From assembly GCA_019454145.1 (NCBI GenBank), contig CP075366.1, positions 537,564 to 601,563 of the forward strand: DNA of 64,000 nt. Direction: 5' to 3'. How positions within the stretch are numbered: the stretch's first letter is position 1; each line of letters opens with the position of its first letter. Made by a program: the position numbers and the translations under genes. Shown one piece after another: positions 1 through 64,000 of the stretch. The DNA comes from Fimbriimonadaceae bacterium (lineage in GTDB: Bacteria; Armatimonadota; Fimbriimonadia; Fimbriimonadales; Fimbriimonadaceae). Under the pieces are notes generated by a model. That model did not search any database. It had not been told where the DNA came from and saw nothing but the letters and a program-made list of their open reading frames with translations.

Positions 1-123
1 CCTGATGATCTGGCGGCGGTCACTCTCCGAGCCGCATTACGAAAGATGGGAGAACTTACTGGTGAATCTGCTCCGGCGGATGTGCTAGAGCAGATTTTCA
101 GCCAGTTTTGTATTGGAAAATAA
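1..123 (+). CDS. mnmE: tRNA uridine-5-carboxymethylaminomethyl modification GTPase MnmE (C-terminal fragment)
   Basis: Only the last 40 codons are inside the window; the gene begins upstream of base 1. The visible tail is an amphipathic helix followed by FSQFCIGK and a TAA stop. The terminal F-C-I-G-K is the hallmark of MnmE/TrmE, whose C-terminal Cys is conserved in the family. MnmE is a GTPase that, with MnmG, modifies the wobble uridine of several tRNAs in the cytoplasm. The segment ITxE-like 'GELTGESAPADVLEQIFS' also matches the family's C-terminal four-helix region. The gene ends convergently two bases before the stop of the minus-strand acetyltransferase. The assignment rests on the short tail alone but the tail is very characteristic. 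Confidence 0.85.
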   Translation, partial: PDDLAAVTLRAALRKMGELTGESAPADVLEQIFSQFCIGK

Positions 124-125
124 CC

Positions 126-1100
126 TTAGTCAAGGATTTTCGTGGTCGAATTCCACCGACGGTAAGTTTCAAACCCAAGTTGATAATTGAGTTGAAGCAT
201 CGGATTATTTTCTTCGTTGTCGCAATAAGCAAACTTGCCACCCAACTCTTTGGCTCGCGAAAGGTTAATCGCTTTAATCGCGGTTGCAATTCCATGCCTG
301 CGATAATCCCGATGAACCCCAGTTAAGCCAGTTTCAAAGACCTCCGGATGCACTTTGTTCCGGAATAGCATGGTTGTCGCGATGATTTTTTCACCATCAA
401 GAACAATGAGGATTGTATCAAATGAATGACGATCTCGCTCAAGTGCCTTCTTGTAGTTTTCAAGCGGCGGGGCGTCCATTTCCCAGGGCACGGGAATATC
501 TGCTGAAAGTTCCTTATCTCCGTGGTAATACCGTTCGATATAGTTCTCAGGGTCTTCACGTTCAAGATCAGCAAGGGAAATAATCCGCCAAGGTTGGGAT
601 CGTACGTAGTCAACCTTCGCCTGAAAAGGAGTGCTATCGAATTGGGTCAAGTCAAGCCGTGATTCAGGGTTCGCTTGGTCAAACGTAAACCCGTACTCGG
701 CTAAAACTTCGTTCAGTGTAGTTGCTGTTTCCTTGTTCCAAGTGTTGAGTTTTAATGCGCCATTTTCTTTTGCAAGCTTAATCGCGTGCTCAAGCACTGC
801 AACACATTCATCTCTACTGAGATCACCTACTTTGGAAATGTCCGCAAAGAAATTAGTATCTTCTTTCTGCCAGATATTGCGCATGACTACAAATGCAATC
901 GTAGGTGTTCCTTCTACATCCAAAAGTAACCTTTGCCGAAACTTTCCTTCGGGAAAATTGTTATGGCGAGCCATAAAGTCATCAAACGTGTTCGCCTTAT
1001 GAGGGTCAGAATCGTTTGCGATCTGCAAGTAGGTTTTAAAGTCGTTTTCTGACTCAACCGGACGCACGACAATGCGCGATGATTTTTCAAATTGATTCAT
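126..1100 (-). CDS. GNAT-family N-acetyltransferase with two GNAT-like halves
   Basis: A 324-residue protein, about twice the size of a single GNAT domain. The C-terminal half (about 170-320) carries the acetyl-CoA pyrophosphate-binding pattern R-R-H-G-I-A at 267-272, preceded by a T-G-V strand and followed by the N-x-x-x-x-x-x-Y-x-x-L-G-F ending typical of GNAT enzymes. The N-terminal half (about 10-150) looks like a second GNAT fold with no clear cofactor motif, so it may be a degenerate or substrate-binding domain. The start is the ATG at 1100. The acyl-acceptor substrate cannot be predicted. It lies tail-to-tail with mnmE, so the two are separate transcription units. Function beyond acyltransfer is unassigned. 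Confidence 0.8.
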   Translation of the reverse strand: MNQFEKSSRIVVRPVESENDFKTYLQIANDSDPHKANTFDDFMARHNNFPEGKFRQRLLLDVEGTPTIAFVVMRNIWQKEDTNFFADISKVGDLSRDECVAVLEHAIKLAKENGALKLNTWNKETATTLNEVLAEYGFTFDQANPESRLDLTQFDSTPFQAKVDYVRSQPWRIISLADLEREDPENYIERYYHGDKELSADIPVPWEMDAPPLENYKKALERDRHSFDTILIVLDGEKIIATTMLFRNKVHPEVFETGLTGVHRDYRRHGIATAIKAINLSRAKELGGKFAYCDNEENNPMLQLNYQLGFETYRRWNSTTKILD

Positions 1101-1190
1101 TGTTTTGGCTGCGCAAATGAGGCGCAGATACTCAGTCGTTGGATATTCGTCGTCGCGCGCTTGCCAGGCGGGCGGTATGGACTGGTTGGG

Positions 1191-1223
1191 GGTGAGGTTT
1201 TGTTTAGGCGGGTTTGCCTCACC
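1191..1223. terminator. Hairpin downstream of the DUF5658 gene
   Basis: The arms GGTGAGG (1191-1197) and CCTCACC (1217-1223) are perfect complements and enclose a 19-base loop that itself contains AGGC/GCCT. The hairpin sits about 50 bases beyond the stop of the minus-strand DUF5658 gene and upstream of the GNAT gene start. There is no U-run, so it is only a possible terminator or mRNA-stabilising hairpin. Confidence 0.35.
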
Positions 1224-1271
1224 AAAGAGATTTGTGAAAATCTACCCTAAGTTTAAGAAAGTCCCAAAACG

Positions 1272-1616
1272 TTATGCACCGATAACAGTGCCACTAATAA
1301 ACCAGATTAACCAGATTCCGACATAAGTGCATGCTCCGGCGGTTGCCGCGGTTCGCACAAAATCTCTATGTGTATCAAAGTGTTTGACCATAACAAGCCA
1401 AGCAAGGGCCAGGGTCATGCCTTTGACGGCTGCGAATAGCCATTCACTGCGCTCAATCAACGGCTTCATTAGCGGGTTGAGTTCAACAATCAGGCCGTGG
1501 TGGTGGAGCAGGGCGGTCGAAACGAGGTCAATTATCCCGATGACCATGAGCAGTAACAAAGCTCGGGTCGGAAAGAGGGTTTTCCAAATTGACACACCAG
1601 TTCGCGTTTCTTCCAT
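1272..1616 (-). CDS. Small integral membrane protein, DUF5658-like
   Basis: A 114-residue membrane protein with three hydrophobic segments: about 17-38, 60-78 and 88-110. The pattern of a first helix with an acidic residue (G-I-I-D-L-V-S-T) followed by E-L-N-P-L-M and then K-G-M in the second helix resembles the DUF5658 family, whose function is unknown. The ATG at 1616 lies 89 bases inside the upstream peptidase reading frame, in another frame. Starting instead at the internal Met at residue 24 would reduce the overlap to about 20 bases but would cut into the first membrane segment, so the upstream start is favoured. It is probably co-transcribed with the peptidase. Confidence 0.65.
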   Translation of the reverse strand: MEETRTGVSIWKTLFPTRALLLLMVIGIIDLVSTALLHHHGLIVELNPLMKPLIERSEWLFAAVKGMTLALAWLVMVKHFDTHRDFVRTAATAGACTYVGIWLIWFISGTVIGA

Positions 1617-2883
1617 CTTGACTCACAAATGAATTCAGTTCTTCTCGAATCACCTGCACAATCTGATCTTGTAGCTGCCGCGCTTGGGTAGCGGTCATCG
1701 AATAATGGTTCATCATTATCGAAACCACAACCGGATCGCTTTGGTCAATCCACAAGAATCCAGAAAGACAAGAAACGCTGTCCAACGTTCCGGTTTTTGC
1801 CGTGATTCTCACCCCTGCTAGCCGACTTCCGAGAGTTCCTTCGCCAGCGGCTGGTAGGGCTCGAATGTAATCATCCCGAAAGGGTTGTGAATAGACATAT
1901 CGCAAAATATGTGCCAACGTTCTTGGCGTGACCAAGTTGTGCCGACTCAAGCCACTACCATCATCTAATTTGAACCCAAATTCAGGAATCTTTACTACCT
2001 TTTCGTAGAATTCTCGCGCCGATTGTTGCGCCAAAGAATAGGTGAAAGCTTTGCCAGGATTCTTTGCGATTGTTGCCTGGATAAGCAAGTTTTCTGCGAG
2101 CAGATTGTCACTTGGTTCCAAACAAGCTTTGCCCCAGTCGGCAAGGGTTGGCCCATCAATCACTGCATCTGGCGTGCGGTCAGGAACTAAATTCGTGGTA
2201 ACCATCTGGCGACCAAGAAATGAAGCGGCAGAAGCAGCTGGCTCAGGTAGCGCAAAGCGGGTGACTAGCTCATCTTTCTCTGGCGTTCCAGAAACGTGTA
2301 ACCGTTGATGTTCTCGGTCGTAATCAACCGTTAGCTTGCCATTGCGATTTCCATAGCTCACTTTAACCCGCGCCCATTCTGGAACGACGACGTGGTTACC
2401 GCTACTCATCACATCAAACTGCGAGCGATTGACCGAAAAAGCCTGGACTCGGGGCGCATAGCGGAAGGGAAGATCATCATATTCCCATCCCGGCCCAAAC
2501 CCGAAATCATAAGCCTGCTTTACGTAAACTCGATCTCTACCAGTGGCATTCAGCTTTTTTGCCACATCGCGGAGTTGATCTGGCGTGATCATCTGATCGC
2601 CGGGTGCATCAACGTAGATTCCGTTTGGTTCGCGCCAAAAACGAGTTTGCAAACGGTGCTGAACACCCAAAGTAGCGAATGCAAACGCCGAGGAAACTAT
2701 CTTCTGGTTGCTTGCGGGCATGAGCCGCGTATCCGCCATGTGTGAATAGAGTTCCGTCCCGTCAACCTTACCAACATGGATGCCAACAATTCCGCCCTGT
2801 GCATTGTATGGAGCAATTGTCGCATTCAGCCGCTCATTCAGAGAACTTGATTGAATAGCCAGCAATGCAACAACGGAAACCAT
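1528..2883 (-). CDS. dacB: D-alanyl-D-alanine carboxypeptidase/endopeptidase (PBP4/DacB, S13 family)
   Basis: A 451-residue penicillin-binding protein that trims or cleaves peptidoglycan cross-links in the periplasm. An N-terminal hydrophobic stretch (1-12) is consistent with a signal peptide. The active-site Ser and Lys are in S-N-Q-K at 58-61, the second motif lies within D-D-G-S-G-L-S-R-H-N, and the K-T-G motif is at 363-365, which is the usual S13 order and spacing. Family homology should end near residue 416 (V-I-R-E-E-L). The remaining 35 residues are low in recognisable motifs and overlap the start of the DUF5658 gene, which suggests loss of an original stop codon or a shifted end. The start is the ATG at 2883, the only one giving a leader. 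Confidence 0.88.
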   Translation of the reverse strand: MVSVVALLAIQSSSLNERLNATIAPYNAQGGIVGIHVGKVDGTELYSHMADTRLMPASNQKIVSSAFAFATLGVQHRLQTRFWREPNGIYVDAPGDQMITPDQLRDVAKKLNATGRDRVYVKQAYDFGFGPGWEYDDLPFRYAPRVQAFSVNRSQFDVMSSGNHVVVPEWARVKVSYGNRNGKLTVDYDREHQRLHVSGTPEKDELVTRFALPEPAASAASFLGRQMVTTNLVPDRTPDAVIDGPTLADWGKACLEPSDNLLAENLLIQATIAKNPGKAFTYSLAQQSAREFYEKVVKIPEFGFKLDDGSGLSRHNLVTPRTLAHILRYVYSQPFRDDYIRALPAAGEGTLGSRLAGVRITAKTGTLDSVSCLSGFLWIDQSDPVVVSIMMNHYSMTATQARQLQDQIVQVIREELNSFVSQDGRNANWCVNLENPLSDPSFVTAHGHRDN

Positions 2884-2941
2884 GAAAAGACATTACCCAA
2901 CGCTATGCTGTTGAATCTTGTTCGAACTGAACCATCTAAAC

Positions 2942-4747
2942 CTAAGCTTCGACCGGCTCTTCGGTTTTTGCGTTGATCTGCTCGTTGTAAAGCTTTGCGT
3001 AAAGGCCATCTAACGCCAATAGCTCAGCGTGCCGGCCGCGTTCAACTATTTGCCCGTGTTCCAAAACCAAGATTTGGTCGGCATGGAGAATCGTGCTCAA
3101 TCGGTGAGCGATTGCAAACGTTGTCCGACCCACCATCAACCGGCTCATCGATTCCTGAATCAAGCGTTCAGAACGAGTATCCAGGGCAGAAGTTGCTTCG
3201 TCGAGAATCAAAATCTTAGGATTCTTGAGAATCGCCCGGGCGATAGCGAGCCGTTGCTTTTCACCGCCACTCAGTTTGTATCCTCGTTCTCCAACAACCG
3301 TCTCGTATCCTTTTTCCAGCCCTGCAATATGGTCATGGATTGCCGCCAACTTGCAAGCTTCTTCTAGCTCTTCTTGAGTAGCTTCTGGCTTCGCAATTCG
3401 TAGGTTTTCGGCAACTGTTGTGTGCATCAAATAAGTTTCTTGCGTGACCGCTCCAACCATGCGACCAAGGTCGGCAAGTTTGAGGTTCTTGATGTTTTCG
3501 CCGTCTATCAGAACTTCGCCAGAATCCGCATCGTACAGACGGGGAATGAGATAAGTAAAGGTTGTTTTCCCGGCTCCGCTTGGCCCCACCAACGCAATCA
3601 GTTGCCCCGGCTGAGCTACAAAATCTACATTGCTTAGTGTGTTGCGCTCAAGTTCTGGCTCGTACTTAAAACTCACATTTTTGAACTCTACTTTGCCTTG
3701 GGCTTGGTCGGTAATCGGAATTGGATTGGCAACATCAGCAATGTCTCGCGGATAGTCAAGATATTCAAAAATTCGCTCGAATAACGCCATCGAGCTCATG
3801 ATTTCAACTTGCGCGCCGAACAATCCAGTCATCGGGAAGAACAACCGAATTTGCAGACCCGTGAAGGCAACCAGCATCCCAACGGTGATGGAAGTATCAC
3901 CTTGGCGAATCAGCAACCAACCAGCGAGCCAATAAACCAGCGCGGGGGCGAGCTGTGTGATCAGCCGGATCATGCCAAAGAACATGTACTGCACGACCAT
4001 GGCTTTGATCTGCCATTTAGCGAGTTTTTCGTTTTCTATGTTAAAACGCGAACTCAGCAAGCCTTGCTGCCCAACCGCTTTGGTCAGCAGAATGCCTGAA
4101 ACTGAAAGGGTTTCCTGCATCATGGCATTGAGTTCGCCTGTTTGCTCTTGAGTGCCTTCGCGGACAGTGCGGGCGTAGTCGCCAACTGCCTTGCCGATCA
4201 CCATAAACGCTGGAACCAACGCAATGCTAAGCAACGTCAGACGCCAATCCATTAGGAACATCGCGACTAATGTGGAAACAACGATGGCAACGTTGCTGAG
4301 TTGATCCACCAAAGTGCTGCTGACAACCGTCTGAACGCCTTGAACATCGCTGATCAATCGCGTTTGGATTTCGCCCGTGCGCGTGCTGGTGAAGAATTTA
4401 AGCGACATGCCTTGCAGATGGTCAAACAACTTTTGGCGCAAGTCGCACATAATGCGCTGGCCAACAATAACCCCCCAATAACCGTAGAGAAGTGTCATTC
4501 CCGCCCCGCCCAGAACGGCAAAGAGCATCAAGATCGAATACTGGGCAATCACTCCAAGATTCTTATGTGTAATCCCCTCGTCAATGATCTTCATGATCAA
4601 ATAAGGAGGGACAATCCCCAACAATACGCCGACAAGCACGGCGAGAGTGGTCAAGAAAACCATCTTCTTGTGCGGGGCAAACAACCCGACAATCCGGCGG
4701 ATCATTGCCTTATCGAGTTGCTTTTTAGTGAGGGTTTCTTCTGCCAC
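2942..4747 (-). CDS. ABC exporter, fused membrane and ATP-binding domains (MsbA-like)
   Basis: A 601-residue half-transporter of the type I exporter class. Residues 1-320 hold about six membrane helices, and the C-terminal half is the nucleotide-binding domain. Visible motifs in order are Walker A G-P-S-G-A-G-K-T-T, a Q-loop V-T-Q-E, the signature L-S-G-G-E-K-Q-R, Walker B I-L-I-L-D-E-A-T-S-A-L-D and the switch histidine A-H-R-L-S. Such proteins work as homodimers or heterodimers and export lipids, peptides or drugs across the inner membrane. The substrate is not predictable. No partner half-transporter lies beside it, which favours a homodimer. The ATG at 4747 gives the full family length. 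Confidence 0.92.
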   Translation of the reverse strand: MAEETLTKKQLDKAMIRRIVGLFAPHKKMVFLTTLAVLVGVLLGIVPPYLIMKIIDEGITHKNLGVIAQYSILMLFAVLGGAGMTLLYGYWGVIVGQRIMCDLRQKLFDHLQGMSLKFFTSTRTGEIQTRLISDVQGVQTVVSSTLVDQLSNVAIVVSTLVAMFLMDWRLTLLSIALVPAFMVIGKAVGDYARTVREGTQEQTGELNAMMQETLSVSGILLTKAVGQQGLLSSRFNIENEKLAKWQIKAMVVQYMFFGMIRLITQLAPALVYWLAGWLLIRQGDTSITVGMLVAFTGLQIRLFFPMTGLFGAQVEIMSSMALFERIFEYLDYPRDIADVANPIPITDQAQGKVEFKNVSFKYEPELERNTLSNVDFVAQPGQLIALVGPSGAGKTTFTYLIPRLYDADSGEVLIDGENIKNLKLADLGRMVGAVTQETYLMHTTVAENLRIAKPEATQEELEEACKLAAIHDHIAGLEKGYETVVGERGYKLSGGEKQRLAIARAILKNPKILILDEATSALDTRSERLIQESMSRLMVGRTTFAIAHRLSTILHADQILVLEHGQIVERGRHAELLALDGLYAKLYNEQINAKTEEPVEA

Positions 4748-4805
4748 GAGTGTAGATTACCGCTCCGAAAAACCAGTCCCTGGTAGTCCTGTGTCTACCA
4801 GCGGT

Positions 4806-5309
4806 TCATCGAATCCAGGTGACAATGCCACCGACTTCTGTTACAAGGATGCCGCGTTCCGAAACCGAAACGAATTTAATTGGGTTGTCGTTTTGAAATA
4901 TAATCTGTTCCCCAAACTGGGTCACGGCATAAATTTCGTTGCGACCATGAGTGAGGATCGCCGCATTTTTGTATGTGCCAGCAAGCGAATATCTCTCAGA
5001 ATTTAAATGATGAAGCGTGTATGAATTAGTCCAGTGATCGTTTTTATCCACCCAAACAACCGTGTCGGAATTTTCGTCTGATTCCAGGACTGCTGATACA
5101 GAATTGTTGGCAGGCAATTGAGCACCTGACGCTCGTTTTTCTGTTTTCAAAACGTTAATAGCAATCAACTTAGGCGCAACCAAACGGTCTGCTTCGGTCA
5201 CAAGGATTTCGTTGCCTCGAAAATAAGCATTCATTGGGCAAACCCCTTCATAAATTACGCTGGATTCGTAGTATGTAGCAGTGCTTAGGGCAAATAAAAG
5301 AGAAACCAC
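4806..5309 (-). CDS. Hypothetical protein, possibly exported
   Basis: A 167-residue protein that I do not recognise. The first 12 residues are weakly hydrophobic (M-V-S-L-L-F-A-L-S), and could be a short signal peptide. The rest is rich in beta-prone stretches such as I-Y-A-V-T-Q-F-G and I-L-V-T-E-V-G-G-I-V-T-W, giving the impression of a beta-propeller fragment or sensor-like repeat. Two Cys/Lys-poor halves repeat the theme 'value, then exclamation of state'. It lies 58 bases beyond the ABC exporter start, so it could lead that gene in an operon. An internal Met at residue 26 is an alternative start. Reality as a gene is likely from its length and clean flanks, but is not proven. Confidence 0.55.
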   Translation of the reverse strand: MVSLLFALSTATYYESSVIYEGVCPMNAYFRGNEILVTEADRLVAPKLIAINVLKTEKRASGAQLPANNSVSAVLESDENSDTVVWVDKNDHWTNSYTLHHLNSERYSLAGTYKNAAILTHGRNEIYAVTQFGEQIIFQNDNPIKFVSVSERGILVTEVGGIVTWIR

Positions 5310-5362
5310 TTCACCTTAGTTTACGATAAACCCAGAGCTACGTGTAGTCCTATAAACAAAAG

Positions 5363-5392
5363 GGGCGGGATTCAGTTAACCCAACCCCGCCC
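5363..5392 (-). terminator. Rho-independent terminator candidate after acyl-CoA dehydrogenase
   Basis: GGGCGGG (5363-5369) and CCCGCCC (5386-5392) pair perfectly around a 16-base loop. Read on the minus strand the hairpin is followed by CTTTTGTTT, so it can terminate transcripts leaving the dehydrogenase gene. It is the second of two adjacent GC-rich hairpins. Confidence 0.6.
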
Positions 5393-5397
5393 TTAAC

Positions 5398-5419
5398 CCC
5401 TCCCCAGACTTGGGGAGGG
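5398..5419. repeat. GC-rich inverted repeat next to the terminator
   Basis: CCCTCCCCA (5398-5406) and TGGGGAGGG (5411-5419) form a perfect 9-bp stem with a 4-base loop, 10 bases past the dehydrogenase stop. The motif resembles short intergenic hairpin elements that are dispersed in many genomes, but only this copy is seen in the window. Confidence 0.5.
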
Positions 5420-5429
5420 AAGTACTAAC

Positions 5430-6623
5430 CTAATTCTCAAACGGATAGGTCGGCAGATTGTTCGCCAGAGGCTTATCCGATCGATAACCGAGTGCGTATT
5501 CAGCTTGAACAAGCGTGTGGATTTCGTGGGTGCCTTCGTAGATCATCGCGCCGCGTGAGTTGCGGAAGTATCTTTCAACAGGGAATTCATCACTGAAACC
5601 ATAAGCCCCGTGAATTTCAACCGCTTTGTTGGCAGCATCAAAGGCGGCTTCGCAGTTCACCCATTTGGCCATGCTGACTTCGCGTGTGTGGCGGAGACCT
5701 TGGTTCTTCATCCAGCCCACTTGATAGTAGAGAAGTCGGCCAATGTCGCGACCCTTTGCCATGCTGGCGATGAGTTGCTGAACAAGCTGTTTTTTGCCAA
5801 TCGGCTCCGTGCCAACCACCCGGTCATTCGCATATTTAACGCTGGCTTCTAGGGAAGCAGTGATGATTCCAACCGCTCCGGCGGCAACTGTATATCGCCC
5901 GTGATCAAGGGCAGACATAGCAACTTTGAACCCGTCGCCTTCCTGTCCAAGCATGCAGTCAGCGGGAACCCGCATGTCTTGGAAGAAGATTTCTCCGGTG
6001 TTTCCCGCTCGAACCCCAAGCTTGCCTTTCAGCGGGCGACTGCTGAATCCAGGAGTGTTGCGATCAATGATAAAAGCGGCATACGGAGCTTTAGCATCGG
6101 TTTCCGAGAGCTTCGTGATTATTAAAAACTGGGTTGCATAATCGGCAAGGCTGATCCAGGTTTTAGAACCATTAATAATGTAGTGGTCACCATCTTTCTT
6201 CGCCGTAGTTTTAATATTGATCGCATCTGAACCAGCGTTGGGTTCGGTTAAACCGAATGCTCCAATTGCTTCACCGGTAGCCAGTTTTGGTAGCCAGCGT
6301 TGTTTTTGTTCCTCTGTGCCCCATTGCATCAAGGTCATGCAGTGCAAACCACAGTGAACTGAAAGCACAACGCGAGCCGAGGTATCTGCCTTTTCTAATT
6401 CTTCGCAAACTAAACCAAGAGAGATGTAATCAGTATCGCTTCCACCGTACTTTGCCGGAATCGCCACACCGAGTAAACCAGCTTGGCCAAGCTTTTTGAG
6501 AGATTCAGGGTTGGAATCGTGGGCTCTATCTAGTTCTCGGATGCCAGGGGCTATTTCTTGTGCGGCAAACTTTTCAGCCGATTCACGAATTAACTCGTGT
6601 TCTTGCGTCAGGGCAAAGTCCAT
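5430..6623 (-). CDS. Acyl-CoA dehydrogenase
   Basis: A 397-residue FAD flavoenzyme catalysing alpha,beta-dehydrogenation of acyl-CoA, normally the first step of fatty acid or branched-chain acyl degradation. The chain starts M-D-F-A-L-T-Q-E-H and shows the family patterns A-F-G-L-T-E-P-N-A-G-S-D (substrate/FAD loop), I-N-G-S-K-T-W-I-S and the C-terminal Y-E-G-T-H-E-I-H segment that in this family carries a conserved glycine-rich FAD contact. A catalytic Glu for short-chain type enzymes is expected in that last region. The frame is open for another 25 codons upstream, but those are not family-like, so the ATG at 6623 is chosen. No ETF or enoyl-CoA hydratase genes are adjacent. Confidence 0.92.
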   Translation of the reverse strand: MDFALTQEHELIRESAEKFAAQEIAPGIRELDRAHDSNPESLKKLGQAGLLGVAIPAKYGGSDTDYISLGLVCEELEKADTSARVVLSVHCGLHCMTLMQWGTEEQKQRWLPKLATGEAIGAFGLTEPNAGSDAINIKTTAKKDGDHYIINGSKTWISLADYATQFLIITKLSETDAKAPYAAFIIDRNTPGFSSRPLKGKLGVRAGNTGEIFFQDMRVPADCMLGQEGDGFKVAMSALDHGRYTVAAGAVGIITASLEASVKYANDRVVGTEPIGKKQLVQQLIASMAKGRDIGRLLYYQVGWMKNQGLRHTREVSMAKWVNCEAAFDAANKAVEIHGAYGFSDEFPVERYFRNSRGAMIYEGTHEIHTLVQAEYALGYRSDKPLANNLPTYPFEN

Positions 6624-6749
6624 AGGGGCAGTGTACGGGCTTTTTTTGACCAGTCCTATGGACACGAACAATTGAATAGCAATCGTAAGCGAAACCAATC
6701 TTTAAAAATAAGGAATTCTTGGCGACTGAGTTTGAGTAAAGTTCCTGTT

Positions 6750-9305
6750 ATGAGGGTAAGTCATGTTAGCCAAGGCGTGTTCTTGGCTGCCGCTTTGGCA
6801 TTGAGCGCAATTGCAACCGCACAAGTTCCAGATGCTAATCTTTTGTTGCAGGCACTCACACCACGTTCTCTTGGTCCAGTCAATATGGGTGGTCGGGTTA
6901 GCGAGATCGCCGTTTACGATAAAGATCCACGGATTTTTTACGTTGCTGCAGCTAGTGGCGGTTTATGGAAGACCACAGGCGGCGGGGTCAAATTTGAACC
7001 AGTTTTTCAATATGAATCAGCATCTGCACTAGGGGCAGTAACCGTTGACCAAGATAATCCTGATCGTGTTTGGGTTGGAACAGGCGAACAAAACAGCCGT
7101 AACAGTTCAAGCTGGGGTGCAGGGGTATTCAAATCAGAGGATGGTGGCAAGTCGTGGTCGTTTGTTGGCTTAGAAAAAACGCACCACATTTCAAAAATTG
7201 CATTTCATCCAAAAGATAAAAATGTTGTTTATGTCGCGGCAATGGGCGATCTTTGGGGGCCAAGCTCCGAAAGGGGTGTCTTCAAAACCACCGATGGCGG
7301 CAAGACCTGGAACAAGATTCATTACATCAATGACATGACCGGCACGATTGACATGATCATGGATCCACGAAATCCGGATACCTTGATCATTGCCCAATGG
7401 CAGAAGAAACGAACTGCATATAGTTTTGCCAGCGGCGGCCCAGGAAGTGGGGTTTACAAAACCATCGATGGCGGCAAGACCTGGAAAAAACTCACTAAAG
7501 GTCTTCCATCCAGTGAAATGGGACGGGTTGGACTTACTCAATTCCGCAAGAACCCTAACGTATTGATTGCATCCGTGGAAAGCAAGGAAGATCGGGGAAT
7601 TTACAAATCAACCGACCTCGGGGAAAGCTGGACGTTTCTCAACAATTTGAATCCTCGTCCGTTCTACTTCAGTGTTCCTCGGATAGATCCATCAGATGAA
7701 TCAAGAGTTTATGTACCAGGCACAAATTTCCACTACTCAGAAGATGGCGGTAAGAGCTTTAAGGTCATGAATATCAATATTCACGTGGATTACCACGCAA
7801 TGTGGATCAATCCAAATGATAATAACCACATGATGACCGGGAACGATGGCGGCATTGCCGTTACCCGTGACCGTGGCGTGACCTGGGAGCACCTAGATAA
7901 CTTAGTCATTGGCCAACCATACGCGGTCGCCGTGGATATGCGACGTCCATATTGGGTTTACGGCGGTTTCCAGGACAACGGCACTTGGGGCATTCCTTCT
8001 CAATCAGAAAGAGGCAATGTCACGATGGCCGATGCACGATTCTTTAACGGCGGCGATGGATTTTATGTCCAAGTTGACCCTACCGATTGGCGAACCGTTT
8101 ATGCCGAAAGTCAGGGCGGGGCAATCGCTCGGCACAACATGCAAACGGGCGAACAGCGGTTTATCCGACCTCGGGCTCCGCAGGGAGAAACCTATCGGTT
8201 TAACTGGAATACGCCGTTCATTATCAGTCCGCACAACCCTCAAACGTTGTGGCTAGGTGGCAATAAGCTGTTCAAATCAGTCAACCGGGGTGATACATGG
8301 ACAGAAGCAAGCCCTGACCTAACCACTAATGATCCAGAAAAGCTCAAGCCGGGCGGAGGTGTTTCACCCGAATCGACAGGGGCAGAAATGCACTGCACCA
8401 TCATCACAATTAGTGAATCACCTAGGAAAGCCGACGTAGTTTGGGTTGGAACCGACGACGGTAACATCCAGCTCACACAGGATGGCGGTAAGAACTGGGA
8501 AAAGATCACAATTCCCGATGTGCCTGCCGGAACCTGGGTCAGCCGCGTGGTTGCCAGCAACCACAGTCTGAACCGAGCTTATGTCGCGTTTGATGGTCAC
8601 CGGAGTGCGAACTTTAATTCCTATTTGTACATGACCGATGACATGGGCAAAACATGGAAGAAACTAAGTGGATCACTCGGAGAAAACGAAGTCGTTTATT
8701 CAGTTTGTGAAGGCCGCGTGAACCCTGATCTCCTCTTTGCAGGTACCGAAATGGGCCTGTGGGTGAGCTTAGATCGAGGCTCCAACTGGACAAAAGTCAA
8801 CAAGCAGGTGGGATTCCCAACGGTTCGTGTAGACGACATGCTGATCCATCCAACTGAGGCTGATTTGGTCATTGCCACCCACGGACGTTCGTTCTGGACA
8901 ATCCCGGTTTCAGCGCTCGAGCAAATCACTCGGGCCAATATGGAAAAAGAAGTGTTCCTTTGCCAACCAACGGATGCTTATACATTCGGGAAGATATTCG
9001 ATGGTTGGTTTGAAGGCGATCGCATCCTTGCAACGCCTAACACCCAGCCTGGGACAACCATTTACTACTACTTGAAAGAATCTACTGAAGAGAAGGTAGA
9101 GGTGAACATCAAAACCGCCGATGGGCAATCTCTGGGAAAACTAGCTGGTAAAGGGGCTAAGGGTCTAAACAGCGTATTTTGGCGACCGCGTGGGAACCGT
9201 GGCGCGACCCTTGCTACGGGAACTTATCTTGTAGAACTGACGGTTGGAGAAAAAACTTTCGCAACAACCGTACGCTACGAGGACTTAGTAGCGAAACCCG
9301 AATAA
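6750..9305 (+). CDS. Exported VPS10/sortilin-like BNR-repeat protein
   Basis: An 851-residue secreted protein with a signal peptide (M-R-V-S-H...A-I-A-T-A-Q, cut near residue 25). The body is a beta-propeller-type array with many Asp-box/BNR motifs of the form S/T-x-D-x-G-x-T-W: T-D-G-G-K-T-W, I-D-G-G-K-T-W, T-D-L-G-E-S-W, E-D-G-G-K-S-F, R-D-R-G-V-T-W, V-N-R-G-D-T-W, Q-D-G-G-K-N-W, D-D-M-G-K-T-W and L-D-R-G-S-N-W. This is the VPS10 domain/'glycosyl hydrolase BNR' family common in Armatimonadota, Acidobacteria and Bacteroidetes, usually without proven enzyme activity. A short C-terminal beta domain follows (about 760-851). The frame is open 51 codons further upstream, but only the ATG at 6750 precedes a signal peptide. 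Location is outside the cytoplasm. Confidence 0.85.
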   Translation: MRVSHVSQGVFLAAALALSAIATAQVPDANLLLQALTPRSLGPVNMGGRVSEIAVYDKDPRIFYVAAASGGLWKTTGGGVKFEPVFQYESASALGAVTVDQDNPDRVWVGTGEQNSRNSSSWGAGVFKSEDGGKSWSFVGLEKTHHISKIAFHPKDKNVVYVAAMGDLWGPSSERGVFKTTDGGKTWNKIHYINDMTGTIDMIMDPRNPDTLIIAQWQKKRTAYSFASGGPGSGVYKTIDGGKTWKKLTKGLPSSEMGRVGLTQFRKNPNVLIASVESKEDRGIYKSTDLGESWTFLNNLNPRPFYFSVPRIDPSDESRVYVPGTNFHYSEDGGKSFKVMNINIHVDYHAMWINPNDNNHMMTGNDGGIAVTRDRGVTWEHLDNLVIGQPYAVAVDMRRPYWVYGGFQDNGTWGIPSQSERGNVTMADARFFNGGDGFYVQVDPTDWRTVYAESQGGAIARHNMQTGEQRFIRPRAPQGETYRFNWNTPFIISPHNPQTLWLGGNKLFKSVNRGDTWTEASPDLTTNDPEKLKPGGGVSPESTGAEMHCTIITISESPRKADVVWVGTDDGNIQLTQDGGKNWEKITIPDVPAGTWVSRVVASNHSLNRAYVAFDGHRSANFNSYLYMTDDMGKTWKKLSGSLGENEVVYSVCEGRVNPDLLFAGTEMGLWVSLDRGSNWTKVNKQVGFPTVRVDDMLIHPTEADLVIATHGRSFWTIPVSALEQITRANMEKEVFLCQPTDAYTFGKIFDGWFEGDRILATPNTQPGTTIYYYLKESTEEKVEVNIKTADGQSLGKLAGKGAKGLNSVFWRPRGNRGATLATGTYLVELTVGEKTFATTVRYEDLVAKPE

Positions 9306-9318
9306 AGAAACGTAACGA

Positions 9319-9350
9319 ATAGCCGGAGCAGTATTGCTTCGGCTATTTTT
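9319..9350 (+). terminator. Rho-independent terminator of the VPS10 gene
   Basis: A 12-bp stem, ATAGCCGGAGCA with TGCTTCGGCTAT (one G-T wobble), a 4-base loop and five T residues follow the VPS10 stop by about 14 bases. This is a textbook intrinsic terminator. Confidence 0.9.
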
Positions 9351-9455
9351 GTACATAAAAGCAAGGGAAGTAGATAATGAACGCTAATTTGTCATAATAT
9401 TGATTATCGGAAATTTATTACCGGGGATTCTCCTTCACTACTGGCTAATTCCCCT

Positions 9456-10607
9456 TCACTGAGGCGTCAGCAAAATTGTTCTAGCCGCTTGATCAATGAA
9501 GGCATCCACAATTATTTGCCCCTCATCTGTAATCTCTCTCGCTGTCAAATCAGTTAAGTTCCTCTGCCAATCAGTACTAATATCTCGTAAACGGAACATA
9601 CGATTATCGGGCGTCCACAGTACTGGATATCCAAGGGCACTTCCTTCTGCTGTAAAACTCCTGACGAGTCTTCTAGTAACCGTGACACGCCCATGTGATC
9701 CTACGACGTATCCATATTTATTTATTGATCTTGCGTAATGAGGAATGTTTTGTTCGTAATCACTTGAAATCATTTGTGGATTGAGATATTCGTGAGGTGA
9801 CCCGAGTTGCTTTCGCCATCCAAGGTTGATTTTTAGCGCATTGGCTGGTGGAATACCAACACCAGACACGCCTACCATTGCTCCGTCGTTATTTAAATCC
9901 GTCACGTGCAGAATGGATTCCCCGTACATTCCTGTTTCAGTTAAAGTAACCCTACCTTTACGCCAACCACACAAAACATTCTTATTCAACGGAGAATCCT
10001 CAGGCTCATAAAGTTTTCCAAAAGGATCAAGTAAAGGCGTTGACATGATCGCTATGTCGCTATACCGAATTGTTCCGGCAACATCAGCATTATCATTGAT
10101 CACCGTTGCAGTGCCCGAAATAGCACCTTCTGGAAGTGGCAGTCTTAAAATTTCCCCGTCCGAAGTGGCGAATACTGGCACTTCCTGACCATTTACGACT
10201 GCAGTAGCAACAAATTCACCTTTGCGATTGATTTTATGCGGATTCATTGGAGGATAAAAATCCATTGATCCATCTGGATTTAATCGAAAGACCTTTTCAA
10301 CACTGAAGCCTTTTGACGGCCTGTAAGTTTTACCAAGCACGTATCCGGCATCATTCGCATCAACAATTTCGCTCTTTTCAGTATCGCTAGCACTGAACAA
10401 GTAACGCCCTTTCTGCCCTACTCTCCAGTAATACGCTCCGTACGCCGTGTTTTCAATGTAGTACCCAAACTTAACGAGGTCAGGATTTTTGGCCATTTCC
10501 TCACTGATGGGAGCAGAAATCATCAGCGCACGAAATGCTGGAGTGCTTGCTTTTTGAGTTTGCACCATAGAAAAAGCTAAGCTCGCAAGTGCCAAAGTTA
10601 TAGCCAT
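9456..10607 (-). CDS. Exported HAF-repeat-like protein
   Basis: A 383-residue protein with an N-terminal signal peptide (M-A-I-T-L-A-L-A-S-L-A-F-S). The body contains repeated segments with an N/D-x-G-x-V-x-G core: A-N-D-A-G-Y-V-L-G, I-N-R-K-G-E-F-V-A, I-N-D-N-A-D-V-A-G, L-N-N-D-G-A-M-V-G, I-N-K-Y-G-Y-V-V-G and I-T-D-E-G-Q-I-I-V. This is the pattern of the 'HAF' extracellular repeat family, of unknown function and predicted to form a beta-propeller. No PEP-CTERM or other anchor is seen at the C terminus. It is convergent with the VPS10 gene. Its own ATG at 10607 directly precedes the leader. Confidence 0.6.
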   Translation of the reverse strand: MAITLALASLAFSMVQTQKASTPAFRALMISAPISEEMAKNPDLVKFGYYIENTAYGAYYWRVGQKGRYLFSASDTEKSEIVDANDAGYVLGKTYRPSKGFSVEKVFRLNPDGSMDFYPPMNPHKINRKGEFVATAVVNGQEVPVFATSDGEILRLPLPEGAISGTATVINDNADVAGTIRYSDIAIMSTPLLDPFGKLYEPEDSPLNKNVLCGWRKGRVTLTETGMYGESILHVTDLNNDGAMVGVSGVGIPPANALKINLGWRKQLGSPHEYLNPQMISSDYEQNIPHYARSINKYGYVVGSHGRVTVTRRLVRSFTAEGSALGYPVLWTPDNRMFRLRDISTDWQRNLTDLTAREITDEGQIIVDAFIDQAARTILLTPQ

Positions 10608-10713
10608 ATTTGCTCTAAATCTATACTACGCGATTTCAGGGGGAAATCGTACTCTTAATTTGCGGCTCTTTTAATCGCTACGCCGAGATGATCATGCCAT
10701 CAGCATAGCTGAC

Positions 10714-10944
10714 TTAACCTACTTGGCGGGTTTCGGTGAACAAGATTTCATCCAGCTTCGCCGCTGCCGCGTCACAAGCATCAATTAACTTGTCGGCATC
10801 CCATGGCAGAGCTTTGCCTTGGCGAGTCTTCAAAAACCAAGCCGCCGCGCCTATACCCACGGCAGCCCCAGCCGCCAGCCAAATCATTGGCAACGCGGAT
10901 TTTTGTTTTTGAATCGCATCTTCCTTGATCGTTTCTTTTGCCAT
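10714..10944 (-). CDS. Small single-pass membrane protein
   Basis: A 76-residue protein with a charged N terminus (1-16), one membrane segment (about 18-38, rich in Ala and Gly) and a charged C-terminal tail of about 35 residues predicted helical (D-A-D-K-L-I-D-A-C-D-A-A-A-A-K-L-D-E). The ATG at 10944 has a good GAGGA ribosome site four bases upstream, which supports translation. I do not recognise a family. Similar YtxH-type small envelope proteins have this layout, but no specific motif confirms it. It stands alone between the HAF-repeat gene and ffh. Confidence 0.6.
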   Translation of the reverse strand: MAKETIKEDAIQKQKSALPMIWLAAGAAVGIGAAAWFLKTRQGKALPWDADKLIDACDAAAAKLDEILFTETRQVG

Positions 10945-11173
10945 TGCTTCCTCTTAGACCTCAAATTGAGATTGTTTGTTCTTTAAGTGTTGGTTATATT
11001 GTTCAAGTGATTCAGGGCAACTCGCCCAAAACCGAATGAAATTTTCTTAAACCTTTCAACGCAATGGCAGTTTGATTGGTTCGGAGGCTAGGAACTAATA
11101 TTAAAGTTGCCTTTGAAGGAGTGTTTCACAGGCTTATCCGCCTTGTACGGCGAACGGTATCCTCTTCCGACCC

Positions 11174-12502
11174 ATGCTGGACAATCTCACCCGGCGATTA
11201 GGGGGCATCTTTGCTTCGATCCGCAAAAAAGGCCGCCTGACCGAAGATGACGTCAACACTGTGCTCCGCGAAATCCGCGTTGCCTTGCTTGAAGCCGACG
11301 TTAATTTCCAAATCGCCAAGCAGTTCATGGCTAAGGTCAAGGAACGAGCTGTGGGCGAAGAAGTCTTCGCAAGCCTCACCGCCGATCAGACCATCCTCAA
11401 GATTGTTCGAGATGAACTCGTTGCCTTGCTTGGGCCAGAAGAAACCCCGGTCAACTGGAACCCTGCACCCCCAACTGTCATTCTGATGTGCGGCCTGCAA
11501 GGAAGCGGCAAAACTACAACAACTGCAAAACTTGCGATGTGGCTGAAAAGCAAAGGAAAAAAACCATTGCTTGCCGCTTGTGATCTCCAAAGGCCAGCCG
11601 CAATCAAGCAACTCCAAGTGCTCGGAGAGCAAGTGGACTGCCCTGTTTTTGCCGGAGAACCATCTGGTAACCCGGTTCAAGTTGCGAAAGCCGCGCTAGA
11701 CCGAGCCAAGCACCTTTTCTGTGATGTTCTGATCATAGATACGGCTGGCCGACTCAGCATTGACGAAGCATTAATGGAAGAACTTGCCGCAGTCAAAAAA
11801 GCCGTACCACCGCAAGAAGTTTTCCTCGTAGTAGATGCTACAACTGGTCAGGAAGCCGTGAATGTGGCCGAAGCGTTTCATCAAAAGCTCGGCGTCACAG
11901 GTGCAATCTTCAGCAAGATGGACGGCGACGCCCGTGGCGGCGCGGTGCTCAGCGTCCGCGAAGCAACCGGAGTTCCAGTTCGATTCCTTGGGATTGGCGA
12001 GCAAACCGATGCGCTAGATTCCTTCCACGCTCAACGCATGGCCGAGCGAATCATCGGTATGGGTGATGTCATGGGCATCATCGAAAAAGCCGAGGCCGCA
12101 TTCGACAACCAAGATGTTGAAGGACTGGAAGCAAAAATGCGAACCGGGAAGCTCGACTTCCACGACTTTTTGAATCAGATGCGAATGGTTCGTAAAATGG
12201 GGCCGATCAAAAACATTATGAAGATGATTCCTGGAGTTGCTTCGCAAATTCCGGAAGAGGCTCTTGATTCCGTTGATGAACGACAAATTGACCGGTTAGA
12301 AGCGATTGTCCTTTCCATGACTCCGAAAGAACGTTCTAATCCAGACATTCTAAACGGCTCACGTAGAAAGCGAATCGCTCGCGGCTCAGGCACAACTCCC
12401 GAAGATGTCAATCGTCTGATTGACCAGCTTGCTCAGATGCGACGAGGGATGAAACAGATGTCGCAGATGGAAAAGAAGTTTAAAAAGCTCAAGCGCCGCT
12501 AG
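11174..12502 (+). CDS. ffh: Signal recognition particle protein Ffh
   Basis: A 442-residue SRP54 GTPase that binds 4.5S RNA and signal sequences of nascent membrane proteins. The N domain (1-90) is followed by the G domain with G-L-Q-G-S-G-K-T-T-T, D-L-Q-R-P-A-A, D-T-A-G-R and S-K-M-D-G-D-A-R-G-G, the last in place of the common T-K-x-D. The Met-rich M domain begins near 300 and contains M-R-K-M-G-P-I and M-I-P-G. The chain ends K-K-F-K-K-L-K-R-R. The ATG at 11174 gives the usual M-L-D-N-L start. It heads the gene run ffh-rpsP-khpA-rimM, as in many bacteria. No 4.5S RNA gene was found nearby. Confidence 0.97.
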   Translation: MLDNLTRRLGGIFASIRKKGRLTEDDVNTVLREIRVALLEADVNFQIAKQFMAKVKERAVGEEVFASLTADQTILKIVRDELVALLGPEETPVNWNPAPPTVILMCGLQGSGKTTTTAKLAMWLKSKGKKPLLAACDLQRPAAIKQLQVLGEQVDCPVFAGEPSGNPVQVAKAALDRAKHLFCDVLIIDTAGRLSIDEALMEELAAVKKAVPPQEVFLVVDATTGQEAVNVAEAFHQKLGVTGAIFSKMDGDARGGAVLSVREATGVPVRFLGIGEQTDALDSFHAQRMAERIIGMGDVMGIIEKAEAAFDNQDVEGLEAKMRTGKLDFHDFLNQMRMVRKMGPIKNIMKMIPGVASQIPEEALDSVDERQIDRLEAIVLSMTPKERSNPDILNGSRRKRIARGSGTTPEDVNRLIDQLAQMRRGMKQMSQMEKKFKKLKRR

Positions 12503-12577
12503 GGTGTTTAGCCCACTTCCCTCCCCTGTTGGGCCTATTGTGCAGATGAGTTCGGGTGAATTCAACGCGCGAGCGGC

Positions 12578-12583
12578 TATAAT
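12578..12583 (+). promoter_or_regulatory. Candidate -10 box upstream of rpsP
   Basis: A perfect TATAAT lies about 100 bases before the rpsP start, in the 178-base gap after ffh. No good -35 hexamer is seen at 16-18 bases upstream, so promoter activity is only suggested. It would give the ribosomal genes a start independent of ffh. Confidence 0.4.
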
Positions 12584-12680
12584 GTTGAGTCCGCAGTTGT
12601 GCTACGCAAGGCTAAAATCGTGATTTGAGTTCAAACTCATTGGCCGCTAGTTCACCGTGGATACAAGGAAACCGTAAACC

Positions 12681-13151
12681 GTGGTTAAAATTCGACTGAC
12701 AAGAATGGGCAACAAACACCGACCGTTTTATCGGATTGTTGTTGCAAAGAGTGCATCCGCGCGAGATAGTGCGGCGATTGAATACATCGGCACTTATGAT
12801 CCCCTCACCAAGCCTTCTACCGTGCAACTCAAAAACGACCGAGCCCTGCACTGGCTGATGAACGGGGCTGAACCAACTGAAACCGTTGCAATCCTCCTCA
12901 AGCGACAGGGCATTCTGGATGAATTCTTCTCCCAACGACCAAAAGCGAAAAAGAAATTTGGATTCTTGGACAAAACAACCCAAGCAATGAGCCGACAATC
13001 GGCGATTAGCCAAGTTGAAGCTGCACCAGATGCTGAGCCTAAGAAGGAAGAACCTGCCGCTGAAGCTGCACCAGCAGAAGAAACTGCTCCAGTCGCGGAA
13101 GAAGCTCCTGTAGAGGAAGCGCCAGAAGCAACTGAAGAGGCTCCTGAATAA
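12681..13151 (+). CDS. rpsP: 30S ribosomal protein S16 with long acidic C-terminal extension
   Basis: The first 80 or so residues are canonical S16: V-K-I-R-L-T-R-M-G, R-P-F-Y-R-I-V-V, D-S-R-equivalent D-S-A, and I-E-Y-I-G-T-Y-D-P. S16 binds 16S rRNA in the small-subunit body. The start codon is GTG at 12681. The protein is 156 residues, whereas typical S16 is 80-90. The extra part (about 100-156) is built of Ala, Glu and Pro (E-E-A-P-V-E-E-A-P-E-A-T-E-E) and is likely disordered. The stop codon overlaps the khpA start as TAATG, which implies translational coupling. Confidence 0.95.
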   Translation: MVKIRLTRMGNKHRPFYRIVVAKSASARDSAAIEYIGTYDPLTKPSTVQLKNDRALHWLMNGAEPTETVAILLKRQGILDEFFSQRPKAKKKFGFLDKTTQAMSRQSAISQVEAAPDAEPKKEEPAAEAAPAEETAPVAEEAPVEEAPEATEEAPE

Positions 13152-13396
13152 TGGAAAGTATTGGCAATCTGGTTGAAGAAACCATGAAGCAACTGGTTAA
13201 CGAGCCAGATGCAGTCAAGGTATCGGTTGGAACTGATCGCGCCGCCACCATCGTCAACGTCACTGTAAGCCCAAATGATGTGGGCCGAGTGATTGGTAAA
13301 GATGGTCGAGTGATCACCAATATTCGACAGTTCGTTGGCGCGGTTGCAAGCAAATCACGAGTGAAAGCAATCGTTAAAGTCAACACGGAAAACTAA
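13151..13396 (+). CDS. khpA: KH-domain RNA-binding protein KhpA (YlqC)
   Basis: An 81-residue single KH-domain protein. The G-R-V-I-G-K-D-G-R-V-I segment is the KH G-x-x-G RNA-binding loop (G-K-D-G). KhpA works with KhpB in small-RNA/mRNA metabolism and cell elongation in Firmicutes, and is found in the same rpsP-khpA-rimM order across many phyla. The ATG overlaps the rpsP stop by one base. Twelve bases separate it from rimM. Length and motif are normal for the family. Confidence 0.93.
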   Translation: MESIGNLVEETMKQLVNEPDAVKVSVGTDRAATIVNVTVSPNDVGRVIGKDGRVITNIRQFVGAVASKSRVKAIVKVNTEN

Positions 13397-13408
13397 CGGT
13401 TAAACAGC

Positions 13409-13918
13409 ATGGCGGGCCAACCTCCTCGCCCATCGGATCAGATAACGATTGGACAGGTGGTCGGCCCGCACGGTATTAAGGGTGCCGTAAAAATCAAACC
13501 ATCCACAGATTTTCTTGAGCGGTTTGAACCTGGCAAGCGAGTATTCATCTCTGGTCAGCCATACACCATCAAGCGTACAACCACCCACAAAACCCAAATC
13601 CGAATCGAAACTAAAGAGATTCGAGATCGAAACCAAGCAGAAGAACTTCAGTGGGCGAAGGTAACGGTTCCTGCTGACGAGCTGCCTGATCTTGATGAAG
13701 ATGAGTTTTATACAAGCGATCTGATCGGCCTGAAGGTCATTGATGAATCAGGCCGCGAGTTAGGCAAGGTGGATGATATATTCCACTCACCTGCCCACGA
13801 CATTTTAATGATTGGCAAAGGGATGATTCCTGCGGTGCAGGAATTTGTCAAAGACGTTGATCTGGAAGCGGGAGTGATTACCGTTGCTCCGATTCCAGGG
13901 ATGTTTGAAGAAGAATGA
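13409..13918 (+). CDS. rimM: Ribosome maturation factor RimM
   Basis: A 169-residue 16S rRNA-processing factor that assists 30S head assembly. The N-terminal RimM domain shows I-G-Q-V-V-G-P-H-G-I-K-G, and the PRC-barrel domain (about 95-165) shows D-E-F-Y-T-S-D-L-I-G-L-K-V and D-I-L-M-I. The C-terminal I-P-G-M-F-E-E-E matches the usual family ending. It overlaps obgE by the ATGA arrangement. In most bacteria trmD and rplS follow, but here the next gene is obgE. Confidence 0.95.
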   Translation: MAGQPPRPSDQITIGQVVGPHGIKGAVKIKPSTDFLERFEPGKRVFISGQPYTIKRTTTHKTQIRIETKEIRDRNQAEELQWAKVTVPADELPDLDEDEFYTSDLIGLKVIDESGRELGKVDDIFHSPAHDILMIGKGMIPAVQEFVKDVDLEAGVITVAPIPGMFEEE

Positions 13919-15183
13919 GCTTTATTGACGAGGCAAATGTGCGGCTGATTTCTGGCCGAGGAGGCGATGGTGCGGCAACGTTCCATCGCGAAAAACACGT
14001 GCCTCGTGGTGGCCCCAATGGAGCCGATGGTGGACGCGGCGGTCACATCACTCTGCTCGCCGATCGCAACAAGCGAACTCTGTACGACTTTAAACTCCGC
14101 GCAGAATACAAAGCGGATGACGGCAGCAAAGCGGTTGGTAACAAAGCGGGCAAAGATGCGAAAGACATCACAATCCGAGTTCCAGTAGGCACGGTTGTCA
14201 CAGATGCACAAGATGGCGAATTGATTGTTGATCTCGCGGTCGAAGGGATGCAATACGTAATCTGCAAAGGCGGTCGCGGGGGTCGCGGCAATCTTTACTT
14301 TACAAATAGCGTTCGTCAATCGCCGCAATTTGCCCAGATGGGTGCTCCCGGTGATTTGCTAGACGCCAAGCTAGAACTCAAGCTTCTTGCCGACGTTGGG
14401 TTAATCGGGCTTCCAAACGCTGGGAAAAGCACTCTACTCAGCGTGATGAGTTCGGCAAAGCCAAAAATTGCCGACTACCCATTCACAACACTCTCGCCTC
14501 AACTGGGAGTTGTTACCGTCGGTGACCATACTTTTGTAATGGCAGACCTCCCCGGCTTGATTGAAGGAGCAAGTGAAGGGATTGGCCTCGGTCACGAGTT
14601 CCTGCGCCATGCAGAGCGGAATAAGGTTCTTCTCCACGTTGTCGATGCCTACCCCATTGACGACAGCGATCCAGTTAAAAACTTTGAGATGATCGAAGCT
14701 GAACTCAAGCAGTACAGCGAAGAAATGTGGGAACGTCCGAGAATCATCGCCCTCAACAAGTCTGATATGGGCATCCCCGAGGCCGAGGAAGAAATCCTTG
14801 GGCGCCTTGAGCAATATGGATATCCGATTTTTGTTATATCAGCGGCGACCAACCAAGGGTTAGATCCTCTCAAGTGGGCTTTGTGGCAAACGATTGAAAA
14901 GGCAATGGAATCTGAAAGTTCAGTTCCAATTCTAGTGCCAACCTACAAGAATGAAGAAGATTCACTCTGGGATGTTGAGCAATCTGAAGAAGGCTTTACG
15001 ATTACCGGTAAGCGCATAGAACGGCTGGTTGCCATGACCAATTTGGATAACCGAGATGCAGTTCATTACCTCTACCGAAAACTGAAGCGAATTGGAGTAA
15101 TTGAAAAGCTAGAAGATATGGGTGCAGTCGAGGGCGACACAGTTTGGATAGGAGATTTTGAGTTCAGTTATGCAGGTTGGTAA
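13915..15183 (+). CDS. obgE: GTPase ObgE/CgtA
   Basis: A 422-residue GTPase of late 50S ribosome assembly and stress control. The glycine-rich Obg fold is at 1-158 (G-R-G-G-D-G, G-G-R-G-G-R-G-N), the G domain at about 160-330 with G-L-P-N-A-G-K-S-T, D-L-P-G-L-I-E-G and N-K-S-D, and the OCT domain at about 345-422 with I-T-G-K-R-I-E-R. All three family domains are complete. The start ATG overlaps the rimM stop, implying coupling. Confidence 0.97.
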   Translation: MSFIDEANVRLISGRGGDGAATFHREKHVPRGGPNGADGGRGGHITLLADRNKRTLYDFKLRAEYKADDGSKAVGNKAGKDAKDITIRVPVGTVVTDAQDGELIVDLAVEGMQYVICKGGRGGRGNLYFTNSVRQSPQFAQMGAPGDLLDAKLELKLLADVGLIGLPNAGKSTLLSVMSSAKPKIADYPFTTLSPQLGVVTVGDHTFVMADLPGLIEGASEGIGLGHEFLRHAERNKVLLHVVDAYPIDDSDPVKNFEMIEAELKQYSEEMWERPRIIALNKSDMGIPEAEEEILGRLEQYGYPIFVISAATNQGLDPLKWALWQTIEKAMESESSVPILVPTYKNEEDSLWDVEQSEEGFTITGKRIERLVAMTNLDNRDAVHYLYRKLKRIGVIEKLEDMGAVEGDTVWIGDFEFSYAGW

Positions 15184-15784
15184 CTTAAAATACGCGATCT
15201 ACGGCGGCAGTTTTGACCCACCTCATTTGGGGCATACTACCGTTGCGCAAGCCGTACTCAACCACCTGGAATTGGATGAAGTCATTTGGGTTCCGAATGC
15301 TCGAAATCCTCTGCGCCGACCAGCGATTGCATCGGTAACCGAACGACTCCAGATGTGTCAACTGGCTACAGAAAACTATCCGGGAATGGCGGTTTCAGAC
15401 GTTGAAGTCTCTCGCGCCGGACGTAGCTACACCATTGATACGGTTTCCGAATTTCAAATCGTCAATCCTGGGCAGATATGGATCATTTTAGGTGCAGACT
15501 CGGTCAATCAGTTCATGGATTGGAAAGAAGCGGACAAGCTAGCACGCATGTGCCGCCTAGCCGTCGTTGTCCGACCCGGAACAGATTTAGACAGCGCAAT
15601 CCGAAAACTGCCGGAAGATATTCAAGACGCGATTGACATTATTCCGATGGAAGAAAATAAGATTTCATCAAGCATGATTCGAGACTCCTTGCTCCGAGGA
15701 GTCTCACCAGACAGATGGCTTGAGCCTACTGTTTGGCAATACATAGAGGAGCGTGGTTTATACCGTGGAACAGAAAGTAAGTAA
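15170..15784 (+). CDS. nadD: Nicotinate-nucleotide adenylyltransferase NadD
   Basis: A 204-residue enzyme making nicotinate adenine dinucleotide in NAD synthesis. The N-terminal I-Y-G-G-S-F-D-P-P-H-L-G-H is the G-x-F-D-P-x-H-x-G-H nucleotidyltransferase signature, and the C-terminal I-S-S-S-M-I-R is the I-S-S-T/S-x-I-R motif. The ATG at 15170 is chosen since it places M close to the signature. A TTG at 15158, with AGGAG just 3 bases before it, is an alternative. Either start overlaps the end of obgE by 14 or 26 bases. The order obgE-nadD-rsfS is common in bacteria. Confidence 0.94.
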   Translation: MQVGNLKYAIYGGSFDPPHLGHTTVAQAVLNHLELDEVIWVPNARNPLRRPAIASVTERLQMCQLATENYPGMAVSDVEVSRAGRSYTIDTVSEFQIVNPGQIWIILGADSVNQFMDWKEADKLARMCRLAVVVRPGTDLDSAIRKLPEDIQDAIDIIPMEENKISSSMIRDSLLRGVSPDRWLEPTVWQYIEERGLYRGTESK

Positions 15785-16181
15785 GAAAAACGCCCCGTCA
15801 AACGAAAAAGCCGCACTGATCGCGGAATTTGCAGACGATATGAAAGGTCTCGACATTGATGTGATGGATGTCCGAGAAAAAACATCGGTCACTGACTATT
15901 TTGTGATCTGTACGGGAACCAGCGATACACACGTTCGGGCGATTTGCGACCGAGTCGCTGAAAAACTACGCGATGTAGGAATCCGCCCAATCAGGCAATC
16001 AGACCGTAATGGCGACGGTGGTGGCTGGGTTCTGTTTGACTATGGCGATGTGATCTTCCACGTGATGATCGAGGAAAAGCGACAGTTCTACGATCTGGAG
16101 AGCTTTTGGAAGAACCTTCCTCGCGATCCAAACCTGTTTGAATCAGAAGATGCACCAGACAGTGAAGAATCTGCGTCCTAA
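15753..16181 (+). CDS. rsfS: Ribosomal silencing factor RsfS
   Basis: A protein of up to 142 residues that binds L14 and blocks subunit joining under nutrient stress. The core V-R-E-K-T-S-V-T-D-Y-F-V-I-C-T-G-T-S-D-T-H-V and the G-W-V-L-F-D-Y-G-D-V-I-F-H-V motif are diagnostic for the RsfS/Iojap family. The start is GTG at 15753, overlapping nadD. A second GTG at 15765 is equally possible, with GAGGA 14 bases before it. The C-terminal tail is acidic (E-D-A-P-D-S-E-E). It is coupled to nadD, the usual partner. Confidence 0.94.
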   Translation: MVYTVEQKVSKKNAPSNEKAALIAEFADDMKGLDIDVMDVREKTSVTDYFVICTGTSDTHVRAICDRVAEKLRDVGIRPIRQSDRNGDGGGWVLFDYGDVIFHVMIEEKRQFYDLESFWKNLPRDPNLFESEDAPDSEESAS

Positions 16182-16190
16182 CCACTGGTA

Positions 16191-16919
16191 GTGAGCGAAG
16201 AACCCCGAGAAGAAGAAGTCAGCGAAGAAACCTCTGAAACAGAGGTTGAAGAATCGTTTGAACCTGACCCTCCTGAAAAGGTAGCCGAGGCAGAGGGTTT
16301 GTTACGTCAGGCGAATCTCGCAAAAGTTCGCAAACAGGGCGCGGTTGCGGATCGTCTGCTCAAGGAAGCCGCTGAGATCGCTCCCAATTCTGCTGCCGTT
16401 TTGGAAGCGATAGGTGACGATTTTCAAGCTCGCAACCAATACCGCCGGGCAAAGGAAATGTACGGCAAGGCTCATAAAATTGATCCGACCAACCCGGTGA
16501 TAGAGAACAAATACGCTGAAATGGTTCTGAGGGTGGATTTGCACGTTGACCCGCTCACATTTGAAGCTAATTCAAGTTCTTATGCAAGTGGAAAATCGGC
16601 GGCGATTCTCAGCTTTATTGTGCCGGGAATGGGGCAGATCGTTTTAGAGAAATATGTCTTAGGCGGCACTATGTTTGCCATGTGGATTGGTGGGCTGATT
16701 GGCTTTTACCTCACCCCTGGCGGAGTTGCAGCCGTCCGAAATCTCTTTGGTACTCCGGCGCAAGGTGCGGCAAGTGAAGGTAATCCGCTCGGGTTTGCGT
16801 TTCTTGCCGTGACCGTATTTGCCTGGCTCTGGTCCGTTTCAAATATCAACGGTTCAACAAAAAGAATGGCGCCGCGCAAAATTGATCGCCCGACGCCACC
16901 TCCCGAAAGTTTGCTCTAG
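16191..16919 (+). CDS. TPR-containing membrane protein of unknown function
   Basis: A 242-residue protein. Residues 1-30 are very acidic (E-E-V-S-E-E-T-S-E-T-E-V-E-E). Residues about 30-108 look like two tetratricopeptide repeats, with A-V-L-E-A-I-G-D-D-F-Q-A-R-N-Q-Y-R-R-A as a clear repeat. Two or three membrane segments follow (about 132-150, 153-172 and 200-220). The start is GTG at 16191, nine bases after rsfS, so it probably ends the ribosome-assembly operon. A role in that process is possible by context only. It converges with the E2 gene with one base between the stops. Confidence 0.65.
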   Translation: MSEEPREEEVSEETSETEVEESFEPDPPEKVAEAEGLLRQANLAKVRKQGAVADRLLKEAAEIAPNSAAVLEAIGDDFQARNQYRRAKEMYGKAHKIDPTNPVIENKYAEMVLRVDLHVDPLTFEANSSSYASGKSAAILSFIVPGMGQIVLEKYVLGGTMFAMWIGGLIGFYLTPGGVAAVRNLFGTPAQGAASEGNPLGFAFLAVTVFAWLWSVSNINGSTKRMAPRKIDRPTPPPESLL

Positions 16920-16920
16920 A

Positions 16921-18150
16921 TTAGCTTAGTAATCGAGTTGGGTTTTCTAGTGCTTCCCGAACTAAGTTGATGAACTGAGCACCTACCGCACCGTCAACAA
17001 CTCTGTGGTCAAAAGATGCTGTGATGTTCATTCGCCAGCGGATTTCTAGCTCATCGTCATCGTTCACAACTGCTTTTTTGCCCGCCGAGCTAATCGCCAA
17101 AATTGCCGCATTTGGTTCGTTGATAATCGCAACGAAGTTATCTACATTCAGCATTCCCATGTTGCTGATGCTGAAAGTGCTTCCGCCCATTTCATTTGGA
17201 GTCAGCTTCCCTTCACGTGCTTTGCTGACGAGTCGCTTACTTTCTTCGCTGAGTTGTCGGAGAGTCATGCCATGCGCCCCGTGAATAACTGGAACTAGCA
17301 ATCCATCATCAACTGCAGCGGCAACGCCGATGTTGATGCTTCCATGTTGTAGCAACTCTTTGCCGTTGAATGTGGAATTCACAATCGGCATCTGTTGGAG
17401 TGCTAATACACTTGCCCGTACAACGAAATCGTTGACCGAAATCTTCCCGCCTTCTTCTTCCTTAAACAGATCCCGCAGGGCCATGATCTTTTCAAGATCA
17501 ACTTCTACTGTGACATAGAAATGAGGAACCGTCTGTTTGCTATGCTGAGTTCTGTCAGCAATGATTTCACGAAGTTTATTGAGAGGAATCTTAGTATCTG
17601 CTGCTGTTGGAGCAGAAATACTTGGCGCAGAAACTTTAGTTCCTTGCTGATCAATCGCCGCGCGGACATCCTTTTCGACAATTCTTCCGTTCGGGCCAGT
17701 GCCTTCTACTGTACTGAGATCAACCCCTGCTTCAGCCGCAATTCGCTTAGCCAGTGGACTAGCCTTAATGCGACCACTAGTGCTTGAAGGTGCTGGGGCA
17801 GATTCTGCTTCTTTCACTGGAGCGCTTGATGCGGCTACGGGAGCTTCTTCCTTTGCTTCGGTAGGAGCCGCAGACTTGGCTTTCCCGCTTCCCCAACCTT
17901 CGGGCAAGGATTCGCCATCTTTGAGAATTGCCGCGATTGGCTTACCAACTGGGACAGTTTCGCCAGCTTGGATGAGAAATCCAGTGAGTTTGCCCTTGCC
18001 AGGCGCTTCCAGCTCAAGGGTTGCCTTATCGGTTTGGATGTTGCCGATGACCTCCCCGGATTTCACCGTGTCGCCATCTTTCTTCAACCATTCAAGGAGG
18101 GTTCCTTCCTCCATCCCGTCGCCCATCTTGGGCATGATCACTTCGGTCAT
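16921..18150 (-). CDS. 2-oxo acid dehydrogenase E2, dihydrolipoamide acyltransferase (pyruvate-type)
   Basis: A 409-residue enzyme. The lipoyl domain (1-78) carries the lipoylated Lys in T-D-K-A-T-L-E, the peripheral subunit-binding domain (about 128-163) contains A-S-P-L-A-K-R-I-A and G-T-G-P-N-G-R-I, and the catalytic domain (about 185-409) ends with S-F-D-H-R-V-V-D-G, holding the active-site His and Asp. The Ala/Pro/Ser/Glu linkers are typical. It transfers the acyl group to CoA within the dehydrogenase complex. The single lipoyl domain is like Gram-positive and alphaproteobacterial PdhC. No E1 or E3 gene is adjacent, so the substrate (pyruvate favoured) is inferred from the motif type alone. 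Confidence 0.9.
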   Translation of the reverse strand: MTEVIMPKMGDGMEEGTLLEWLKKDGDTVKSGEVIGNIQTDKATLELEAPGKGKLTGFLIQAGETVPVGKPIAAILKDGESLPEGWGSGKAKSAAPTEAKEEAPVAASSAPVKEAESAPAPSSTSGRIKASPLAKRIAAEAGVDLSTVEGTGPNGRIVEKDVRAAIDQQGTKVSAPSISAPTAADTKIPLNKLREIIADRTQHSKQTVPHFYVTVEVDLEKIMALRDLFKEEEGGKISVNDFVVRASVLALQQMPIVNSTFNGKELLQHGSINIGVAAAVDDGLLVPVIHGAHGMTLRQLSEESKRLVSKAREGKLTPNEMGGSTFSISNMGMLNVDNFVAIINEPNAAILAISSAGKKAVVNDDDELEIRWRMNITASFDHRVVDGAVGAQFINLVREALENPTRLLS

Positions 18151-18270
18151 GTTTTAAACTTCCGTTCAGATTAGTGCAATCGCGGCACTGGTTGGCGACA
18201 CCCTTGTCTCCGGTTCACAGTCTACGCGGAAACGGGATATATTCTCCCGGTCCGTCCTGACTATTTTGAA

Positions 18271-19284
18271 TTATCGGATAGATTCCAGGGCTAACGCCGC
18301 CCCGCCCAATATTCCGGCATCTTCGTCCTGCTCAGCCAACTTGATGGTGCAGTCCTTGAATAGAGACGGAATCGCAATATTTTCCGCTTCCTGAATGAGG
18401 TACGGCATAAACCATTCATTGGCTTTACTGATCTGGCCGCCGATTGCAAAAATATCAGGCGCGAAAATATTGATCAGGCTCCCTGCTCCCATTCCGAGGA
18501 ATTGTCCGTACTCTCGCCAAACTTCTCTCGCCAGCGTGTCGCCTTTAGCCGCCGCTTCACTGATCGTAGCTGGGGTGATTTTGCTCCTATCTCCTTCGAC
18601 CAAATCGCTGATAATTGACTTACGTCCTCGGTTGAGCCGATGCTGAGCACGGCGGATAATCGCATCACGTTGGCAATAGGCTTCCAGCGATCCGTAGGCT
18701 CCAGCTGTGCAATCAAGGCCATTCATGCTAAGAATCGTGTGGCCCAACTCGCCACCGCCAAGATTTCCACCTAACAGAAGCAATGGTCCTTCGGCCTTGC
18801 CAAAAACCGAACTTGGGGCCATCACAACCCCGCCTCCGATTCCCGTACCGAGTGTCAGCATGACCAAACACTTAGCAGAGTTTCTTCCTGTGCCGAATCT
18901 GTATTCACCAAGTGCGGCGACGTTGGCATCGTTGCCCATAACAAACAGCAATCCAGTACGATCCTCAAGTGGTTGTTTCAGCGGAACGTTTTCCCAGTAC
19001 CGGAAAACGCCGTCCACAACTTTCCCAAAGTTTGGAGCCCATTTCACCAGGCCACTCGCGTCATCAACATGACCAGGAACCGCTAATCCAACGGCCGAGA
19101 CATCTGTTTTCGCTGAGCTCGCCGCTTGACGTACCGTGAGTGCACATGACTCTAAAATCTGCTCTGTGCCGCTTTGCGCTAGGCTTGGATTTTCAAATCG
19201 CTCACCCGCGGGAGAACCGTCTTCAAAAATGGCTTGAGCACGGACGTTTGTGCCTCCCAGGTCTACTCCAATCACACATTTCAT
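18271..19284 (-). CDS. ROK-family sugar kinase (glucokinase-like)
   Basis: A 337-residue kinase of the ROK family. The phosphate-binding loop is V-I-G-V-D-L-G-G-T-N-V-R near residues 4-15, and G-T-G-I-G-G-G is the second ATP motif. The E-L-G-H-T-I-L segment holds the zinc-ligand His, but the usual C-x-C-G-x-x-G-C-x-E zinc motif is reduced to D-C-T-A-G-A-Y-G-S-L-E, with only one Cys. Catalytic N-D-A in G-N-D-A-N-V-A-A-L-G-E is present. A frame extension of 41 codons upstream is not family-like, so ATG 19284 is chosen. It is divergent from the MoxR gene. Glucose is the likely substrate but is not certain. Confidence 0.88.
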   Translation of the reverse strand: MKCVIGVDLGGTNVRAQAIFEDGSPAGERFENPSLAQSGTEQILESCALTVRQAASSAKTDVSAVGLAVPGHVDDASGLVKWAPNFGKVVDGVFRYWENVPLKQPLEDRTGLLFVMGNDANVAALGEYRFGTGRNSAKCLVMLTLGTGIGGGVVMAPSSVFGKAEGPLLLLGGNLGGGELGHTILSMNGLDCTAGAYGSLEAYCQRDAIIRRAQHRLNRGRKSIISDLVEGDRSKITPATISEAAAKGDTLAREVWREYGQFLGMGAGSLINIFAPDIFAIGGQISKANEWFMPYLIQEAENIAIPSLFKDCTIKLAEQDEDAGILGGAALALESIR

Positions 19285-19384
19285 GTTGAACGGCTCATTA
19301 TGCACCCGGGACTTCTGAAGAGATGTAACGCTTGAGGCCTGTGGCGTCGTATTATGCAGGAAGGCTCCATGTAGAGAGTCAATT

Positions 19385-19400
19385 GGAGGAACGGGGTTTG
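19385..19400 (+). promoter_or_regulatory. Ribosome binding site and TTG start of the MoxR gene
   Basis: GGAGGA at 19385-19390 is followed after seven bases by TTG (19398-19400). This is the strongest Shine-Dalgarno in the region and decides the MoxR start over a TTG at 19332 and an ATG at 19434. Confidence 0.65.
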
Positions 19401-20351
19401 TCGCCAAACGAAATACAGAAAATTGCCAACGCGATGATTGATGAAATCAGTCGCATTATTGTCGGGAAAAGAGAAACAGTTGAAGAATGTGTACTAGCAC
19501 TCCTTTGTAGCGGTCACGTTTTGATCGAAGACGTCCCGGGCGTTGGTAAAACCACCTTAGCAAAAGCGATATCAAAAGTTATAGGCGGCGAATTTCGTCG
19601 GGTTCAGTTCACGCCCGATTTGCTACCGAGCGACATCACTGGCTCATCCATTTTCAATACGGAAACGCGCGAATTTGAATTTCGACAAGGCCCGTTATTC
19701 TGCAACGTTGTGCTGGTAGACGAAGTTAACCGGGCAACACCTAAAACTCAGGCCGCGCTCTTAGAAGCAATGGAAGAACGCCAGGTCACTAGCGATGGTA
19801 TCACTCGAAAGCTACCCGAGCCGTTTTTTGTATTGGCAACTCAGAACAACATTGAAATGACAGGGACTTATCCTCTGCCAGAAGCTCAACTCGACAGATT
19901 CTTTTCCCGAGTTGCCATTGGTTACCCAGATCGGGATGCGGAAGCAGAAGTTCTCCGCAACCAGCAAACGGTTCACCCTATTGACTCAGTTCAACAAATT
20001 ATCGAGATGAGCGAGTTAGTCGCGGCCCAAAAGGCAGTAAGGGAAATTTCCGTTCACGACTCCATCCGCGAGTACGTCGTGGACATCGTTCGTAGCACCC
20101 GCGAAAACAATCAACTAATGCTTGGTTCATCTCCTCGCGGTTCGCTTTATTTAATGCACGCAGGTCAGGCGATGGCGGCAATTCAAGGTTTGGATTACGT
20201 TCGCCCAGATGATATCAAAGCGGTTGCTCCATCGGTTCTCGGCCACCGTATCATTGTTCGAGGCGAAGTGCGGGCGAAAGGACTTGGCGGTGTAGATATC
20301 ATCAATCAAGTTCTGAGCGCGGTGCCTGCACCGGTTCCGGCGACTGCTTAA
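19398..20351 (+). CDS. MoxR-family AAA+ ATPase
   Basis: A 317-residue AAA+ chaperone-like ATPase. Motifs are Walker A D-V-P-G-V-G-K-T-T, Walker B V-L-V-D-E-V-N-R-A, sensor 1 A-T-Q-N-N and the arginine-finger region. MoxR ATPases help assemble or activate partner proteins, commonly with a DUF58 protein and a transglutaminase-like membrane protein encoded next to them, which is the case here. The TTG start is chosen from its strong ribosome site. The gene is 12 bases from the DUF58 gene, so the set is an operon. Confidence 0.92.
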   Translation: MSPNEIQKIANAMIDEISRIIVGKRETVEECVLALLCSGHVLIEDVPGVGKTTLAKAISKVIGGEFRRVQFTPDLLPSDITGSSIFNTETREFEFRQGPLFCNVVLVDEVNRATPKTQAALLEAMEERQVTSDGITRKLPEPFFVLATQNNIEMTGTYPLPEAQLDRFFSRVAIGYPDRDAEAEVLRNQQTVHPIDSVQQIIEMSELVAAQKAVREISVHDSIREYVVDIVRSTRENNQLMLGSSPRGSLYLMHAGQAMAAIQGLDYVRPDDIKAVAPSVLGHRIIVRGEVRAKGLGGVDIINQVLSAVPAPVPATA

Positions 20352-20363
20352 TCTGGAGTTCCA

Positions 20364-21572
20364 TTGAGAATCACCCGCTACGCCGGAATATCCATGAGTT
20401 GGGCGGCAGTTTTTCTGCTCGTGATGGCTGTTCTTGTGTATTCACCAATGCTGTTTTACATGGCTACGGCAATGATTGTCACTATCAGTGCGGCCCGCTT
20501 GCAAGCATGGTTGGCGGTTCGATATCTGCGGTTTGAACGCTATGCACCTCCAGCAGTTAAAGTCGGCGAACAAGTCACAGTTGAAATTGTGGTTTGGAGC
20601 GAACGAGAGCTAAAACGGCCTCTGATCACGATCAGGGATCACTTGCCTAGTCGGCTGATCGTCAAAAATCGCACACACAGCCTTCCGGTTGCACCAAGCT
20701 ATGACCAACCAATTCGCACTAAATACAGTTTTATTCCAACGCGTCGCGGGCGATACACATGGGAGCGACTCACCGCTATTGGAACCGATGCACTCGGTCT
20801 TGTTTCGCTTGAAAAATCGTATCACACAGACATAGTGGAACTAGAGGTGTATCCGACCCCTCTTCCCGTCAACGCAGAAATCCGTCCCTTGCTTGGTTGG
20901 GGGGCCAGCGACTTAGATAGCGGGCGAACCCACGGCTCAGGGCTTGATCCCAAAGGGATTCGAGAATTCTCGTTTGGCGATCCAATTCGTTACATTCATT
21001 GGCGCAGCACCGCCAAAACTGGAAAGGTGATGGTCAAGGAATTCGAAACGGGTTCAGGCGTATCGATGAATTTCCTTCTTCAGCGCACTGAAGGAACAGA
21101 CTACGGTAGCGAAGAGACTTCAACCTTTGAGGCAATGTGTAGTCATGCGTTGTACTTAGCAACGGACTACGCAAAGAAGGGAGCAATTGTCGTATTCCCG
21201 ATCCAAGAATCTGTCGAAAGAGCAATGTCTGAGCACCCAGAGGCGCGGGAGAGAACAGTGAGAAGCTTACTCACCGACATCATGCCGACCGCAAAAGAAA
21301 CCCTGAGTGACGATCTCTATTCTTTACGCGGAAAACTGCGTGAAGGTGAAACCGTTGTCCTCTTAATTGCTGAGCAAGATTCGGCTTTAGCAGATACGAT
21401 CACAGGATGGCCGGGAGTTCAGTTCGTGGTAATGGTTTACGATCCCGCAGAATATATCGCTGGCAAACAAATTCGATCTCCAAAATCAGCATCCGAGCCA
21501 AGCTACATTGATACTCTTGAAAGAGCGGGAGCGAGGATCATTCTTATGCCACGCAAGGAGCAAGTTTCGTGA
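20364..21572 (+). CDS. DUF58 domain membrane-anchored protein
   Basis: A 402-residue protein with two N-terminal membrane segments (about 10-30 and 32-52), a beta-rich region, and a DUF58 core with the signature G-I-R-E-F-S-F-G-D-P-I-R-Y-I-H-W-R-S-T-A-K near residues 193-213. The function of DUF58 is not firmly known. It is a usual partner of MoxR. The start is TTG at 20364 with GGAG five bases upstream. The stop overlaps the next gene start by 4 bases (GTGA), implying coupling. Confidence 0.88.
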   Translation: MRITRYAGISMSWAAVFLLVMAVLVYSPMLFYMATAMIVTISAARLQAWLAVRYLRFERYAPPAVKVGEQVTVEIVVWSERELKRPLITIRDHLPSRLIVKNRTHSLPVAPSYDQPIRTKYSFIPTRRGRYTWERLTAIGTDALGLVSLEKSYHTDIVELEVYPTPLPVNAEIRPLLGWGASDLDSGRTHGSGLDPKGIREFSFGDPIRYIHWRSTAKTGKVMVKEFETGSGVSMNFLLQRTEGTDYGSEETSTFEAMCSHALYLATDYAKKGAIVVFPIQESVERAMSEHPEARERTVRSLLTDIMPTAKETLSDDLYSLRGKLREGETVVLLIAEQDSALADTITGWPGVQFVVMVYDPAEYIAGKQIRSPKSASEPSYIDTLERAGARIILMPRKEQVS

Positions 21573-23671
21573 AGCGGTTTGCCGTAGAGAAAGGTTGGCT
21601 CGATCACTTGCTTGCTATTCTTCCGGGAATCATGGGCGTTTACGCGGTTGCAATGAGCGTTTCAAAGCCTCAACTTGCATCGATGCTGGCGGTGATTGTT
21701 GCCCTCTCCGGAATTGCGGGTTACGGGCTATCGCTGGCTTTTGAAGGCACAAAAACTCACGGCATAGATGCATGGCTGTTCGCCATTCTTGGATTACTTG
21801 GCTTCTTCTCATCAAGAGCGATCAACGGAATGTTGCCAGAAGAAGGATTTCCATTCGCTATTCTCGCGGCCGTGATGATGTTTGCACTTCTTGTGGCAGG
21901 CGGACTGTTCGCATGGCGCGACGCAACCTTACTGTTCCTCAGCCTTCCATCTCTTGTTCTGTTTGGCTTAGTTGGAACGATTGACACCTGGCGACCGGGG
22001 TTATTCCTATTCTGCGGCTACCTGCTGTGTATAGCTTTGCTGTACGCAAGAGTGCATCAACGCACTATGATTCGGTGGGCTACGGAAGGAGGAAGTGATT
22101 CCAAATTGCTACGACGTGACGTGTGGCGTTGGATGGCTGGCCCTGAATATGCATTTGCGGCCGCAGGAACAATTATTCTGCTTAGTTTTGTCGGCGCACC
22201 TGTAATTCAAGGTTCGTTAACTGGCGTATCAGAAAATTTCAGGCTAACCGTTCAGTCTCAGGTGCGAAATTCTATCCCTCAAGGAAACAGAAATCAAAGA
22301 ACTCCCCCATCAGTCGTAGTTGGCCGGGGGCCTTCCAATTTAAGCGATGAACTTTTATTTACAGTAAAGATGAGTGAGCCGCATTATCTAAAAACTCAGA
22401 GCTACTCAGATTACAGTCCACGTGGATGGAACCACGGGGGTGGCGTTTCTTACACCAGTTTAGGATTTTCAATAGCACCAGAACAATTAAAGGGCCGCCG
22501 TTCAATTCCAATCCCAGCGGCAGAAGAAGCACCGAAACCGAAACTAATACAAACCACAATTAGAAAAAACAGTGAGATCAAGTCTATTCTTCCTGTGCCT
22601 GGTCCAATTGTAGAAGTAGACGATACGAATATGCGTTTTAATGAAGCGCCAAACGGAATGTTGCTGTTTGACCAAAAAACGAGTACCGGTGAGCAACGTC
22701 GACCGCCGATTAGCGAGGATTTCACTTTCCTCTCGCAGGTAACCGATATCGCGAATATCGAATATCCAACTGATGAAGATGTTAAGATTGCAGAACCCTA
22801 TGGCTCCTACGACGAGGGATTTGCCGTTGATCGAAACATCAGCAAAAAATTGATTAGCGAAGCCCGTGCGTTAACTCAAGACAGTCCCACCATCTATCTC
22901 AAACTCCACGCAATAAAAGAAGCAATCTCTTCCAAATGTAAATACAATCTTCAGACAGAAGCGATTCCATCAAACGTAGATGTTGCGGAGTATTTTTACT
23001 TCACTTCAAAAGAAGGATACTGTGATCACTTTGCTACAACTTTCACCGCTATGGCGATGGGAATTGGGTTAAAAGCACGGTACGTTACTGGTTATCTGAT
23101 AGACCCCAAAAAGGTCGATGAAAACGGTGATTACATAGTTAGAGAAAACCAGAGCCACGCTTGGAGCGAAGTGTTTATCCCCAACTATGGCTGGGTTGCT
23201 TTCGATGCTACCGAAGGTGCTCAGAACATCACGCCAGCAGATGGTTCTAACAACTTTCTCGCTGTCATCAAAAAGTTCTTTACAGAAAACGTTAGTTCAA
23301 TTTTTGCCGCAATTGGGATCGCCTCTTTAGTTGGCGTATTTCTACTTTGGCAACGGCGACCAACTACAGAAGAAAAATTGAATACACGCAGGGCGGCAGT
23401 ATTGAATGCCAACCGATTCCAAAAGAGCCTTGAACTTCTCGCTGGGCATCCCAAACGTTTTAGCCAAACTCACCGTGAATTCGCGGATTTCCATCAAGAG
23501 CGGCTGGGTAAAGCTTATTCTGCCGCATTGCCACTCCTCAGTACGATTGAGCGATCGTTATTCGGCAAAAATGATTTAGATCCAGATGAGTTCAAAGCCC
23601 TCAAAGATCAAGTCAGCCAATTCGAGGAACTCAGCAAACGTCTCGCCAAGGATCACAAGCGCAAAGCATAA
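21569..23671 (+). CDS. Transglutaminase-like membrane protein (TgpA/DUF3488 type)
   Basis: A 700-residue protein with about six N-terminal membrane helices (roughly 12-225), an extracytoplasmic transglutaminase-like domain and a further membrane segment (about 573-592) followed by a cytoplasmic tail. The catalytic triad is visible: Cys in E-G-Y-C-D-H-F-A, His in Q-S-H-A-W-S-E and Asp in A-F-D-A-T-E-G. Proteins of this layout act at the envelope, as peptidases or cross-linkers, with DUF58 and MoxR. GTG 21569 overlaps the DUF58 stop. Confidence 0.9.
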   Translation: MKRFAVEKGWLDHLLAILPGIMGVYAVAMSVSKPQLASMLAVIVALSGIAGYGLSLAFEGTKTHGIDAWLFAILGLLGFFSSRAINGMLPEEGFPFAILAAVMMFALLVAGGLFAWRDATLLFLSLPSLVLFGLVGTIDTWRPGLFLFCGYLLCIALLYARVHQRTMIRWATEGGSDSKLLRRDVWRWMAGPEYAFAAAGTIILLSFVGAPVIQGSLTGVSENFRLTVQSQVRNSIPQGNRNQRTPPSVVVGRGPSNLSDELLFTVKMSEPHYLKTQSYSDYSPRGWNHGGGVSYTSLGFSIAPEQLKGRRSIPIPAAEEAPKPKLIQTTIRKNSEIKSILPVPGPIVEVDDTNMRFNEAPNGMLLFDQKTSTGEQRRPPISEDFTFLSQVTDIANIEYPTDEDVKIAEPYGSYDEGFAVDRNISKKLISEARALTQDSPTIYLKLHAIKEAISSKCKYNLQTEAIPSNVDVAEYFYFTSKEGYCDHFATTFTAMAMGIGLKARYVTGYLIDPKKVDENGDYIVRENQSHAWSEVFIPNYGWVAFDATEGAQNITPADGSNNFLAVIKKFFTENVSSIFAAIGIASLVGVFLLWQRRPTTEEKLNTRRAAVLNANRFQKSLELLAGHPKRFSQTHREFADFHQERLGKAYSAALPLLSTIERSLFGKNDLDPDEFKALKDQVSQFEELSKRLAKDHKRKA

Positions 23672-23683
23672 TGAAATCAGGTT

Positions 23684-24757
23684 ATGGCAACTGATTTCGC
23701 AAAGATTGCTCAAAACCGCTTGATTCTCATTGATGGAAGTCATGCGGCAGAGCGGCGGCGTGCGATGATCTCGCTATTGCAAGAAGTTGATCTTGACGGC
23801 AACGACGCGATGGACAAAGAAACCATCGTCGCAAACGAAAAACCGTTTGCGGAATGGGTTGCTTCTGCTTCTACAATCCCATTTTTCGCGGATCGCCGGT
23901 GTGTCATCATCCGAAACCTTGCTCGGGTTGATACAGACACAGCAGCAGAAAGCCTTGCTCTGACGAATCTCAAAACTTTGCCTGAATCAGCTCTACTGAT
24001 TCTGATTGTTGACGACGAACCAGTCAAAGACGAACGCTCAAGCCGGAGTACATCAGCAACGGCTTGGCGAAAAGTTGTGAAAGATAACGGTGGAGTTGTC
24101 CTCACCTTTGAAGCGGCTAAGGAAAAGTCTGTTCCTGCCATTCGCGAACTCACCCAAAGCTACGGCAAAAAGATTTCCCCGCGAGCCGCAACCCTGTTAT
24201 TAGAAATGGTCGCGGGGAAATCAGATCGAGCGGAAGAAGAACTTCAAAAGTTAGCGATCTACGTTGGTGGTGCGCCCGAAATAAACGAAGACGATCTTCG
24301 AAATTGTGTCACTCCAGAACCCGAGTACAACATCTGGCACATGCTCGATGCGATGATGAATGGCGACCAGCGGCGCGCTCTCCAGCAATTCCTGATCATC
24401 AAATCTCAGACCAGAGACTTCCGAAGTGAAGCTCAGCGCATTATGCCCGTCATAATCGGTTACCTGCGCACTGTTTGGCAAGCGCTAGGCCACCTAGAGC
24501 GGAATCCTGGCCCGCACCCCCGAGACTGGGAGCCATCGGAGAAAGGATTTTCTAAGGGGCCAGATTGGCAACAAGAACGCAATACGAGAATTGCAAGACG
24601 GCTTGATTACAACCAACTCCTCAACTGCCTTCAAGAGTTGCAGCTCGCTAACGAAAGAGTCAACGGTCAATTGCCAGCGTTCACACCGGAAGAAACGATT
24701 GAGCAACTGATTCTGAGAATCTGTGAAATATGCGGCAAGAAAACTGCTGCCGTTTAA
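23684..24757 (+). CDS. holA: DNA polymerase III delta subunit (clamp loader)
   Basis: A 357-residue protein resembling HolA, the clamp-loader delta subunit that opens the beta sliding clamp. It has the N-terminal pattern L-I-L-I-D-G-S-H-A, then P-F-F-A-D-R-R-C-V-I-I, S-A-L-L-I-L-I-V-D-D and the C-terminal helical region with F-L-I-I-K-S-Q and L-Q-E-L-Q-L-A-N. As in the family, no ATP-binding loop is present. It follows the transglutaminase gene by 12 bases and may share its transcript, although the functions are unrelated. The convergent neighbour is dnaB, with the two stop codons adjacent. Confidence 0.82.
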   Translation: MATDFAKIAQNRLILIDGSHAAERRRAMISLLQEVDLDGNDAMDKETIVANEKPFAEWVASASTIPFFADRRCVIIRNLARVDTDTAAESLALTNLKTLPESALLILIVDDEPVKDERSSRSTSATAWRKVVKDNGGVVLTFEAAKEKSVPAIRELTQSYGKKISPRAATLLLEMVAGKSDRAEEELQKLAIYVGGAPEINEDDLRNCVTPEPEYNIWHMLDAMMNGDQRRALQQFLIIKSQTRDFRSEAQRIMPVIIGYLRTVWQALGHLERNPGPHPRDWEPSEKGFSKGPDWQQERNTRIARRLDYNQLLNCLQELQLANERVNGQLPAFTPEETIEQLILRICEICGKKTAAV

Positions 24758-26203
24758 CTACTCGTCTTGATGATTATTTTTGAGCGAACGGTGGTATTCA
24801 TCCTTACTCATGTCATCCAGTAGTGTAAACCGAGTGTAGGCGGGTTGAAAACCGAGCAAAACGGTTCCGGTTGGGCCGTTCCGGTGCTTACCAATAATAA
24901 GTTCGGCGACTTCTGCCGCATGTGGATTGAACTCTTGTTCTTTGCCTGCTTCTTTTCGCTGATAATATTCATTCCGGTAAATAAACATCACCATATCAGC
25001 GTCGGCTTCAATCGAACCAGATTCCCGGATATCGCTGAGCATCGGGCGTTTGTTGTCACGTGCTTCAACACCGCGATTTAACTGACTAAGAGCAATTACC
25101 GGGACATCTAGCTCCTTGGCGAGCACCTTCAAACTCCGAGCAATATCCGAGATTTCTTGGGTTCGGTTTTCCGTGCGCTTAGAACCGCGCATCAATTGCA
25201 GGTAGTCAACAATCACCAAACTCAGGCCATGTTCAGCTTTGAGCCGCCGACACTTCCCTCTCATTTCCAAAGATGAAAGCTCAGAAGAGTCGTCTATGAA
25301 AATTGGCAGATTGTACATATCATCGCAGGCATCCGCCAGCTTTTGATAATCGTTTGCATGGAGGTTTGACTTCTTAAGCGCCCCCATCGGCACCTGGGCC
25401 AGAGTGGCGATCATCCGGCGGATGAGCTGCTTACCGCTCATTTCTAAGTTAAAAACGGCAACTGCGCCTTCCTCGGCTCGCGCGACGTTCATCGCGAAGT
25501 TCATGACGAGTGAGGTCTTCCCCATAGCCGGGCGCGCGGCAACAATGATGAGGTCGCCGCCATAAAAACCAGTCGTGACGTTATCAAGGTCGGTGTAGCC
25601 GCTCAGAGTTCCAAGTGCCGGTTCCCCACCTTCCATCAGACTGTCTACATCAACAAAAAAGTCTTTCGCCAATGACCTTACTGGCATGAAGTATTTGCCT
25701 AATCGCTTACGACCAACTTCAAAGATCGAAGCCTCGGCCATGTCAACCTTTTCGTCAGCGGATTCTTCGGATCCTCGGACGTTCTTGATAATGTCGTGAC
25801 CCGCTTGCTCTAGTCGGCGCAGAGTCGCTTTGTCTTGAACAATCCCTGCGTAATAGGCGGCATTGGAGGCACTCGGAACCGCTTCAGCGATCTGAACAAG
25901 GTATTCGATTCCCCCAACTTCTTCAAGCTTATTCCTGACCGTTAGCTCATCCCGAAGGGTAACCAAGTCAATGGCTTTTGAATTTAAAAGTAGTTGGTGA
26001 GCGGCCTTGAAAATTTCTCGGTGAGCAGGAACATAAAAGTCATCCTCAATCAGGATTTCGACGCATTCCATCGCCGCGCGCTCAGAGAGGAGCATCGCGC
26101 CAAGCACAGACATTTCCGCCTCAGTAGACTGAGGTGGAACGAATTCATCCATCTGACTAAAGCGACTTTTTCCTGCCATTAAGAGTACATATCCTACCGA
26201 CAT
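24758..26203 (-). CDS. dnaB: Replicative DNA helicase DnaB
   Basis: A protein of 481 residues (473 from the second Met). The N-terminal domain begins P-P-Q-S-T-E-A-E-M-S-V-L-G, and the RecA-like domain shows Walker A A-R-P-A-M-G-K-T-S, L-V-I-V-D-Y-L-Q-L-M, S-Q-L-N-R-G-V-E and D-I-R-E-S-G-S-I-E. It forms the hexameric fork helicase. No intein or insertion is present. The ATG at 26203 is the longest start, and that at 26179 (M-A-G-K-S) is as likely, neither having a strong ribosome site. It lies 69 bases after cmk. Confidence 0.95.
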   Translation of the reverse strand: MSVGYVLLMAGKSRFSQMDEFVPPQSTEAEMSVLGAMLLSERAAMECVEILIEDDFYVPAHREIFKAAHQLLLNSKAIDLVTLRDELTVRNKLEEVGGIEYLVQIAEAVPSASNAAYYAGIVQDKATLRRLEQAGHDIIKNVRGSEESADEKVDMAEASIFEVGRKRLGKYFMPVRSLAKDFFVDVDSLMEGGEPALGTLSGYTDLDNVTTGFYGGDLIIVAARPAMGKTSLVMNFAMNVARAEEGAVAVFNLEMSGKQLIRRMIATLAQVPMGALKKSNLHANDYQKLADACDDMYNLPIFIDDSSELSSLEMRGKCRRLKAEHGLSLVIVDYLQLMRGSKRTENRTQEISDIARSLKVLAKELDVPVIALSQLNRGVEARDNKRPMLSDIRESGSIEADADMVMFIYRNEYYQRKEAGKEQEFNPHAAEVAELIIGKHRNGPTGTVLLGFQPAYTRFTLLDDMSKDEYHRSLKNNHQDE

Positions 26204-26272
26204 TCAGACGATTGACGGGCGCAAATACTGGCAAGTTATTAACTGAGTTATGCACCCAGTAATTGAGTGTAG

Positions 26273-26923
26273 TTACCGTCTTGCCAGAGCAACTACTTTG
26301 CCAGCAACCTGGGCGGGAGAAACGTCGAATGTTTCGATTATCACCGCGTCTTCCGCAAGCATGAGGGGACTATCATCGCGAGTGTAGTCGCGATGATCAC
26401 GCTCGACAACTTCTTTGACGACTGCCTGCAATCGAACCGATTCGCCTCGGTCAATCATCTCGACCCAACGGCGGCGAGCGCGTTCTTCTATACTGGCCGT
26501 CAAAAATATCTTGAGATCGGCGTTAGGCGCGACCACGGTTGTCACGTCCCTACCTTCCAAAACCCAGTCTCCGGTCGCGATGATCTGTTGTTGCGCCTTC
26601 ACCATCGCTCGGCGTACCTCCGAAATTGCACTAAGTTGACTGGCGAGTTGCGAAATCTCTAAAGACCTGATCTCGTCCGCAACGTCAGTACCGTTTAAAA
26701 TTGCCCGACGGGGTTGGGATTCTGAAAATCCGATGCTTGTTTCTTGAAGCAACGAATTGATCCTGCTTTGGTCATTTTCACTAATTCCGGCTCGTGATGC
26801 GGCTAGGGCAAACACCCTGTACATCGCCCCTGTGTCGAGCAAATCCAGGCCAAGCTCAGAGCCAACCAACTTTGCTACCGTTGACTTCCCTGCTCCTGCT
26901 GGCCCATCTATTGCGATGATCAT
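26273..26923 (-). CDS. cmk: Cytidylate kinase
   Basis: A 216-residue CMP/dCMP kinase for pyrimidine nucleotide salvage and RNA turnover. The N terminus is I-A-I-D-G-P-A-G-A-G-K-S-T with Walker A. The central L-E-G-R-D-V-T-T-V-V-A-P matches the CMP-binding region of the family, and R-A-R-R-R-W is the lid. It overlaps aroA by the ATGA arrangement, as expected from a common aroA-cmk operon. Confidence 0.95.
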   Translation of the reverse strand: MIIAIDGPAGAGKSTVAKLVGSELGLDLLDTGAMYRVFALAASRAGISENDQSRINSLLQETSIGFSESQPRRAILNGTDVADEIRSLEISQLASQLSAISEVRRAMVKAQQQIIATGDWVLEGRDVTTVVAPNADLKIFLTASIEERARRRWVEMIDRGESVRLQAVVKEVVERDHRDYTRDDSPLMLAEDAVIIETFDVSPAQVAGKVVALARR

Positions 26924-28227
26924 GTATTCACCACCAGTGGAGTTTGCCCCGTTAGCTGAGTGAAATGCTCTTCAAATTCTGGATAACTGGAATGAATCGC
27001 ATCCGCATTCAGAATAGTGGTTTCTCCCTCAGCGATACTTGCGGCTATTGCAAAGCTCATTCCGATCCGATGGTCTCCGGCAGAATCAATCGTTGCCCCG
27101 TGTAGCGGAGTTGGGCCAATAATGATCATGCCGTCTTCGGTGGGGGTCACATTCGCTCCCATTTTCTTCAAGCCATCCGAAACCACAGCAATGCGGTCGG
27201 TTTCTTTTACGCGCAATTCTTTTGCATCGCGGATGACTGTTTCCCCTTGGCACTGAGTTGCGAGGACTGCAAGTACAGGAATTTCGTCAATCAGGCGCGG
27301 CACCAAGTCACCTTCAATTACAAATGGATTCAATTCCTCGGACGACTGTATCGTCACGTTTCCAACTGGCTCACCCAGTTCATCATCTAAATTTTCTATT
27401 TCGCACCGAATGCCCATTTGCTCTAAAACATCCAAGATTCCAGTGCGGGAAGGATTCAATCCAAGGTGCTGGAATGTCACTTGTGAGCCTGGATGCAAAG
27501 CGGCAGCGGCCGCAAAAAATGCCGCGCTTGAGATGTCTCCCGGAACTCGGAAAGTAAACGAATCCCAACTTTGATCACCATCAACCAATACGGTATTCGC
27601 TTTTTGAATCAACTTTACACCCAGTGCATTAAACATTCGCTCCGTATGATCTCGGCTCAAAGCTGGTTCGGTAACGGTGGTTCTTCCTTCCGCTTTTAAT
27701 CCAGCAAGGAGAACCGCACTCTTCACCTGTGCGCTGGCCACAGATGATTCGTAAGTAATACTTTTGAGTTGTCGCCCGTGAATAGTTACCGGCGGCGTAG
27801 CACCTGCTATTTCTGCCCCCATGAGCAAAAGCGGAGCGGAGATACGTCCCATCGGCCTTTTTGAAAGGCTCTCATCTCCCACCAAAGTAGCGTTTACCCC
27901 AACTTGCCCAGCGAGAATTCCAGAAAGCAAACGCATAGTTGTTCCGCTATTCCCACAGTCAAGAGTAACCGGGGTTGTATTCCAGTTTTGAATCGCCGAA
28001 ACTCGTGTTTCTTCGTGAGAAACACGTTCAATCTTTGCCCCGAGTTTCTCAAGGCAATCCAAAGTTGATTCGCAATCTTCACCCTTCAGCGGATCATGAA
28101 TAACCGAGGTTCCACCCTTAGCAATAGCGGCAAACATATATGCCCGATGAGTCAGCGATTTATCTGAAGGCGGCCGGATTTCGCCCCGAAAGGCACCACT
28201 TCGTGAAAAAATCAGCTTCTGCCCCAT
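26920..28227 (-). CDS. aroA: 3-phosphoshikimate 1-carboxyvinyltransferase (EPSP synthase)
   Basis: A 435-residue enzyme joining phosphoenolpyruvate and shikimate-3-phosphate in chorismate synthesis. Conserved segments are P-P-S-D-K-S-L-T-H-R (shikimate site Lys/Ser/Arg), D-C-G-N-S-G-T-T-M-R-L, the central V-P-G-D-I-S-S-A, and the C-terminal R-V-K-E-T-D-R-I-A and G-D-H-R-I-G-M. All key residues are in place. The position 12 bases after the amidase and coupled to cmk suggests a three-gene operon. Confidence 0.96.
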   Translation of the reverse strand: MGQKLIFSRSGAFRGEIRPPSDKSLTHRAYMFAAIAKGGTSVIHDPLKGEDCESTLDCLEKLGAKIERVSHEETRVSAIQNWNTTPVTLDCGNSGTTMRLLSGILAGQVGVNATLVGDESLSKRPMGRISAPLLLMGAEIAGATPPVTIHGRQLKSITYESSVASAQVKSAVLLAGLKAEGRTTVTEPALSRDHTERMFNALGVKLIQKANTVLVDGDQSWDSFTFRVPGDISSAAFFAAAAALHPGSQVTFQHLGLNPSRTGILDVLEQMGIRCEIENLDDELGEPVGNVTIQSSEELNPFVIEGDLVPRLIDEIPVLAVLATQCQGETVIRDAKELRVKETDRIAVVSDGLKKMGANVTPTEDGMIIIGPTPLHGATIDSAGDHRIGMSFAIAASIAEGETTILNADAIHSSYPEFEEHFTQLTGQTPLVVNT

Positions 28228-28239
28228 CGTGCTAAGGTT

Positions 28240-28857
28240 TTACCCTTCGCTAGATGGCTTGGCTGGCTTTCGACCATAGATGAGGGGGACGCCAACGTTT
28301 TCCAAAGACTCCCATGGGTAGTTGATCGGGTCATTTTTGCGACCCTGCGGTTCAGCTATGTATTCGTGACTGGTGATTTGCCGGATGGGAAACCAATCAA
28401 TTAGAACACGGCAAAGCAGTTCAACTGCCTTGACTTGTGCGGGCGGATACGTCTCCGGTCCATCGCCTTTGTTGACGATCTCGATTCCGATGCTGAAATT
28501 GTTGACGTTATCTCGGTCTTTGCTGTCTTTACTCGCACCTGCATGCCACGCCCGGTTGTAATTACTCACCATTTGAACGATGCTTCCATCTTTGCCAATC
28601 GTGAAATGAGCGCTTACCTGAGCTTCCGGCATCGTAAACCACTTCACGGTTCCTGCAAGGGTGCTACCTGCTGTATGATGCAAAACAATAGTGTCAATCT
28701 TCACCCCTTCCGGGCGTTCGTTAAAGTTCGGCGAATCAACCCAGACAACTTTATTTGGGCCAGGGTCTGTGAATTGAAAATCTTGTCCAAGAGCATCTAA
28801 ATCCATCATTGTCGCCAAGGTAATTGCAAGAAAAGGAACCACCATTTCAAGGGGCAT
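28240..28857 (-). CDS. N-acetylmuramoyl-L-alanine amidase, Amidase_2/PGRP type
   Basis: A 205-residue zinc amidase that cleaves the bond between muramic acid and the stem peptide of peptidoglycan. The leader M-P-L-E-M-V-V-P-F-L-A-I-T-L-A suggests export. Zinc ligands are expected in V-L-H-H-T-A-G-S and R-A-W-H-A-G-A-S, and the C-terminal zinc/catalytic segment is G-R-K-N-D-P. The frame is open 11 codons further up; the ATG at 28857 is chosen because the leader starts there. It overlaps the divergent VOC gene only if the longer start is used. Confidence 0.88.
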   Translation of the reverse strand: MPLEMVVPFLAITLATMMDLDALGQDFQFTDPGPNKVVWVDSPNFNERPEGVKIDTIVLHHTAGSTLAGTVKWFTMPEAQVSAHFTIGKDGSIVQMVSNYNRAWHAGASKDSKDRDNVNNFSIGIEIVNKGDGPETYPPAQVKAVELLCRVLIDWFPIRQITSHEYIAEPQGRKNDPINYPWESLENVGVPLIYGRKPAKPSSEG

Positions 28858-28877
28858 TGTATCATTAACTAGGCAAC

Positions 28878-29219
28878 ATGGATATTTCAAATCTGATGGT
28901 GATCGTATACGCTTCGGATATGAAGCGAAGCTTCGAGTTTTACAAAGATAAGCTCGGACTAACGCCTCGATCTGACGACATAAATCCTTATTGGAACGAA
29001 TTTCACACTGCTAATTCCATCATCGCACTCCATAGCGACGGTCAACCAGTTGCCGCGCTTGCGCCCGCCCTTTCTCTTGTCGTTAATGATCTGGAGTCAG
29101 CACGCAATGAGTGCAACAATCGAGGATGTAATTTCGGAGAAATTGAGCATCCTCATCCAGGAGTGAGTTTCTGCCACACGAAAGATCCTGATGGTGTGGT
29201 TATTTACCTCCACGGTTAA
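28878..29219 (+). CDS. VOC (glyoxalase/bleomycin-resistance) family protein
   Basis: A 113-residue single vicinal-oxygen-chelate module. The pattern S-F-E-F-Y-K-D-K-L-G-L-T-P and the C-terminal D-P-D-G-V-V-I-Y-L are family features. The substrate and metal use are not predictable from this short chain. It is divergent from the amidase and its stop overlaps the stop of the peroxiredoxin by four bases (convergent). Confidence 0.85.
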   Translation: MDISNLMVIVYASDMKRSFEFYKDKLGLTPRSDDINPYWNEFHTANSIIALHSDGQPVAALAPALSLVVNDLESARNECNNRGCNFGEIEHPHPGVSFCHTKDPDGVVIYLHG

Positions 29220-29668
29220 GACTTCGCAGCCGCAAGAACTTCTGCCGCGTGGCCTTCGGGTTTGACTTTATTCCAAACCTGCTTGATGATGCCATCTGCT
29301 CCTACAAGCACTGTGGTACGGTCTACACCCATGTACTTTTTGCCGTACAGCATCTTTTCGATCCACAATCCGTTTGGTTCTATCAGGGTGCGCTCGGTAT
29401 CGGCGAGCAAGGTTATTTTAAGATCGTGCTTCTTGGCAAACTTCGCGTGGGATTTCACGCTATCTGGGCTGACGCCAATCACTGCGATATCTCCAAAATC
29501 AGGAATCCGCTCAGAGAATTCGCATGATTCGAGAGTGCATCCGCTTGTATCGTCCTTTGGATAAAAGTAAACAACAAAAGGTTTTCCCGCAAATTCATCA
29601 GAAGTTCGGATATCGCTATTCTGATCAGGTAATTCAAATTTCGGGAATGGTTGTCCAGCGGTAAACAT
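29216..29668 (-). CDS. bcp: Thioredoxin-dependent peroxiredoxin (Bcp/PrxQ family)
   Basis: A 150-residue peroxidase. The peroxidatic Cys is in D-D-T-S-G-C-T-L-E-S-C-E-F, with the resolving Cys five residues later, the PrxQ arrangement. It reduces peroxides with thioredoxin. A longer frame of 36 codons upstream has no family sequence and is ignored; the start is ATG 29668. Upstream lies the divergent start of the PDZ-hydrolase gene. Confidence 0.93.
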   Translation of the reverse strand: MFTAGQPFPKFELPDQNSDIRTSDEFAGKPFVVYFYPKDDTSGCTLESCEFSERIPDFGDIAVIGVSPDSVKSHAKFAKKHDLKITLLADTERTLIEPNGLWIEKMLYGKKYMGVDRTTVLVGADGIIKQVWNKVKPEGHAAEVLAAAKS

Positions 29669-29741
29669 AGAATCGGAGTCTATACCAACAAAATTTGTCG
29701 CCCGGGAACATTCTGCATTCACATCCAAGTAGTTTTGTGCA

Positions 29742-31115
29742 ATGAAATTTAATCGATTGATAAAACCCGTGATCACATCCGCACTATTCTTAGTAGGTTC
29801 TGCGAACCTACTCGCCAGCGAACTTCCTCGCCGCGGAATAGTCGGTTTGCCGCTGCAAATGATGAACGAGCAACAGCTCTCAGATGCAGGAATTCAGGAC
29901 GGTGCTGGAATCTTGGTGACTCAGAACCCAACGCGTCCAGATGTCGGAGGCATTGTGGCTGGCGATATTATTCTCAAAATAGATGGCAAGCGGTTCAACT
30001 CCGCCCCAGAATTTAATAATCTTGTCCGCCCATTTCTTGCTGATCTTTGGATCCCAATGACGATCAAAACCAAGTCGGGAGAAAAGGATGTTAAGGTGAA
30101 AGTTCAAGCCAGAGCCGATGAAAAGTACGACGATGTTGATGTCATTCTCAGTTCGGTAACGACCAACGGAATTCGGGTTCGTACCATTTTTACTAAGCCG
30201 AAAGGCAACGGCCCTTTCCCTACTCTTTTTTGGATTCAAGGCATTAGCACCGGTTCGGTAGATCAACCGCTAGTTGCAAACAATTACATTACAAAGGTTC
30301 TCAAAAAGTTCTCGGATGCTGGCTATGCCACGATGCGGGTGGAAAAAATTGGAGTGGGTGATAGCGAAGGGCCGAACCCGATGCTGGTAAACCTCATTGA
30401 TGAGGTTGATGTTTTCCGACAAGGTTTGCTTGCACTTAAGAAGATGCCTTCCGTTAATCCCGATAACATCACGGTATTTGGTCACAGTATGGGCGGGTGC
30501 ATCGCTCCGATCATCTGCTCAGAAATCCCCGTCAAGAACATCATCAGCTATGGCACGGTAACGGAATCTTGGTTGGAATGGCAAATCAAAGCACCAAGAA
30601 TTCAAGGCCCTCTTTCAGGACAAACTCCAAATGAAGTCCGCCAAGATGTGCTCAATGCGGCGCGGTTTTATTCCTACCTCTACACAGAACGGAAGTCATT
30701 TGATTGGATTGTTCAAAACGTTCCTGATCTCGCAGAATACGCTCGAACACAAAGTGCGGATGGAGTCAACATGACCCGCAGCATTGAATACATGCGCCAA
30801 GCAAATGACGCAAATTATTGCGATTTCTGGACAAAAACTGGTGATGCAAAGGTTTTGAGCATTTTTGGGGAGAACGACTTTATCGCTCTGCGTGATGATC
30901 AAGAGCTCATTCCTAAAGTCATCAACGAAAAGACTCCTGGTAGATCGGAATTCCTACTACTTCCCGGGAATGATCACCTCTTCAGGAAAACAACATCGAT
31001 GGCAGATAGTGTTGCCAAGTTCAACGGCACGCCTTTTGAACAAAGCGATGCACTCGGCAAAGCTTGCCTTGACTGGTTAAAAAAGCAGAATTTTCTTGAA
31101 GGTTTAGATTGGTAG
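29742..31115 (+). CDS. Exported PDZ domain fused to an alpha/beta hydrolase
   Basis: A 457-residue protein. The leader (about 1-25) is followed by a PDZ domain (about 45-125, with G-I-V-A-G-D-I-I-L-K-I-D-G-K) and then an alpha/beta hydrolase domain. The nucleophile elbow is G-H-S-M-G-G near residue 246, and the C-terminal L-P-G-N-D-H region gives the catalytic His. An Asp in F-G-E-N-D-F would complete the triad. Such hydrolases act on ester or peptide bonds. The PDZ fusion is not the usual layout, so the substrate may be recruited by its C terminus. It probably acts outside the cytoplasm. Confidence 0.8.
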   Translation: MKFNRLIKPVITSALFLVGSANLLASELPRRGIVGLPLQMMNEQQLSDAGIQDGAGILVTQNPTRPDVGGIVAGDIILKIDGKRFNSAPEFNNLVRPFLADLWIPMTIKTKSGEKDVKVKVQARADEKYDDVDVILSSVTTNGIRVRTIFTKPKGNGPFPTLFWIQGISTGSVDQPLVANNYITKVLKKFSDAGYATMRVEKIGVGDSEGPNPMLVNLIDEVDVFRQGLLALKKMPSVNPDNITVFGHSMGGCIAPIICSEIPVKNIISYGTVTESWLEWQIKAPRIQGPLSGQTPNEVRQDVLNAARFYSYLYTERKSFDWIVQNVPDLAEYARTQSADGVNMTRSIEYMRQANDANYCDFWTKTGDAKVLSIFGENDFIALRDDQELIPKVINEKTPGRSEFLLLPGNDHLFRKTTSMADSVAKFNGTPFEQSDALGKACLDWLKKQNFLEGLDW

Positions 31116-31116
31116 G

Positions 31117-31527
31117 CTAGATTCCCAACGCTTTGAGAATCACCCGTTTTCTACGCTGACCGTCGAATTCAGCGTAGAAAATCTGTTGCCATGGCCCAAG
31201 GTCAAGGTGACCATCTGTGATTGGCACAGTGACTTGGTGATGCATGATCAGGTTCTTGAGATGCGCCTCACCGTTATCTTCACCCGTCCGATGGTGCCGA
31301 TAATTTGCCTTCGGTGCAAGCCCATCTAACCACTCGTGGATATCTTCAATTAAGCCACCTTCCCAGTCATTTACGTATACGGCGGCGGTTATGTGCATTG
31401 CTGAAACTAATACGAACCCATCTTCGATTCCAGATCGCTTCACCATATCCGCGACCTCGTCAGTGATCCTCACAAACTCTTCTGCTCTATCAGTTTCAAA
31501 CCACAAGTACTCGGTATGGGCCTTCAT
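31117..31527 (-). CDS. yjbQ: YjbQ family protein (secondary thiamine-phosphate synthase enzyme)
   Basis: A 136-residue UPF0047 protein. The conserved C-terminal segment [20 protein letters not shown] and the central N-Y-R-H-H-R are family features. YjbQ shows low thiamine-phosphate synthase activity in vitro; the true role is uncertain. Its stop and that of the preceding hydrolase are adjacent, so the genes converge. Confidence 0.9.
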
Positions 31528-31564
31528 AATCCGATTGTAGCGAGTTCTTGGGTAAAAGAACCGT

Positions 31565-33013
31565 ATGATCCGTGAAGTTGAGCATCGTGCCGACCCTAAC
31601 CCTCAAGCCATTGTTTTTTGTGTTTGGAGTGACCAAGAACTCCCGCTCAGCCTTCCCGTAGAAGCAGCCGATGCGGCAAAACGACCAGAATTTCTAGCAA
31701 GGCGAGGGCAGGTAGTTGAGGCATTTCCGAGTTCAGGCCCAAGAACTATAATCCTCGGCTTAGGCGATGCCAAGTCGGCATCAGTAGAAACGGTTCGCAA
31801 AGCAGGATTAAAACTAGCACAACATCTCAGCAACTGTTCGATTGGAACAGTTCATATCGCCGTCGATTCTCATGCAGATTCATTTGAATTTGGAAGCGCG
31901 ATGGGGGTAGCGCTCCAAGGCTCAACATTTAATGTCCGCCAATTCCCCGGCGCAAGAACAGAAGATCAATCTTCGATTACGCTGGGTGTTGTCGGGTTGA
32001 GTGAGTCATTCGACAAAGGACTGAAACACGGACTTGGACTCGGTTCATGTGTGAACTTCACAAAATCGCTTGTCAACACTCCGCCTAATATCGCCACCCC
32101 ACTTTGGATGGCAGAACAAGCTAAGAACCTCGCCAAGCAATATCCAGGCTTAGAGGTACGAGTGATCCAGGGAGACGAACTGGAGAAAGAAAACCTGATA
32201 GGTCACATCAATGTTGGAAAAGCCAGTAGCAACCCACCTTGTATGATCCGCCTGGCTTGGAACCCCGCTCAATCAAATGAAAAACCGGTTGTGCTCCTTG
32301 GCAAAACGGTGACCTATGATACTGGCGGCCTTAGCATCAAGGGCAAAACCGGAATGCCTGGAATGAAATACGATAAGTCAGGTGGGTGCGCCGTTCTGGG
32401 GGCAATGATGGCGGTTGCTTCAGTTGTAAAGCCCCAGTTTCCGGTTGTTGGATTACTCGTCGCGGCAGAAAACTGTATTGACGCAGTCGCCTACCGCCCT
32501 GACGACATCATTACCTATCGAAACGGCGTCACCGTAGAAGTTACTAACACAGACGCGGAAGGTCGTCTCGTACTTGCTGACGGTCTTTGTTGGGCGTGCG
32601 ACGTTGAAAACCCGGCTTGCATTCTCGATATCGCTACTCTTACAGGCGGGATCGTCACTGCGCTGGGAAGTGAATTTGGCGGGTTGTTCTGCGAAGACTC
32701 CGCGCTGATGGATGAAGTGAAAGAAGCTGGAAAAGCCAGCGGCGAGGAGGTTTGGCTTATGCCTGTCAACGATGGGTACCGCGATATGATGCGTGGCGGC
32801 CCTGCCGATCTCGTCAACAGCGTTGTGGGTGGCAAAGCCCACCCATGCCAAGGTGCGGCATTCCTCAGTTGCTTCTGCAAACCAGAAGTTCCCTACGCGC
32901 ACATTGATATGGCAGGAATGTCTCACGCGCCAAGCGATGAAGTGAGTGTTTCTGGCCCAAGCGGCTGGGGCGTTCGACTCTTTACTCAATTCATAATGAC
33001 GCGAGGTCAGTAA
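31565..33013 (+). CDS. pepA: Leucyl aminopeptidase (M17 family)
   Basis: A 482-residue metalloaminopeptidase releasing N-terminal residues from peptides in the cytoplasm. The N-T-D-A-E-G-R-L signature is complete, and the two-zinc site Lys and Asp lie in [10 protein letters not shown] and the nearby K-Y-D-K-S-G. Length is as in the family. The divergent yjbQ gene starts 37 bases before it. YajQ follows 15 bases later. Confidence 0.94.
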
Positions 33014-33028
33014 AACAGGAGAACAAAT

Positions 33029-33523
33029 ATGGCATCAGGAGAATTTTCATTCGATATCGTTAGCGAAGTAGACAAGATGGAGGTCAAAAACGCCTTTAAT
33101 CAGGCAGTCAAAGAACTCGCCAATCGCTATGATTTCAAAGGCTCGGCCGCCGCGATTGAAGAATCGGGCGACGACATTCTTATTACTGCGGAAGATGATT
33201 TCCGACTCAGTCAAGTTCGCGACATTTTGTTCAGCAAGTTGGTCAAGCGAGAAGTCTCGGCAAAAATGATCAATTATGGCAATGTCGAACCAGCTAAGGG
33301 CGTGACGGTAAAGCAAACCATTACGTTCAAGCAAGGGCTTGTGCAAGATGAAGCGAAAGCACTGAATAAACAAATCAAGGAAGCGAAGTTCAAAGTAAAC
33401 ACTCAAGTGCAGGGTGACGCGGTTCGTGTAAGTTCAAAAAGCAAAGACGACCTTCAAAAAGTAATGGCATTTGTGAAAGGGTTGGATCTACCTTACGCCA
33501 CTAATTTTACAAACTACCGATAG
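33029..33523 (+). CDS. yajQ: YajQ-family cyclic di-GMP-binding protein
   Basis: A 164-residue UPF0234 protein made of two ferredoxin-like halves. F-S-F-D-I-V-S-E-V-D, N-R-Y-D-F-K-G-S and the C-terminal P-Y-A-T-N-F-T-N-Y-R are diagnostic. Homologues bind c-di-GMP and affect transcription. GGAG upstream of ATG 33029 (gaggagaaca) supports the start. It follows pepA by 15 bases and could be co-transcribed. Confidence 0.92.
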   Translation: MASGEFSFDIVSEVDKMEVKNAFNQAVKELANRYDFKGSAAAIEESGDDILITAEDDFRLSQVRDILFSKLVKREVSAKMINYGNVEPAKGVTVKQTITFKQGLVQDEAKALNKQIKEAKFKVNTQVQGDAVRVSSKSKDDLQKVMAFVKGLDLPYATNFTNYR

Positions 33524-33534
33524 TTGTTTACAAT
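33506..33534 (+). promoter_or_regulatory. Promoter of the degenerate receiver gene, leaderless arrangement
   Basis: TTTACA (33506-33511) and TACAAT (33529-33534) are spaced 17 bases apart. The ATG at 33541 starts seven bases after the -10 box, where transcription would begin, so the message would have no 5' leader or a leader of one base. No Shine-Dalgarno is visible in front of the ATG. The -35 box lies inside the end of yajQ. Confidence 0.55.
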
Positions 33535-33540
33535 AATCAA

Positions 33541-33930
33541 ATGATTGCGGCCTCTGCTGGTGGGAAGAATCCTCCAAAGGGGCCGCAATCTGTTTTGGTC
33601 GCCGATTCCGAGCGGCACCTAGTGCGCATGATTCAAGTCAATCTCCAGCGACAAGGGCATCATATTACTTGTGCCTTTTCGCTAGAGGAAGTCTTCAACG
33701 CGCTTCGGAACCAAAGCTTTGATATCTGTATCTTTGGAGAAATGCTGCACCCTAAAGGAGGAATCGCCCTTCTTGAAGAGCTTTCAATTTTTAATGCATC
33801 TCAAAAGACCCCGAATGTTTTGATTACCTCTAAAGGTCGAGAGGAGGACTTTCCGAAGATGTACGAACTAGGGGCAAATCTAATTCTGACCAGACCAATT
33901 AATCCGGCGGAACTCTTGAATCTCTTGTAA
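33541..33930 (+). CDS. Degenerate response-regulator receiver protein (phospho-acceptor lost)
   Basis: A 129-residue stand-alone receiver fold, clearly a paralogue of the next gene: V-A-D-S-E-R-H-L-V-R-M-I-Q-V-N-L-Q-R-Q-G aligns with V-C-D-D-E-R-H-I-V-R-L-I-Q-V-N-L-E-R-Q-G. The strand that should carry the phospho-acceptor reads D-I-C-I-F-G-E-M-L, so the Asp is replaced by Gly. The conserved Lys near the end is replaced by Arg (L-T-R-P-I-N-P). The first acidic pair is reduced to D-S. It is therefore unlikely to be phosphorylated normally and could serve as a docking or atypical receiver. It lies 120 bases before the canonical one. Confidence 0.85.
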   Translation: MIAASAGGKNPPKGPQSVLVADSERHLVRMIQVNLQRQGHHITCAFSLEEVFNALRNQSFDICIFGEMLHPKGGIALLEELSIFNASQKTPNVLITSKGREEDFPKMYELGANLILTRPINPAELLNLL

Positions 33931-33985
33931 ATCGACTTTTTTCCGGTCTCAAGCCCCAAAAGTCAAAACATTTGACCGTGGACAG

Positions 33986-34004
33986 CCAACATAGTAAATG
34001 TTGG
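33986..34004. repeat. Short inverted repeat before the canonical receiver gene
   Basis: CCAACAT (33986-33992) and ATGTTGG (33998-34004) pair around a 5-base loop in the 120-base gap between the two receiver genes. It may be a regulatory hairpin or operator. No U-run follows, so it is not a plain terminator. Confidence 0.4.
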
Positions 34005-34050
34005 GGTAGGATTCATCCTGCATCTCAACATTGAGTGTGGTGACAACTCT

Positions 34051-34458
34051 ATGCCTCCGCTGAAAATTCTGGTCTGCGACGACGAACGACACATTGTCCG
34101 CCTTATCCAGGTGAACCTGGAACGACAAGGCTACACAGTTGTAACTGCTTATGACGGTAAAGAGGGCCTTGAAAAGGTCAAAGCCGAAAAGCCTGACATG
34201 ATGGTTTTGGACGTTATGATGCCCTACATGGATGGATTTGAAGTCCTGAAGGCACTACGAAAAGACCAGGCTACCGAAAACCTCCCCGTTATCATGTTGA
34301 CCGCTAAGGCTCAAGATAAAGACGTTTTTGAAGGCTATCACTACGGTGCAGACATGTACCTCACCAAGCCGTTCAACCCTATGGAACTGATCAGCTTTGT
34401 AAAACGCATCGCTCAAGGCGGAAGCGGCGACAGCGGCCCTACTCGCTACGACCTGTAA
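34051..34458 (+). CDS. Single-domain response regulator (PilG/CheY-like)
   Basis: A 135-residue receiver with the complete phosphorylation site: D-D in V-C-D-D-E-R, the acceptor Asp in M-V-L-D-V-M-M-P, Thr in M-L-T-A-K and Lys in Y-L-T-K-P-F-N-P. It has no output domain and so acts through protein partners, as do CheY and PilG. Its partner kinase is not in the window. Its chromosomal position beside the degenerate copy suggests a tandem duplication. The ATG at 34051 is used. Confidence 0.92.
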   Translation: MPPLKILVCDDERHIVRLIQVNLERQGYTVVTAYDGKEGLEKVKAEKPDMMVLDVMMPYMDGFEVLKALRKDQATENLPVIMLTAKAQDKDVFEGYHYGADMYLTKPFNPMELISFVKRIAQGGSGDSGPTRYDL

Positions 34459-34470
34459 GAATTCAGCTGA

Positions 34471-34501
34471 AACCCTGGAAGTCATACTTCCGGGGTTTTT
34501 T
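34471..34501 (+). terminator. Rho-independent terminator after the receiver gene
   Basis: A 12-bp stem, AACCCTGGAAGT with ACTTCCGGGGTT (one T-G wobble), a 3-base loop and a T-run end the receiver transcript 12 bases after its stop codon. Confidence 0.9.
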
Positions 34502-34561
34502 CGTGCCCGAACTTAGGTCTTGGCACAACCATTGCAGTAATTTCTTCTGTCACAATAGCTC

Positions 34562-34939
34562 GTGGCAGGTCAATCAATGAATCTCATTCCTCTGACAACT
34601 TCATTCCCCGTAGGCTTCTTCATAATGTTTGGCCGCATTACGCCGATCGTATTTATCGCAATTCCCCTGATTCTCACGTACATACTTGCATTGACCGCTA
34701 AGAAGTTACGCAGACCCGATCTGCGCAAATTCGCCTATATCCCTTTGTTATTAGGAGTAGTCGTTGGGATCGCAGCTCAGATTCAATTCATGAACGAACC
34801 TATGTACTTGGAGTTTAATGACCTAGGTAACAAATCTAAAGCTCTTTTCTGGGGGATCATTGTGGTGCCCATCTTGGCGGGAATTGCAATGTTTTTCTCG
34901 GATAAGTTTTCCAAGCGCTCGATAGACTCCGACCTCTGA
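34562..34939 (+). CDS. Hypothetical three-helix membrane protein
   Basis: A 125-residue protein with three or four membrane helices (about 18-46, 58-75 and 93-112). No family is recognised. The start is GTG at 34562; the ATG at 34577 (residue 6) is as good. It follows the terminator of the receiver gene, so it has its own promoter; a CACAAT box lies only five bases ahead of the GTG, as in the leaderless receiver gene. It ends 129 bases before the LacI-type regulator. Confidence 0.55.
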   Translation: MAGQSMNLIPLTTSFPVGFFIMFGRITPIVFIAIPLILTYILALTAKKLRRPDLRKFAYIPLLLGVVVGIAAQIQFMNEPMYLEFNDLGNKSKALFWGIIVVPILAGIAMFFSDKFSKRSIDSDL

Positions 34940-34983
34940 TTTGAACCTGGGAATAAAGTTTTTTCATATTCCCAGAATAATTC

Positions 34984-35014
34984 TTGCACTAATTGGCATA
35001 TTCTGTGTTACTAT
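34984..35014 (+). promoter_or_regulatory. Candidate promoter of the LacI-type regulator
   Basis: TTGCAC (34984-34989) and TACTAT (35009-35014) are 19 bases apart, a little wider than ideal. Transcription from here would start inside or just before the palindrome at 35022-35043, so the palindrome could block it. Confidence 0.4.
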
Positions 35015-35021
35015 CGCTAAT

Positions 35022-35043
35022 GTTGTGAATACGTAATCACAAC
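35022..35043. promoter_or_regulatory. Palindromic operator upstream of the LacI-type regulator
   Basis: GTTGTGAATAC (35022-35032) and GTAATCACAAC (35033-35043) form a 22-base palindrome with one mismatched pair. It has the size and symmetry of LacI-family operators, with a central CG. It ends 25 bases before the regulator ATG, which indicates autoregulation. Confidence 0.65.
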
Positions 35044-35068
35044 GATCTCTGGAGATCAAAGAAGGCCA

Positions 35069-36088
35069 ATGAGGGTCACCCAACAAGATATTGCACGGAT
35101 ATCCGCAGTCAGCCAAGCAACTGTTTCTCGAGTTTTGGCTGGAGATACTCGTGTTGAACCAGAAACCCGTGACAGAGTACTCGCGGTCATTGAAGAATCC
35201 AACTACCAGCCGGATGTACGCGCTCAGTCGCTCCGAACAAAGCGAACCAACCTCATCGGAATAGTTCTACAGCGCAGCCCAACTGATGCCACCGATGATC
35301 CGTTCATCGCGGCATTGATTACAGAAATCACCCAAGCTCTCAGTTCAACTAAATATCACCTTTGTATTGATATAGCGAATTCTGCGGAGCATCAAAGCCG
35401 GGTTTACGATGAACTTCTCCGCACCCGCCGCATAGACGGTCTGCTTCTCGTCGAACCAGAAAAGGACGACCCCCGGCTGACCCGCCTACAACGCGATGAT
35501 TTTCCGTTTGTTGTCATCGGAAACCCCAAAGTAGCGGCATGGCACAGTGTGGACAATGACAACGTCATGGCTTCTCGCATGGCTACTCTGCACTTAATAG
35601 AAGAAGGTCATCCCGATATAGCATTTCTCTGCGGTCCTAAAGGTGTTGCCGTCAGCGATGATCGAGTCACTGGCTACCAAATGGCGATGCACGAGCGAGG
35701 ACTCAAGCCAACTGTTCTCCATTGCGATTTCGGACACGACGCAGCTTTTTGTCTCGCAACGGATCAATTTGAAGCAGGTCAAATTCCATCAGCACTACTT
35801 GTGATGGATGACTTTATGGCAACTGGCGTGATTAAAGCGGCGGGCAATTTAGGCATTGCTATTCCAGATCAAATGGCCCTTGCTAGCTTCAACAATTCAA
35901 CTTTATGTGGACTTATTCCAAATGGTCTGACATCAGTGAACATGAATCTCTCTGATCTCGTCCAACGTGGCGTCGAAAAGCTTATCCAGTTGATTGAAAA
36001 CGGCGAGCGAGCTGAGCCAAGCCGTTATGTAGTACCCTGTGAAATTGTAATTCGAGGCTCCTCGCGGCGTATAAATGCCACCAGATGA
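35069..36088 (+). CDS. LacI-family transcriptional regulator
   Basis: A 339-residue repressor. The N-terminal helix-turn-helix is Q-D-I-A-R-I-S-A-V-S-Q-A-T-V-S-R-V-L near residues 5-22, and the ligand-binding domain follows with R-R-I-D-G-L-L-L-V and P-D-I-A-F-L-C-G. The V-S-Q-A-T-V-S-R-V pattern contacts the operator. A near-perfect palindrome lies just upstream. No sugar operon is adjacent: the next gene is phhA, 79 bases on, so the regulon may lie elsewhere. Ligand unknown. Confidence 0.92.
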   Translation: MRVTQQDIARISAVSQATVSRVLAGDTRVEPETRDRVLAVIEESNYQPDVRAQSLRTKRTNLIGIVLQRSPTDATDDPFIAALITEITQALSSTKYHLCIDIANSAEHQSRVYDELLRTRRIDGLLLVEPEKDDPRLTRLQRDDFPFVVIGNPKVAAWHSVDNDNVMASRMATLHLIEEGHPDIAFLCGPKGVAVSDDRVTGYQMAMHERGLKPTVLHCDFGHDAAFCLATDQFEAGQIPSALLVMDDFMATGVIKAAGNLGIAIPDQMALASFNNSTLCGLIPNGLTSVNMNLSDLVQRGVEKLIQLIENGERAEPSRYVVPCEIVIRGSSRRINATR

Positions 36089-36167
36089 TTATGTATCCAA
36101 CTACGGAAGTTTTTTCATTAGTTCTATCACTGCACAAACCTGCACTTGTATCACGTAAACTAAAAGC

Positions 36168-37106
36168 ATGTCCACACTTGCGGAGGCTGATTTCCCGGCT
36201 GGGATTGGAATGACCACCACCCAGGCACCATTTATTGAACAGGCTCAGGCCCAAGGCCAAATTTACATCGCCCAACCGTATTCCCTTTATTCCGATGAAA
36301 ACCACGAAGCGTGGCGCAGGCTTTACGCCCGCATGCTTCCTCAGTGGGAAAAATACGCTAACGAACATTTCCTCGCCGGAATCGCCAACCTGTGCTTAAA
36401 CCCAGAAAAGGTTCCGCTTCTCGAAGACGTCAATAAGTTCCTCAGTCCACTTACCGGATTCAAAGCTAAGCCGGTCAGCGGCTATGTGCCCGCGTTCCAA
36501 TTTTTTGATTGCCTCCGTAACCGAGACTTCCCCACTACGATCACGGTTCGGATGCTTGATAAGCTTGATTACCTGCCCGAACCGGACATCTTCCACGATA
36601 TCGCTGGTCATGTGCCAATGCACACAGACAAGTATTTTGCCGATACGCTCGTTCGGTTCGGCGAATGCGCCCACACTGCCGCCGTTCTCGCCCAAGAAAT
36701 AAAAGATAAGAGCGAGCAGACGCGCAAAGTTGCCAGCATTATCAAAGCAATGGCGCGGTTTTTCTGGTTCACCATCGAATTCGGCCTTATGCGCGACCGG
36801 GCGAGTGGATCAATAAAAGCATACGGAAGCGGATTACTCAGCAGTTATGGCGAACTGGAATACAGTATCAAATCACCAGATGTTCAGCGATATCCGGTTC
36901 AACTCGAATGGATCATCAATCAGTACTTTGAAATTGACCATTACCAGCCGCTTCTGTTTATCGTGGATTCGTTCGATCACTTATTCTCGTTGGTAGATGA
37001 ACTCGAACTGTGGATGAAAGAAGGCAAATTGGACAATGTCTCTCCTGGCGAGCCTGAGGTCAATGATGCTGATTTGCGGAGTTTCCTCGACGCAGAACTT
37101 GGCTAA
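36168..37106 (+). CDS. phhA: Phenylalanine 4-monooxygenase
   Basis: A 312-residue non-heme iron, pterin-dependent hydroxylase turning phenylalanine into tyrosine. The iron ligands are in E-P-D-I-F-H-D-I-A-G-H-V-P (two His), with a Glu later in the E-L-E-Y-S region. It lacks the N-terminal ACT regulatory domain of animal enzymes, as is normal for bacterial forms. No pterin carbinolamine dehydratase gene is adjacent. The end overlaps by four bases the convergent 91-residue membrane protein gene. Confidence 0.92.
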   Translation: MSTLAEADFPAGIGMTTTQAPFIEQAQAQGQIYIAQPYSLYSDENHEAWRRLYARMLPQWEKYANEHFLAGIANLCLNPEKVPLLEDVNKFLSPLTGFKAKPVSGYVPAFQFFDCLRNRDFPTTITVRMLDKLDYLPEPDIFHDIAGHVPMHTDKYFADTLVRFGECAHTAAVLAQEIKDKSEQTRKVASIIKAMARFFWFTIEFGLMRDRASGSIKAYGSGLLSSYGELEYSIKSPDVQRYPVQLEWIINQYFEIDHYQPLLFIVDSFDHLFSLVDELELWMKEGKLDNVSPGEPEVNDADLRSFLDAELG

Positions 37107-37378
37107 TGCTTGTTGAATTCTGGGGGAGTTAACCTATCTTGAACCTGAGGCTCAATGCCTTGGGTTCCTTTTTGGCTTTCTAATTGCCACATCAAGTCAC
37201 CCACGGCTTGGCGAAGGCCCGCTACTTCTTGGCGAAGAGCTTGAATTTCCTGCGGGTTGGTTGCCTCATTTTTCTTCGCCAAACTTTCCGCGATTTTGCG
37301 GCCGTAATGTAGAGAAATCCACGTAATAATTATTAACCCTCCAAAAATCACTTGGAGAATCTCGGCTGCACTATTCAA
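37103..37378 (-). CDS. Small membrane protein with coiled coil (PspB-like, copy B)
   Basis: A 91-residue protein: one membrane helix (about 6-26), a basic H-Y-G-R-K segment, then a coiled coil (about 42-70) with E-I-Q-A-L-R-Q-E-V-A-G-L-R-Q-A-V. Layout and length resemble the PspB phage-shock protein, but the match is to architecture, not to signature residues. It lies three bases after its paralogue (37382-37657) and both share the E-I-Q-x-L-R-x-E-V-A-x-L-R heptads. Function not known. Confidence 0.6.
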   Translation of the reverse strand: MNSAAEILQVIFGGLIIITWISLHYGRKIAESLAKKNEATNPQEIQALRQEVAGLRQAVGDLMWQLESQKGTQGIEPQVQDRLTPPEFNKH

Positions 37379-37381
37379 CTG

Positions 37382-37657
37382 TTAATCTCCGAGCCGTTGA
37401 CTCATGTCCTGCGCGGCGATGTGAGGCGACCGTAAATCTTCTAGCTCAAGGGTTTGCGAGTTCACTTGATCGCGAAGTCTTGCGACTTCGCCTCGCAATG
37501 ATTGAATCTCGTGCATAATCGCCGGGTTCATTTGCTGCGCTTCCGCTTGTTTACCGTGGATCAACTCAGCCATCTTTCTTTGGTGATGAGTGAGAATTGC
37601 CGCAATCGGAATTCCAAAGACCATCATTATTGCCACGATTGGAATGAGTTCGTCCAT
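37382..37657 (-). CDS. Small membrane protein with coiled coil (PspB-like, copy A)
   Basis: A 91-residue protein with an N-terminal membrane helix (about 4-24), a His/Lys-rich H-H-Q-R-K-M segment and a coiled coil (about 43-75) with E-I-Q-S-L-R-G-E-V-A-R-L-R-D-Q-V. It is the first of two tandem genes that encode equal-length paralogues, so they may form a hetero-coiled-coil in the inner membrane. The ATG at 37657 is 17 bases after a region with several inverted repeats. PspB-like by architecture only. Confidence 0.6.
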   Translation of the reverse strand: MDELIPIVAIMMVFGIPIAAILTHHQRKMAELIHGKQAEAQQMNPAIMHEIQSLRGEVARLRDQVNSQTLELEDLRSPHIAAQDMSQRLGD

Positions 37658-37692
37658 TTGCTATCCTCAGTATGCCCCAGTTTTTAGGAAAT

Positions 37693-37771
37693 TCGACGAC
37701 CCCTGCGGTTCCAGCTGGTTAGGATTTAGATATAGAGCTTGCGGTCCCTGTTGTTCCTAACCGAGGTCGCC
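37693..37771. ncRNA. Possible structured RNA or nested inverted repeat
   Basis: GGTTAGGA (37717-37724) and TCCTAACC (37755-37762) are perfect complements, and flanking GACGACC (about 37695) and GGTCGCC (about 37764-37770) pair with one mismatch, giving a nested two-stem structure. It lies in a 248-base gap without a reading frame. It could be a small RNA, a leader of the 91-residue gene pair or an operator. Transcription is unproven. Confidence 0.3.
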
Positions 37772-37855
37772 TTTGAACTTCCTAGACGTAATATATATTA
37801 AAAAATATTCAGTTGAAATCCGAATAGGTACAGATTCTCTATAATAGGACTAAAT

Positions 37856-37897
37856 ATGTTTAAGATATTCAAGCATTTAATTGAATATCTTAAACAT
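37856..37897. terminator. Perfect 17-bp hairpin downstream of hisB
   Basis: Two perfect 17-base arms (37856-37872 and 37881-37897) flank an 8-base loop, eight bases beyond the hisB stop. The stem is AT-rich. No clear U-run follows on the minus strand, so it could stabilise the hisB 3' end rather than terminate alone. Confidence 0.55.
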
Positions 37898-37905
37898 CGA
37901 ATGAA

Positions 37906-38508
37906 TTATTCGACGACGCCCTTAGTGCTGGTCGGCCCCTTGCGCTCACTGGGCGAAGCTGCCATGTTTAACGCGATGCCAAATCCTTTGAAAGCGGCTT
38001 CGCAAATGTGGTGATTGTTCTCTCCCGCGATTTTGTGGATATGCAAAGTAATCCCCGCATGATGCGCGAGTGACTTAAAAAACTCGCTAATACACTCCGT
38101 ACTTAAATCACCGATTTTCTCACGTGTGAACTCAACATTCCAGCCAAGATATCCGCGCCCGCTGATGTCCAGAGCTACCAAAACCAGAGCGTCATCCATT
38201 GGCACATGAATGCTGGCATACCGTTTGATCGAAGCTCCTTCTAGCGCTTGCCGAATCGCGATTCCTAAAGTAATTCCAACGTCTTCTACTGTGTGATGGT
38301 CATCTACGTGAGTGTCGCCTTCGCAGTTCACACCTAAGTTAAGCTGGCCGTGAAAGCCGAGTTGATGAAGCATGTGGTCAAAGAACCCTAGACCAGTGCT
38401 GATATCCTGCTTTGTACCAGCATCGAATCCAAGGTTAACGTAAACCTTTGTTTCTTTGGTGTTACGCTCAACCTCCGCATGTCGGACACTGGTGCTTGCT
38501 TTGCTCAT
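37906..38508 (-). CDS. hisB: Imidazoleglycerol-phosphate dehydratase
   Basis: A 200-residue enzyme of histidine synthesis. Metal-binding motifs are D-H-M-L-H-Q-L and D-D-H-H-T-V-E-D, with the later H-H-A-G-I-T-L-H-I and N-N-H-H-I-C-E-A. It is the monofunctional form, without the phosphatase domain of enterobacterial HisB. No other his gene is in the window. It is divergent from the SPFH gene with 120 bases between the starts. Confidence 0.95.
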   Translation of the reverse strand: MSKASTSVRHAEVERNTKETKVYVNLGFDAGTKQDISTGLGFFDHMLHQLGFHGQLNLGVNCEGDTHVDDHHTVEDVGITLGIAIRQALEGASIKRYASIHVPMDDALVLVALDISGRGYLGWNVEFTREKIGDLSTECISEFFKSLAHHAGITLHIHKIAGENNHHICEAAFKGFGIALNMAASPSERKGPTSTKGVVE

Positions 38509-38628
38509 CTCAATTGATTCTATCCGCGAAAGTGCAGATTAAAAAGGGTCTATCGTATTCAAACAATCGAATCCCCCAGCAACCCGCTAACGTATACTTG
38601 ATAGCAGCTACGGTTGCGAGATAGAGAA

Positions 38629-39774
38629 ATGGGAATTTGGGACAAGCTGAAAGGCGAATTTGTTGACATTATCGAATGGACTGATTCATCAACCGACACG
38701 ATGGTGTATCGGTTTGAACGGCACGGCAACGAAATCAAGTATGGAGCCAAGCTCACAGTTCGCGAAAGCCAAGTTGCAGTTTTTGTTGATGAAGGCCAAT
38801 TCGCAGACGTATTCGTTCCTGGCATGTATACATTGGAAACCTCCAATATGCCGATTCTCAGCACCTTAAAAGGCTGGAAGCACGGATTTAATTCACCATT
38901 CAAGAGCGAAGTCTATTTCGTCAACACCAAGCGATTTAACGATCAGAAATGGGGCACCATGAACCCAATCATGATGCGCGATGCTGATTTCGGCATGGTT
39001 CGCGTCCGGGCGTTCGGATCATTTTCACTGCGTGTAAAAGACGCAAAGCTATTCCTCCAAGAAGTTGTTGGCACCAACTGGCAATACACAACCGAGGAAA
39101 TTACTACGCAAATCCGTAACTACATCGTAAGCGGCTTTGCTGAAGCAATCTCGGAAACGCAAATGCCGGTTCTTGATCTGTACAGCAAGTACGATGACAT
39201 GGGCAAGTCCCTTACTGCACTGATGTCGCCAAAAATCGAGGCACTCGGCCTTGAACTCATCGATCTCATGATCGAAAATGTTTCGGTTCCACCCGAAGTT
39301 GAGCAAGCAATCGATACTCGAAGCAAAATGGGAGCGGTTGGCAATCTCGACAACTACATGAAGTACCAAGCCGCCGATGCAATGGTGAAAGGTGCTGAAA
39401 ACCCAGGTGGAGTTGGTGGAGTTGGTGCTCAAATGGCGGCTGGAATGATGATGGGCCAGCAAATGGGCAACATGATGAACCAGCAACCCCAGCAATCCGC
39501 GCCGGCCGCGGGAGGCGCACCACCTCCGATGGGAGGAACTCCCCCGCCACCAGTTCCCACTGGCCCTCAAGTTCATATCGCTGTTAATGGTCAGCAGTAC
39601 GGCCCTTACACGATGGATCAGCTTTCGCAGTACGTAAAAGAAGGCCGTGTTCAAGCCGACACGATGGTTTGGATGGAAGGCATGGCAAGCTGGATGCCCG
39701 CCTCAGCAACTGAAGGTGTCAAGCAACTGTTTGGCGACTCAACTACACCGCCTCCAGCACCGCCGCTTCAGTAA
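38629..39774 (+). CDS. SPFH-domain protein with C-terminal GYF domain (YdjI-type)
   Basis: A 381-residue protein. The N-terminal 240 residues form the SPFH/'virion core' domain of the YdjI type (M-G-I-W-D-K-L-K-G-E-F, V-D-E-G-Q-F-A-D, V-R-A-F-G-S-F-S-L-R). A Gly/Met/Gln-rich linker (about 255-305) and a Pro-rich stretch lead to a GYF_2 domain (about 312-370; G-P-Y-T-M-D-Q-L and M-V-W-M-E-G-M). In Bacillus, YdjI recruits PspA to membranes. The frame is open to a TTG at 38614, but the ATG at 38629 is favoured. The next gene encodes the zinc-ribbon partner, 14 bases on. Confidence 0.85.
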   Translation: MGIWDKLKGEFVDIIEWTDSSTDTMVYRFERHGNEIKYGAKLTVRESQVAVFVDEGQFADVFVPGMYTLETSNMPILSTLKGWKHGFNSPFKSEVYFVNTKRFNDQKWGTMNPIMMRDADFGMVRVRAFGSFSLRVKDAKLFLQEVVGTNWQYTTEEITTQIRNYIVSGFAEAISETQMPVLDLYSKYDDMGKSLTALMSPKIEALGLELIDLMIENVSVPPEVEQAIDTRSKMGAVGNLDNYMKYQAADAMVKGAENPGGVGGVGAQMAAGMMMGQQMGNMMNQQPQQSAPAAGGAPPPMGGTPPPPVPTGPQVHIAVNGQQYGPYTMDQLSQYVKEGRVQADTMVWMEGMASWMPASATEGVKQLFGDSTTPPPAPPLQ

Positions 39775-39788
39775 TCATCTAACCGGAT

Positions 39789-40862
39789 ATGGCAGAGCAA
39801 AGATATCCGTGCGCCCAATGTGGTGCTCAATTAGAATACGCACCGGGCACTCCACACATGAAGTGCCCGTACTGCGGTTTTGAAGAAGACGTACCGGTTT
39901 CAGAATCTCAGATCGAAGAACTTGACTTCAATCTTTACGTAAGTCAACATCTTCCGCCAGCTTCACTAGAACCAGACCGCGTGCTCCACTGCAACCAGTG
40001 CGGAGCCGAGTTTACATGGCCAGAGAATAAAGAATCTGGCTCTTGCCCGTTCTGCGGAAGCAATGTTGTCGTTCCGACTGATCCGCAAAGCAGAATCGAG
40101 CCCAAGTCTGTTCTTCCCTTTGCCGTTGATTTGAAAGGTGCCCGGCAAAAGTTCAAAGATTGGATCGGTAGCCGCTTTTGGGCACCAAACAATCTGAAAG
40201 CCCTCGCTTTAGTTGAAAATGGCCTGCGCGGTTGTTATATCCCCTACTGGACATACGACTCGTTTACAACTACTGCATACACGGGACAGCGCGGAATCCA
40301 CTACTACGTAAACGAAACCTACACCGACTCAAACGGCAACACTCAAACTCGTCAAGTACGCAGGACAAATTGGTACCCCGTTTCTGGAGTCGTGTTTGTA
40401 GAATTCGATGACGTTTTAGTTGTTGCTTCAGAACACCTTCCCCCACGGTATGCGCAAGCAATGAACACATGGCAACTTTCTAATCTCGCGCCATACGATA
40501 GCAAATACCTCAGCGGATTTGTGGCCATGCGTTACGACAAAGGCCTTGAAGCTGGATTCGAAGATGCCAAGCGCATCATGGATCCAACTATCCAAAATGC
40601 AATCCGAAGAGATATCGGCGGCGATGAGCAGATGATATCTAGCTACTCGGTTCAGTACGACCGGTTAACTTTCAAGCACATTCTTCTGCCTATCTGGAGT
40701 GGTGCGTATCGTTACGGTGGTAAGAGCTGGGCATATTTAGTCAATGGTCAAACTGGCGAAGTGAGAGGCGAAGCCCCGGTCAGCCCTTGGAAGGTGGCCA
40801 TTGCAATTATTCTTGGGCTTTTGGTTGTCGGAACCGTTATCTACTTCATGCAAAAAAATTAA
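39789..40862 (+). CDS. Zinc-ribbon protein with C-terminal membrane anchor
   Basis: A 357-residue protein with two zinc ribbons: C-A-Q-C...C-P-Y-C (residues about 8-37) and C-N-Q-C...C-P-F-C (about 76-98). A Trp/Tyr-rich domain of unknown fold follows, and a single C-terminal membrane helix (about 334-353) with the last residues basic. It is the common genomic partner of YdjI-type SPFH proteins. The tail anchor would hold the zinc ribbons in the cytoplasm. No catalytic motif is seen. It is co-transcribed with the SPFH gene. Confidence 0.75.
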   Translation: MAEQRYPCAQCGAQLEYAPGTPHMKCPYCGFEEDVPVSESQIEELDFNLYVSQHLPPASLEPDRVLHCNQCGAEFTWPENKESGSCPFCGSNVVVPTDPQSRIEPKSVLPFAVDLKGARQKFKDWIGSRFWAPNNLKALALVENGLRGCYIPYWTYDSFTTTAYTGQRGIHYYVNETYTDSNGNTQTRQVRRTNWYPVSGVVFVEFDDVLVVASEHLPPRYAQAMNTWQLSNLAPYDSKYLSGFVAMRYDKGLEAGFEDAKRIMDPTIQNAIRRDIGGDEQMISSYSVQYDRLTFKHILLPIWSGAYRYGGKSWAYLVNGQTGEVRGEAPVSPWKVAIAIILGLLVVGTVIYFMQKN

Positions 40863-40891
40863 GAGCAGATCAAATGATCTACTCTTAATTT
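40856..40891. terminator. Bidirectional terminator between the zinc-ribbon and PEP-CTERM genes
   Basis: A 16-bp stem with one C-A mismatch (left arm 40856-40871, loop AAAT, right arm 40876-40891) begins inside the stop region of the zinc-ribbon gene. It ends with T residues on either strand and serves the two convergent genes. Confidence 0.75.
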
Positions 40892-40910
40892 CGCGTGAGT
40901 TACTACTTGG

Positions 40911-41549
40911 TTACTTGCGTCGTTTTCGAGCAGCCGCAGCAAGAGCAGCCGCACCAAGAACCACCATGGTAGCTGGCTCTGGCACAGCAGGAATGGTATC
41001 GCCTGGGCCATCAATGCCAAAGTAGTAGTTACCTGTAGCTTGTCCCGCAACACCTGTGCTTACAAAATCCGTACTTCTAAAGCTGGTAAACACAGCAAAG
41101 TAGTCTGTACCCGTAACTAGGTTAACGCCCGCTAACCTTGAACTAGGCTGTGCATTTTGGAAACCAGTTGCTGTATTGGTTAGACCAATTCCAGCATACG
41201 GTCCAGGCAATACCGTAAGTGTTCCGGTGAAGTCATCACTAAATCCGGTTTGCCCTGTTGGGGATGCTGGATTAAATGAACCAGTGTACAGAACAAGCAA
41301 TGTGTCCAAGGCATTGGAGACCCCACTTGTACTTGTATTCAAAGAGGACATTTCCATAGTGTAAGCACCGCTTACCGAAACTTGGAATTGCATGAAGCTG
41401 TAGTACTGCACGGCAGTCCCTACACCAGATCCTCCGGGTGCATCAAACGTTGGGGAATTAGCAGTTAATGCACCACTTGTATAGAATGGCGCAGCAAAAG
41501 CACTGCTTGCCGCCAAAGCAGCGACAGAGATCAAAAGAACTTTTTTCAT
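40911..41549 (-). CDS. PEP-CTERM sorting-domain exoprotein
   Basis: A 212-residue secreted protein. It has a signal peptide (M-K-K-V-L-L-I-S-V-A-A-L-A-A-S-S-A-F-A) and a C-terminal PEP-CTERM signal: V-P-E-P, a hydrophobic stretch and R-K-R-R-K. The signal is cut by an exosortase in organisms making extracellular polymer. The body is a beta-rich unknown domain. A strong GGAGAGGA ribosome site precedes the ATG. No exosortase gene is in the window. Confidence 0.88.
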   Translation of the reverse strand: MKKVLLISVAALAASSAFAAPFYTSGALTANSPTFDAPGGSGVGTAVQYYSFMQFQVSVSGAYTMEMSSLNTSTSGVSNALDTLLVLYTGSFNPASPTGQTGFSDDFTGTLTVLPGPYAGIGLTNTATGFQNAQPSSRLAGVNLVTGTDYFAVFTSFRSTDFVSTGVAGQATGNYYFGIDGPGDTIPAVPEPATMVVLGAAALAAAARKRRK

Positions 41550-41695
41550 TGAATCCTCTCCCTATCCAAAGTGGATCGAGAATGTAATTAGGTTAACAGA
41601 CTTCGACCTAATCGTACCCCGTATAATTACCAGATATTAGAGTTTAGACCTACTTTTTAAAGTCACCTGAACGAGATGCGAGGCTCAATTCGTCA

Positions 41696-41730
41696 CATTG
41701 CCCGCCTTTAATGATTATGGGCGGGCAATG
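41696..41730. terminator. Strong hairpin downstream of dnaK
   Basis: CATTGCCCGCC (41696-41706) and GGCGGGCAATG (41720-41730) pair perfectly with a 13-base loop, about 17 bases after the dnaK stop. On the plus strand it is followed by TTTATCTTTT. On the dnaK strand no U-run follows, so termination there may need another factor. Confidence 0.55.
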
Positions 41731-41747
41731 TTTATCTTTTCGGCTAT

Positions 41748-43646
41748 TTACTTATCTTCTTTGAAGTCAGCGTCAATCACATCTTCTTGCGATCCACCTG
41801 CGGCTGCACCCACTCCAGCTTCTTCTGGTTGAGCTTCTGCCCCAGAATCTGCGTAAAGAGACTCAGCTAGCTTGTGACTTTCTTCTTCCAAAGAAGCCTT
41901 AGCCGTGCTCATCGCTTCTTGATCTTGGCGCTCAATTGCCTGATTAAGCTCGCTGATTTTTTCTTCAATGCGAGAACGATCACTTTCGGTTACCTTATCA
42001 CCCAGATCTTTGAGCATTTTCTGAGTCGAGCTCACCAACCGCTCACAATCATTCTTGAGCTCTGCTGATTCTCGCGCTTTGCGGTCAATCTCAGCATTTG
42101 CCTCGGCATCTTTGACCATGCCTTCAATCTCGTCTTTGGCAAGGTTGCCTGAACCAGAAACCGTAATCTTTTGTTGACTTCCGGTTGCCTTATCTGTTGC
42201 CGTCACGTTCAGGATTCCGTTGGCATCAATGTCGAAAGTAACTTCAACTTGAGGTACTCGAGCTGGTGCCGGCGGGATACCACTGAGATTGAACTGACCA
42301 AGCGACTTGTTATCCTTCGCCAAACTGCGTTCACCCTGAAGAATGTGGATTGTCACCTCTGTTTGGTTATCGGCCGCAGTTGTGTAAACGCGACTCTTCT
42401 TCGTTGGAATCGTAGTATTGCGCTCAATCAGAACGTCAGTAATTCCGCCCTGTGTCTCAACACCAAGGCTCAACGGAGTAACGTCCAGCAAAAGAATGTC
42501 GGTTTTTTCGCCACTCAATACACCTGCTTGGATTGCCGCACCAATCGCAACTACTTCGTCTGGGTTAACTGTTTTGTTGGGTTCCTTACCGGTGGTTTTC
42601 TTAACAAGCTCTTGAACCATTGGCATTCGCGATGACCCACCAACCAATACAACTTCATTTACATCAGCCCATTTGAGCTTAGCGTCGTTAAGAGCCCGAT
42701 CAACTGGCCCTTGAATTCGCTTCAGCAAGTCGGCGCACAAATCTTCAAATTTACTTCGGCTCAAGGACTTTTCAAGGTGGATTGGCTCGTTATCAACCGC
42801 AGTGATAAACGGTAGGCTGATATCCGTATTCACAGCACTGCTGAGTTCAACCTTTGCTTTTTCTGCTGCTTCCTTCAAGCGTTGAAGAGCCTTTGAATCT
42901 TTACGGAGATCAATAGCATTCTCAGCCATGAACTCGTTAGCCAACCAGTCAACAATCTTTTGGTCGAAGTCATCACCACCCAGGTGGCTGTCACCAGCAG
43001 TGGATTTAACTTCAATAACACCTTCGCCGACATCAAGGATAGAAACGTCAAACGTTCCGCCACCTAAGTCGAAAACCAAAATCGTTTCGTTGGATTTTTT
43101 ATCTAAACCATACGCAAGGCTCGCTGCGGTGGGCTCATTGATAATCCGCGACACGTTCATACCGGCTATTTCACCTGCGTTCTTGGTTGCAGTTCGTTGA
43201 CTGTCGTTAAAGTAAGCAGGAACCGTGATTACCGCGTCGGTAACAGTTTCGCCTAAATAAGCTTCCGCATCTGCTTTCAGTTTTTGCAGAATGACGGCAC
43301 TAATTTCTTCTGGAGTGAATTCCTTATCTACGGCCGGAATATGCACGGATGCATTCCCACGCTTATCTTTAATGACTTTGTACGAAACGCGCTTTGCTTC
43401 TTCAGCCACTTCATCAAACTTGTGCCCCATGAATCGCTTAATACTCGCGACCGTGTTTCCTGGGTTAGTTACCGCCTGACGCTTAGCAGTTACACCAACA
43501 AGCCGTTCGCCATTAGCTTTGAATGCCACTACACTCGGCAGAGTGCGGCTTCCTTCAGCGGTTGCGATCACCTTAGCTTCGCCACCTTCCATAATTGCGA
43601 CAACCGAGTTGGTTGTCCCGAGGTCAATTCCTACTGTTCGTCCCAT
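41748..43646 (-). CDS. dnaK: Molecular chaperone DnaK (Hsp70)
   Basis: A 632-residue Hsp70. The ATPase domain (1-380) shows [19 protein letters not shown] and [10 protein letters not shown]; the substrate domain and lid follow. The C-terminal [11 protein letters not shown] is the usual end that binds co-chaperones. No grpE, dnaJ or hrcA lies next to it, so the gene is transcribed alone. An inverted repeat lies about 46 bases upstream of the start. Confidence 0.97.
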
Positions 43647-43691
43647 GTTATTTCTAGCTCGCGGCCCGCTTAACTATATAAGCATTAGACC

Positions 43692-43714
43692 ACTTGAGTC
43701 CTATACACTCAAGT
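43692..43714. promoter_or_regulatory. Inverted repeat upstream of dnaK (possible operator)
   Basis: ACTTGAGT (43692-43699) and ACTCAAGT (43707-43714) are perfect inverted arms with a 7-base spacer, within the dnaK promoter region. CIRCE (TTAGCACTC-N9-GAGTGCTAA) is not present, so a different heat-shock regulator might act here. Confidence 0.5.
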
Positions 43715-43773
43715 AACGCTAGAATACATGATTTAGTTGCATATAGACAGACGTTTGGGACGTTTGAATTAAC

Positions 43774-45051
43774 TTAGGCGGCCTTGAAGAAGCTGGTTGC
43801 TGGGGCTGGTGCTCCCGGGATGACCGTTTGTATGTTTGAATTCTGCAAACGTTTGACCAGAAGTTCTCCGAGAACCGCACGGTAGTCGGTGGTGGGCTTC
43901 AAATCAACCCCTTCAAAAAGGTTTGCTTGCTGCAGTCCAGGCCAGGTGCCTTTTACTTGACCACCCATAACGCCTGGCCCCATAGTCAGCATGCATCCGC
44001 CTGAACCGTGGTCTGTCCCAAGGCTTCCGTTTTCAGCAACTTGACGACCAAATTCGCTCATAACAACAAGGGTGTATTTGATGTTAGTAGCCGCTAAATC
44101 TTGATAAAACGCGCACATATTGTTTGCGAGGTCTTGCATGGATACATCCATGCCTCCATCCACACTTCCCTGACTGGCATGTGTGTCCCAACCAAAGAAG
44201 TCAATGTGAGCCAACTCAAGACCAACTTCCGCTTTCATGAGAGCCGCTGTGTATTTGAGACTTCGTCCCAAATCTGTATCGCCATACGGAAAGCCGCCAG
44301 TAGATGTGTACGATCCAAAGTTGGTTTGGGAGAATGTCTGAACGGCACGCTGAGCATCGCGAACATAAGTACGCGAGTCATCTGTTATCCGAGCATACAT
44401 TCGCCCAATCGTTTGGTCAATTTCTGCCTGATCAGGGAAACGAGTGCTAAATCTGTAGTCAGCCGGGTTCTTTGTAACGACTACCTGTTGTGCTTTAGAA
44501 AGTGCTCCCGGCACGGAGTCAGAATAAGCTATTCCCCGGAAACTTCCATTAGGATTAACAGGCGCAGTAGTTCCCAAATGCCGACTTAACCATCCGCTTC
44601 CGCCTAAGATATCGCCCTCGTACTCCATAAACTTCTGAGCTTCAAAATGAGAACGAGTCCAGTTGGAACGACCAACCGCATGAATGATTCCTAGCTGTTG
44701 CGCATCGAAGATTTGTTTTAGATTTTGAAATGCCGGAGGCAATCCAAAATAGCCGTTCAAATCAATAGCTTTTCGAGCTGCTCCGCTACTTGGCTGAGGG
44801 ACAGCAATCGTTGGACGAAGTTGGTAGTAGCGCGCATCGCCGTGAGGCACACAGAAAGTCAATCCATCTGCGCCTCCTCTTAAATAAACGACAATCAGAA
44901 CGTCACGCGCTGGCCCGCTTTGAGCAAAAGCCATCCGTGGAGCCCAAAACGGCAGAGAAATTGCACCAGCAACTCCTGCTGCGCCGGTTAAAAACTTTCT
45001 CCGGCTCATGTTTTGATACTCTTTGCATGCGTTCTTTACGTTGTCGTTCAT
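43774..45051 (-). CDS. DUF1501 family protein, Tat-exported
   Basis: A 425-residue protein of the DUF1501 family. The N terminus has S-R-R-K-F-L followed by a hydrophobic stretch (T-G-A-A-G-V-A-G-A-I-S-L-P), a twin-arginine signal. The conserved centre includes F-G-W-D-T-H and V-M-S-E-F-G-R, with D-H-G-S-G-G near the end. Fold relation to alkaline-phosphatase/sulfatase-like proteins has been proposed; activity is not established. It is the standard partner of DUF1800 genes and lies 15 bases after one, so the two form an operon. Confidence 0.88.
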   Translation of the reverse strand: MNDNVKNACKEYQNMSRRKFLTGAAGVAGAISLPFWAPRMAFAQSGPARDVLIVVYLRGGADGLTFCVPHGDARYYQLRPTIAVPQPSSGAARKAIDLNGYFGLPPAFQNLKQIFDAQQLGIIHAVGRSNWTRSHFEAQKFMEYEGDILGGSGWLSRHLGTTAPVNPNGSFRGIAYSDSVPGALSKAQQVVVTKNPADYRFSTRFPDQAEIDQTIGRMYARITDDSRTYVRDAQRAVQTFSQTNFGSYTSTGGFPYGDTDLGRSLKYTAALMKAEVGLELAHIDFFGWDTHASQGSVDGGMDVSMQDLANNMCAFYQDLAATNIKYTLVVMSEFGRQVAENGSLGTDHGSGGCMLTMGPGVMGGQVKGTWPGLQQANLFEGVDLKPTTDYRAVLGELLVKRLQNSNIQTVIPGAPAPATSFFKAA

Positions 45052-45066
45052 TTTTCCAAACCTGTC

Positions 45067-46725
45067 TCAATACCACTGATAGCTAGGCCCAGCCATCGCG
45101 ATCGCAAAAGCAGCGCGAATGGAAACATCGCCGGTCTTGCCTTTTAAGTATCGGCGGATCCAGACCTGATCTGAAACTGGTAATTCTCCCAGGAACATCT
45201 TAGAGTTGATTTCCGTGACCTTTGCCGCATCGTCCATGCTGCGCATAGCCGTTACATCAATCAACGGCAGCAGCCCCCAATGGGAATTGACCTCTTGGAC
45301 AAACCGAATCCGGCGAACCATACCACCTGCCCAGAAATCCACTCGATCGGGATATCCATCCGGCTGATTCCAAAGATGCGGCTCCATATTCATGGGAATG
45401 AAATGCTCGTTCCACAATCCCCAAATGCTTACTAAGTCCGAACCCAACTGCTTCACGGAACTATAAATCAGGTGGTTGGGTCTCTTAAATTTTGGAACGG
45501 ATGTGCTGATCTCACCAACCGCAAGAATTTCCCTCAATACGGCTTTTATATTTCCGCTAGTGCCCCACGCATTGGTAATCCTGGTCATGAGCGCGGCTGA
45601 AGCATCGCGTCCTAAGAAAAAGCGAGCCATTTTATTTCCAATATGCGCAATCGTTTTTGGATGGTTACTCAACCAATCCAGAACGGCATCTCCCTTTGCC
45701 TTACCCGATTGATTGAACGTCCGCCCCATAACCGTAAAGGTTCCCGGCGTATTCCATTCCGGGTGAAAGGCGAATTCATCTTGAATAACACCATTATCAT
45801 TCAGAATTCCCCATCCTGTAAAAATATCTGCAAGCTGGTAGATGTCAGCCTCTGTGTATCCGCCATTAACACCGACTGTATGCAGTTCCAAAAGTTCTCG
45901 CGCATAGTTCACATTGATTCGAGAAGCGGTGTTTGCTCGATTATCAAGATAAAGCATCATGGCCGCATGATTTGCTGATGCTACGAGGAGTTCCTTAAAT
46001 GTATTTAATGAAAGGCTGTGAATTTTGCGGCAGTAGTCATGCATTAAGTATCCATTGACTTTCCATCTATCAACGTAAAGGTGGTCGTTCCAGAACTCTG
46101 CAATTCGTTGCTTTAGCTGACGCTTTGAGTAAATAGAACGCAGAATGACCGCATCGTTCCAATCCTGTCTTACTTCCCAATCGAACTGTTCTTGTTTGAG
46201 TTGCGCATATGGCAAATTGATGGTGGGAGCAAATTGGAGAACCTTATTTTCACATGCAGAATCATCAATTGCATCTGGATTCAATTGCTTTTCCAAATAG
46301 GCGGAGTATCCGAGAGTTTTTATCTCAGCTAAATCCGCGGGAGTTGGACCGTAGTTGATACGGCGAAGAAGCTTGATATCATTATCTTGCCAACTTCTTT
46401 GAACGCTCACCGATGAATTTACGGATGAGCCTCCATTGCCAAGCCCGCCTGAGTAGGTCACCGATCCCGTGGAGAGGCTTCCGTGTTGAGAACCTCCACC
46501 CATTCCGCCAGTGCCTGGAGGGCGAGAACCTGCAGCGCCTCGATTGCCCTGACGGCTTTGAGCCGATGCTGCGCCAGCAACTGCGGACATAGCGGCGACC
46601 AACCCGCCAGCCAGGGCTCCTCTTCGGCTAATTGTTCGGGTACTTGATTCCCCCAGAGTATTTTCTGCGCCTTCTAAATCGGAGGCATTCAGGGCATCTT
46701 CAACTAACCGCGATAACATTTGCAT
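45067..46725 (-). CDS. DUF1800 family protein, possibly Tat-exported
   Basis: A 552-residue protein. An N-terminal S-R-R-G-A-L-A-G-G followed by a hydrophobic run (about 35-56) looks like a Tat signal preceded by an unusually long n-region of about 33 residues. A Gly/Ser-rich low-complexity linker follows (about 60-100). The DUF1800 core includes F-W-N-D-H-L, N-Y-A-R-E-L-L-E-L-H-T-V-G-V and D-I-F-T-G-W. Function unknown; DUF1800 and DUF1501 are nearly always encoded together. A start at another Met near residue 44 would leave a shorter leader but lose the twin-Arg motif. Confidence 0.88.
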   Translation of the reverse strand: MQMLSRLVEDALNASDLEGAENTLGESSTRTISRRGALAGGLVAAMSAVAGAASAQSRQGNRGAAGSRPPGTGGMGGGSQHGSLSTGSVTYSGGLGNGGSSVNSSVSVQRSWQDNDIKLLRRINYGPTPADLAEIKTLGYSAYLEKQLNPDAIDDSACENKVLQFAPTINLPYAQLKQEQFDWEVRQDWNDAVILRSIYSKRQLKQRIAEFWNDHLYVDRWKVNGYLMHDYCRKIHSLSLNTFKELLVASANHAAMMLYLDNRANTASRINVNYARELLELHTVGVNGGYTEADIYQLADIFTGWGILNDNGVIQDEFAFHPEWNTPGTFTVMGRTFNQSGKAKGDAVLDWLSNHPKTIAHIGNKMARFFLGRDASAALMTRITNAWGTSGNIKAVLREILAVGEISTSVPKFKRPNHLIYSSVKQLGSDLVSIWGLWNEHFIPMNMEPHLWNQPDGYPDRVDFWAGGMVRRIRFVQEVNSHWGLLPLIDVTAMRSMDDAAKVTEINSKMFLGELPVSDQVWIRRYLKGKTGDVSIRAAFAIAMAGPSYQWY

Positions 46726-46908
46726 TCACCTTCAACCAGAGTGCTGCCCAACCCAACAATGACTGGAATCATTGCCAGCAGCCTCCTTTTCAGGCTTTCC
46801 ATTCCCAGCAAAAACAGAGCCTAGTGGGGATACCGGGATTTGAAATCTCTAGCCCAATTGGCACAAAAAACCGCAATTCTCAAACCCCTTAGAGTAATTT
46901 GATTGGGT

Positions 46909-47775
46909 ATGAATTCCCGGCTTGCAATCGTGACTTGCCAGAACATCCCCGAAGTGGATGTGGATGAGGAGTTGGTTCTTCAGCGGTTTAAAGATTCGGG
47001 ATTTGATGTCTCACTTGTAGCTTGGGAAGATTCATCAATCTATTGGCCATCCTTTGAAGCCGTTTTGATCCGATCTACTTGGAACTACCCCGAATTTCCG
47101 GAAGAGTTTCGATCATGGATCAATCGCGTGACGCTACTCACGCGCCTCTTTAACTCAGCAGATTTAATTTTGCCGAACATTCACAAATCATATTTGCTCA
47201 AGCTGAGCGATGCCGGGGTGCCCATAGTTCCAACCCTGTTACCGCGTGATTTTAACGAAGCGAAGAGTTGGTTATCCGAAAACCAATACAACCGATTCGT
47301 GCTCAAACCAGTTATCGGAGCCGGAAGTTGGATGACCGACTTTTTCAGTATTGATGAGCTAGAGCGCGCAGAAAAATTCTTTGCCGAGATCCAGGCCGAA
47401 AGCGACCCGATCTGCCAGCCATTTATGGAGTCAGTTGCCAACGGCGGCGAACGCTCACTGATTTACCTCGACGGCAAATTCACTCACAAAATCATTAAAC
47501 AGCCACGGTTTATCGGTCAAGAAGAATCAGTTTCAGATGCTTTACCAGTAGAACTTCACGAAGCGCAAATAGGCAACCTTGTTATCAATACGCTTACAGA
47601 AAAACCTCTCTATGCCAGGGTTGACCTAATCGAGGACAATGGTGAGTTGCTCCTCTCAGAATTAGAACTGATTGAGCCTTCGCTATTTTTCAAGCAAAAT
47701 CCAGCGGCATTGGATGATCTGATTCAGGGAGTCAAATCTCGATTATCTAAGGCCAAGGTACTCGAATTGAACTAG
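46909..47775 (+). CDS. ATP-grasp enzyme (RimK/glutathione-synthetase-like)
   Basis: A 288-residue ATP-grasp protein. Visible features are R-S-T-W-N-Y (N-terminal), K-S-Y-L-L-K-L, F-V-L-K-P-V-I-G-A-G-S-W for ATP binding, and E-L-E-L-I-E-P-S-L-F-F for the metal-binding end, where N would follow in many families. It is an ATP-dependent carboxylate-amine ligase of unknown substrate. The frame allows a TTG at 46903, but ATG 46909 is favoured. Its end overlaps that of the convergent candidate selenoprotein by 29 bases. Confidence 0.8.
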   Translation: MNSRLAIVTCQNIPEVDVDEELVLQRFKDSGFDVSLVAWEDSSIYWPSFEAVLIRSTWNYPEFPEEFRSWINRVTLLTRLFNSADLILPNIHKSYLLKLSDAGVPIVPTLLPRDFNEAKSWLSENQYNRFVLKPVIGAGSWMTDFFSIDELERAEKFFAEIQAESDPICQPFMESVANGGERSLIYLDGKFTHKIIKQPRFIGQEESVSDALPVELHEAQIGNLVINTLTEKPLYARVDLIEDNGELLLSELELIEPSLFFKQNPAALDDLIQGVKSRLSKAKVLELN

Positions 47776-48946
47776 TGGGATCGACATACTCGCCCCAGAA
47801 GTAGCTCTGCTGTGGCGGAACGGAACGGGCAATCTCGTCATCAATGGTTCTAAACGCAATCTTTAGCGGATACTTCCCTTTTGGTGCCCCACTTGTATTG
47901 TCATGATCGCCCCAGGCTTTTGCATCAACGAACGCAGTGAAATCTGTAGCAATCCCACGCTTACTGTCCACAGACATTGTTCCGGAAATAATCCCTTCTG
48001 TGCCTTTGGCAGTTCCGCCAGAGCCTTCCATGTTCGATATCTTGAATTGCCCAGAAAAGCTGAATTTGCCTTCTGGCATCCTGACCATCTTGATATCCAG
48101 TAACTGGATATTGTCGTATCTCCAACGGGTCGGTTCACCACGCACGTTATCCAGCAAGTGGAACCGAGCTAAACGCCGAGCAAGTTTTGCTGGCATGGCA
48201 AATTCACGACCGACTTGATCCAATATTTCCTTTGCATCTTCCGGGAATATCCAGAAGTGGTCTCGTCCAATGCTTTTGTTCTTATCCGAGGCATCAAGCG
48301 GCATGGGATCAATTCGTGAAATTGATCGAACGACAAGCGTTCCTTCCGGCTTCGGACGTGTCCATTGCTTAGTTGGGCTTGTTACAATCTCAACATGCTT
48401 TGGCGGGGATTGCTTGTACATGGCTAGGCCAGTATCAAGTAGCTTCATGAACTCATCACGTTGACGCCCGTGCATAGAAAACACGTATCCCTGGCCATCC
48501 GGCGCCACTACATAGAATCCCTGCGCTGTCACACCTTTGGATGCACCTGGATGAATATTCTTGATCGTTTCCATGAACCAAGTGCGCTCAGGGGATTCCC
48601 ATTTGCTCACTTGCAACTCGTTGGTGTTTCCGGCAAAAGGAATGAACTCATCTTTCAACCGGGCGATCACATCATCTCTCATGAACAAGTCACGCTTGTC
48701 CGCTTGACCGTTGTTTCACGTACAGCCAGTGGGATGTCCGTTCATCATCCACATAAATATAGGCTTGCCCTTTTCCTGCGCTTCAGCCCGAGCGGCGAAC
48801 AAATCCAGCCGCCAACCAACACGCATCCACTTTTCTTCTTCTTCGCTTGGCCAAATGGATTCAATACCTTCGGTTACCCAACTATCATCAACCGAGGGAG
48901 CAATGTTTGGCTGGGTCATCATTAATCCAAGCGCGAAAGAAATCAT
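47747..48946 (-). CDS. Candidate selenoprotein, thioredoxin-like, with in-frame TGA read as Sec
   Basis: One frame of 399 residues interrupted only by TGA at codon 77 (48716-48718). Translating through, the region reads K-P-I-F-M-W-M-M-N-G-H-P-T-G-C-T-U-N-N-G, so Cys75 and Sec77 form a C-x-U redox site in a thioredoxin-like domain, a segment where the family keeps its catalytic residues. The conserved-looking continuation (D-K-R-D-L-F-M-R-D-D-V-I-A-R-L) stays in the same frame. A SECIS-like hairpin sits right after the TGA. The N terminus is a weak export leader (M-I-S-F-A-L-G-L-M-M). Without readthrough it would give 76 residues plus a second product of 313 or fewer. It follows threonine dehydratase by 36 bases. 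A nonsense mutation or sequencing error remains possible. Confidence 0.72.
48684..48715 (-). promoter_or_regulatory. SECIS-like hairpin after the in-frame TGA
   Basis: Starting one base after the TGA on the minus strand: AACAA pairs with TTGTT (5 bp), a CG bulge, GTCA with TGAC (4 bp), an A-G mismatch, GC with GC (2 bp), apical loop GGACAA. The loop starts 14 bases after the TGA, with G at its first two positions. This fits the bacterial SECIS rules as I know them, although the upper stem is interrupted by one mismatch. Confidence 0.65.
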
Positions 48947-48982
48947 TGCCTTCTATTGTGCAACAAACTGCTCGCTTTTGAG

Positions 48983-49939
48983 CTAAATGAATCTCCAAAA
49001 CTCAGCCAGAGTCGCTAAATCCACATTGCCGCCACTGATGATAACGCCTACTTTTTTGCCAGAAACATCCAGTTGGTTTTCCCATAACGCAGCGAGTGAA
49101 AGACAGCCAGTGGGTTCAACAATGATCTTCATTCGTTCTGCATAAAATTTCGTGCATTCTATCAACGTGGAGTCTTTCACGCTCAGCATGTCAAATACGT
49201 TCTGTTTGATGATCGAAAACGTGAGTTCACTTGCCGAAGGAGTTCTTGCCCCGTCGGCAATCGTTTCTGGGTTGTGGCAAGTTTCCAGTTGACCAGACCG
49301 AAACGATCGGCAGATATCATCCCCCGCTTCTGGCTCAACACCTATGACTTTGCAGTTTGGCGAAAGTGCCTTGGCAGATAGTGAAGATCCGCTGAGCAAG
49401 CCACCACCACCCGCGCAGACCATAAGATAATCCAGTTCGCCCACGTTTTCGAATAATTCTTTAGCGACTGTCCCCTGACCCGCAACGATATCAACGTGAT
49501 CATAGGGAGGAATAACGGTTAACCCACGCTCAGCGGAAATTTGAGAACCAAGTGTTTCCCGGCTTGTTTCATCTCGGTCGTAAAGAATCACCTCTGCCCC
49601 ATACCCCTTAGTTGCCGCGACTTTGAGTGCTGGCGCATCACTTGGCATGATCACAATAATTTGGACACCAAACAGCTTCCCCGCCAGAGCAAGAGCCTGA
49701 GCATGATTTCCCGAAGAGTAAGTCAGCACGCCCCTAGATCGTTGATCCGCGCTCAGCTGACTCAGCGCAAAGTACGCACCGCGAAACTTGAACGCGCCTG
49801 CTCGCTGAAAATTCTCACACTTAAAATACAGTTGAGCCCCAAACTTTTCGTTCGCGGTTTTTGATGTCAGCACGGGGGTTTTGTGCGCCACTCCTTCAAG
49901 ATCCGAAGCAGCTCGCTGAACATCAGAAAAATCAACCAT
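48983..49939 (-). CDS. Threonine/serine dehydratase, PLP-dependent
   Basis: A 318-residue fold-type II PLP enzyme, the size of the catabolic or single-domain dehydratases, lacking the C-terminal ACT-like regulatory domain of IlvA. The PLP Lys is in A-G-A-F-K-F-R-G-A, S-S-G-N-H-A-Q-A is the substrate/PLP loop and C-A-G-G-G-G-L is the phosphate-binding glycine loop. It deaminates threonine (or serine) to the 2-oxo acid. The ATG at 49939 is divergent from the aminotransferase. Serine racemase is an alternative. Confidence 0.9.
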   Translation of the reverse strand: MVDFSDVQRAASDLEGVAHKTPVLTSKTANEKFGAQLYFKCENFQRAGAFKFRGAYFALSQLSADQRSRGVLTYSSGNHAQALALAGKLFGVQIIVIMPSDAPALKVAATKGYGAEVILYDRDETSRETLGSQISAERGLTVIPPYDHVDIVAGQGTVAKELFENVGELDYLMVCAGGGGLLSGSSLSAKALSPNCKVIGVEPEAGDDICRSFRSGQLETCHNPETIADGARTPSASELTFSIIKQNVFDMLSVKDSTLIECTKFYAERMKIIVEPTGCLSLAALWENQLDVSGKKVGVIISGGNVDLATLAEFWRFI

Positions 49940-50025
49940 CTGCCCTCAGTATTCCCAATCTAATATCACTAAAACCGATGGTCGGGCCTAACAAATTGGA
50001 ATCTACAGTAATATTCCAATTACAC

Positions 50026-51252
50026 ATGGCTCTCCCTCTTTCACGACGCGCCAAAGCAATGCCGGCCTCGCCGATCCGCAAACTTGCACCCTATGCCGAC
50101 GCCGCTAAAAAGTCAGGAGTCAAGGTGTACCACCTCAATATCGGCCAACCCGACGTGCCGAGCCCAATTCAGTTTTGGGATGCCGTGAAGAATTCTAACT
50201 TGCAGGTCTTGGAATATTCAAATTCCGCCGGAATCGCCGAGCTTCGGGAGAAAGCCGCCGCCGATTACCGCAAAAACGGAATAGATGTTTCCACTGATGA
50301 AGTCATTATCACAACCGCTGGATCAGAGTCGCTGAGCATCGCTCTCAACGTAATCTGCAACGAAGGAGACGAGGTTATTGTCCCCGAACCGTTATATGCA
50401 AACTACATCGGTTTTGCCGCTGGTACTGGGATCAATGTCGTTCCTATCCCGACGAGAATCGAAGACAACTTCGCGCTTCCACCAAGTTCAGAGTTTGCCA
50501 AACGCATAACCGAGCGCACTAAGACGATTATCATCTGCAACCCTGGCAACCCGACTGGAACCATTTATAGCAAGCAACAGCTCGAAGAACTTATTTCCAT
50601 TGCTAACGAACACAACCTCTATGTGATCGCGGACGAAGTCTATCGCGAGTTTGCTTACGATGGCGTTCGCCCAGTTAGCGTGTTGCAACTCGCCGGTACC
50701 GAACAAAACGCGATCATGGTTGATTCGGTGAGCAAGCGTTACAGCCTTTGCGGAGCGAGGATCGGATTCTTTGTTACAAAGAACAAAGAGATCATGGATG
50801 CAGCAGTGCGGTTTGCTCAGGCACGCCTCTCTTCTCCTACACTTGATATGCTGGGTGTTATCGGCGCACTTGATACGCCACAAAGCTATTTCGATGATTT
50901 GCGGTTGGAATACACGCGCCGTCGCGATCTGCTGGTTTCTCGCCTCCGCGCCATGCCAGGAGTGACCTGCCCTGACATTCATGGTGCTTTCTATGCAACG
51001 GTGCGGCTCCCGATTGACGACAGCGACCGTTTCTGCCAATGGATGCTTGAGGAATTCCGACACAACAACTCAACCGTGATGATGGCCCCTGGAACCGGGT
51101 TCTATTCCACAAAGGGATGCGGGTTAGATGAAGTTAGGATCGCTTACGTGCTCAACCTGGAAGACTTAGGCAAAGCAATGGACTGCTTGGAAATCGCATT
51201 GCAAACTTATCCTGGTCGAACTTTGAATTCTCCCGTCGCGGCTGGAAACTAA
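50026..51252 (+). CDS. Pyridoxal-phosphate aminotransferase, class I/II
   Basis: A 408-residue fold-type I aminotransferase. The PLP Lys is in S-V-S-K-R-Y-S-L-C-G-A-R-I-G, with N-P-G-N-P-T-G and V-I-A-D-E-V-Y-R typical for aspartate/alanine-like enzymes. A longer upstream frame (55 codons) overlaps the dehydratase start and is not family-like, so ATG 50026 is chosen. Donor and acceptor are not determinable; aspartate- or alanine-type is favoured by the sequence pattern. A strong terminator follows. Confidence 0.9.
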   Translation: MALPLSRRAKAMPASPIRKLAPYADAAKKSGVKVYHLNIGQPDVPSPIQFWDAVKNSNLQVLEYSNSAGIAELREKAAADYRKNGIDVSTDEVIITTAGSESLSIALNVICNEGDEVIVPEPLYANYIGFAAGTGINVVPIPTRIEDNFALPPSSEFAKRITERTKTIIICNPGNPTGTIYSKQQLEELISIANEHNLYVIADEVYREFAYDGVRPVSVLQLAGTEQNAIMVDSVSKRYSLCGARIGFFVTKNKEIMDAAVRFAQARLSSPTLDMLGVIGALDTPQSYFDDLRLEYTRRRDLLVSRLRAMPGVTCPDIHGAFYATVRLPIDDSDRFCQWMLEEFRHNNSTVMMAPGTGFYSTKGCGLDEVRIAYVLNLEDLGKAMDCLEIALQTYPGRTLNSPVAAGN

Positions 51253-51258
51253 CCAAGC

Positions 51259-51306
51259 AAAACAATAATAGCCGCTTGGTAAATTCCAAGCGGCTATTAT
51301 TGTTTT
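51259..51306. terminator. Perfect bidirectional terminator between aminotransferase and rpmB
   Basis: Two perfectly complementary 21-base arms (51259-51279 and 51286-51306) enclose a 6-base loop. The arms begin AAAA and end TTTT, so the hairpin ends transcripts from both sides of these convergent genes. Confidence 0.95.
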
Positions 51307-51315
51307 AATTCTTTA

Positions 51316-51582
51316 TCAAACGTTGTAGTCTGGTTTGGTGAGCCAAGCTTTTGGAATTGGCTTCAGTCCGCAAACGACCATTGCGAATTCTTCAGTCTTC
51401 ATTACCGAAGCGGCAACTGTCATACGTACCTTTCCGTTAGGAGTGTTGATGGTCACCGTTTGAAGGTTGGCGTGTTGCCATCGGTTCTTGTGGGGTGCAC
51501 GGAACTTCCAAGCCGAGTGGCGGTGCCGCACGTGCTTCGCCTTGTTTGCCTTCTTTCCGCTTACCTGACATACCCTTGCCAT
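51316..51582 (-). CDS. rpmB: 50S ribosomal protein L28
   Basis: An 88-residue protein: M-A-R-V-C-Q-V-S-G-K-K, R-H-R-H-S-A-W-K-F and the Trp/Asn/Leu-rich L-Q-T-V-T-I segment match L28. The ATG at 51582 is preceded after seven bases by AGGAG. A frame extension of six codons is ignored. The N-terminal C-x-V-S-G-K form lacks the second Cys of the zinc-binding C-x-x-C pattern. It is an isolated gene, with rpmG not adjacent. Confidence 0.95.
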   Translation of the reverse strand: MARVCQVSGKKANKAKHVRHRHSAWKFRAPHKNRWQHANLQTVTINTPNGKVRMTVAASVMKTEEFAMVVCGLKPIPKAWLTKPDYNV

Positions 51583-51716
51583 CTTAAATCTCCTGAACAC
51601 GGCGTAGCCGCGACCTCCTACTATACTGAATCATTGGTCGCTGCCTCAACTATGCACGGCAATTTTGGGCAGTTTGAACCAAAAACAGCTATACGCTGAG
51701 TGCCAGAATACTCTCG

Positions 51717-52222
51717 ATGCCCAGTTCCATCGCAATACGACCGATTTCCATGGCCGACTACAAGCGGGTGGCAGAAATCTATTCGGATGGAATTGCTGAG
51801 CGGATTGCCACTTTTGAAACCAAGCCTCGCGGCTGGGACGACATTCAGCTACTCGTTGAGTCCGACCCTATATTTCTAGTTAGTTACAACGATGTAGACT
51901 TTTCGTCACTGGCTTTGTCAGAGTCTCCCTAACAAGCAGTCGCCGAGTTTATGCGGGAGTTGGCGAGATTTCGGTGTATGTTGACCCCAACCATCGCGGG
52001 CAAGGAATCGGCAATCAGTTGATCACTCGTTGTCATGCAACCGCAGGCGAACAAGGTTTTTGGAAGCTGATCGCCAAAATCTTTCCCGAAAACGAATCCA
52101 GCTTAGAGTTATTTAGAAGCACTGGCTACCGCGACGTAGGAATCCATGCAAAGCATGGTCAGTTAGACGGTCAATGGAGAGACGTATGCTTGCTAGAAGT
52201 TCTCCTCCATATCGAGAAATAG
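51717..52222 (+). pseudogene. Frameshifted GNAT acetyltransferase (phosphinothricin-acetyltransferase-like)
   Basis: Two frames hold one gene. The first, 51717-51932, gives I-R-P-I-S-M-A-D-Y...V-S-Y-N-D. The continuation is in the +2 frame, where translation of about 51900-52222 gives F-V-T-G-F-V-R-V-S, Y-A-G-V-G-E-I-S-V-Y-V-D, then H-R-G-Q-G-I-G (acetyl-CoA loop) and a full GNAT end. The join lies at the TTTT run near 51899-51902. One extra T would restore a single 168-residue enzyme. Either a real pseudogene or a sequencing/assembly error. No slippery pattern known for programmed frameshifting is evident. Confidence 0.8.
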
Positions 52223-52232
52223 ATTAAAAAAG

Positions 52233-52308
52233 TGGTGCCGCAAGCCGGACTCGAACCGGCGACCCAAGCATTTTCAGTGCTTTGCTCTACCAACTGAGCT
52301 ACCGCGGC
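52233..52308 (-). tRNA. tRNA-Phe (GAA)
   Basis: A 76-nt tRNA with 3' CCA encoded. The 7-bp acceptor pairs GCCGCGG with TTGCGGC (two G-U pairs). The anticodon loop CTGAAAA gives the anticodon GAA. The T arm is GCCGG-TTCGAGT-CCGGC. It lies 14 bases before tRNA-Asp in the same transcript direction. Confidence 0.95.
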
Positions 52309-52321
52309 ACTCTGGGTTCTA

Positions 52322-52397
<76 letters not shown>

Positions 52398-52472
52398 GCA
52401 GAGGATTAGGAGTATGTCATAACCCAGGGTGAGTTAGCAACGAACGGGCCACTTGTCCCAAGGAATTAGGCC

Positions 52473-52901
52473 TTAACTCTTTAGATTCAACTGAGGCTGG
52501 CGGTCAGCGAGAATCCAATAGCATGCAGTCTGCAAATAAATTTCATCTGCCTCTGCTTGCGTTTCCGGAGCTTCAATGATGCTGGTTGCCCCCGCCCCAA
52601 TGATCGGTAGCAAATCCGAGTCTTTCTTTCGCACCACCACGATCTTTGAAGAATGCAGTACCTCGCAACCACGCAAGGTTTTCGTGATCTGAACTGCTTC
52701 CTCTTCGACTAAATCTGAGCACAAAATAATAAACTTGACTTGTCTGCCTTCCGCAAAAAATTCTCCGCACTGTTCCACAAAATCAGCCGGATAAACAAAA
52801 TAGACTTCTTCATGAACAATGCGAGTGCGATCCATTGCACGCCTTAAGAAGCCACGCCGAGCTTCCTCGCCGCCAATCATGAGCACCGCGTATTTTTCCA
52901 A
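52473..52901 (-). CDS. Receiver-like protein, probably degenerate
   Basis: A 142-residue alpha/beta protein: strand K-Y-A-V-L-M-I-G, strand V-K-F-I-I-L-C-S-D-L, and S-S-K-I-V-V-V-R-K-K, then I-G-A-G-A-T-S-I-I-E-A-P-E, an order that recalls CheY receivers. The phospho-acceptor position is C-S-D rather than D-V-M/x-M-P. The conserved Lys near the end is missing (E-A-P instead of K-P). No certain family. It is upstream of the tRNA pair and downstream of metX on the same strand. Confidence 0.55.
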   Translation of the reverse strand: MEKYAVLMIGGEEARRGFLRRAMDRTRIVHEEVYFVYPADFVEQCGEFFAEGRQVKFIILCSDLVEEEAVQITKTLRGCEVLHSSKIVVVRKKDSDLLPIIGAGATSIIEAPETQAEADEIYLQTACYWILADRQPQLNLKS

Positions 52902-52987
52902 AATCTCCCCTATATTTGAATTTAATTAGCCAGAGACAGCTGAAATTATTATGATGTATTAAATTTGCGTTTACCAGCCTGAGCAAC

Positions 52988-54091
52988 TTAAAACCGCAAT
53001 AACCAGGCCTTCACAATCTCCGCCTGGCGTTGATCATCCAAAAGAAAAGAGTCATGCCCCATCGGCGAGGCAATCTCGTGCCACTCTGACTGCTTCCCTG
53101 CCTCCTGAGCCATCGCATGCAGCTGTTCGATTTGATGCGATGGATAAATCCAGTCGGAATCAAAGCTAGTGAAAAGAAATTTGCATTTCGCAGATTCAAG
53201 AGATTTTAGTGAGAAATAATCAATCGCCCGGGTCAGCAAAAGATACGAATTCGCATCAAAGCGATTGGTGAACTTATCACCCTGGTAGTTTAGGTAGCTC
53301 TCGATCGCAAACTCGATTCCGTTATCAAATCGAAACTCGTCCCCATCTTGAAGCCTACGGCCAAATTTCATCGTAAAGCTTTGGTCAGATAGATAACTAA
53401 GGTGCCCTGCCATCCGGGCAACCGATAGCCCATTTACTGGCCCAGGGCCATCGTAATAGTCGCCGCCCTTCCATTCAGGGTCACGTTGAATAGCTTGCCT
53501 GCCTACTTCGTTAAATCCTATCTGCATTGCACTGTGGGCCGCGCAGGATGCTGTAGCCCACACTCCGGCGACTCGATTTGGATACTGCACCGCCCAACAG
53601 AGTGCTTGCATCCCTCCCATGCTTCCACCTGCGACACAAAGCCACCTGCCAATTCCAAGATGATCAGCAAGCCTTGCTTGGATTTCGACCATATCTTCGA
53701 CTTGAACGACTGGGAATCGGCTGCCGTAAGGTCGGCCATCTTCAGCTGAGCTTGCAGGCCCGGTCGTGCCTTGGCAGCCGCCTAACGCATTGCTACACAC
53801 AACAAAATACTTTTCTGTATCAATCGCTTTTCCCGGCCCGACTAAGCGATCCCACCAACCTATCGCATGCGAATCTCCGCTGAGGGCATGGCAGATCAGA
53901 ATAGCGTTGGAAGCATCTGAATTCAGAGTGCCCCAAGATTCGTATGCTACTTCGACATCGGGCAAATAGCCCCCCGCTCTCAGATGGAGTTCACCAACCG
54001 AGACAACCTCTTTCGGCTGACCAACCGACGAGGTGCGTTCGTTCTCTTGGAACAAAGCACTGTCTATTGAATCCTCCGGCAAGTTCGGCAT
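52988..54091 (-). CDS. metX: Homoserine O-acetyltransferase
   Basis: A 367-residue alpha/beta hydrolase-fold enzyme of methionine synthesis. The catalytic Ser is in G-G-S-M-G-G-M-Q-A, the Asp follows F-D-S-D-W and the His is in M-G-H-D-S-F. The oxyanion-site-like N-A-L-G-G-C-Q-G-T-T-G-P is characteristic of MetX. The start is ATG 54091. No metY or metW gene is adjacent, and I see no SAM riboswitch in the 120 bases upstream. Confidence 0.94.
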   Translation of the reverse strand: MPNLPEDSIDSALFQENERTSSVGQPKEVVSVGELHLRAGGYLPDVEVAYESWGTLNSDASNAILICHALSGDSHAIGWWDRLVGPGKAIDTEKYFVVCSNALGGCQGTTGPASSAEDGRPYGSRFPVVQVEDMVEIQARLADHLGIGRWLCVAGGSMGGMQALCWAVQYPNRVAGVWATASCAAHSAMQIGFNEVGRQAIQRDPEWKGGDYYDGPGPVNGLSVARMAGHLSYLSDQSFTMKFGRRLQDGDEFRFDNGIEFAIESYLNYQGDKFTNRFDANSYLLLTRAIDYFSLKSLESAKCKFLFTSFDSDWIYPSHQIEQLHAMAQEAGKQSEWHEIASPMGHDSFLLDDQRQAEIVKAWLLRF

Positions 54092-54211
54092 GAACTCAAA
54101 TCTACCTTGCCGCTTTCCTCAAGCCCAGACGTAAAGTTTTCATAAACTCAGGAAAATTAACAGGATAACCCTGTATAAAGGAAATATCGCTTTGGTGATG
54201 AGAGGAGAACT

Positions 54212-55396
54212 ATGAAATTAAGCCTGCGAACAACAACTGCTTTAACCGCCGCAATTCTGGCAACGGGCGCATTTGCCCAGCTCACCGCCGTTCAATATGG
54301 AACGGGAATGAGCCAGCTTACCGGCGCCTACGGTGATCCCCTGAATCCAAATCGATATTACGCTCTCCAAAAAACCGGGCAGATCGTTCCGGTCACCAAC
54401 GGAGTTGTTGGGTCACCCATAGCGACGGTCACAGGAATTGATACCGCTGGAGAGCGTGGATTACTCGGACTAGCGTTTGATCCTAACTATGCGACAAACG
54501 GGCGCGTTTATCTGAGTTACGTCAACAATCAGACCAAAGCGCTTGATGTCATCCGCACTAACAATTTCAACCTTGCGACAGCTCAACACATCATCAGCCT
54601 TCCCCATCCAACAAACGCAAGTAACCACTACGGCGGGAATATCAAATTTGGCGGAGACGGAATGCTTTATATCGCGATGGGAGATGGGGGCGGAAGCAAT
54701 GACCCAGAAAATGATGCTCAGAACATCAACAACATGCTCGGTAAGCTCATGCGAATTGATGTCAGCGGTAGCGGAACTGGTTACTCAGTTCCAACCGATA
54801 ACCCATTTGTCAACGCACCAGGGCTCGACGAAATCTGGGCTTACGGATTGCGAAATCCTTTCAAGTTTTCGTTCGACACAAACGGTGACCTGTACATTGG
54901 CGATGTTGGACAAGATGCATGGGAAGAAGTCAACCGAATGGCAGGCAATATAGGCGGTGTCAACTATGGCTGGCAAGCGTTGGAAGGCACCCATCCGAAC
55001 CCATTTGCGGTCGCTCCTCCCGCCGCTAACGCAGTTCCACCCATTTACGAATATAGCCACTCAGTTGGCGAGAGTATTACAGGCGGATTCGTCTACCGAG
55101 GTTCTGCATTAGGCAGCCACTATGTTGGTCGCTATTTCTTCGCTGACTTTGTTACCCGAAAGCTTTTTTCTATTGACCCAAACGCCAGCAACGTTGCGTT
55201 GAGCCTTGAAGAATACACAGCCGGATTAGGAGCTTCAATTAGCTACACAGGGATTGAACCAGATGCAAATGGAGAAATCCTTCTTACGAGTTTTGGCGGA
55301 AGTGTTTATCGTCTGCAAAGTGTTCCTGAACCTGCCACGATGGTCGCCCTCGGTCTTGGATTAGCCGCTATATTAAAAAGAAAAAAGAAGAGCTAA
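54212..55396 (+). CDS. PQQ-type sugar/sorbosone dehydrogenase-like exoprotein with PEP-CTERM
   Basis: A 394-residue protein with a signal peptide (1-22), a six-bladed beta-propeller of the glucose/sorbosone dehydrogenase family (G-E-R-G-L-L-G-L-A-F-D-P, Y-G-G-N-I-K-F-G-G-D-G, A-Y-G-L-R-N-P-F-K-F, Y-I-G-D-V-G-Q-D-A-W-E-E) and a C-terminal PEP-CTERM signal V-P-E-P-A-T-M. Family members oxidise sugars using PQQ in the periplasm. Acceptor and sugar are unknown. It has a good AGGAG ribosome site. Confidence 0.9.
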   Translation: MKLSLRTTTALTAAILATGAFAQLTAVQYGTGMSQLTGAYGDPLNPNRYYALQKTGQIVPVTNGVVGSPIATVTGIDTAGERGLLGLAFDPNYATNGRVYLSYVNNQTKALDVIRTNNFNLATAQHIISLPHPTNASNHYGGNIKFGGDGMLYIAMGDGGGSNDPENDAQNINNMLGKLMRIDVSGSGTGYSVPTDNPFVNAPGLDEIWAYGLRNPFKFSFDTNGDLYIGDVGQDAWEEVNRMAGNIGGVNYGWQALEGTHPNPFAVAPPAANAVPPIYEYSHSVGESITGGFVYRGSALGSHYVGRYFFADFVTRKLFSIDPNASNVALSLEEYTAGLGASISYTGIEPDANGEILLTSFGGSVYRLQSVPEPATMVALGLGLAAILKRKKKS

Positions 55397-55400
55397 AACA

Positions 55401-55430
55401 AAAAATGGCTTCCAAAAGGAAGCCATTTTT
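55401..55430. terminator. Terminator between the dehydrogenase and pilT genes
   Basis: AAAAATGGCTTCC (55401-55413), loop AAAA, then GGAAGCCATTTTT (55418-55430) is a perfect 13-bp stem with T-runs on both strands. It serves both convergent genes and ends one base before the first pilT stop codon. Confidence 0.95.
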
Positions 55431-55431
55431 A

Positions 55432-56619
55432 TTAGTCACCGCCTACCTTTGGGCGATTAGGTTGCCCTCGCACTGGCCCAGGCTGGGAAGTTGTTGGGTC
55501 AGTAGGCGGAGGCGCATTTACGTGTGAAACAGCGTTATTTTTGAACGCCTTACCTGTGCCCACATCAACAATACGGAGAAACTCAGCGCGGTCTTTTGCT
55601 TTAGACTTTGCCTCTTCCATATCTACCAAACCAGCTTCAACCAGGCGGGCGAGCGACTGATCCAGGGTCTGCATTTTTTGCTTTGCCCCTGTTTGAATAA
55701 TTGAGCCGATTTGGTAGCTCTTGTTTTCGCGGATTAAGTTACGTACCGCGCTTGTGGCATTAAGGATTTCAAATGCAGCAACCCGTCCACGTCCATCTTT
55801 GCGCTTGACAAGACTCTGGCTGACAACGCCGAGCAAGTTGACCGAGAGTTGCATGCGGATTTGTTGCTGCTGATGTTGAGGGAATACGTCAACAATTCGA
55901 TCCACAGTTTGAAGTGCATCTACTGTGTGTAATGTGGCAAAAACGAGGTGACCCGTCTCCGCGGCAGTAATTGCAAGGTGGATCGTCTCCAGATCGCGCA
56001 TTTCACCGACGAGGATAACGTCCGGGTCTTGCCGGAGCACGTACTTCAGTGCGTTGGCAAAACTCAAAGTATCAACGTCTAACTCACGCTGGTTGATAAG
56101 TGCGACGTGGTCGTCATGAACAAATTCGATCGGGTCTTCAACCGTGACGATATGCAAATCTTCATTACGGTTAATCCTATCGATCATCGCAGCAAGCGTT
56201 GTGGACTTCCCACTGCCCGCTGGCCCGGTGACAAGCACCAAACCGCGAGGCCGTTCTATAAAATCGTAACATGCCTGTGGAAGATTCAAGTCCTCCATCG
56301 AAGCGATTTCAAATGGAATGACCCGGAAGACAGCCTGAGCATGCTCACGTTGCTGGAACAGATTTCCTCGGAAACGCGAAACACCGGCGATTTCCAGTGC
56401 AAAGTCCAGTTCTAAATCGTTATCAAATTTAGCGATTTGATCGGGACGGAGAAGGTCGCTGATCGCTTCTCGGAAATCTTGATCTGTGTAAGGCGGAACG
56501 TCTTCTAACGGGTAAAGCTCACCAAAAACCCGCACGTAAACCTTGCCTGTGTCCGTTTTGATGTGCAAGTCTGAGCCATTCATGCTCACACAACGCCGGA
56601 GAAGATCCTCAATGCGCAA
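55432..56619 (-). CDS. pilT: PilT-family ATPase (third of three tandem copies)
   Basis: A 395-residue type IV pilus retraction-type ATPase. The Walker A is G-P-A-G-S-G-K-S-T, the Asp box V-E-D-P-I-E, the Walker B V-I-L-V-G-E-M-R-D-L-E-T-I, and the His box T-G-H-L-V-F-A-T-L-H-T. Its P-loop Ala is an uncommon variation. It uses a TTG start at 56619 with GGAGG nine bases ahead. It overlaps the second copy by 11 bases. A proline-rich, glycine/asparagine tail of about 40 residues (P-P-P-T-D-P-T-T) is not seen in the other two copies. Confidence 0.92.
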   Translation of the reverse strand: MRIEDLLRRCVSMNGSDLHIKTDTGKVYVRVFGELYPLEDVPPYTDQDFREAISDLLRPDQIAKFDNDLELDFALEIAGVSRFRGNLFQQREHAQAVFRVIPFEIASMEDLNLPQACYDFIERPRGLVLVTGPAGSGKSTTLAAMIDRINRNEDLHIVTVEDPIEFVHDDHVALINQRELDVDTLSFANALKYVLRQDPDVILVGEMRDLETIHLAITAAETGHLVFATLHTVDALQTVDRIVDVFPQHQQQQIRMQLSVNLLGVVSQSLVKRKDGRGRVAAFEILNATSAVRNLIRENKSYQIGSIIQTGAKQKMQTLDQSLARLVEAGLVDMEEAKSKAKDRAEFLRIVDVGTGKAFKNNAVSHVNAPPPTDPTTSQPGPVRGQPNRPKVGGD

Positions 56620-57703
56620 GAGAAGTTGCCTCCGCTAAGCCTTCTTTTTCTGCCCGACGGTGGAATTCAGCTGTATTTGAACTCTTGGAAAGAGCATGCT
56701 CGTAATCCACTTTATGTTCACGTAGCAACTGAAGCAAGCAACCATCTAACGTCTGCATTCCAAAATCATTTCCAGTTTGAATATGCGGCAAAATTTGGTG
56801 GGTTTTGCCATCCCGAATAAGAGTGCGGATTGCAGGAGTACAAACCATCACCTCGTGGGCAGCAATCCGGCCCGCTTCATCTACCCGTGGCAATAGGGTT
56901 TGCGAGACGACCGCTTGGAGCGTCACGCTGAGCTGAGTTCTAATTTGAGCTTGCTGTTCACTATCAAATACGTCAACAATCCGGTCAATTGTTTGGGCCG
57001 CATCAACTGTGTGAAGCGTGGAAAATACCAAGTGTCCCGTTTCTGCGGCAGTAATCGCCAGTTGGATCGTCTCCAAGTCGCGCATTTCACCAACAAGAAT
57101 AACGTCAGGGTTTTGACGCATCACGTGGCGAAGCGCATCCGCGAAACTGTGAGTATCTGTTCCAAGTTCACGCTGATTGATAATGCTGGACTTATCCGGA
57201 TGTACATATTCAATCGGGTCTTCGACTGTCATGATGTGGCGGCGAACACTGGTGTTGATATGATCAATCATTGCCGCTAGTGAAGTTGACTTCCCGCTTC
57301 CGGTTGGCCCGGTCACCAAAATCAACCCACGAGGCAGCAGGCTCAAATTTTTACAAACTTTTGGTAAACGCAATTCATCGATTGTACGAATCGTGAACGG
57401 AATTAGACGAAAAACACCGCCCATTTTGTGGCGTTGCCAAAAAAGATTGACCCGGAATCGAGCCAGGCCAGGAACTGCAACTGAAAGGTCACACTCCTTA
57501 AAGCTATGCAATCGCTCTTTACGTTCTTGCGTGAGGATTGAGTTGAAAATCTCTTCGACTTGATTCTCAGTTAGAACTGGAAGATCAGTTCGATGCAAAT
57601 CTCCACGTATCCGCATCAATGGCGGATTATCAACTTTGATATGGAGGTCGCTAGCGTCGACCTCCATAACTTTGCGTAATAGAGCCTCTAATGTAGGATG
57701 CAT
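56609..57703 (-). CDS. pilT: PilT-family ATPase (second of three tandem copies)
   Basis: A 364-residue twitching-motility ATPase with G-P-T-G-S-G-K-S-T, V-E-D-P-I-E, V-I-L-V-G-E-M-R-D-L-E-T-I and T-G-H-L-V-F-S-T-L-H-T. The N-terminal D-A-S-D-L-H-I-K is the PAS-like domain start typical of PilT. The length agrees with PilT of Gram-negatives. It is 13 bases after the first copy. Confidence 0.94.
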   Translation of the reverse strand: MHPTLEALLRKVMEVDASDLHIKVDNPPLMRIRGDLHRTDLPVLTENQVEEIFNSILTQERKERLHSFKECDLSVAVPGLARFRVNLFWQRHKMGGVFRLIPFTIRTIDELRLPKVCKNLSLLPRGLILVTGPTGSGKSTSLAAMIDHINTSVRRHIMTVEDPIEYVHPDKSSIINQRELGTDTHSFADALRHVMRQNPDVILVGEMRDLETIQLAITAAETGHLVFSTLHTVDAAQTIDRIVDVFDSEQQAQIRTQLSVTLQAVVSQTLLPRVDEAGRIAAHEVMVCTPAIRTLIRDGKTHQILPHIQTGNDFGMQTLDGCLLQLLREHKVDYEHALSKSSNTAEFHRRAEKEGLAEATSLAH

Positions 57704-57716
57704 CGCCCGTTTGACC

Positions 57717-58796
57717 TTAGCGGCGAAGCATTTGTTTCAGTTCAGAGAGGATTCCTGCGTAGTTGTAAGCAACATCCTCAGTAACAATTCCCGCCTTAAC
57801 ATAACGAGCAAGCGATTGGTTCATGGTCTGCATTCCCCAGAATCCGCCCTCGTTCATGTGGTGGTAAATGTCTCCGAAGTGTCCGTCTTCAATAGCTTTG
57901 CTGACGGTTGGCGTACAAATCAAGATTTCTGCGGCAACAACCCGTCCGTTACCATCTGCCCGTGGAACCAACTTTTGAGCAATAACTGCTTGTAGTGAGT
58001 TGGAAAGCCGCTGACAAAGGTGAATCTTTTCGTGCGGCGGGAACATGTTGATAATTCGGTCAAGAGTTTCGTATGCCGAAGCGGTGTGAACAGTTGAGAA
58101 GACCAAGTGTCCAGTTTCACCAGCTTGGAGCGCAACGTTCATCGTGGTGGTGTCCCGCATTTCACCAACGAGGATGACGTCAGGGGCTTCCCGGACAACC
58201 GCGCGCATCGCAGGATAGAAGTCTTCCGTGTCAATACCAATCTCGCGTTGGCTGACGTAGCAGTTCTTATCTTGGTGCTCAACTTCAAGCGGGTCTTCGA
58301 TTGTAACAATGTGCGCTCGGCGTTGCTCGTTGATGATGTCAATCAGAGCCGCAAGAGTCGTCGTCTTACCAGAGCCCGTTGGTCCAGTAACGAGCACCAA
58401 TCCTTGTCGGTTTTTGGTGACTTCAGAAAGTGATGGCGGAAGACCAAGCTCTTCCAGAGTTCGGATTCGGCTAGGTACAACCCGGCAAACCGCGGCCATC
58501 GAGCCTCGTTGGCTATAAACGTTGGTTCGGACACGGCACTTCCCTTCGAGAACGAACGCCAAGTCCATTTCGTTTTTATCAAGGAATTGATTGTACTGGC
58601 GCTCGGTCATAACCTCGCGGATAATGCGGGTGACGTCTTCATCTCCCAACACTGGCCATTCACCGGGGATATCACGAACGAAGCTATGCTGCTTCATTCG
58701 CGGGCGGCTGTTCACTTTAATGAAAATGTCGGAAGCGGTTTCGTTGTAGGCAATTTCAACTAGCTCGCGAAGTGTTACTGAATTTACGTCACGCAT
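57717..58796 (-). CDS. PilT/PilU-like ATPase (first of three tandem copies)
   Basis: A 359-residue PilT/PilU-type ATPase. The Walker A is G-P-T-G-S-G-K-T-T, the Walker B region V-I-L-V-G-E-M-R-D-T-T-T-M, and the His box T-G-H-L-V-F-S-T-V-H-T-A-S. It is the most diverged copy, with N-terminal T-A-S-D-I-F-I-K. It may be the accessory PilU-like motor. It is 12 bases after an exported protein gene, and starts the ATPase run. Confidence 0.9.
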   Translation of the reverse strand: MRDVNSVTLRELVEIAYNETASDIFIKVNSRPRMKQHSFVRDIPGEWPVLGDEDVTRIIREVMTERQYNQFLDKNEMDLAFVLEGKCRVRTNVYSQRGSMAAVCRVVPSRIRTLEELGLPPSLSEVTKNRQGLVLVTGPTGSGKTTTLAALIDIINEQRRAHIVTIEDPLEVEHQDKNCYVSQREIGIDTEDFYPAMRAVVREAPDVILVGEMRDTTTMNVALQAGETGHLVFSTVHTASAYETLDRIINMFPPHEKIHLCQRLSNSLQAVIAQKLVPRADGNGRVVAAEILICTPTVSKAIEDGHFGDIYHHMNEGGFWGMQTMNQSLARYVKAGIVTEDVAYNYAGILSELKQMLRR

Positions 58797-58808
58797 TTCA
58801 AGAATCTC

Positions 58809-59531
58809 TCATTTGCCCCGGGGCTTGGGCCTTGGACGAAGCACCGCGAAGTATACCAAAGCACTCGCCGCAATTAACCCCACAACAAGCGACGGAATCA
58901 CAAGTGGATGAAGTTTGTTTGTTTGCTGTGTTTCTTTTACTTTTGGAACTTCGGAAAGTGAACTTGGGATCGTAAAAGCTCGAGTATCCTGCGTCAGCAC
59001 TTCTACTCGGTATTCCAGACCCGTTGGGTTCGCTAAGTTTTTACCCTCAAGCATGTACTGTTGATTCACAATCCGGCGAATTGTTTGCGGCCCAGCTTCT
59101 TCGCCTTCAAACTGTATGAGGAAACTTGAGATCATCGGCTTCGGACTACCTAAAAACGCCTTGACAATGGCATCTATATTCAAAGTTTTATTTTCGCGAT
59201 TAATTAAGCCATCGCAAGCAAATGTCGCCCGAACCAATCCAGAAGCACCCTGGCTACCGATATTTGCTCCTTTAATTTCAATTCCTCTGCTTTCGGTTCC
59301 CGCAAACTTGCCCACTTGTTGGCACTGAAACTTGAGCAATGCTGGATTGTAATCTTCTTCCCTGGCGGTAACAGTAACTAAGTCAGAGCCGATCTCTGGC
59401 TTCACAACGGTCACAAAAACCTGTGGCGCCATACTGAACGGAATTTCTGCCTCGCTCTGAGCAGAATTTCCATCTTGCCCCCATGCTGTGGTTAAAACTC
59501 CCACCAAAAAGATCAAAATGCCAATTCGCAC
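58809..59531 (-). CDS. Exported or inner-membrane-anchored protein of the pilT operon
   Basis: A 240-residue protein. A signal peptide (M-R-I-G-I-L-I-F-L-V-G-V-L-T-T-A-W-G) precedes an extracytoplasmic beta-rich region and a C-terminal membrane segment (about 210-230) with a basic Arg/Lys-rich tail (R-P-R-P-K-P-R-G-K). No recognised family. It lies 12 bases before the first pilT-type gene in the same direction, so it could be a membrane partner of the retraction motors. Its function is unknown. Confidence 0.7.
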   Translation of the reverse strand: MRIGILIFLVGVLTTAWGQDGNSAQSEAEIPFSMAPQVFVTVVKPEIGSDLVTVTAREEDYNPALLKFQCQQVGKFAGTESRGIEIKGANIGSQGASGLVRATFACDGLINRENKTLNIDAIVKAFLGSPKPMISSFLIQFEGEEAGPQTIRRIVNQQYMLEGKNLANPTGLEYRVEVLTQDTRAFTIPSSLSEVPKVKETQQTNKLHPLVIPSLVVGLIAASALVYFAVLRPRPKPRGK

Positions 59532-59675
59532 GTTGCAAGTATGACCTGAACCGAATCTTGTTCCCTTACCGTCTTTGGATGAAATCCCTACATAGGCTTA
59601 AAGAATTTTTAGCTCTGCAGGCCTACTATGTGGAACAAAAACAACAAATCTACGTAAAGGAGCAAACGGAGCCGA

Positions 59676-59681
59676 TATAAT
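59676..59681 (+). promoter_or_regulatory. Candidate -10 box of greA
   Basis: A perfect TATAAT 33 bases before the greA start in the intergenic region from the divergent pilT operon. The -35 position is poor (C-G-T-A-A-A-like), so assignment is tentative. Confidence 0.45.
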
Positions 59682-59714
59682 ACGCGTCTCCCTGAGAAGC
59701 GGAAAGCGAAATCT

Positions 59715-60212
59715 ATGGAAGAGTTAGAATTAGAACAGAGTGCCCCAGTCCTCCTCACTGCGGCGGGGCATGCACGGCTCAAAGCTGAGTTACAGCAACT
59801 AACTGTAACTAAGCGAGCGGAAATCGCAGCCCGCATCCGCGAAAGCAAAGATCATGGCGAATTCAGTGAAGATAACAACGAACTGGATGAAATCAAGATT
59901 GAGCAAGCAATGGTGGAAAGCCGCATTACCGAGCTAAAAACCATTCTTTCTGGTGCAGAAATTCTTGAAGCCGACCGAATTCCAACCGACTATGTTGGAC
60001 TCGGCTCCAAAGTTACGGTTGAAGACGTCGAACGAGATTTCAGCTTTGACATTCGGATCGTTGCAAGCATCGAAGCTAATGCCGACGAAGACTTGATCAG
60101 CGAGGAATCACCGATGGGCGAAGCACTTCTTGGCCTGAAATCGGGCGAAACAGCCGAATTCGAGGCCCCGGTTGGCATCCTTAAATACAAAATCAAAAAG
60201 ATATCTGCCTAA
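59715..60212 (+). CDS. greA: Transcription elongation factor GreA
   Basis: A 165-residue factor that rescues stalled RNA polymerase by transcript cleavage. The coiled-coil N-terminal half carries A-R-I-R-E-S-K-D-H-G-E-F-S-E-D-N-N-E-L-D, including the acidic tip D-E or E-D, and the C-terminal domain has G-S-K-V-T-V-E-D and P-M-G-E-A-L-L-G. The family signature E-Y-x-x-A-K is here N-E-L-D-E-I-K. The ATG at 59715 is used. A hairpin follows. Confidence 0.93.
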   Translation: MEELELEQSAPVLLTAAGHARLKAELQQLTVTKRAEIAARIRESKDHGEFSEDNNELDEIKIEQAMVESRITELKTILSGAEILEADRIPTDYVGLGSKVTVEDVERDFSFDIRIVASIEANADEDLISEESPMGEALLGLKSGETAEFEAPVGILKYKIKKISA

Positions 60213-60242
60213 TTTGCAATTTCGCAGATTCCGACCTACCAC

Positions 60243-60274
60243 ATATACCACTGTGTTCTAGCGCAGTGGTATAT
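60243..60274 (+). terminator. Terminator-like hairpin after greA
   Basis: ATATACCACTG (60243-60253) and CAGTGGTATAT (60264-60274) pair perfectly over 11 bp with a 10-base loop. The following sequence is TCGTTTTA, a weak U-run. It likely separates greA from secE-nusG. Confidence 0.65.
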
Positions 60275-60318
60275 TCGTTTTATCCCCTCTTTTAGGCCTC
60301 GCGGCCGCATTGGAAATC

Positions 60319-60576
60319 ATGACAAAGGATACTGACGAAGTAAAGAGCACGAAGCCGAAAGCATCGGCAAAAATGCCATCCCCGACTTCCCGTCGAGGCC
60401 CGAGGACATTTCTAAAAGATGTTCAGCGCGAAAGCCGCCAAGTCACTTGGCCAACACCGCAAGAAACAACCCGCCTCACCGGAACAGTTTTAGGTGTCTG
60501 CGTGCTCGTCACTGGCATTTTGTATATTCTTTCCATCGGAATTGATCAAATCTTTAAGATGCTGAGGGTTCACTAA
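60319..60576 (+). CDS. secE: Preprotein translocase subunit SecE
   Basis: An 85-residue protein with the SecE pattern: F-L-K-D-V-Q-R-E-S-R-Q-V-T-W-P-T-P-Q-E-T followed by one membrane helix (about 55-75). It stabilises SecY in the translocon. The ATG at 60319 is chosen over the TTG at 60310. The stop overlaps the nusG start (TAATG), as is usual for the secE-nusG pair. No tRNA-Trp or rpmG gene is in front of it. rplK should follow nusG, but here an unrelated gene follows. Confidence 0.93.
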   Translation: MTKDTDEVKSTKPKASAKMPSPTSRRGPRTFLKDVQRESRQVTWPTPQETTRLTGTVLGVCVLVTGILYILSIGIDQIFKMLRVH

Positions 60577-61103
60577 TGGCAAGAGCCTGGTACGCCGTCC
60601 ACACGATTTCCGGACACGAAAAGAAAGTAAAAGAACTCCTTACCCGACGAGCCGAACTTGAAGGTGCTTGGGGTTTGGATATCTACGAAATCCTGATTCC
60701 AACCGAAAAAGAACTGACCACCCGCAATGGGAAACGGGTTGAAGTTGATCGTAAAGTCTTCCCTGGTTACATCTTGGTTCAAATGAACCTGAGTGAAGAA
60801 ACGTTTAAGCTTGTAAAAGGCACCAGTGGCGTTACTGGCTTCGTGAGCAGTGGAAACAAACCAGTCCCCCTCGAAGATTACGAGGTCAAGCGAATCATGA
60901 ACAACCTTGAACAAAGCCTGGAAGCTCCTAAGGTTGCGTTCAACAAAGCAGACATGGTTCGGATTATTGAAGGGCCGTTCTTGGATTACGCTGGACGTAT
61001 TGAAGAGGTCAACGCCGACCGCGAAAAGATCAAGGTTATGATTTCGATTTTCGGTCGCGACACTCCTGTCGAACTCGACTTCACTCAAGTCGAAAAAGAA
61101 TAG
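60576..61103 (+). CDS. nusG: Transcription termination/antitermination factor NusG
   Basis: A 175-residue factor with the NGN domain (W-Y-A-V-H-T-I-S-G-H-E-K-K-V, P-G-Y-I-L-V-Q-M) and a C-terminal KOW domain (V-R-I-I-E-G-P-F-L-D-Y-A-G-R). It couples to RNA polymerase and to ribosomal S10. The start is coupled to secE. A terminator follows, so the ribosomal L11 operon is not directly attached, unlike in many bacteria. Confidence 0.96.
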   Translation: MARAWYAVHTISGHEKKVKELLTRRAELEGAWGLDIYEILIPTEKELTTRNGKRVEVDRKVFPGYILVQMNLSEETFKLVKGTSGVTGFVSSGNKPVPLEDYEVKRIMNNLEQSLEAPKVAFNKADMVRIIEGPFLDYAGRIEEVNADREKIKVMISIFGRDTPVELDFTQVEKE

Positions 61104-61115
61104 TTTTCAGTTCAG

Positions 61116-61143
61116 TCCCTGGCTGGTTTACGCTAGCCGGGGA
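61116..61143 (+). terminator. Terminator of nusG
   Basis: TCCCTGGCTGG (61116-61126) and CTAGCCGGGGA (61133-61143) pair with G-U wobbles, a 6-base loop, then TTTCTATTTAT. It ends secE-nusG and lies just before the convergent EEP gene stop. Confidence 0.8.
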
Positions 61144-61146
61144 TTT

Positions 61147-62118
61147 CTATTTATAAGCGATTACCATTCGGTGATCCGAGTTAACAGTCTTTTTCACCGC
61201 CATTCGGCCAAACATTGATTCGGAGCTATATTCGCTTTGTGTCAGAACCATAAATCTGTCAATCCGAGCTAGAGGAAAATCGTTTACGGCGGTTCCCGGC
61301 CAACCTGAGCCATGGTATTGCCAAATATCCTTCAGTCCAACTGCTATGTCGGGTAACTGTGATGGAGTCGCATTATAATCTCCCACTAAAAGCGCCGTAC
61401 TGTATCCGACTGCCTCAACCCGCTTAACAATCTCCATGATTTCTTGCCGCCGTGATTTCCAATTTTCGGTCTGTGATCTCCAGCATTCAGGATTATAGAA
61501 GTCCAATCTGAAAATTGGCGGCTGTAGCCGAAGCGAAACAAACACCTCATCCTCGCGTTTGATCAAGCAGTAATTTATCTTTGTCTCTATAAATTCCGCT
61601 GCTTTACCTTTAATGAGAATCGAACCGTCAATCCCCGGATAAACGTGATATCCAAGCGGCTCGCCAATTTTCTTGAGTTCTTTCCCTGAAGGGCTTTCCT
61701 GCAAAAAAATTATCTCTGCGCCTGTTGCAATGGCCTCCTTCGCAGCATCAATTGAACCGCCAGCACAATTCAAACTAACAGCCGCAGGTATGACAGCCTC
61801 ATTATTGGGGAGTGCATTGAACGGTGTCCACACTTCTTCTCCAGTTAAAAAAAGAGTCGGCGTTAGAATTAGTAGAACATAGCCAATATTACGCAGCCAC
61901 TCCTTCAGCGGTAGTTTAAAAGTAAATATGAATAGCAACAAACACCATGGCCAAGATGGAAATATCGTAATTGCAGCGAAGTTCGGATTATCAGCATTAT
62001 AAATGAATGTGAGCAGTAAGCAAACTGCGCCAACAAAATAGAATCTCCAGCGATTACGGCGCCTATCAAGTTCCTTAGCAACTATTTCCGGGAGTTCAGT
62101 TGATTCTTGATCTCGCAT
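61147..62118 (-). CDS. Membrane-anchored endonuclease/exonuclease/phosphatase (EEP) domain protein
   Basis: A 323-residue protein with two or three N-terminal membrane segments (about 24-40, 50-66 and 72-90) and a C-terminal EEP domain. Metal and catalytic residues are in V-S-L-N-C-A-G, F-L-Q-E-S-P, G-D-Y-N-A-T-P and S-D-H-R-M-V-I, the Asp-His pair being the EEP signature. It may act on DNA, RNA or phospholipid headgroups. The M at 62118 is used. Its start overlaps the end of the Cys-rich protein gene by 37 bases in another frame. Confidence 0.82.
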   Translation of the reverse strand: MRDQESTELPEIVAKELDRRRNRWRFYFVGAVCLLLTFIYNADNPNFAAITIFPSWPWCLLLFIFTFKLPLKEWLRNIGYVLLILTPTLFLTGEEVWTPFNALPNNEAVIPAAVSLNCAGGSIDAAKEAIATGAEIIFLQESPSGKELKKIGEPLGYHVYPGIDGSILIKGKAAEFIETKINYCLIKREDEVFVSLRLQPPIFRLDFYNPECWRSQTENWKSRRQEIMEIVKRVEAVGYSTALLVGDYNATPSQLPDIAVGLKDIWQYHGSGWPGTAVNDFPLARIDRFMVLTQSEYSSESMFGRMAVKKTVNSDHRMVIAYK

Positions 62119-62246
62119 CCACAAGTATCCCCACAAGACTTACAACTTCCCTTTTCACCTTTCACAGAAGCCAGTACCCGCCGTACAACAAACAGTACCG
62201 CGACACCAACTACTATTGCTATGGTGATGACTTCAGGCAAACTCAT
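62082..62246 (-). CDS. FeoB-associated Cys-rich membrane protein
   Basis: A 54-residue protein: one membrane helix (about 4-22), then a positively charged stretch and C-K-S-C-G-D-T-C-G-C. This is the FeoB-associated Cys-rich family, found next to feoB in many bacteria, in place of FeoC. It likely modulates ferrous uptake. The ATG at 62246 overlaps the feoB stop by 4 bases, and a longer reading (62336) is rejected. The four Cys may bind iron. Confidence 0.85.
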   Translation of the reverse strand: MSLPEVITIAIVVGVAVLFVVRRVLASVKGEKGSCKSCGDTCGCEIKNQLNSRK

Positions 62247-64000
62247 CCAAATCGGCTCCCTATTTGATACACCGCAATACTTAATACATACGCCAGAGCC
62301 GTCATGTAACCAAACGCAAACGCGGCCCATTTCCAACTATTTGTTTCGCGTTTGATCGCCGCTAGAGTCGCCATGCATTGGCAGCAGAGAGCAAAGAAGA
62401 CCATCAGACTCGCCGCACTCCAAGGAGTCATCAACGGCCGACCATCGGGCCACTTTGCCGCGTTCATTGAAGACTGCAAGCTGGGAGATTCTTCATCTAC
62501 ATCTGCCCCCGTGCCAAAAAGTATTCCCATCGCTGGGACAACTACTTCTCTCGCCGGAAACGCCGCCAAAATAGCCGTTGTCAGTCTCCAGTCAAAACCA
62601 GCGGGCTTGAACACTGGTTCAATCGTCCGACCAAAGCGACCAAGAATTGAATCTTCACGCTGGCGCATTTCCAAAAAGTGATCAAATTCTTCACCTTGCG
62701 CAACATGGCCTTGGGCAACCCATTGCGCTTTGTACGCTTTTTCATCTCCGCGCGGGAAGTAAAGCAAAGCCCAAATAATCACGGTCATCGCAAAGATAAT
62801 CGTCCCGGCGGTAACTAAGAACACTTTGGCCCGGGAAACCACCGTTAGCAGAACATCCTTCCAGCGGGGCCATTGGTACTTAGGGAGCTCCATCATAAAC
62901 GGCAACCGCTTCCCTTTAAAGATTCCTTTATTGAGAACCAAAACCACGGGAATCGCAACTGCCAGTCCGATGAAGTGCATCAGGAACAACGAGAATCCCG
63001 CCCAAATTGGGCCATAGCGAGGTTCAATCACCGCTCCGATCAGAAGCATATAAACAGGCAGTCTCGCTGAACAACTCATAAGCGGCGCTACAAGCACTGT
63101 CATCAATCGGCTTCGCTGATCAGGCATGACGCGGGCCGCCATCACGCCCGGAATAGCACAAGCAAAACTACTCAACAGCGGAATAAATGCCCTACCGTTT
63201 AATCCGCACCACCCAAGCAACCGATCCATCAAAAAGGCGGCTCTAGCCAAATATCCGGTTCCTTCCAAAATCGCAATAAACAAAAATAGGATCATTATTT
63301 GAGGCAGGAAGATAATTACACTTCCGACTCCTTCAATAATCCCGTCCACGACGAGGCTTTGCACGGCTGGAGCACCAGCCAACATGGGTGAAACAAAATC
63401 AGCGAAGGCCGTTTTGCCTCCGTCAATCAAGTCCATAAATGGCGCGGCGAGCGTGTATATGGACTGAAATACTCCGTACATTAAAAGCAGAAAGAAAACC
63501 AATCCGAAAAAGCGATGGGTCAAAACCGCATCTATACGATCTGACTTTGTGAACTTCCTTGGCACAGTAGGCGCAATATAAGAATCACGCTTTACTTTTG
63601 CCGCCCAAGCATATCGCGATTGAGCGTCTACCGTCTTAGCTTGAACAGTGTGCCCAAAAATCTTTGCGCGTTCTTCTTCAACAACGTTCCAAAGTTCGGG
63701 AATCTCTCTAAACCGATCACCAGTTGTACAGTGCTCATCAAGCAAAACACAGCGCGCATCTTTGCGCTTGAGGTCAACGCCCCAGCGGTTCATTTGGTCA
63801 ACTACGCGATCGGCTGATTCTAAAACGATTTGGGGAAATCCAACGTCAAGTTCAAGTTCGCGTGGGTCTGCTAAGGCTCTCACCATGGCGTCCTTGAGTT
63901 GGCTTATGCCCGTTTCTTTGTATGCAACAACTGGAATCACTTCACAGCCCAAGTGGCTAGAAAGTGCGGCGAGGTCAATCTCTCCTTGCTCTCGCTTAAC
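62243..64000 (-). CDS. feoB: Ferrous iron transporter FeoB (3' portion)
   Basis: About 585 residues of FeoB are present; the N-terminal G-domain start and probably feoA lie beyond base 64000. The visible part begins in the cytosolic helical domain (V-K-R-E-Q-G-E-I-D-L-A-A-L). The membrane domain has I-D-A-V-L-T-H-R, G-V-G-S-V-I-I-F-L-P-Q, G-Y-L-A-R-A-A-F-L-M-D-R, P-L-L-S-S-F-A-C-A-I-P-G-V-M-A-A-R, matching the FeoB Gate motifs with the pore Cys in S-F-A-C-A-I-P. The second gate has C-S-A-R-L-P-V-Y. FeoB takes up Fe2+ with GTP control. The partner protein follows with the ATGA overlap. Confidence 0.95.
   Translation of the reverse strand, partial: VKREQGEIDLAALSSHLGCEVIPVVAYKETGISQLKDAMVRALADPRELELDVGFPQIVLESADRVVDQMNRWGVDLKRKDARCVLLDEHCTTGDRFREIPELWNVVEEERAKIFGHTVQAKTVDAQSRYAWAAKVKRDSYIAPTVPRKFTKSDRIDAVLTHRFFGLVFFLLLMYGVFQSIYTLAAPFMDLIDGGKTAFADFVSPMLAGAPAVQSLVVDGIIEGVGSVIIFLPQIMILFLFIAILEGTGYLARAAFLMDRLLGWCGLNGRAFIPLLSSFACAIPGVMAARVMPDQRSRLMTVLVAPLMSCSARLPVYMLLIGAVIEPRYGPIWAGFSLFLMHFIGLAVAIPVVLVLNKGIFKGKRLPFMMELPKYQWPRWKDVLLTVVSRAKVFLVTAGTIIFAMTVIIWALLYFPRGDEKAYKAQWVAQGHVAQGEEFDHFLEMRQREDSILGRFGRTIEPVFKPAGFDWRLTTAILAAFPAREVVVPAMGILFGTGADVDEESPSLQSSMNAAKWPDGRPLMTPWSAASLMVFFALCCQCMATLAAIKRETNSWKWAAFAFGYMTALAYVLSIAVYQIGSRFG

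Follow-up and report, generated by a model that had tools for sequence, protein, structure and literature searches.

Thioredoxin-like proteins with selenocysteine (Sec, U) have been described in several families. VPGUxxT proteins (NF041382/NF041383, OS_HP5) have a thioredoxin-like N-terminal domain with Sec, Sec.1 (PF13192) is thioredoxin-like as well and has Sec in a CxU motif, and TsoC (NF045708) is an 87-residue family with the motif NEPxGxxU. The Trx7/PDZ selenoproteins (NF041199) are of the Thioredoxin_7 type and combine CxxU with a PDZ domain. The Thioredoxin_7 (PF13899), DsbD-gamma, ERp18 and AGR domains share the thioredoxin fold and carry a CxxC motif. Selenoproteins without Cys homologues can be missed, as was pointed out in the deep-Sep paper (PMC12013277).

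We analysed a 64,000 bp stretch of the genome of a Fimbriimonadaceae bacterium of the phylum Armatimonadota (contig CP075366.1), hereafter called the window. A gene on its minus strand (47747..48946) contains an in-frame TGA, which is very probably recoded as Sec; the gene would then be a member of a new, widespread family of thioredoxin-like proteins that occurs in Armatimonadota and Planctomycetota and has Cys at this position in very few cases.

Comparison with described families

None of the Pfam and NCBIfam models covers the family; the only similarity found was a weak one of the N-terminal part to VPGUxxT and Thioredoxin_7. None of the 119 families of the 2026 selenoprotein catalogue has such a motif, and a search of the openly readable literature for the motif strings returned no relevant paper. 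This agrees with an earlier sequence-only reading of the window, which had been unable to match the protein to a named family.

The similarity to VPGUxxT extends over approximately 70 residues (best E value 4e-6, for the Cys homologue L021). However, the window family has HPxGCTU-NNG instead of VPGU-xxT and scores 10–27 bits against cut-offs of 275–350; the window protein itself reached 10.5 bits versus 350 (NF041382), and none of 31 genomes exceeded the NF041383 cut-off. PF13192 matched none of 60 members. The PxGxxU spacing of TsoC corresponds to P72-x-G74-C-T-U77, but no scanned member matched NF045708; this model also gave no match in 21 relatives including the genome studied here, nor in any control genome. 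NF041199 was matched by L021 only (18 bits versus a cut-off of 300, over 35 residues), and the window family has CxU and a beta-barrel where Trx7/PDZ proteins have CxxU and PDZ. With Thioredoxin_7, DsbD-gamma, ERp18 and AGR domains the family shares the fold (Z 9–13.5), Sec taking the place of the nucleophilic Cys; it differs from them in having U-N-N-G for CxxC, a Cys two residues upstream, Gly143 and the additional beta-barrel.

The gene and its in-frame TGA

Based on its translation and its homologues, the gene encodes 399 amino acids including Sec77 and ends in a TAG stop codon. The probable start is the ATG at 48946-48944, with AGAAGG directly 5' of it. Translation of the frame (48946-47747) confirmed that the sole stop before the terminal TAG is the TGA at 48716..48718 (minus strand), codon 77 of 399, in the sequence context GHPTGC75T-U77-NNGQ. 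Two other frames in the window also span a TGA, but these look like ordinary neighbouring genes sharing a frame. Within the window, TGA still terminates other genes (9 of the 43 non-overlapping ORFs of at least 200 amino acids), so that a genome-wide reassignment of UGA was rejected.

In a second assembly (G004) a protein with 94% identity to the window protein is encoded, with the same TGA, as it is in more than 130 other distinct genes; this counts against the misread codon (TGG or TGC) that the sequence-only reading had listed as a refutation. The dN/dS between the two genes was 0.042 upstream and 0.029 downstream of the TGA, indicating that the downstream part is translated and constrained. 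A diverged paralogue in the same genome (G000:C1:1065864-1066823) has a TGA there as well.

Conservation of the TGA and selenocysteine machinery

A genome search revealed homologues in 38 of 101 related genomes, nearly all with one internal TGA. In total 132 distinct gene sequences from several phyla had TGA at the position of codon 77; the codon was identical in all branches and usually no further stop was present. Since nearly all homologues keep the TGA at the same codon, it is neither a chance event nor a sequencing error. Cys at this codon was found in one close homologue. Homologues with unrelated residues, which had been named beforehand as evidence against Sec, were few and came mostly from genomes without tRNA-Sec.

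The DNA pattern NGHPxxCTUNNG was found in at least 116 stretches when a single genome of each bacterial or archaeal species was searched. Among the matches listed, most record titles named Planctomycetota or Armatimonadota; a few named Neomarinimicrobiota, and Chloroflexi and Latescibacteria had one record each. One record (L090) is titled 'Methanoregulaceae archaeon SJ84', a title that looks wrong, since the record has the same length (469,815) as contig C8 of an Armatimonadota genome (G018). Of 291 genomes of the phylum Armatimonadota, 34 had the motif with TGA, at 48 sites in total; the exact motif with TGC or TGT instead was present in none of these 291. Genomes often carry two or more copies of the family. 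Synteny around the genes is mainly conserved at genus level, and beyond the genus the neighbouring genes gave no hint to function. The Thr codon preceding the UGA (48719-48721 and the homologous sites) is mostly ACG, although any ACN would suffice, possibly a context effect on recoding.

The genome itself contains selA (435 bits), selB (301 bits) and selD (338 bits), all over the curated cut-offs, and a tRNA-Sec with anticodon TCA, so that the machinery whose absence would have spoken against Sec is present. Its selD also has an in-frame TGA. Among the 101 genomes, tRNA-Sec or selB was found in 34 of 35 with the TGA form versus 30 of 66 without it (odds ratio 41, Fisher P = 5e-8; the counts ignore kinship). 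The one genome with the TGA form in which neither was found is 73% complete.

SECIS hairpin

Hairpins downstream of the UGA were scored with the bacterial bSECIS constraints of PMC13188914. A bSECIS-like hairpin follows the UGA in 93% of the 132 distinct genes. When other positions in these genes were scored the frequency was 34%, and in synonymously recoded sequences it was 50%; all four family groups were above the latter control. In branch A, to which the window gene belongs, 15 of 20 genes had a hairpin versus 4.1 expected from synonymous recoding; the other 5 failed the SECIS test. A fixed-register pairing test gave no significant result over the whole of branch A, and the subgroups of this branch seem to use different hairpin registers; the per-sequence test with synonymous recoding was used in its place.

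In the window gene the candidate is GGACAAG-CGUGA-CUUGUUC (48683..48701, minus strand). Its loop begins 21 nt past the UGA and has G at position 2 and U at position 3. Two homologues (L009 and L014) have GGACAGG/CCUGUUC, a compensatory change from A-U to G-C relative to the window stem. The good hairpin described in the sequence-only reading is present, and the signal across the family is clear, but in the window gene itself it is marginal. With few flanking bases the 7-bp hairpin has a folding energy of -7.0 kcal/mol (threshold -7.5), and when all 45 nt after the UGA are folded a competing fold is better. The hairpin is the best fold when the first 9 nt past the UGA, which may be under the ribosome, are omitted.

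Protein fold and active site

An AlphaFold2 model based on a 60-row alignment (pLDDT 93, pTM 0.90) and a profile alignment supported the thioredoxin-like nature of the protein that had been proposed before. Residues 38-181 (48404..48835, minus strand) match the structure 3f9u best (Z 13.5), as well as ERp18, AGR2/3, DsbH and DsbD gamma. In the model, helix 78-87 begins directly after Sec77. In the profile alignment to 3f9u, Sec77 and G80 fall on the first and the second Cys of CVNC, respectively, and an invariant Gly143 occupies the cis-Pro position. The thioredoxin fold is present in the protein, but CxxC and cis-Pro are not, having been replaced by U-N-N-G and Gly143. The placing of the TGA at a redox site can now be refined: Sec occupies the position of the nucleophilic Cys of CxxC, with another Cys two residues earlier. 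This Cys75 (codon TGT, 48722..48724, minus strand), the putative resolving residue of Cys-Thr-Sec, is nearly invariant, nearly all members having it (Cys76 in branch C), and the GCT-U-NNG flanks are nearly invariant as well.

The C-terminal domain (residues 197-399; 47750..48358, minus strand) was predicted to be a beta-barrel, also when modelled alone (pLDDT 96). A fold search with this domain returned generic beta-barrels only (best Z 6.8) and no convincing relative. The short hydrophobic N terminus (48890..48946, minus strand), modelled with low confidence, is a probable export signal, and two homologues (L022 and L045) have clearer signal-like N termini. Judging from these hydrophobic stretches, the protein is probably exported.

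Branches of the family and forms without Sec

At least three branches can be distinguished in the family: A, with the window gene; B, with GCTUNNGVRGRQLVW and relatives; and C, with GHCUQNG and thus a vicinal Cys-Sec pair. A further TGA form (family f17; L192, G109, G111 and G112) shows a variant motif, which reads MVGNPQGCTUNNG in L192; the two halves of its thioredoxin domain seem to be separated by an insertion. A TGA group with GRCUGGAF, also with vicinal Cys-Sec, was observed in other Armatimonadota (L059, L194, L195 and L196). In another thioredoxin-like family (L200 and L201, FGRLDDEFCUTNARTLRA) a TGA is present at the matching position; it has Cys homologues (L190, L191, L197 and L199; EEMACANARTLRA) and forms a clean Sec/Cys pair.

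The only close Cys homologue of the window family that was found, L021 (G070:C4:98144-99238), is full-length and has CDDC with Cys at the Sec position; its genome also contains several TGA forms. With this single case, the customary comparison of Cys and Sec homologues has a thin basis here. One homologue (L044) has GTTU and lacks Cys75. Some full-length homologues carry Ser, Asp or Ala at the Sec position or close to it. They come from G041, G052 and G031, genomes with no tRNA-Sec match as strong as in Sec users, from G184, and from the Sec-capable G012. Both Cys and Sec have been lost in five full-length sequences (L041, L042, L188, L198 and L043), mostly from genomes without tRNA-Sec. It is possible, with the balance just short of even, that Sec is nearly obligate in this family, with Cys unable to stand in for it, and that lineages without the machinery lose the redox centre (GTTS, NLTS or STTD for GCTU) instead of swapping in Cys.

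Discussion

The conservation of the UGA, purifying selection on both sides of it, the presence and co-occurrence of the Sec machinery, the SECIS signal and the fold all support recoding. We infer that UGA codon 77 would be read as Sec by the organism's own SelB and tRNA-Sec, directed by the bSECIS hairpin just 3' of the UGA. The presumably exported product would consist of a thioredoxin-like domain and a C-terminal beta-barrel domain, with Sec77 at the head of the active-site helix, where thioredoxins have the nucleophilic first Cys of CxxC. During catalysis Cys75 and Sec77 may form an intramolecular selenenylsulfide, in the manner of a periplasmic peroxidase or reductase. Because the second Cys of CxxC is Gly in U-N-N-G, Cys75 is likely to be the resolving residue; for the complete chemistry, with Sec77 as nucleophile and Cys75 resolving it, we consider the chances about equal either way.

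The alternative that survives best concerns this chemistry and not the recoding. The protein could be a selenoprotein without Cys75-Sec77 turnover, for example one in which Sec binds a metal, or a one-Sec peroxidase that depends on an external thiol. The GTTU form of L044, from which it follows that Cys75 is not the sole resolving option, points in this direction, as do the vicinal Cys-Sec of branch C and the Gly residues at the second CxxC Cys and at the cis-Pro position. Against it stands the retention of Cys75 or its branch C equivalent in nearly all members, and we lean somewhat away from this alternative while regarding it as a serious one.

It is very improbable that Trp, Gly or another standard amino acid is inserted at the UGA, by a code change or programmed read-through. 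The frame would be open under any such reading, but the 9 long ORFs of the window that end in TGA contradict a changed code. Moreover, the TGA form tracks the Sec machinery, a bSECIS-like hairpin follows it, the codon coincides with the redox site of a thioredoxin fold, and Trp was seen at that position in no homologue examined. We give equally little credence to the production of two proteins, a short one ending at a regulatory TGA and a second one starting from the TTG at 48688, for which the independently open ORF 47747-48688 could be cited. The TGA lies within one compact domain, modelled with high confidence, which would be cut into two fragments, and the residues on either side of it are nearly invariant. 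A pseudogene or sequencing error, in which the TGA, a stop truly present in the frame, is a nonsense mutation of a decaying gene, can practically be dismissed, with the same codon TGA in 132 distinct genes of several phyla, a dN/dS of about 0.03 downstream and usually no second stop.

Recoding as Sec is therefore the reading that we retain. The scarcity of Cys forms in the GCTUNNG family fits the remark on missed selenoproteins in PMC12013277; if Sec is indeed nearly obligate, this would explain why the family escaped methods that rely on Cys/Sec pairs. As NCBIfam, Pfam and the 2026 catalogue do not include the family, its genes are probably annotated in truncated form. The family is widespread and extends what is known of selenium use in Planctomycetota and Armatimonadota, and the rarity of its Cys forms makes it well suited for testing what Sec can do beyond the abilities of Cys.

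Follow-up and report, generated by a model that had tools for sequence, protein, structure and literature searches.

A candidate SECIS hairpin and an in-frame TGA in a predicted thioredoxin-fold selenoprotein gene of a Fimbriimonadaceae bacterium

Introduction

The window analyzed in this study is the whole stretch of 64,000 nt from contig CP075366.1 of a Fimbriimonadaceae bacterium (positions 537,564 to 601,563). On its minus strand, it contains a gene with a single in-frame TGA codon, followed directly by sequence that can fold into a hairpin. The locus therefore raises the question of whether this TGA is read as selenocysteine (Sec) and, if so, which RNA structure would direct the insertion. 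We computed the reading frame, how well the TGA and the hairpin are conserved, the complement of Sec genes and the predicted fold of the product, from which we infer SelB binding, Sec insertion, export and a redox reaction with its substrate. With a probability of about 0.88, the product is an exported selenoprotein of thioredoxin fold, in which SelB, acting on a hairpin at positions 48683-48701, inserts Sec at UGA codon 77.

Results and Discussion

The reading frame

The gene (47747-48946, minus strand) comprises 399 codons with one in-frame TGA and a TAG stop codon. When the TGA is translated as a residue, a single open frame extends from position 48946 to 47750, where it is closed by the TAG. 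The TGA itself (48716-48718, minus strand) is codon 77, in the context NGHPTGC-T-TGA-N-N-G, which gives the protein motif NGHPTGC-T-U-N-N-G (U, Sec); it is very probably read as selenocysteine. Standard annotation would truncate the gene at codon 76, and the combination of hairpin and TGA is a means of flagging such a gene. The order of an ATP-grasp gene, the selenoprotein gene and a threo-3-hydroxyaspartate ammonia-lyase-like gene was observed solely in loci from the window's genus, so the gene neighborhood is uninformative with regard to function.

Two mutually exclusive hairpins downstream of the TGA

The first-pass annotation had placed a SECIS-like stem directly after the TGA, at positions 48684-48715 (minus strand). 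Its coordinates and pairing proved correct: the TGA (48718-48716) is followed by AACAA (48715-48711), the loop GGACAA (48701-48696) and TTGTT (48688-48684). The stem forms in silico as the minimum free energy (MFE) structure of the isolated 32-nt segment (-8.8 kcal/mol; z = -1.92, with 8 of 200 dinucleotide shuffles folding equally well). A second hairpin, GGACAAG-CGUGA-CUUGUUC (48683-48701, minus strand), overlaps it, and the two cannot coexist. In the window sequence the stem at 48684-48715 gives the stabler fold, by about 1.2 kcal/mol, which speaks for a selenoprotein gene in which this stem is the functional SECIS; we nevertheless consider that arrangement unlikely, on the following grounds.

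Stability in excess of codon-preserving shuffles, proposed earlier as a check of the stem, did not clearly set it apart (p 0.05-0.21). With 3000 synonymous-codon shuffles for each segment, p was 0.05-0.08 for +1..+33 and +1..+36, and 0.13-0.21 for +1..+42 and +1..+48. Within +1..+60, the pair probabilities are 0.16-0.39 for this stem and 0.25-0.31 for the competing hairpin. Furthermore, a stem beginning at +1 would sit inside the ribosome during decoding of the UGA, which we count against it. Its position had been said to fit bacterial SECIS elements without adjustment; its loop lies 14 nt after the TGA, outside the 16-37 nt given in PMC13188914.

Comparison with relatives points in the same direction. 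TGA-containing homologs without this exact stem, named in advance as a finding that would count against it, do exist: it is lost in 3 of the 7 genus members (L019, L022 and L023, with stem energies of -1.2, -1.2 and +3.6 kcal/mol, respectively, versus -8.2 kcal/mol), and the column pair +9/+26 fails in three of six distinct sequences. The paired wobble positions +3, +9 and +24 vary. The stem is also lost in 16 sister genes, where 56.3% of its cells were paired, a value that 346 of 500 shuffles equaled or exceeded. The stem exactly as drawn is thus probably not the working one.

The hairpin at 48683-48701 has a stem of 7 bp and begins 14 bases past the TGA; its loop, 21 nt after the TGA, carries G and then U at positions 2-3. 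It agrees in most respects with the bSECIS model, as described in PMC13188914: (i) it follows an in-frame Sec UGA within the coding region, (ii) the spacing of 21 nt falls within the 16-37 nt expected between the UGA and the apical loop, and (iii) the 5-nt loop, with a G in its first two positions and then U, and the 7-bp upper stem conform to a loop of 3-9 nt with a G in the first two positions and an upper stem of 4-16 bp. It differs from the model in energy, being weaker in isolation (-5.5 kcal/mol) than the threshold of MFE <= -7.5 kcal/mol stated in PMC13188914, by our own energy calculation rather than that of the published program. Within +1..+36 the hairpin reaches -7.0 kcal/mol; a value of -8.9 kcal/mol belongs to the competing fold.

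Within the window's genus, all seven pairs of this hairpin are retained in all seven close homologs. Across the seven genus genes, 336 codon columns could change their third base silently, and no more than 15 of them are invariant; the five wobble positions that pair in the hairpin (+18, +21, +27, +30 and +33) are all among these 15; the corresponding P of 8.7e-8 is indicative only, because the seven sequences are related and the hairpin was picked after they had been viewed. The wobble position in the loop (+24) varies; invariance is also seen at +12, which is not part of the stem. Since the hairpin does not vary within the genus, no compensatory change is found there. In the 16 sister genes, picked by protein similarity, a hairpin lies approximately three bases earlier; its pairs 14-18/24-28 are formed in 92.5% of cells, double-sided changes occur at three of five pairs, and its covariation score was reached by none of 500 shuffles. 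In alignment A6, comprising the 23 of 58 members of gene set S3 with a non-Gly residue at Sec+6, 88.8% of cells were paired and the covariation score was again reached in 0 of 500 shuffles; one pair showed a double change, a count matched by 378 of the 500. Alignment A5 omits L147 and L158, whose segments duplicate those of L071 and L078.

We also performed shuffle tests on 97 genes, 95 of which were scored after the TGA in the hairpin test. Genes taken as duplicates, near-duplicates or non-family were omitted from one set (L018, L021 and L048) and from the other (L084, L086, L091, L116, L120, L138, L145, L148, L153 and L199). This analysis revealed a mean energy of -6.4 kcal/mol for the best model-type hairpin downstream of the TGA in the 95 family genes, versus -3.2 kcal/mol in synonymous shuffles. 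The hairpin reached p<=0.05 in 38% of these genes, whereas ten control positions elsewhere in them gave 2-8%; for the window gene, p was 0.01. Four of the 95 have no hairpin fitting the bSECIS model. The MFE of the whole segment, a weak test across the family, was weakly lower after the TGA than in synonymous shuffles (mean z -0.81; p<0.05 in 7% of genes).

The earlier interpretation of a bacterial SECIS following an in-frame Sec TGA is therefore partly supported, with the conservation carried not by the stem originally drawn but by the overlapping hairpin at 48683-48701. There is a high probability that the locus contains a Sec codon and a SECIS of the standard bacterial kind. This is supported by the Sec machinery, the conservation of the TGA and the downstream frame, the natural Cys and Ser replacements (see below) and the wobble constraint after the TGA. 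SelB carrying Sec-tRNA-Sec would bind the hairpin, whose stem is GGACAAG/CUUGUUC and whose loop is CGUGA, and, at UGA codon 77, selenocysteine would be delivered in place of termination.

Other hairpins were observed in the family and in the window. In a second selenoprotein gene of the family, a paralog in the same genome (L043; G000:C1:1065864-1066823), the TGA is followed at 31 nt by a hairpin of classic type, UUGGUCU-GGUC-AGACCAA, which is the stronger of the two. The sequence GTCTGGTCAGAC, with TCA for Ser, recurs in all 16 listed GVRGRQ genes (S3, e.g. L036, L090 and L159) and in L144, the family gene from the record of Roseibacillus persicicus KCTC 12988, as though constrained by an RNA hairpin whose GGUC loop lies 31 nt past the TGA. 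A scan of window positions 40000-56000 with Rfam gave no match at the hairpin. At 51254-51311 of the window, several unrelated Rfam hairpin families score below their gathering scores on both strands; this may be a terminator hairpin downstream of the aminotransferase gene.

A conserved TGA and a conserved downstream frame

Conservation of the frame reaches far past codon 77. Comparison of the window gene with L018 over the segment after the TGA revealed differences in 15 of 322 amino acids and 111 of 322 codons (dN 0.022, dS 0.757), which indicates purifying selection at the protein level.

The read-through protein was matched in 23 of 41 related genomes. Of 30 family loci fetched from these genomes, 28 have a single TGA in this position, the remaining two being L030, with Cys at this column, and the more distant L039 (L037 and L039 were omitted from alignment A1). 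A protein search of the whole phylum detected the family in 51 of 291 genomes, with 99 matches, 86 of which span the site. An in-frame TGA occurs in 84 of these 86, with the exact column confirmed for the fetched loci; in the remaining pair the residue is Cys (L030, genome G034) or Ser (L200, genome G162). In L030 the Cys aligns at the Sec position. Among 30 loci drawn from the phylum-wide search, 22 carry the TGA at the same place, as judged by the motif, and those unmatched by it are the Cys form L065, L074, which begins past the site, and six others. The TGA is at the same place in all 80 loci found by a DNA pattern, which itself demands a TGA. Because Cys versions are so rare, the family lends itself to the question of why Cys cannot replace Sec.

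These data bear on the possibility that the TGA is a true stop codon, separating two genes or disrupting one whose downstream part is separate or decaying. A TTG at position 48688 could serve as a start for the downstream frame, but the TGA occupies the same column across the family, purifying selection beyond it is strong, and uninterrupted single frames exist in which Cys or Ser occupies the position; we regard this explanation as highly improbable.

Selenocysteine machinery of the genome

The window's genome (2.76 Mb, a single contig) contains selA, selB, selD and a tRNA-Sec (72.3 bits, anticodon tca). SelA, SelB and SelD exceed their curated cut-offs, with scores of 435 bits for selA, 301 bits for the main part of selB (334.5 bits together with its neighbor) and 338 bits for selD, which has an in-frame TGA of its own. 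In the latter gene (L048; G000:C1:1998921-1999835), the TGA lies in the context NCAGU, and a strong model-type hairpin with a GTT loop is found 33 nt further on.

The Sec machinery of the genome and the in-frame TGA in nearly all site-spanning family matches together provide strong support for the reading of the TGA as Sec. Decoding of UGA as another amino acid, by a reassigned code or a suppressor and with no involvement of selenium, is scarcely credible, given that UGA serves as the stop codon of selD (L048) and, in relatives, of several family genes, that the genome encodes tRNA-Sec and a complete Sec pathway, and that the substitutes at the site include Cys.

Among Armatimonadota, selA is present in 45 of the 51 genomes bearing the family versus 97 of the 240 lacking it (Fisher P 2.5e-10, with kinship ignored). 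Five of the six family-bearing genomes with no selA match are assemblies of hundreds of contigs. One of the six is G162, the genome that encodes the Ser form L200.

Predicted structure and chemistry of the protein

An AlphaFold model built from 57 sequences (mean pLDDT 92.3, pTM 0.90) predicts a thioredoxin-like domain at approximately residues 35-181 and an all-beta C-terminal domain at approximately residues 202-368. In the model, strand 63-68 is followed by Sec 77 and helix 78-87, as in the thioredoxin fold. Structural matches of residues 35-181 (VIA-align) included (i) 3f9u, a DsbD-like domain (Z 13.7, rmsd 3.4, 129 residues aligned), (ii) 1sen (Z 11.9) and (iii) AGR3 (Z 11.8). A predicted thioredoxin fold is shared with the C-terminal domain of DsbD, the AGR2-AGR3-ERp18 group and Thioredoxin_7. 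Unlike these, the family has Gly in place of the resolving Cys, and an additional all-beta C-terminal domain. For residues 202-368, there was no convincing relative among the structural matches listed, the best of which had Z of about 6. A hydrophobic stretch at the N-terminus suggests export, possibly by way of a signal peptide.

According to the model, Sec would be located at the N-terminus of the active-site helix, in the place of the first Cys of a CxxC motif, with the usual resolving Cys apparently replaced by Gly (U-N-N-G). In a weak sequence alignment with 3f9u (E 0.21), Sec falls opposite the leading Cys of GYGCVNC and Gly80 opposite the second; 3f9u has QP where the family has QG.

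The window protein has a single cysteine, Cys75, two residues before Sec (C-T-U). Cys occupies position Sec-2 in 92 of 107 distinct members, many of which were fetched by a motif pattern, and in 7 of the 15 members without it a Cys is located at Sec-1, -3 or -4 instead. The likely chemistry is a thiol or peroxide redox reaction centered on Sec, for which Cys75 would be the resolving partner in most, though not all, members.

Distribution and novelty of the family

When a collection with one genome per species was scanned with a DNA pattern of the TGA-containing motif, at least 119 stretches matched. All 80 of the loci fetched from among these belong to the selenoprotein family, and the conservation of the motif in them is partly selected, because the search pattern contains it. 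A pattern back-translated from alignment A1 found no relative in the species-level genome collection, since it required a Cys codon where the genes carry TGA.

Profile searches gave only weak matches. With NCBIfam, the best match among 28 members was to VPGUxxT type 2 (4.2e-6), and among 57 members there was a single match (0.0045), with none at E<=0.01 for the other 56. Pfam Thioredoxin_7 was matched by 3 of 28 members (best 2.3e-4), and the window protein had no match in Pfam. The window protein scored 10.5 bits against NF041382, whose cut-off is 350, and showed no match to NF041383 at E<=1. As their name implies, these VPGUxxT families likewise have Sec in a thioredoxin-like protein, and a few members of the present family share weak profile similarity with them, but the motif here is NGHPxGCTU(N/G)NG.

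This motif was not recognized among the 119 families of a 2026 inventory (Table 1 of PMC13188914), compared by table entry. The family is not named in the consulted passages of PMC9312934 and PMC4807772. Searches of the open literature on selenoproteins of Armatimonadota or Planctomycetes and on the motif listed no report of it.

It is likely that these genes constitute a large, uncatalogued selenoprotein family. Its members would be exported enzymes of thioredoxin fold that share the motif NGHPxGCTU(N/G)NG and a beta-rich C-terminal domain and in which Sec is almost obligatory, not just an occasional stand-in for Cys, occurring in Planctomycetota, Armatimonadota, Verrucomicrobiota, Chloroflexi and other groups. 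The number of matching stretches, the weak NCBIfam and Pfam matches and the lack of a recognizable inventory entry suggest that these phyla may use more selenium than is annotated.

Judged by their titles, the 80 fetched loci (of the at least 119) derive from planctomycetes (40), Armatimonadota (12), Verrucomicrobiota (7), Chloroflexi (3) and Poribacteria (2), with one each from Hydrogenedentota, Rubricoccaceae, Neomarinimicrobiota, Latescibacteria and a Methanoregulaceae archaeon; 11 bear no group name. A single match on a viral contig proved to be a short low-complexity frame that does not belong to the family. The archaeal entry (L138), a family gene deposited under the title Methanoregulaceae archaeon isolate SJ84, is probably mislabeled.
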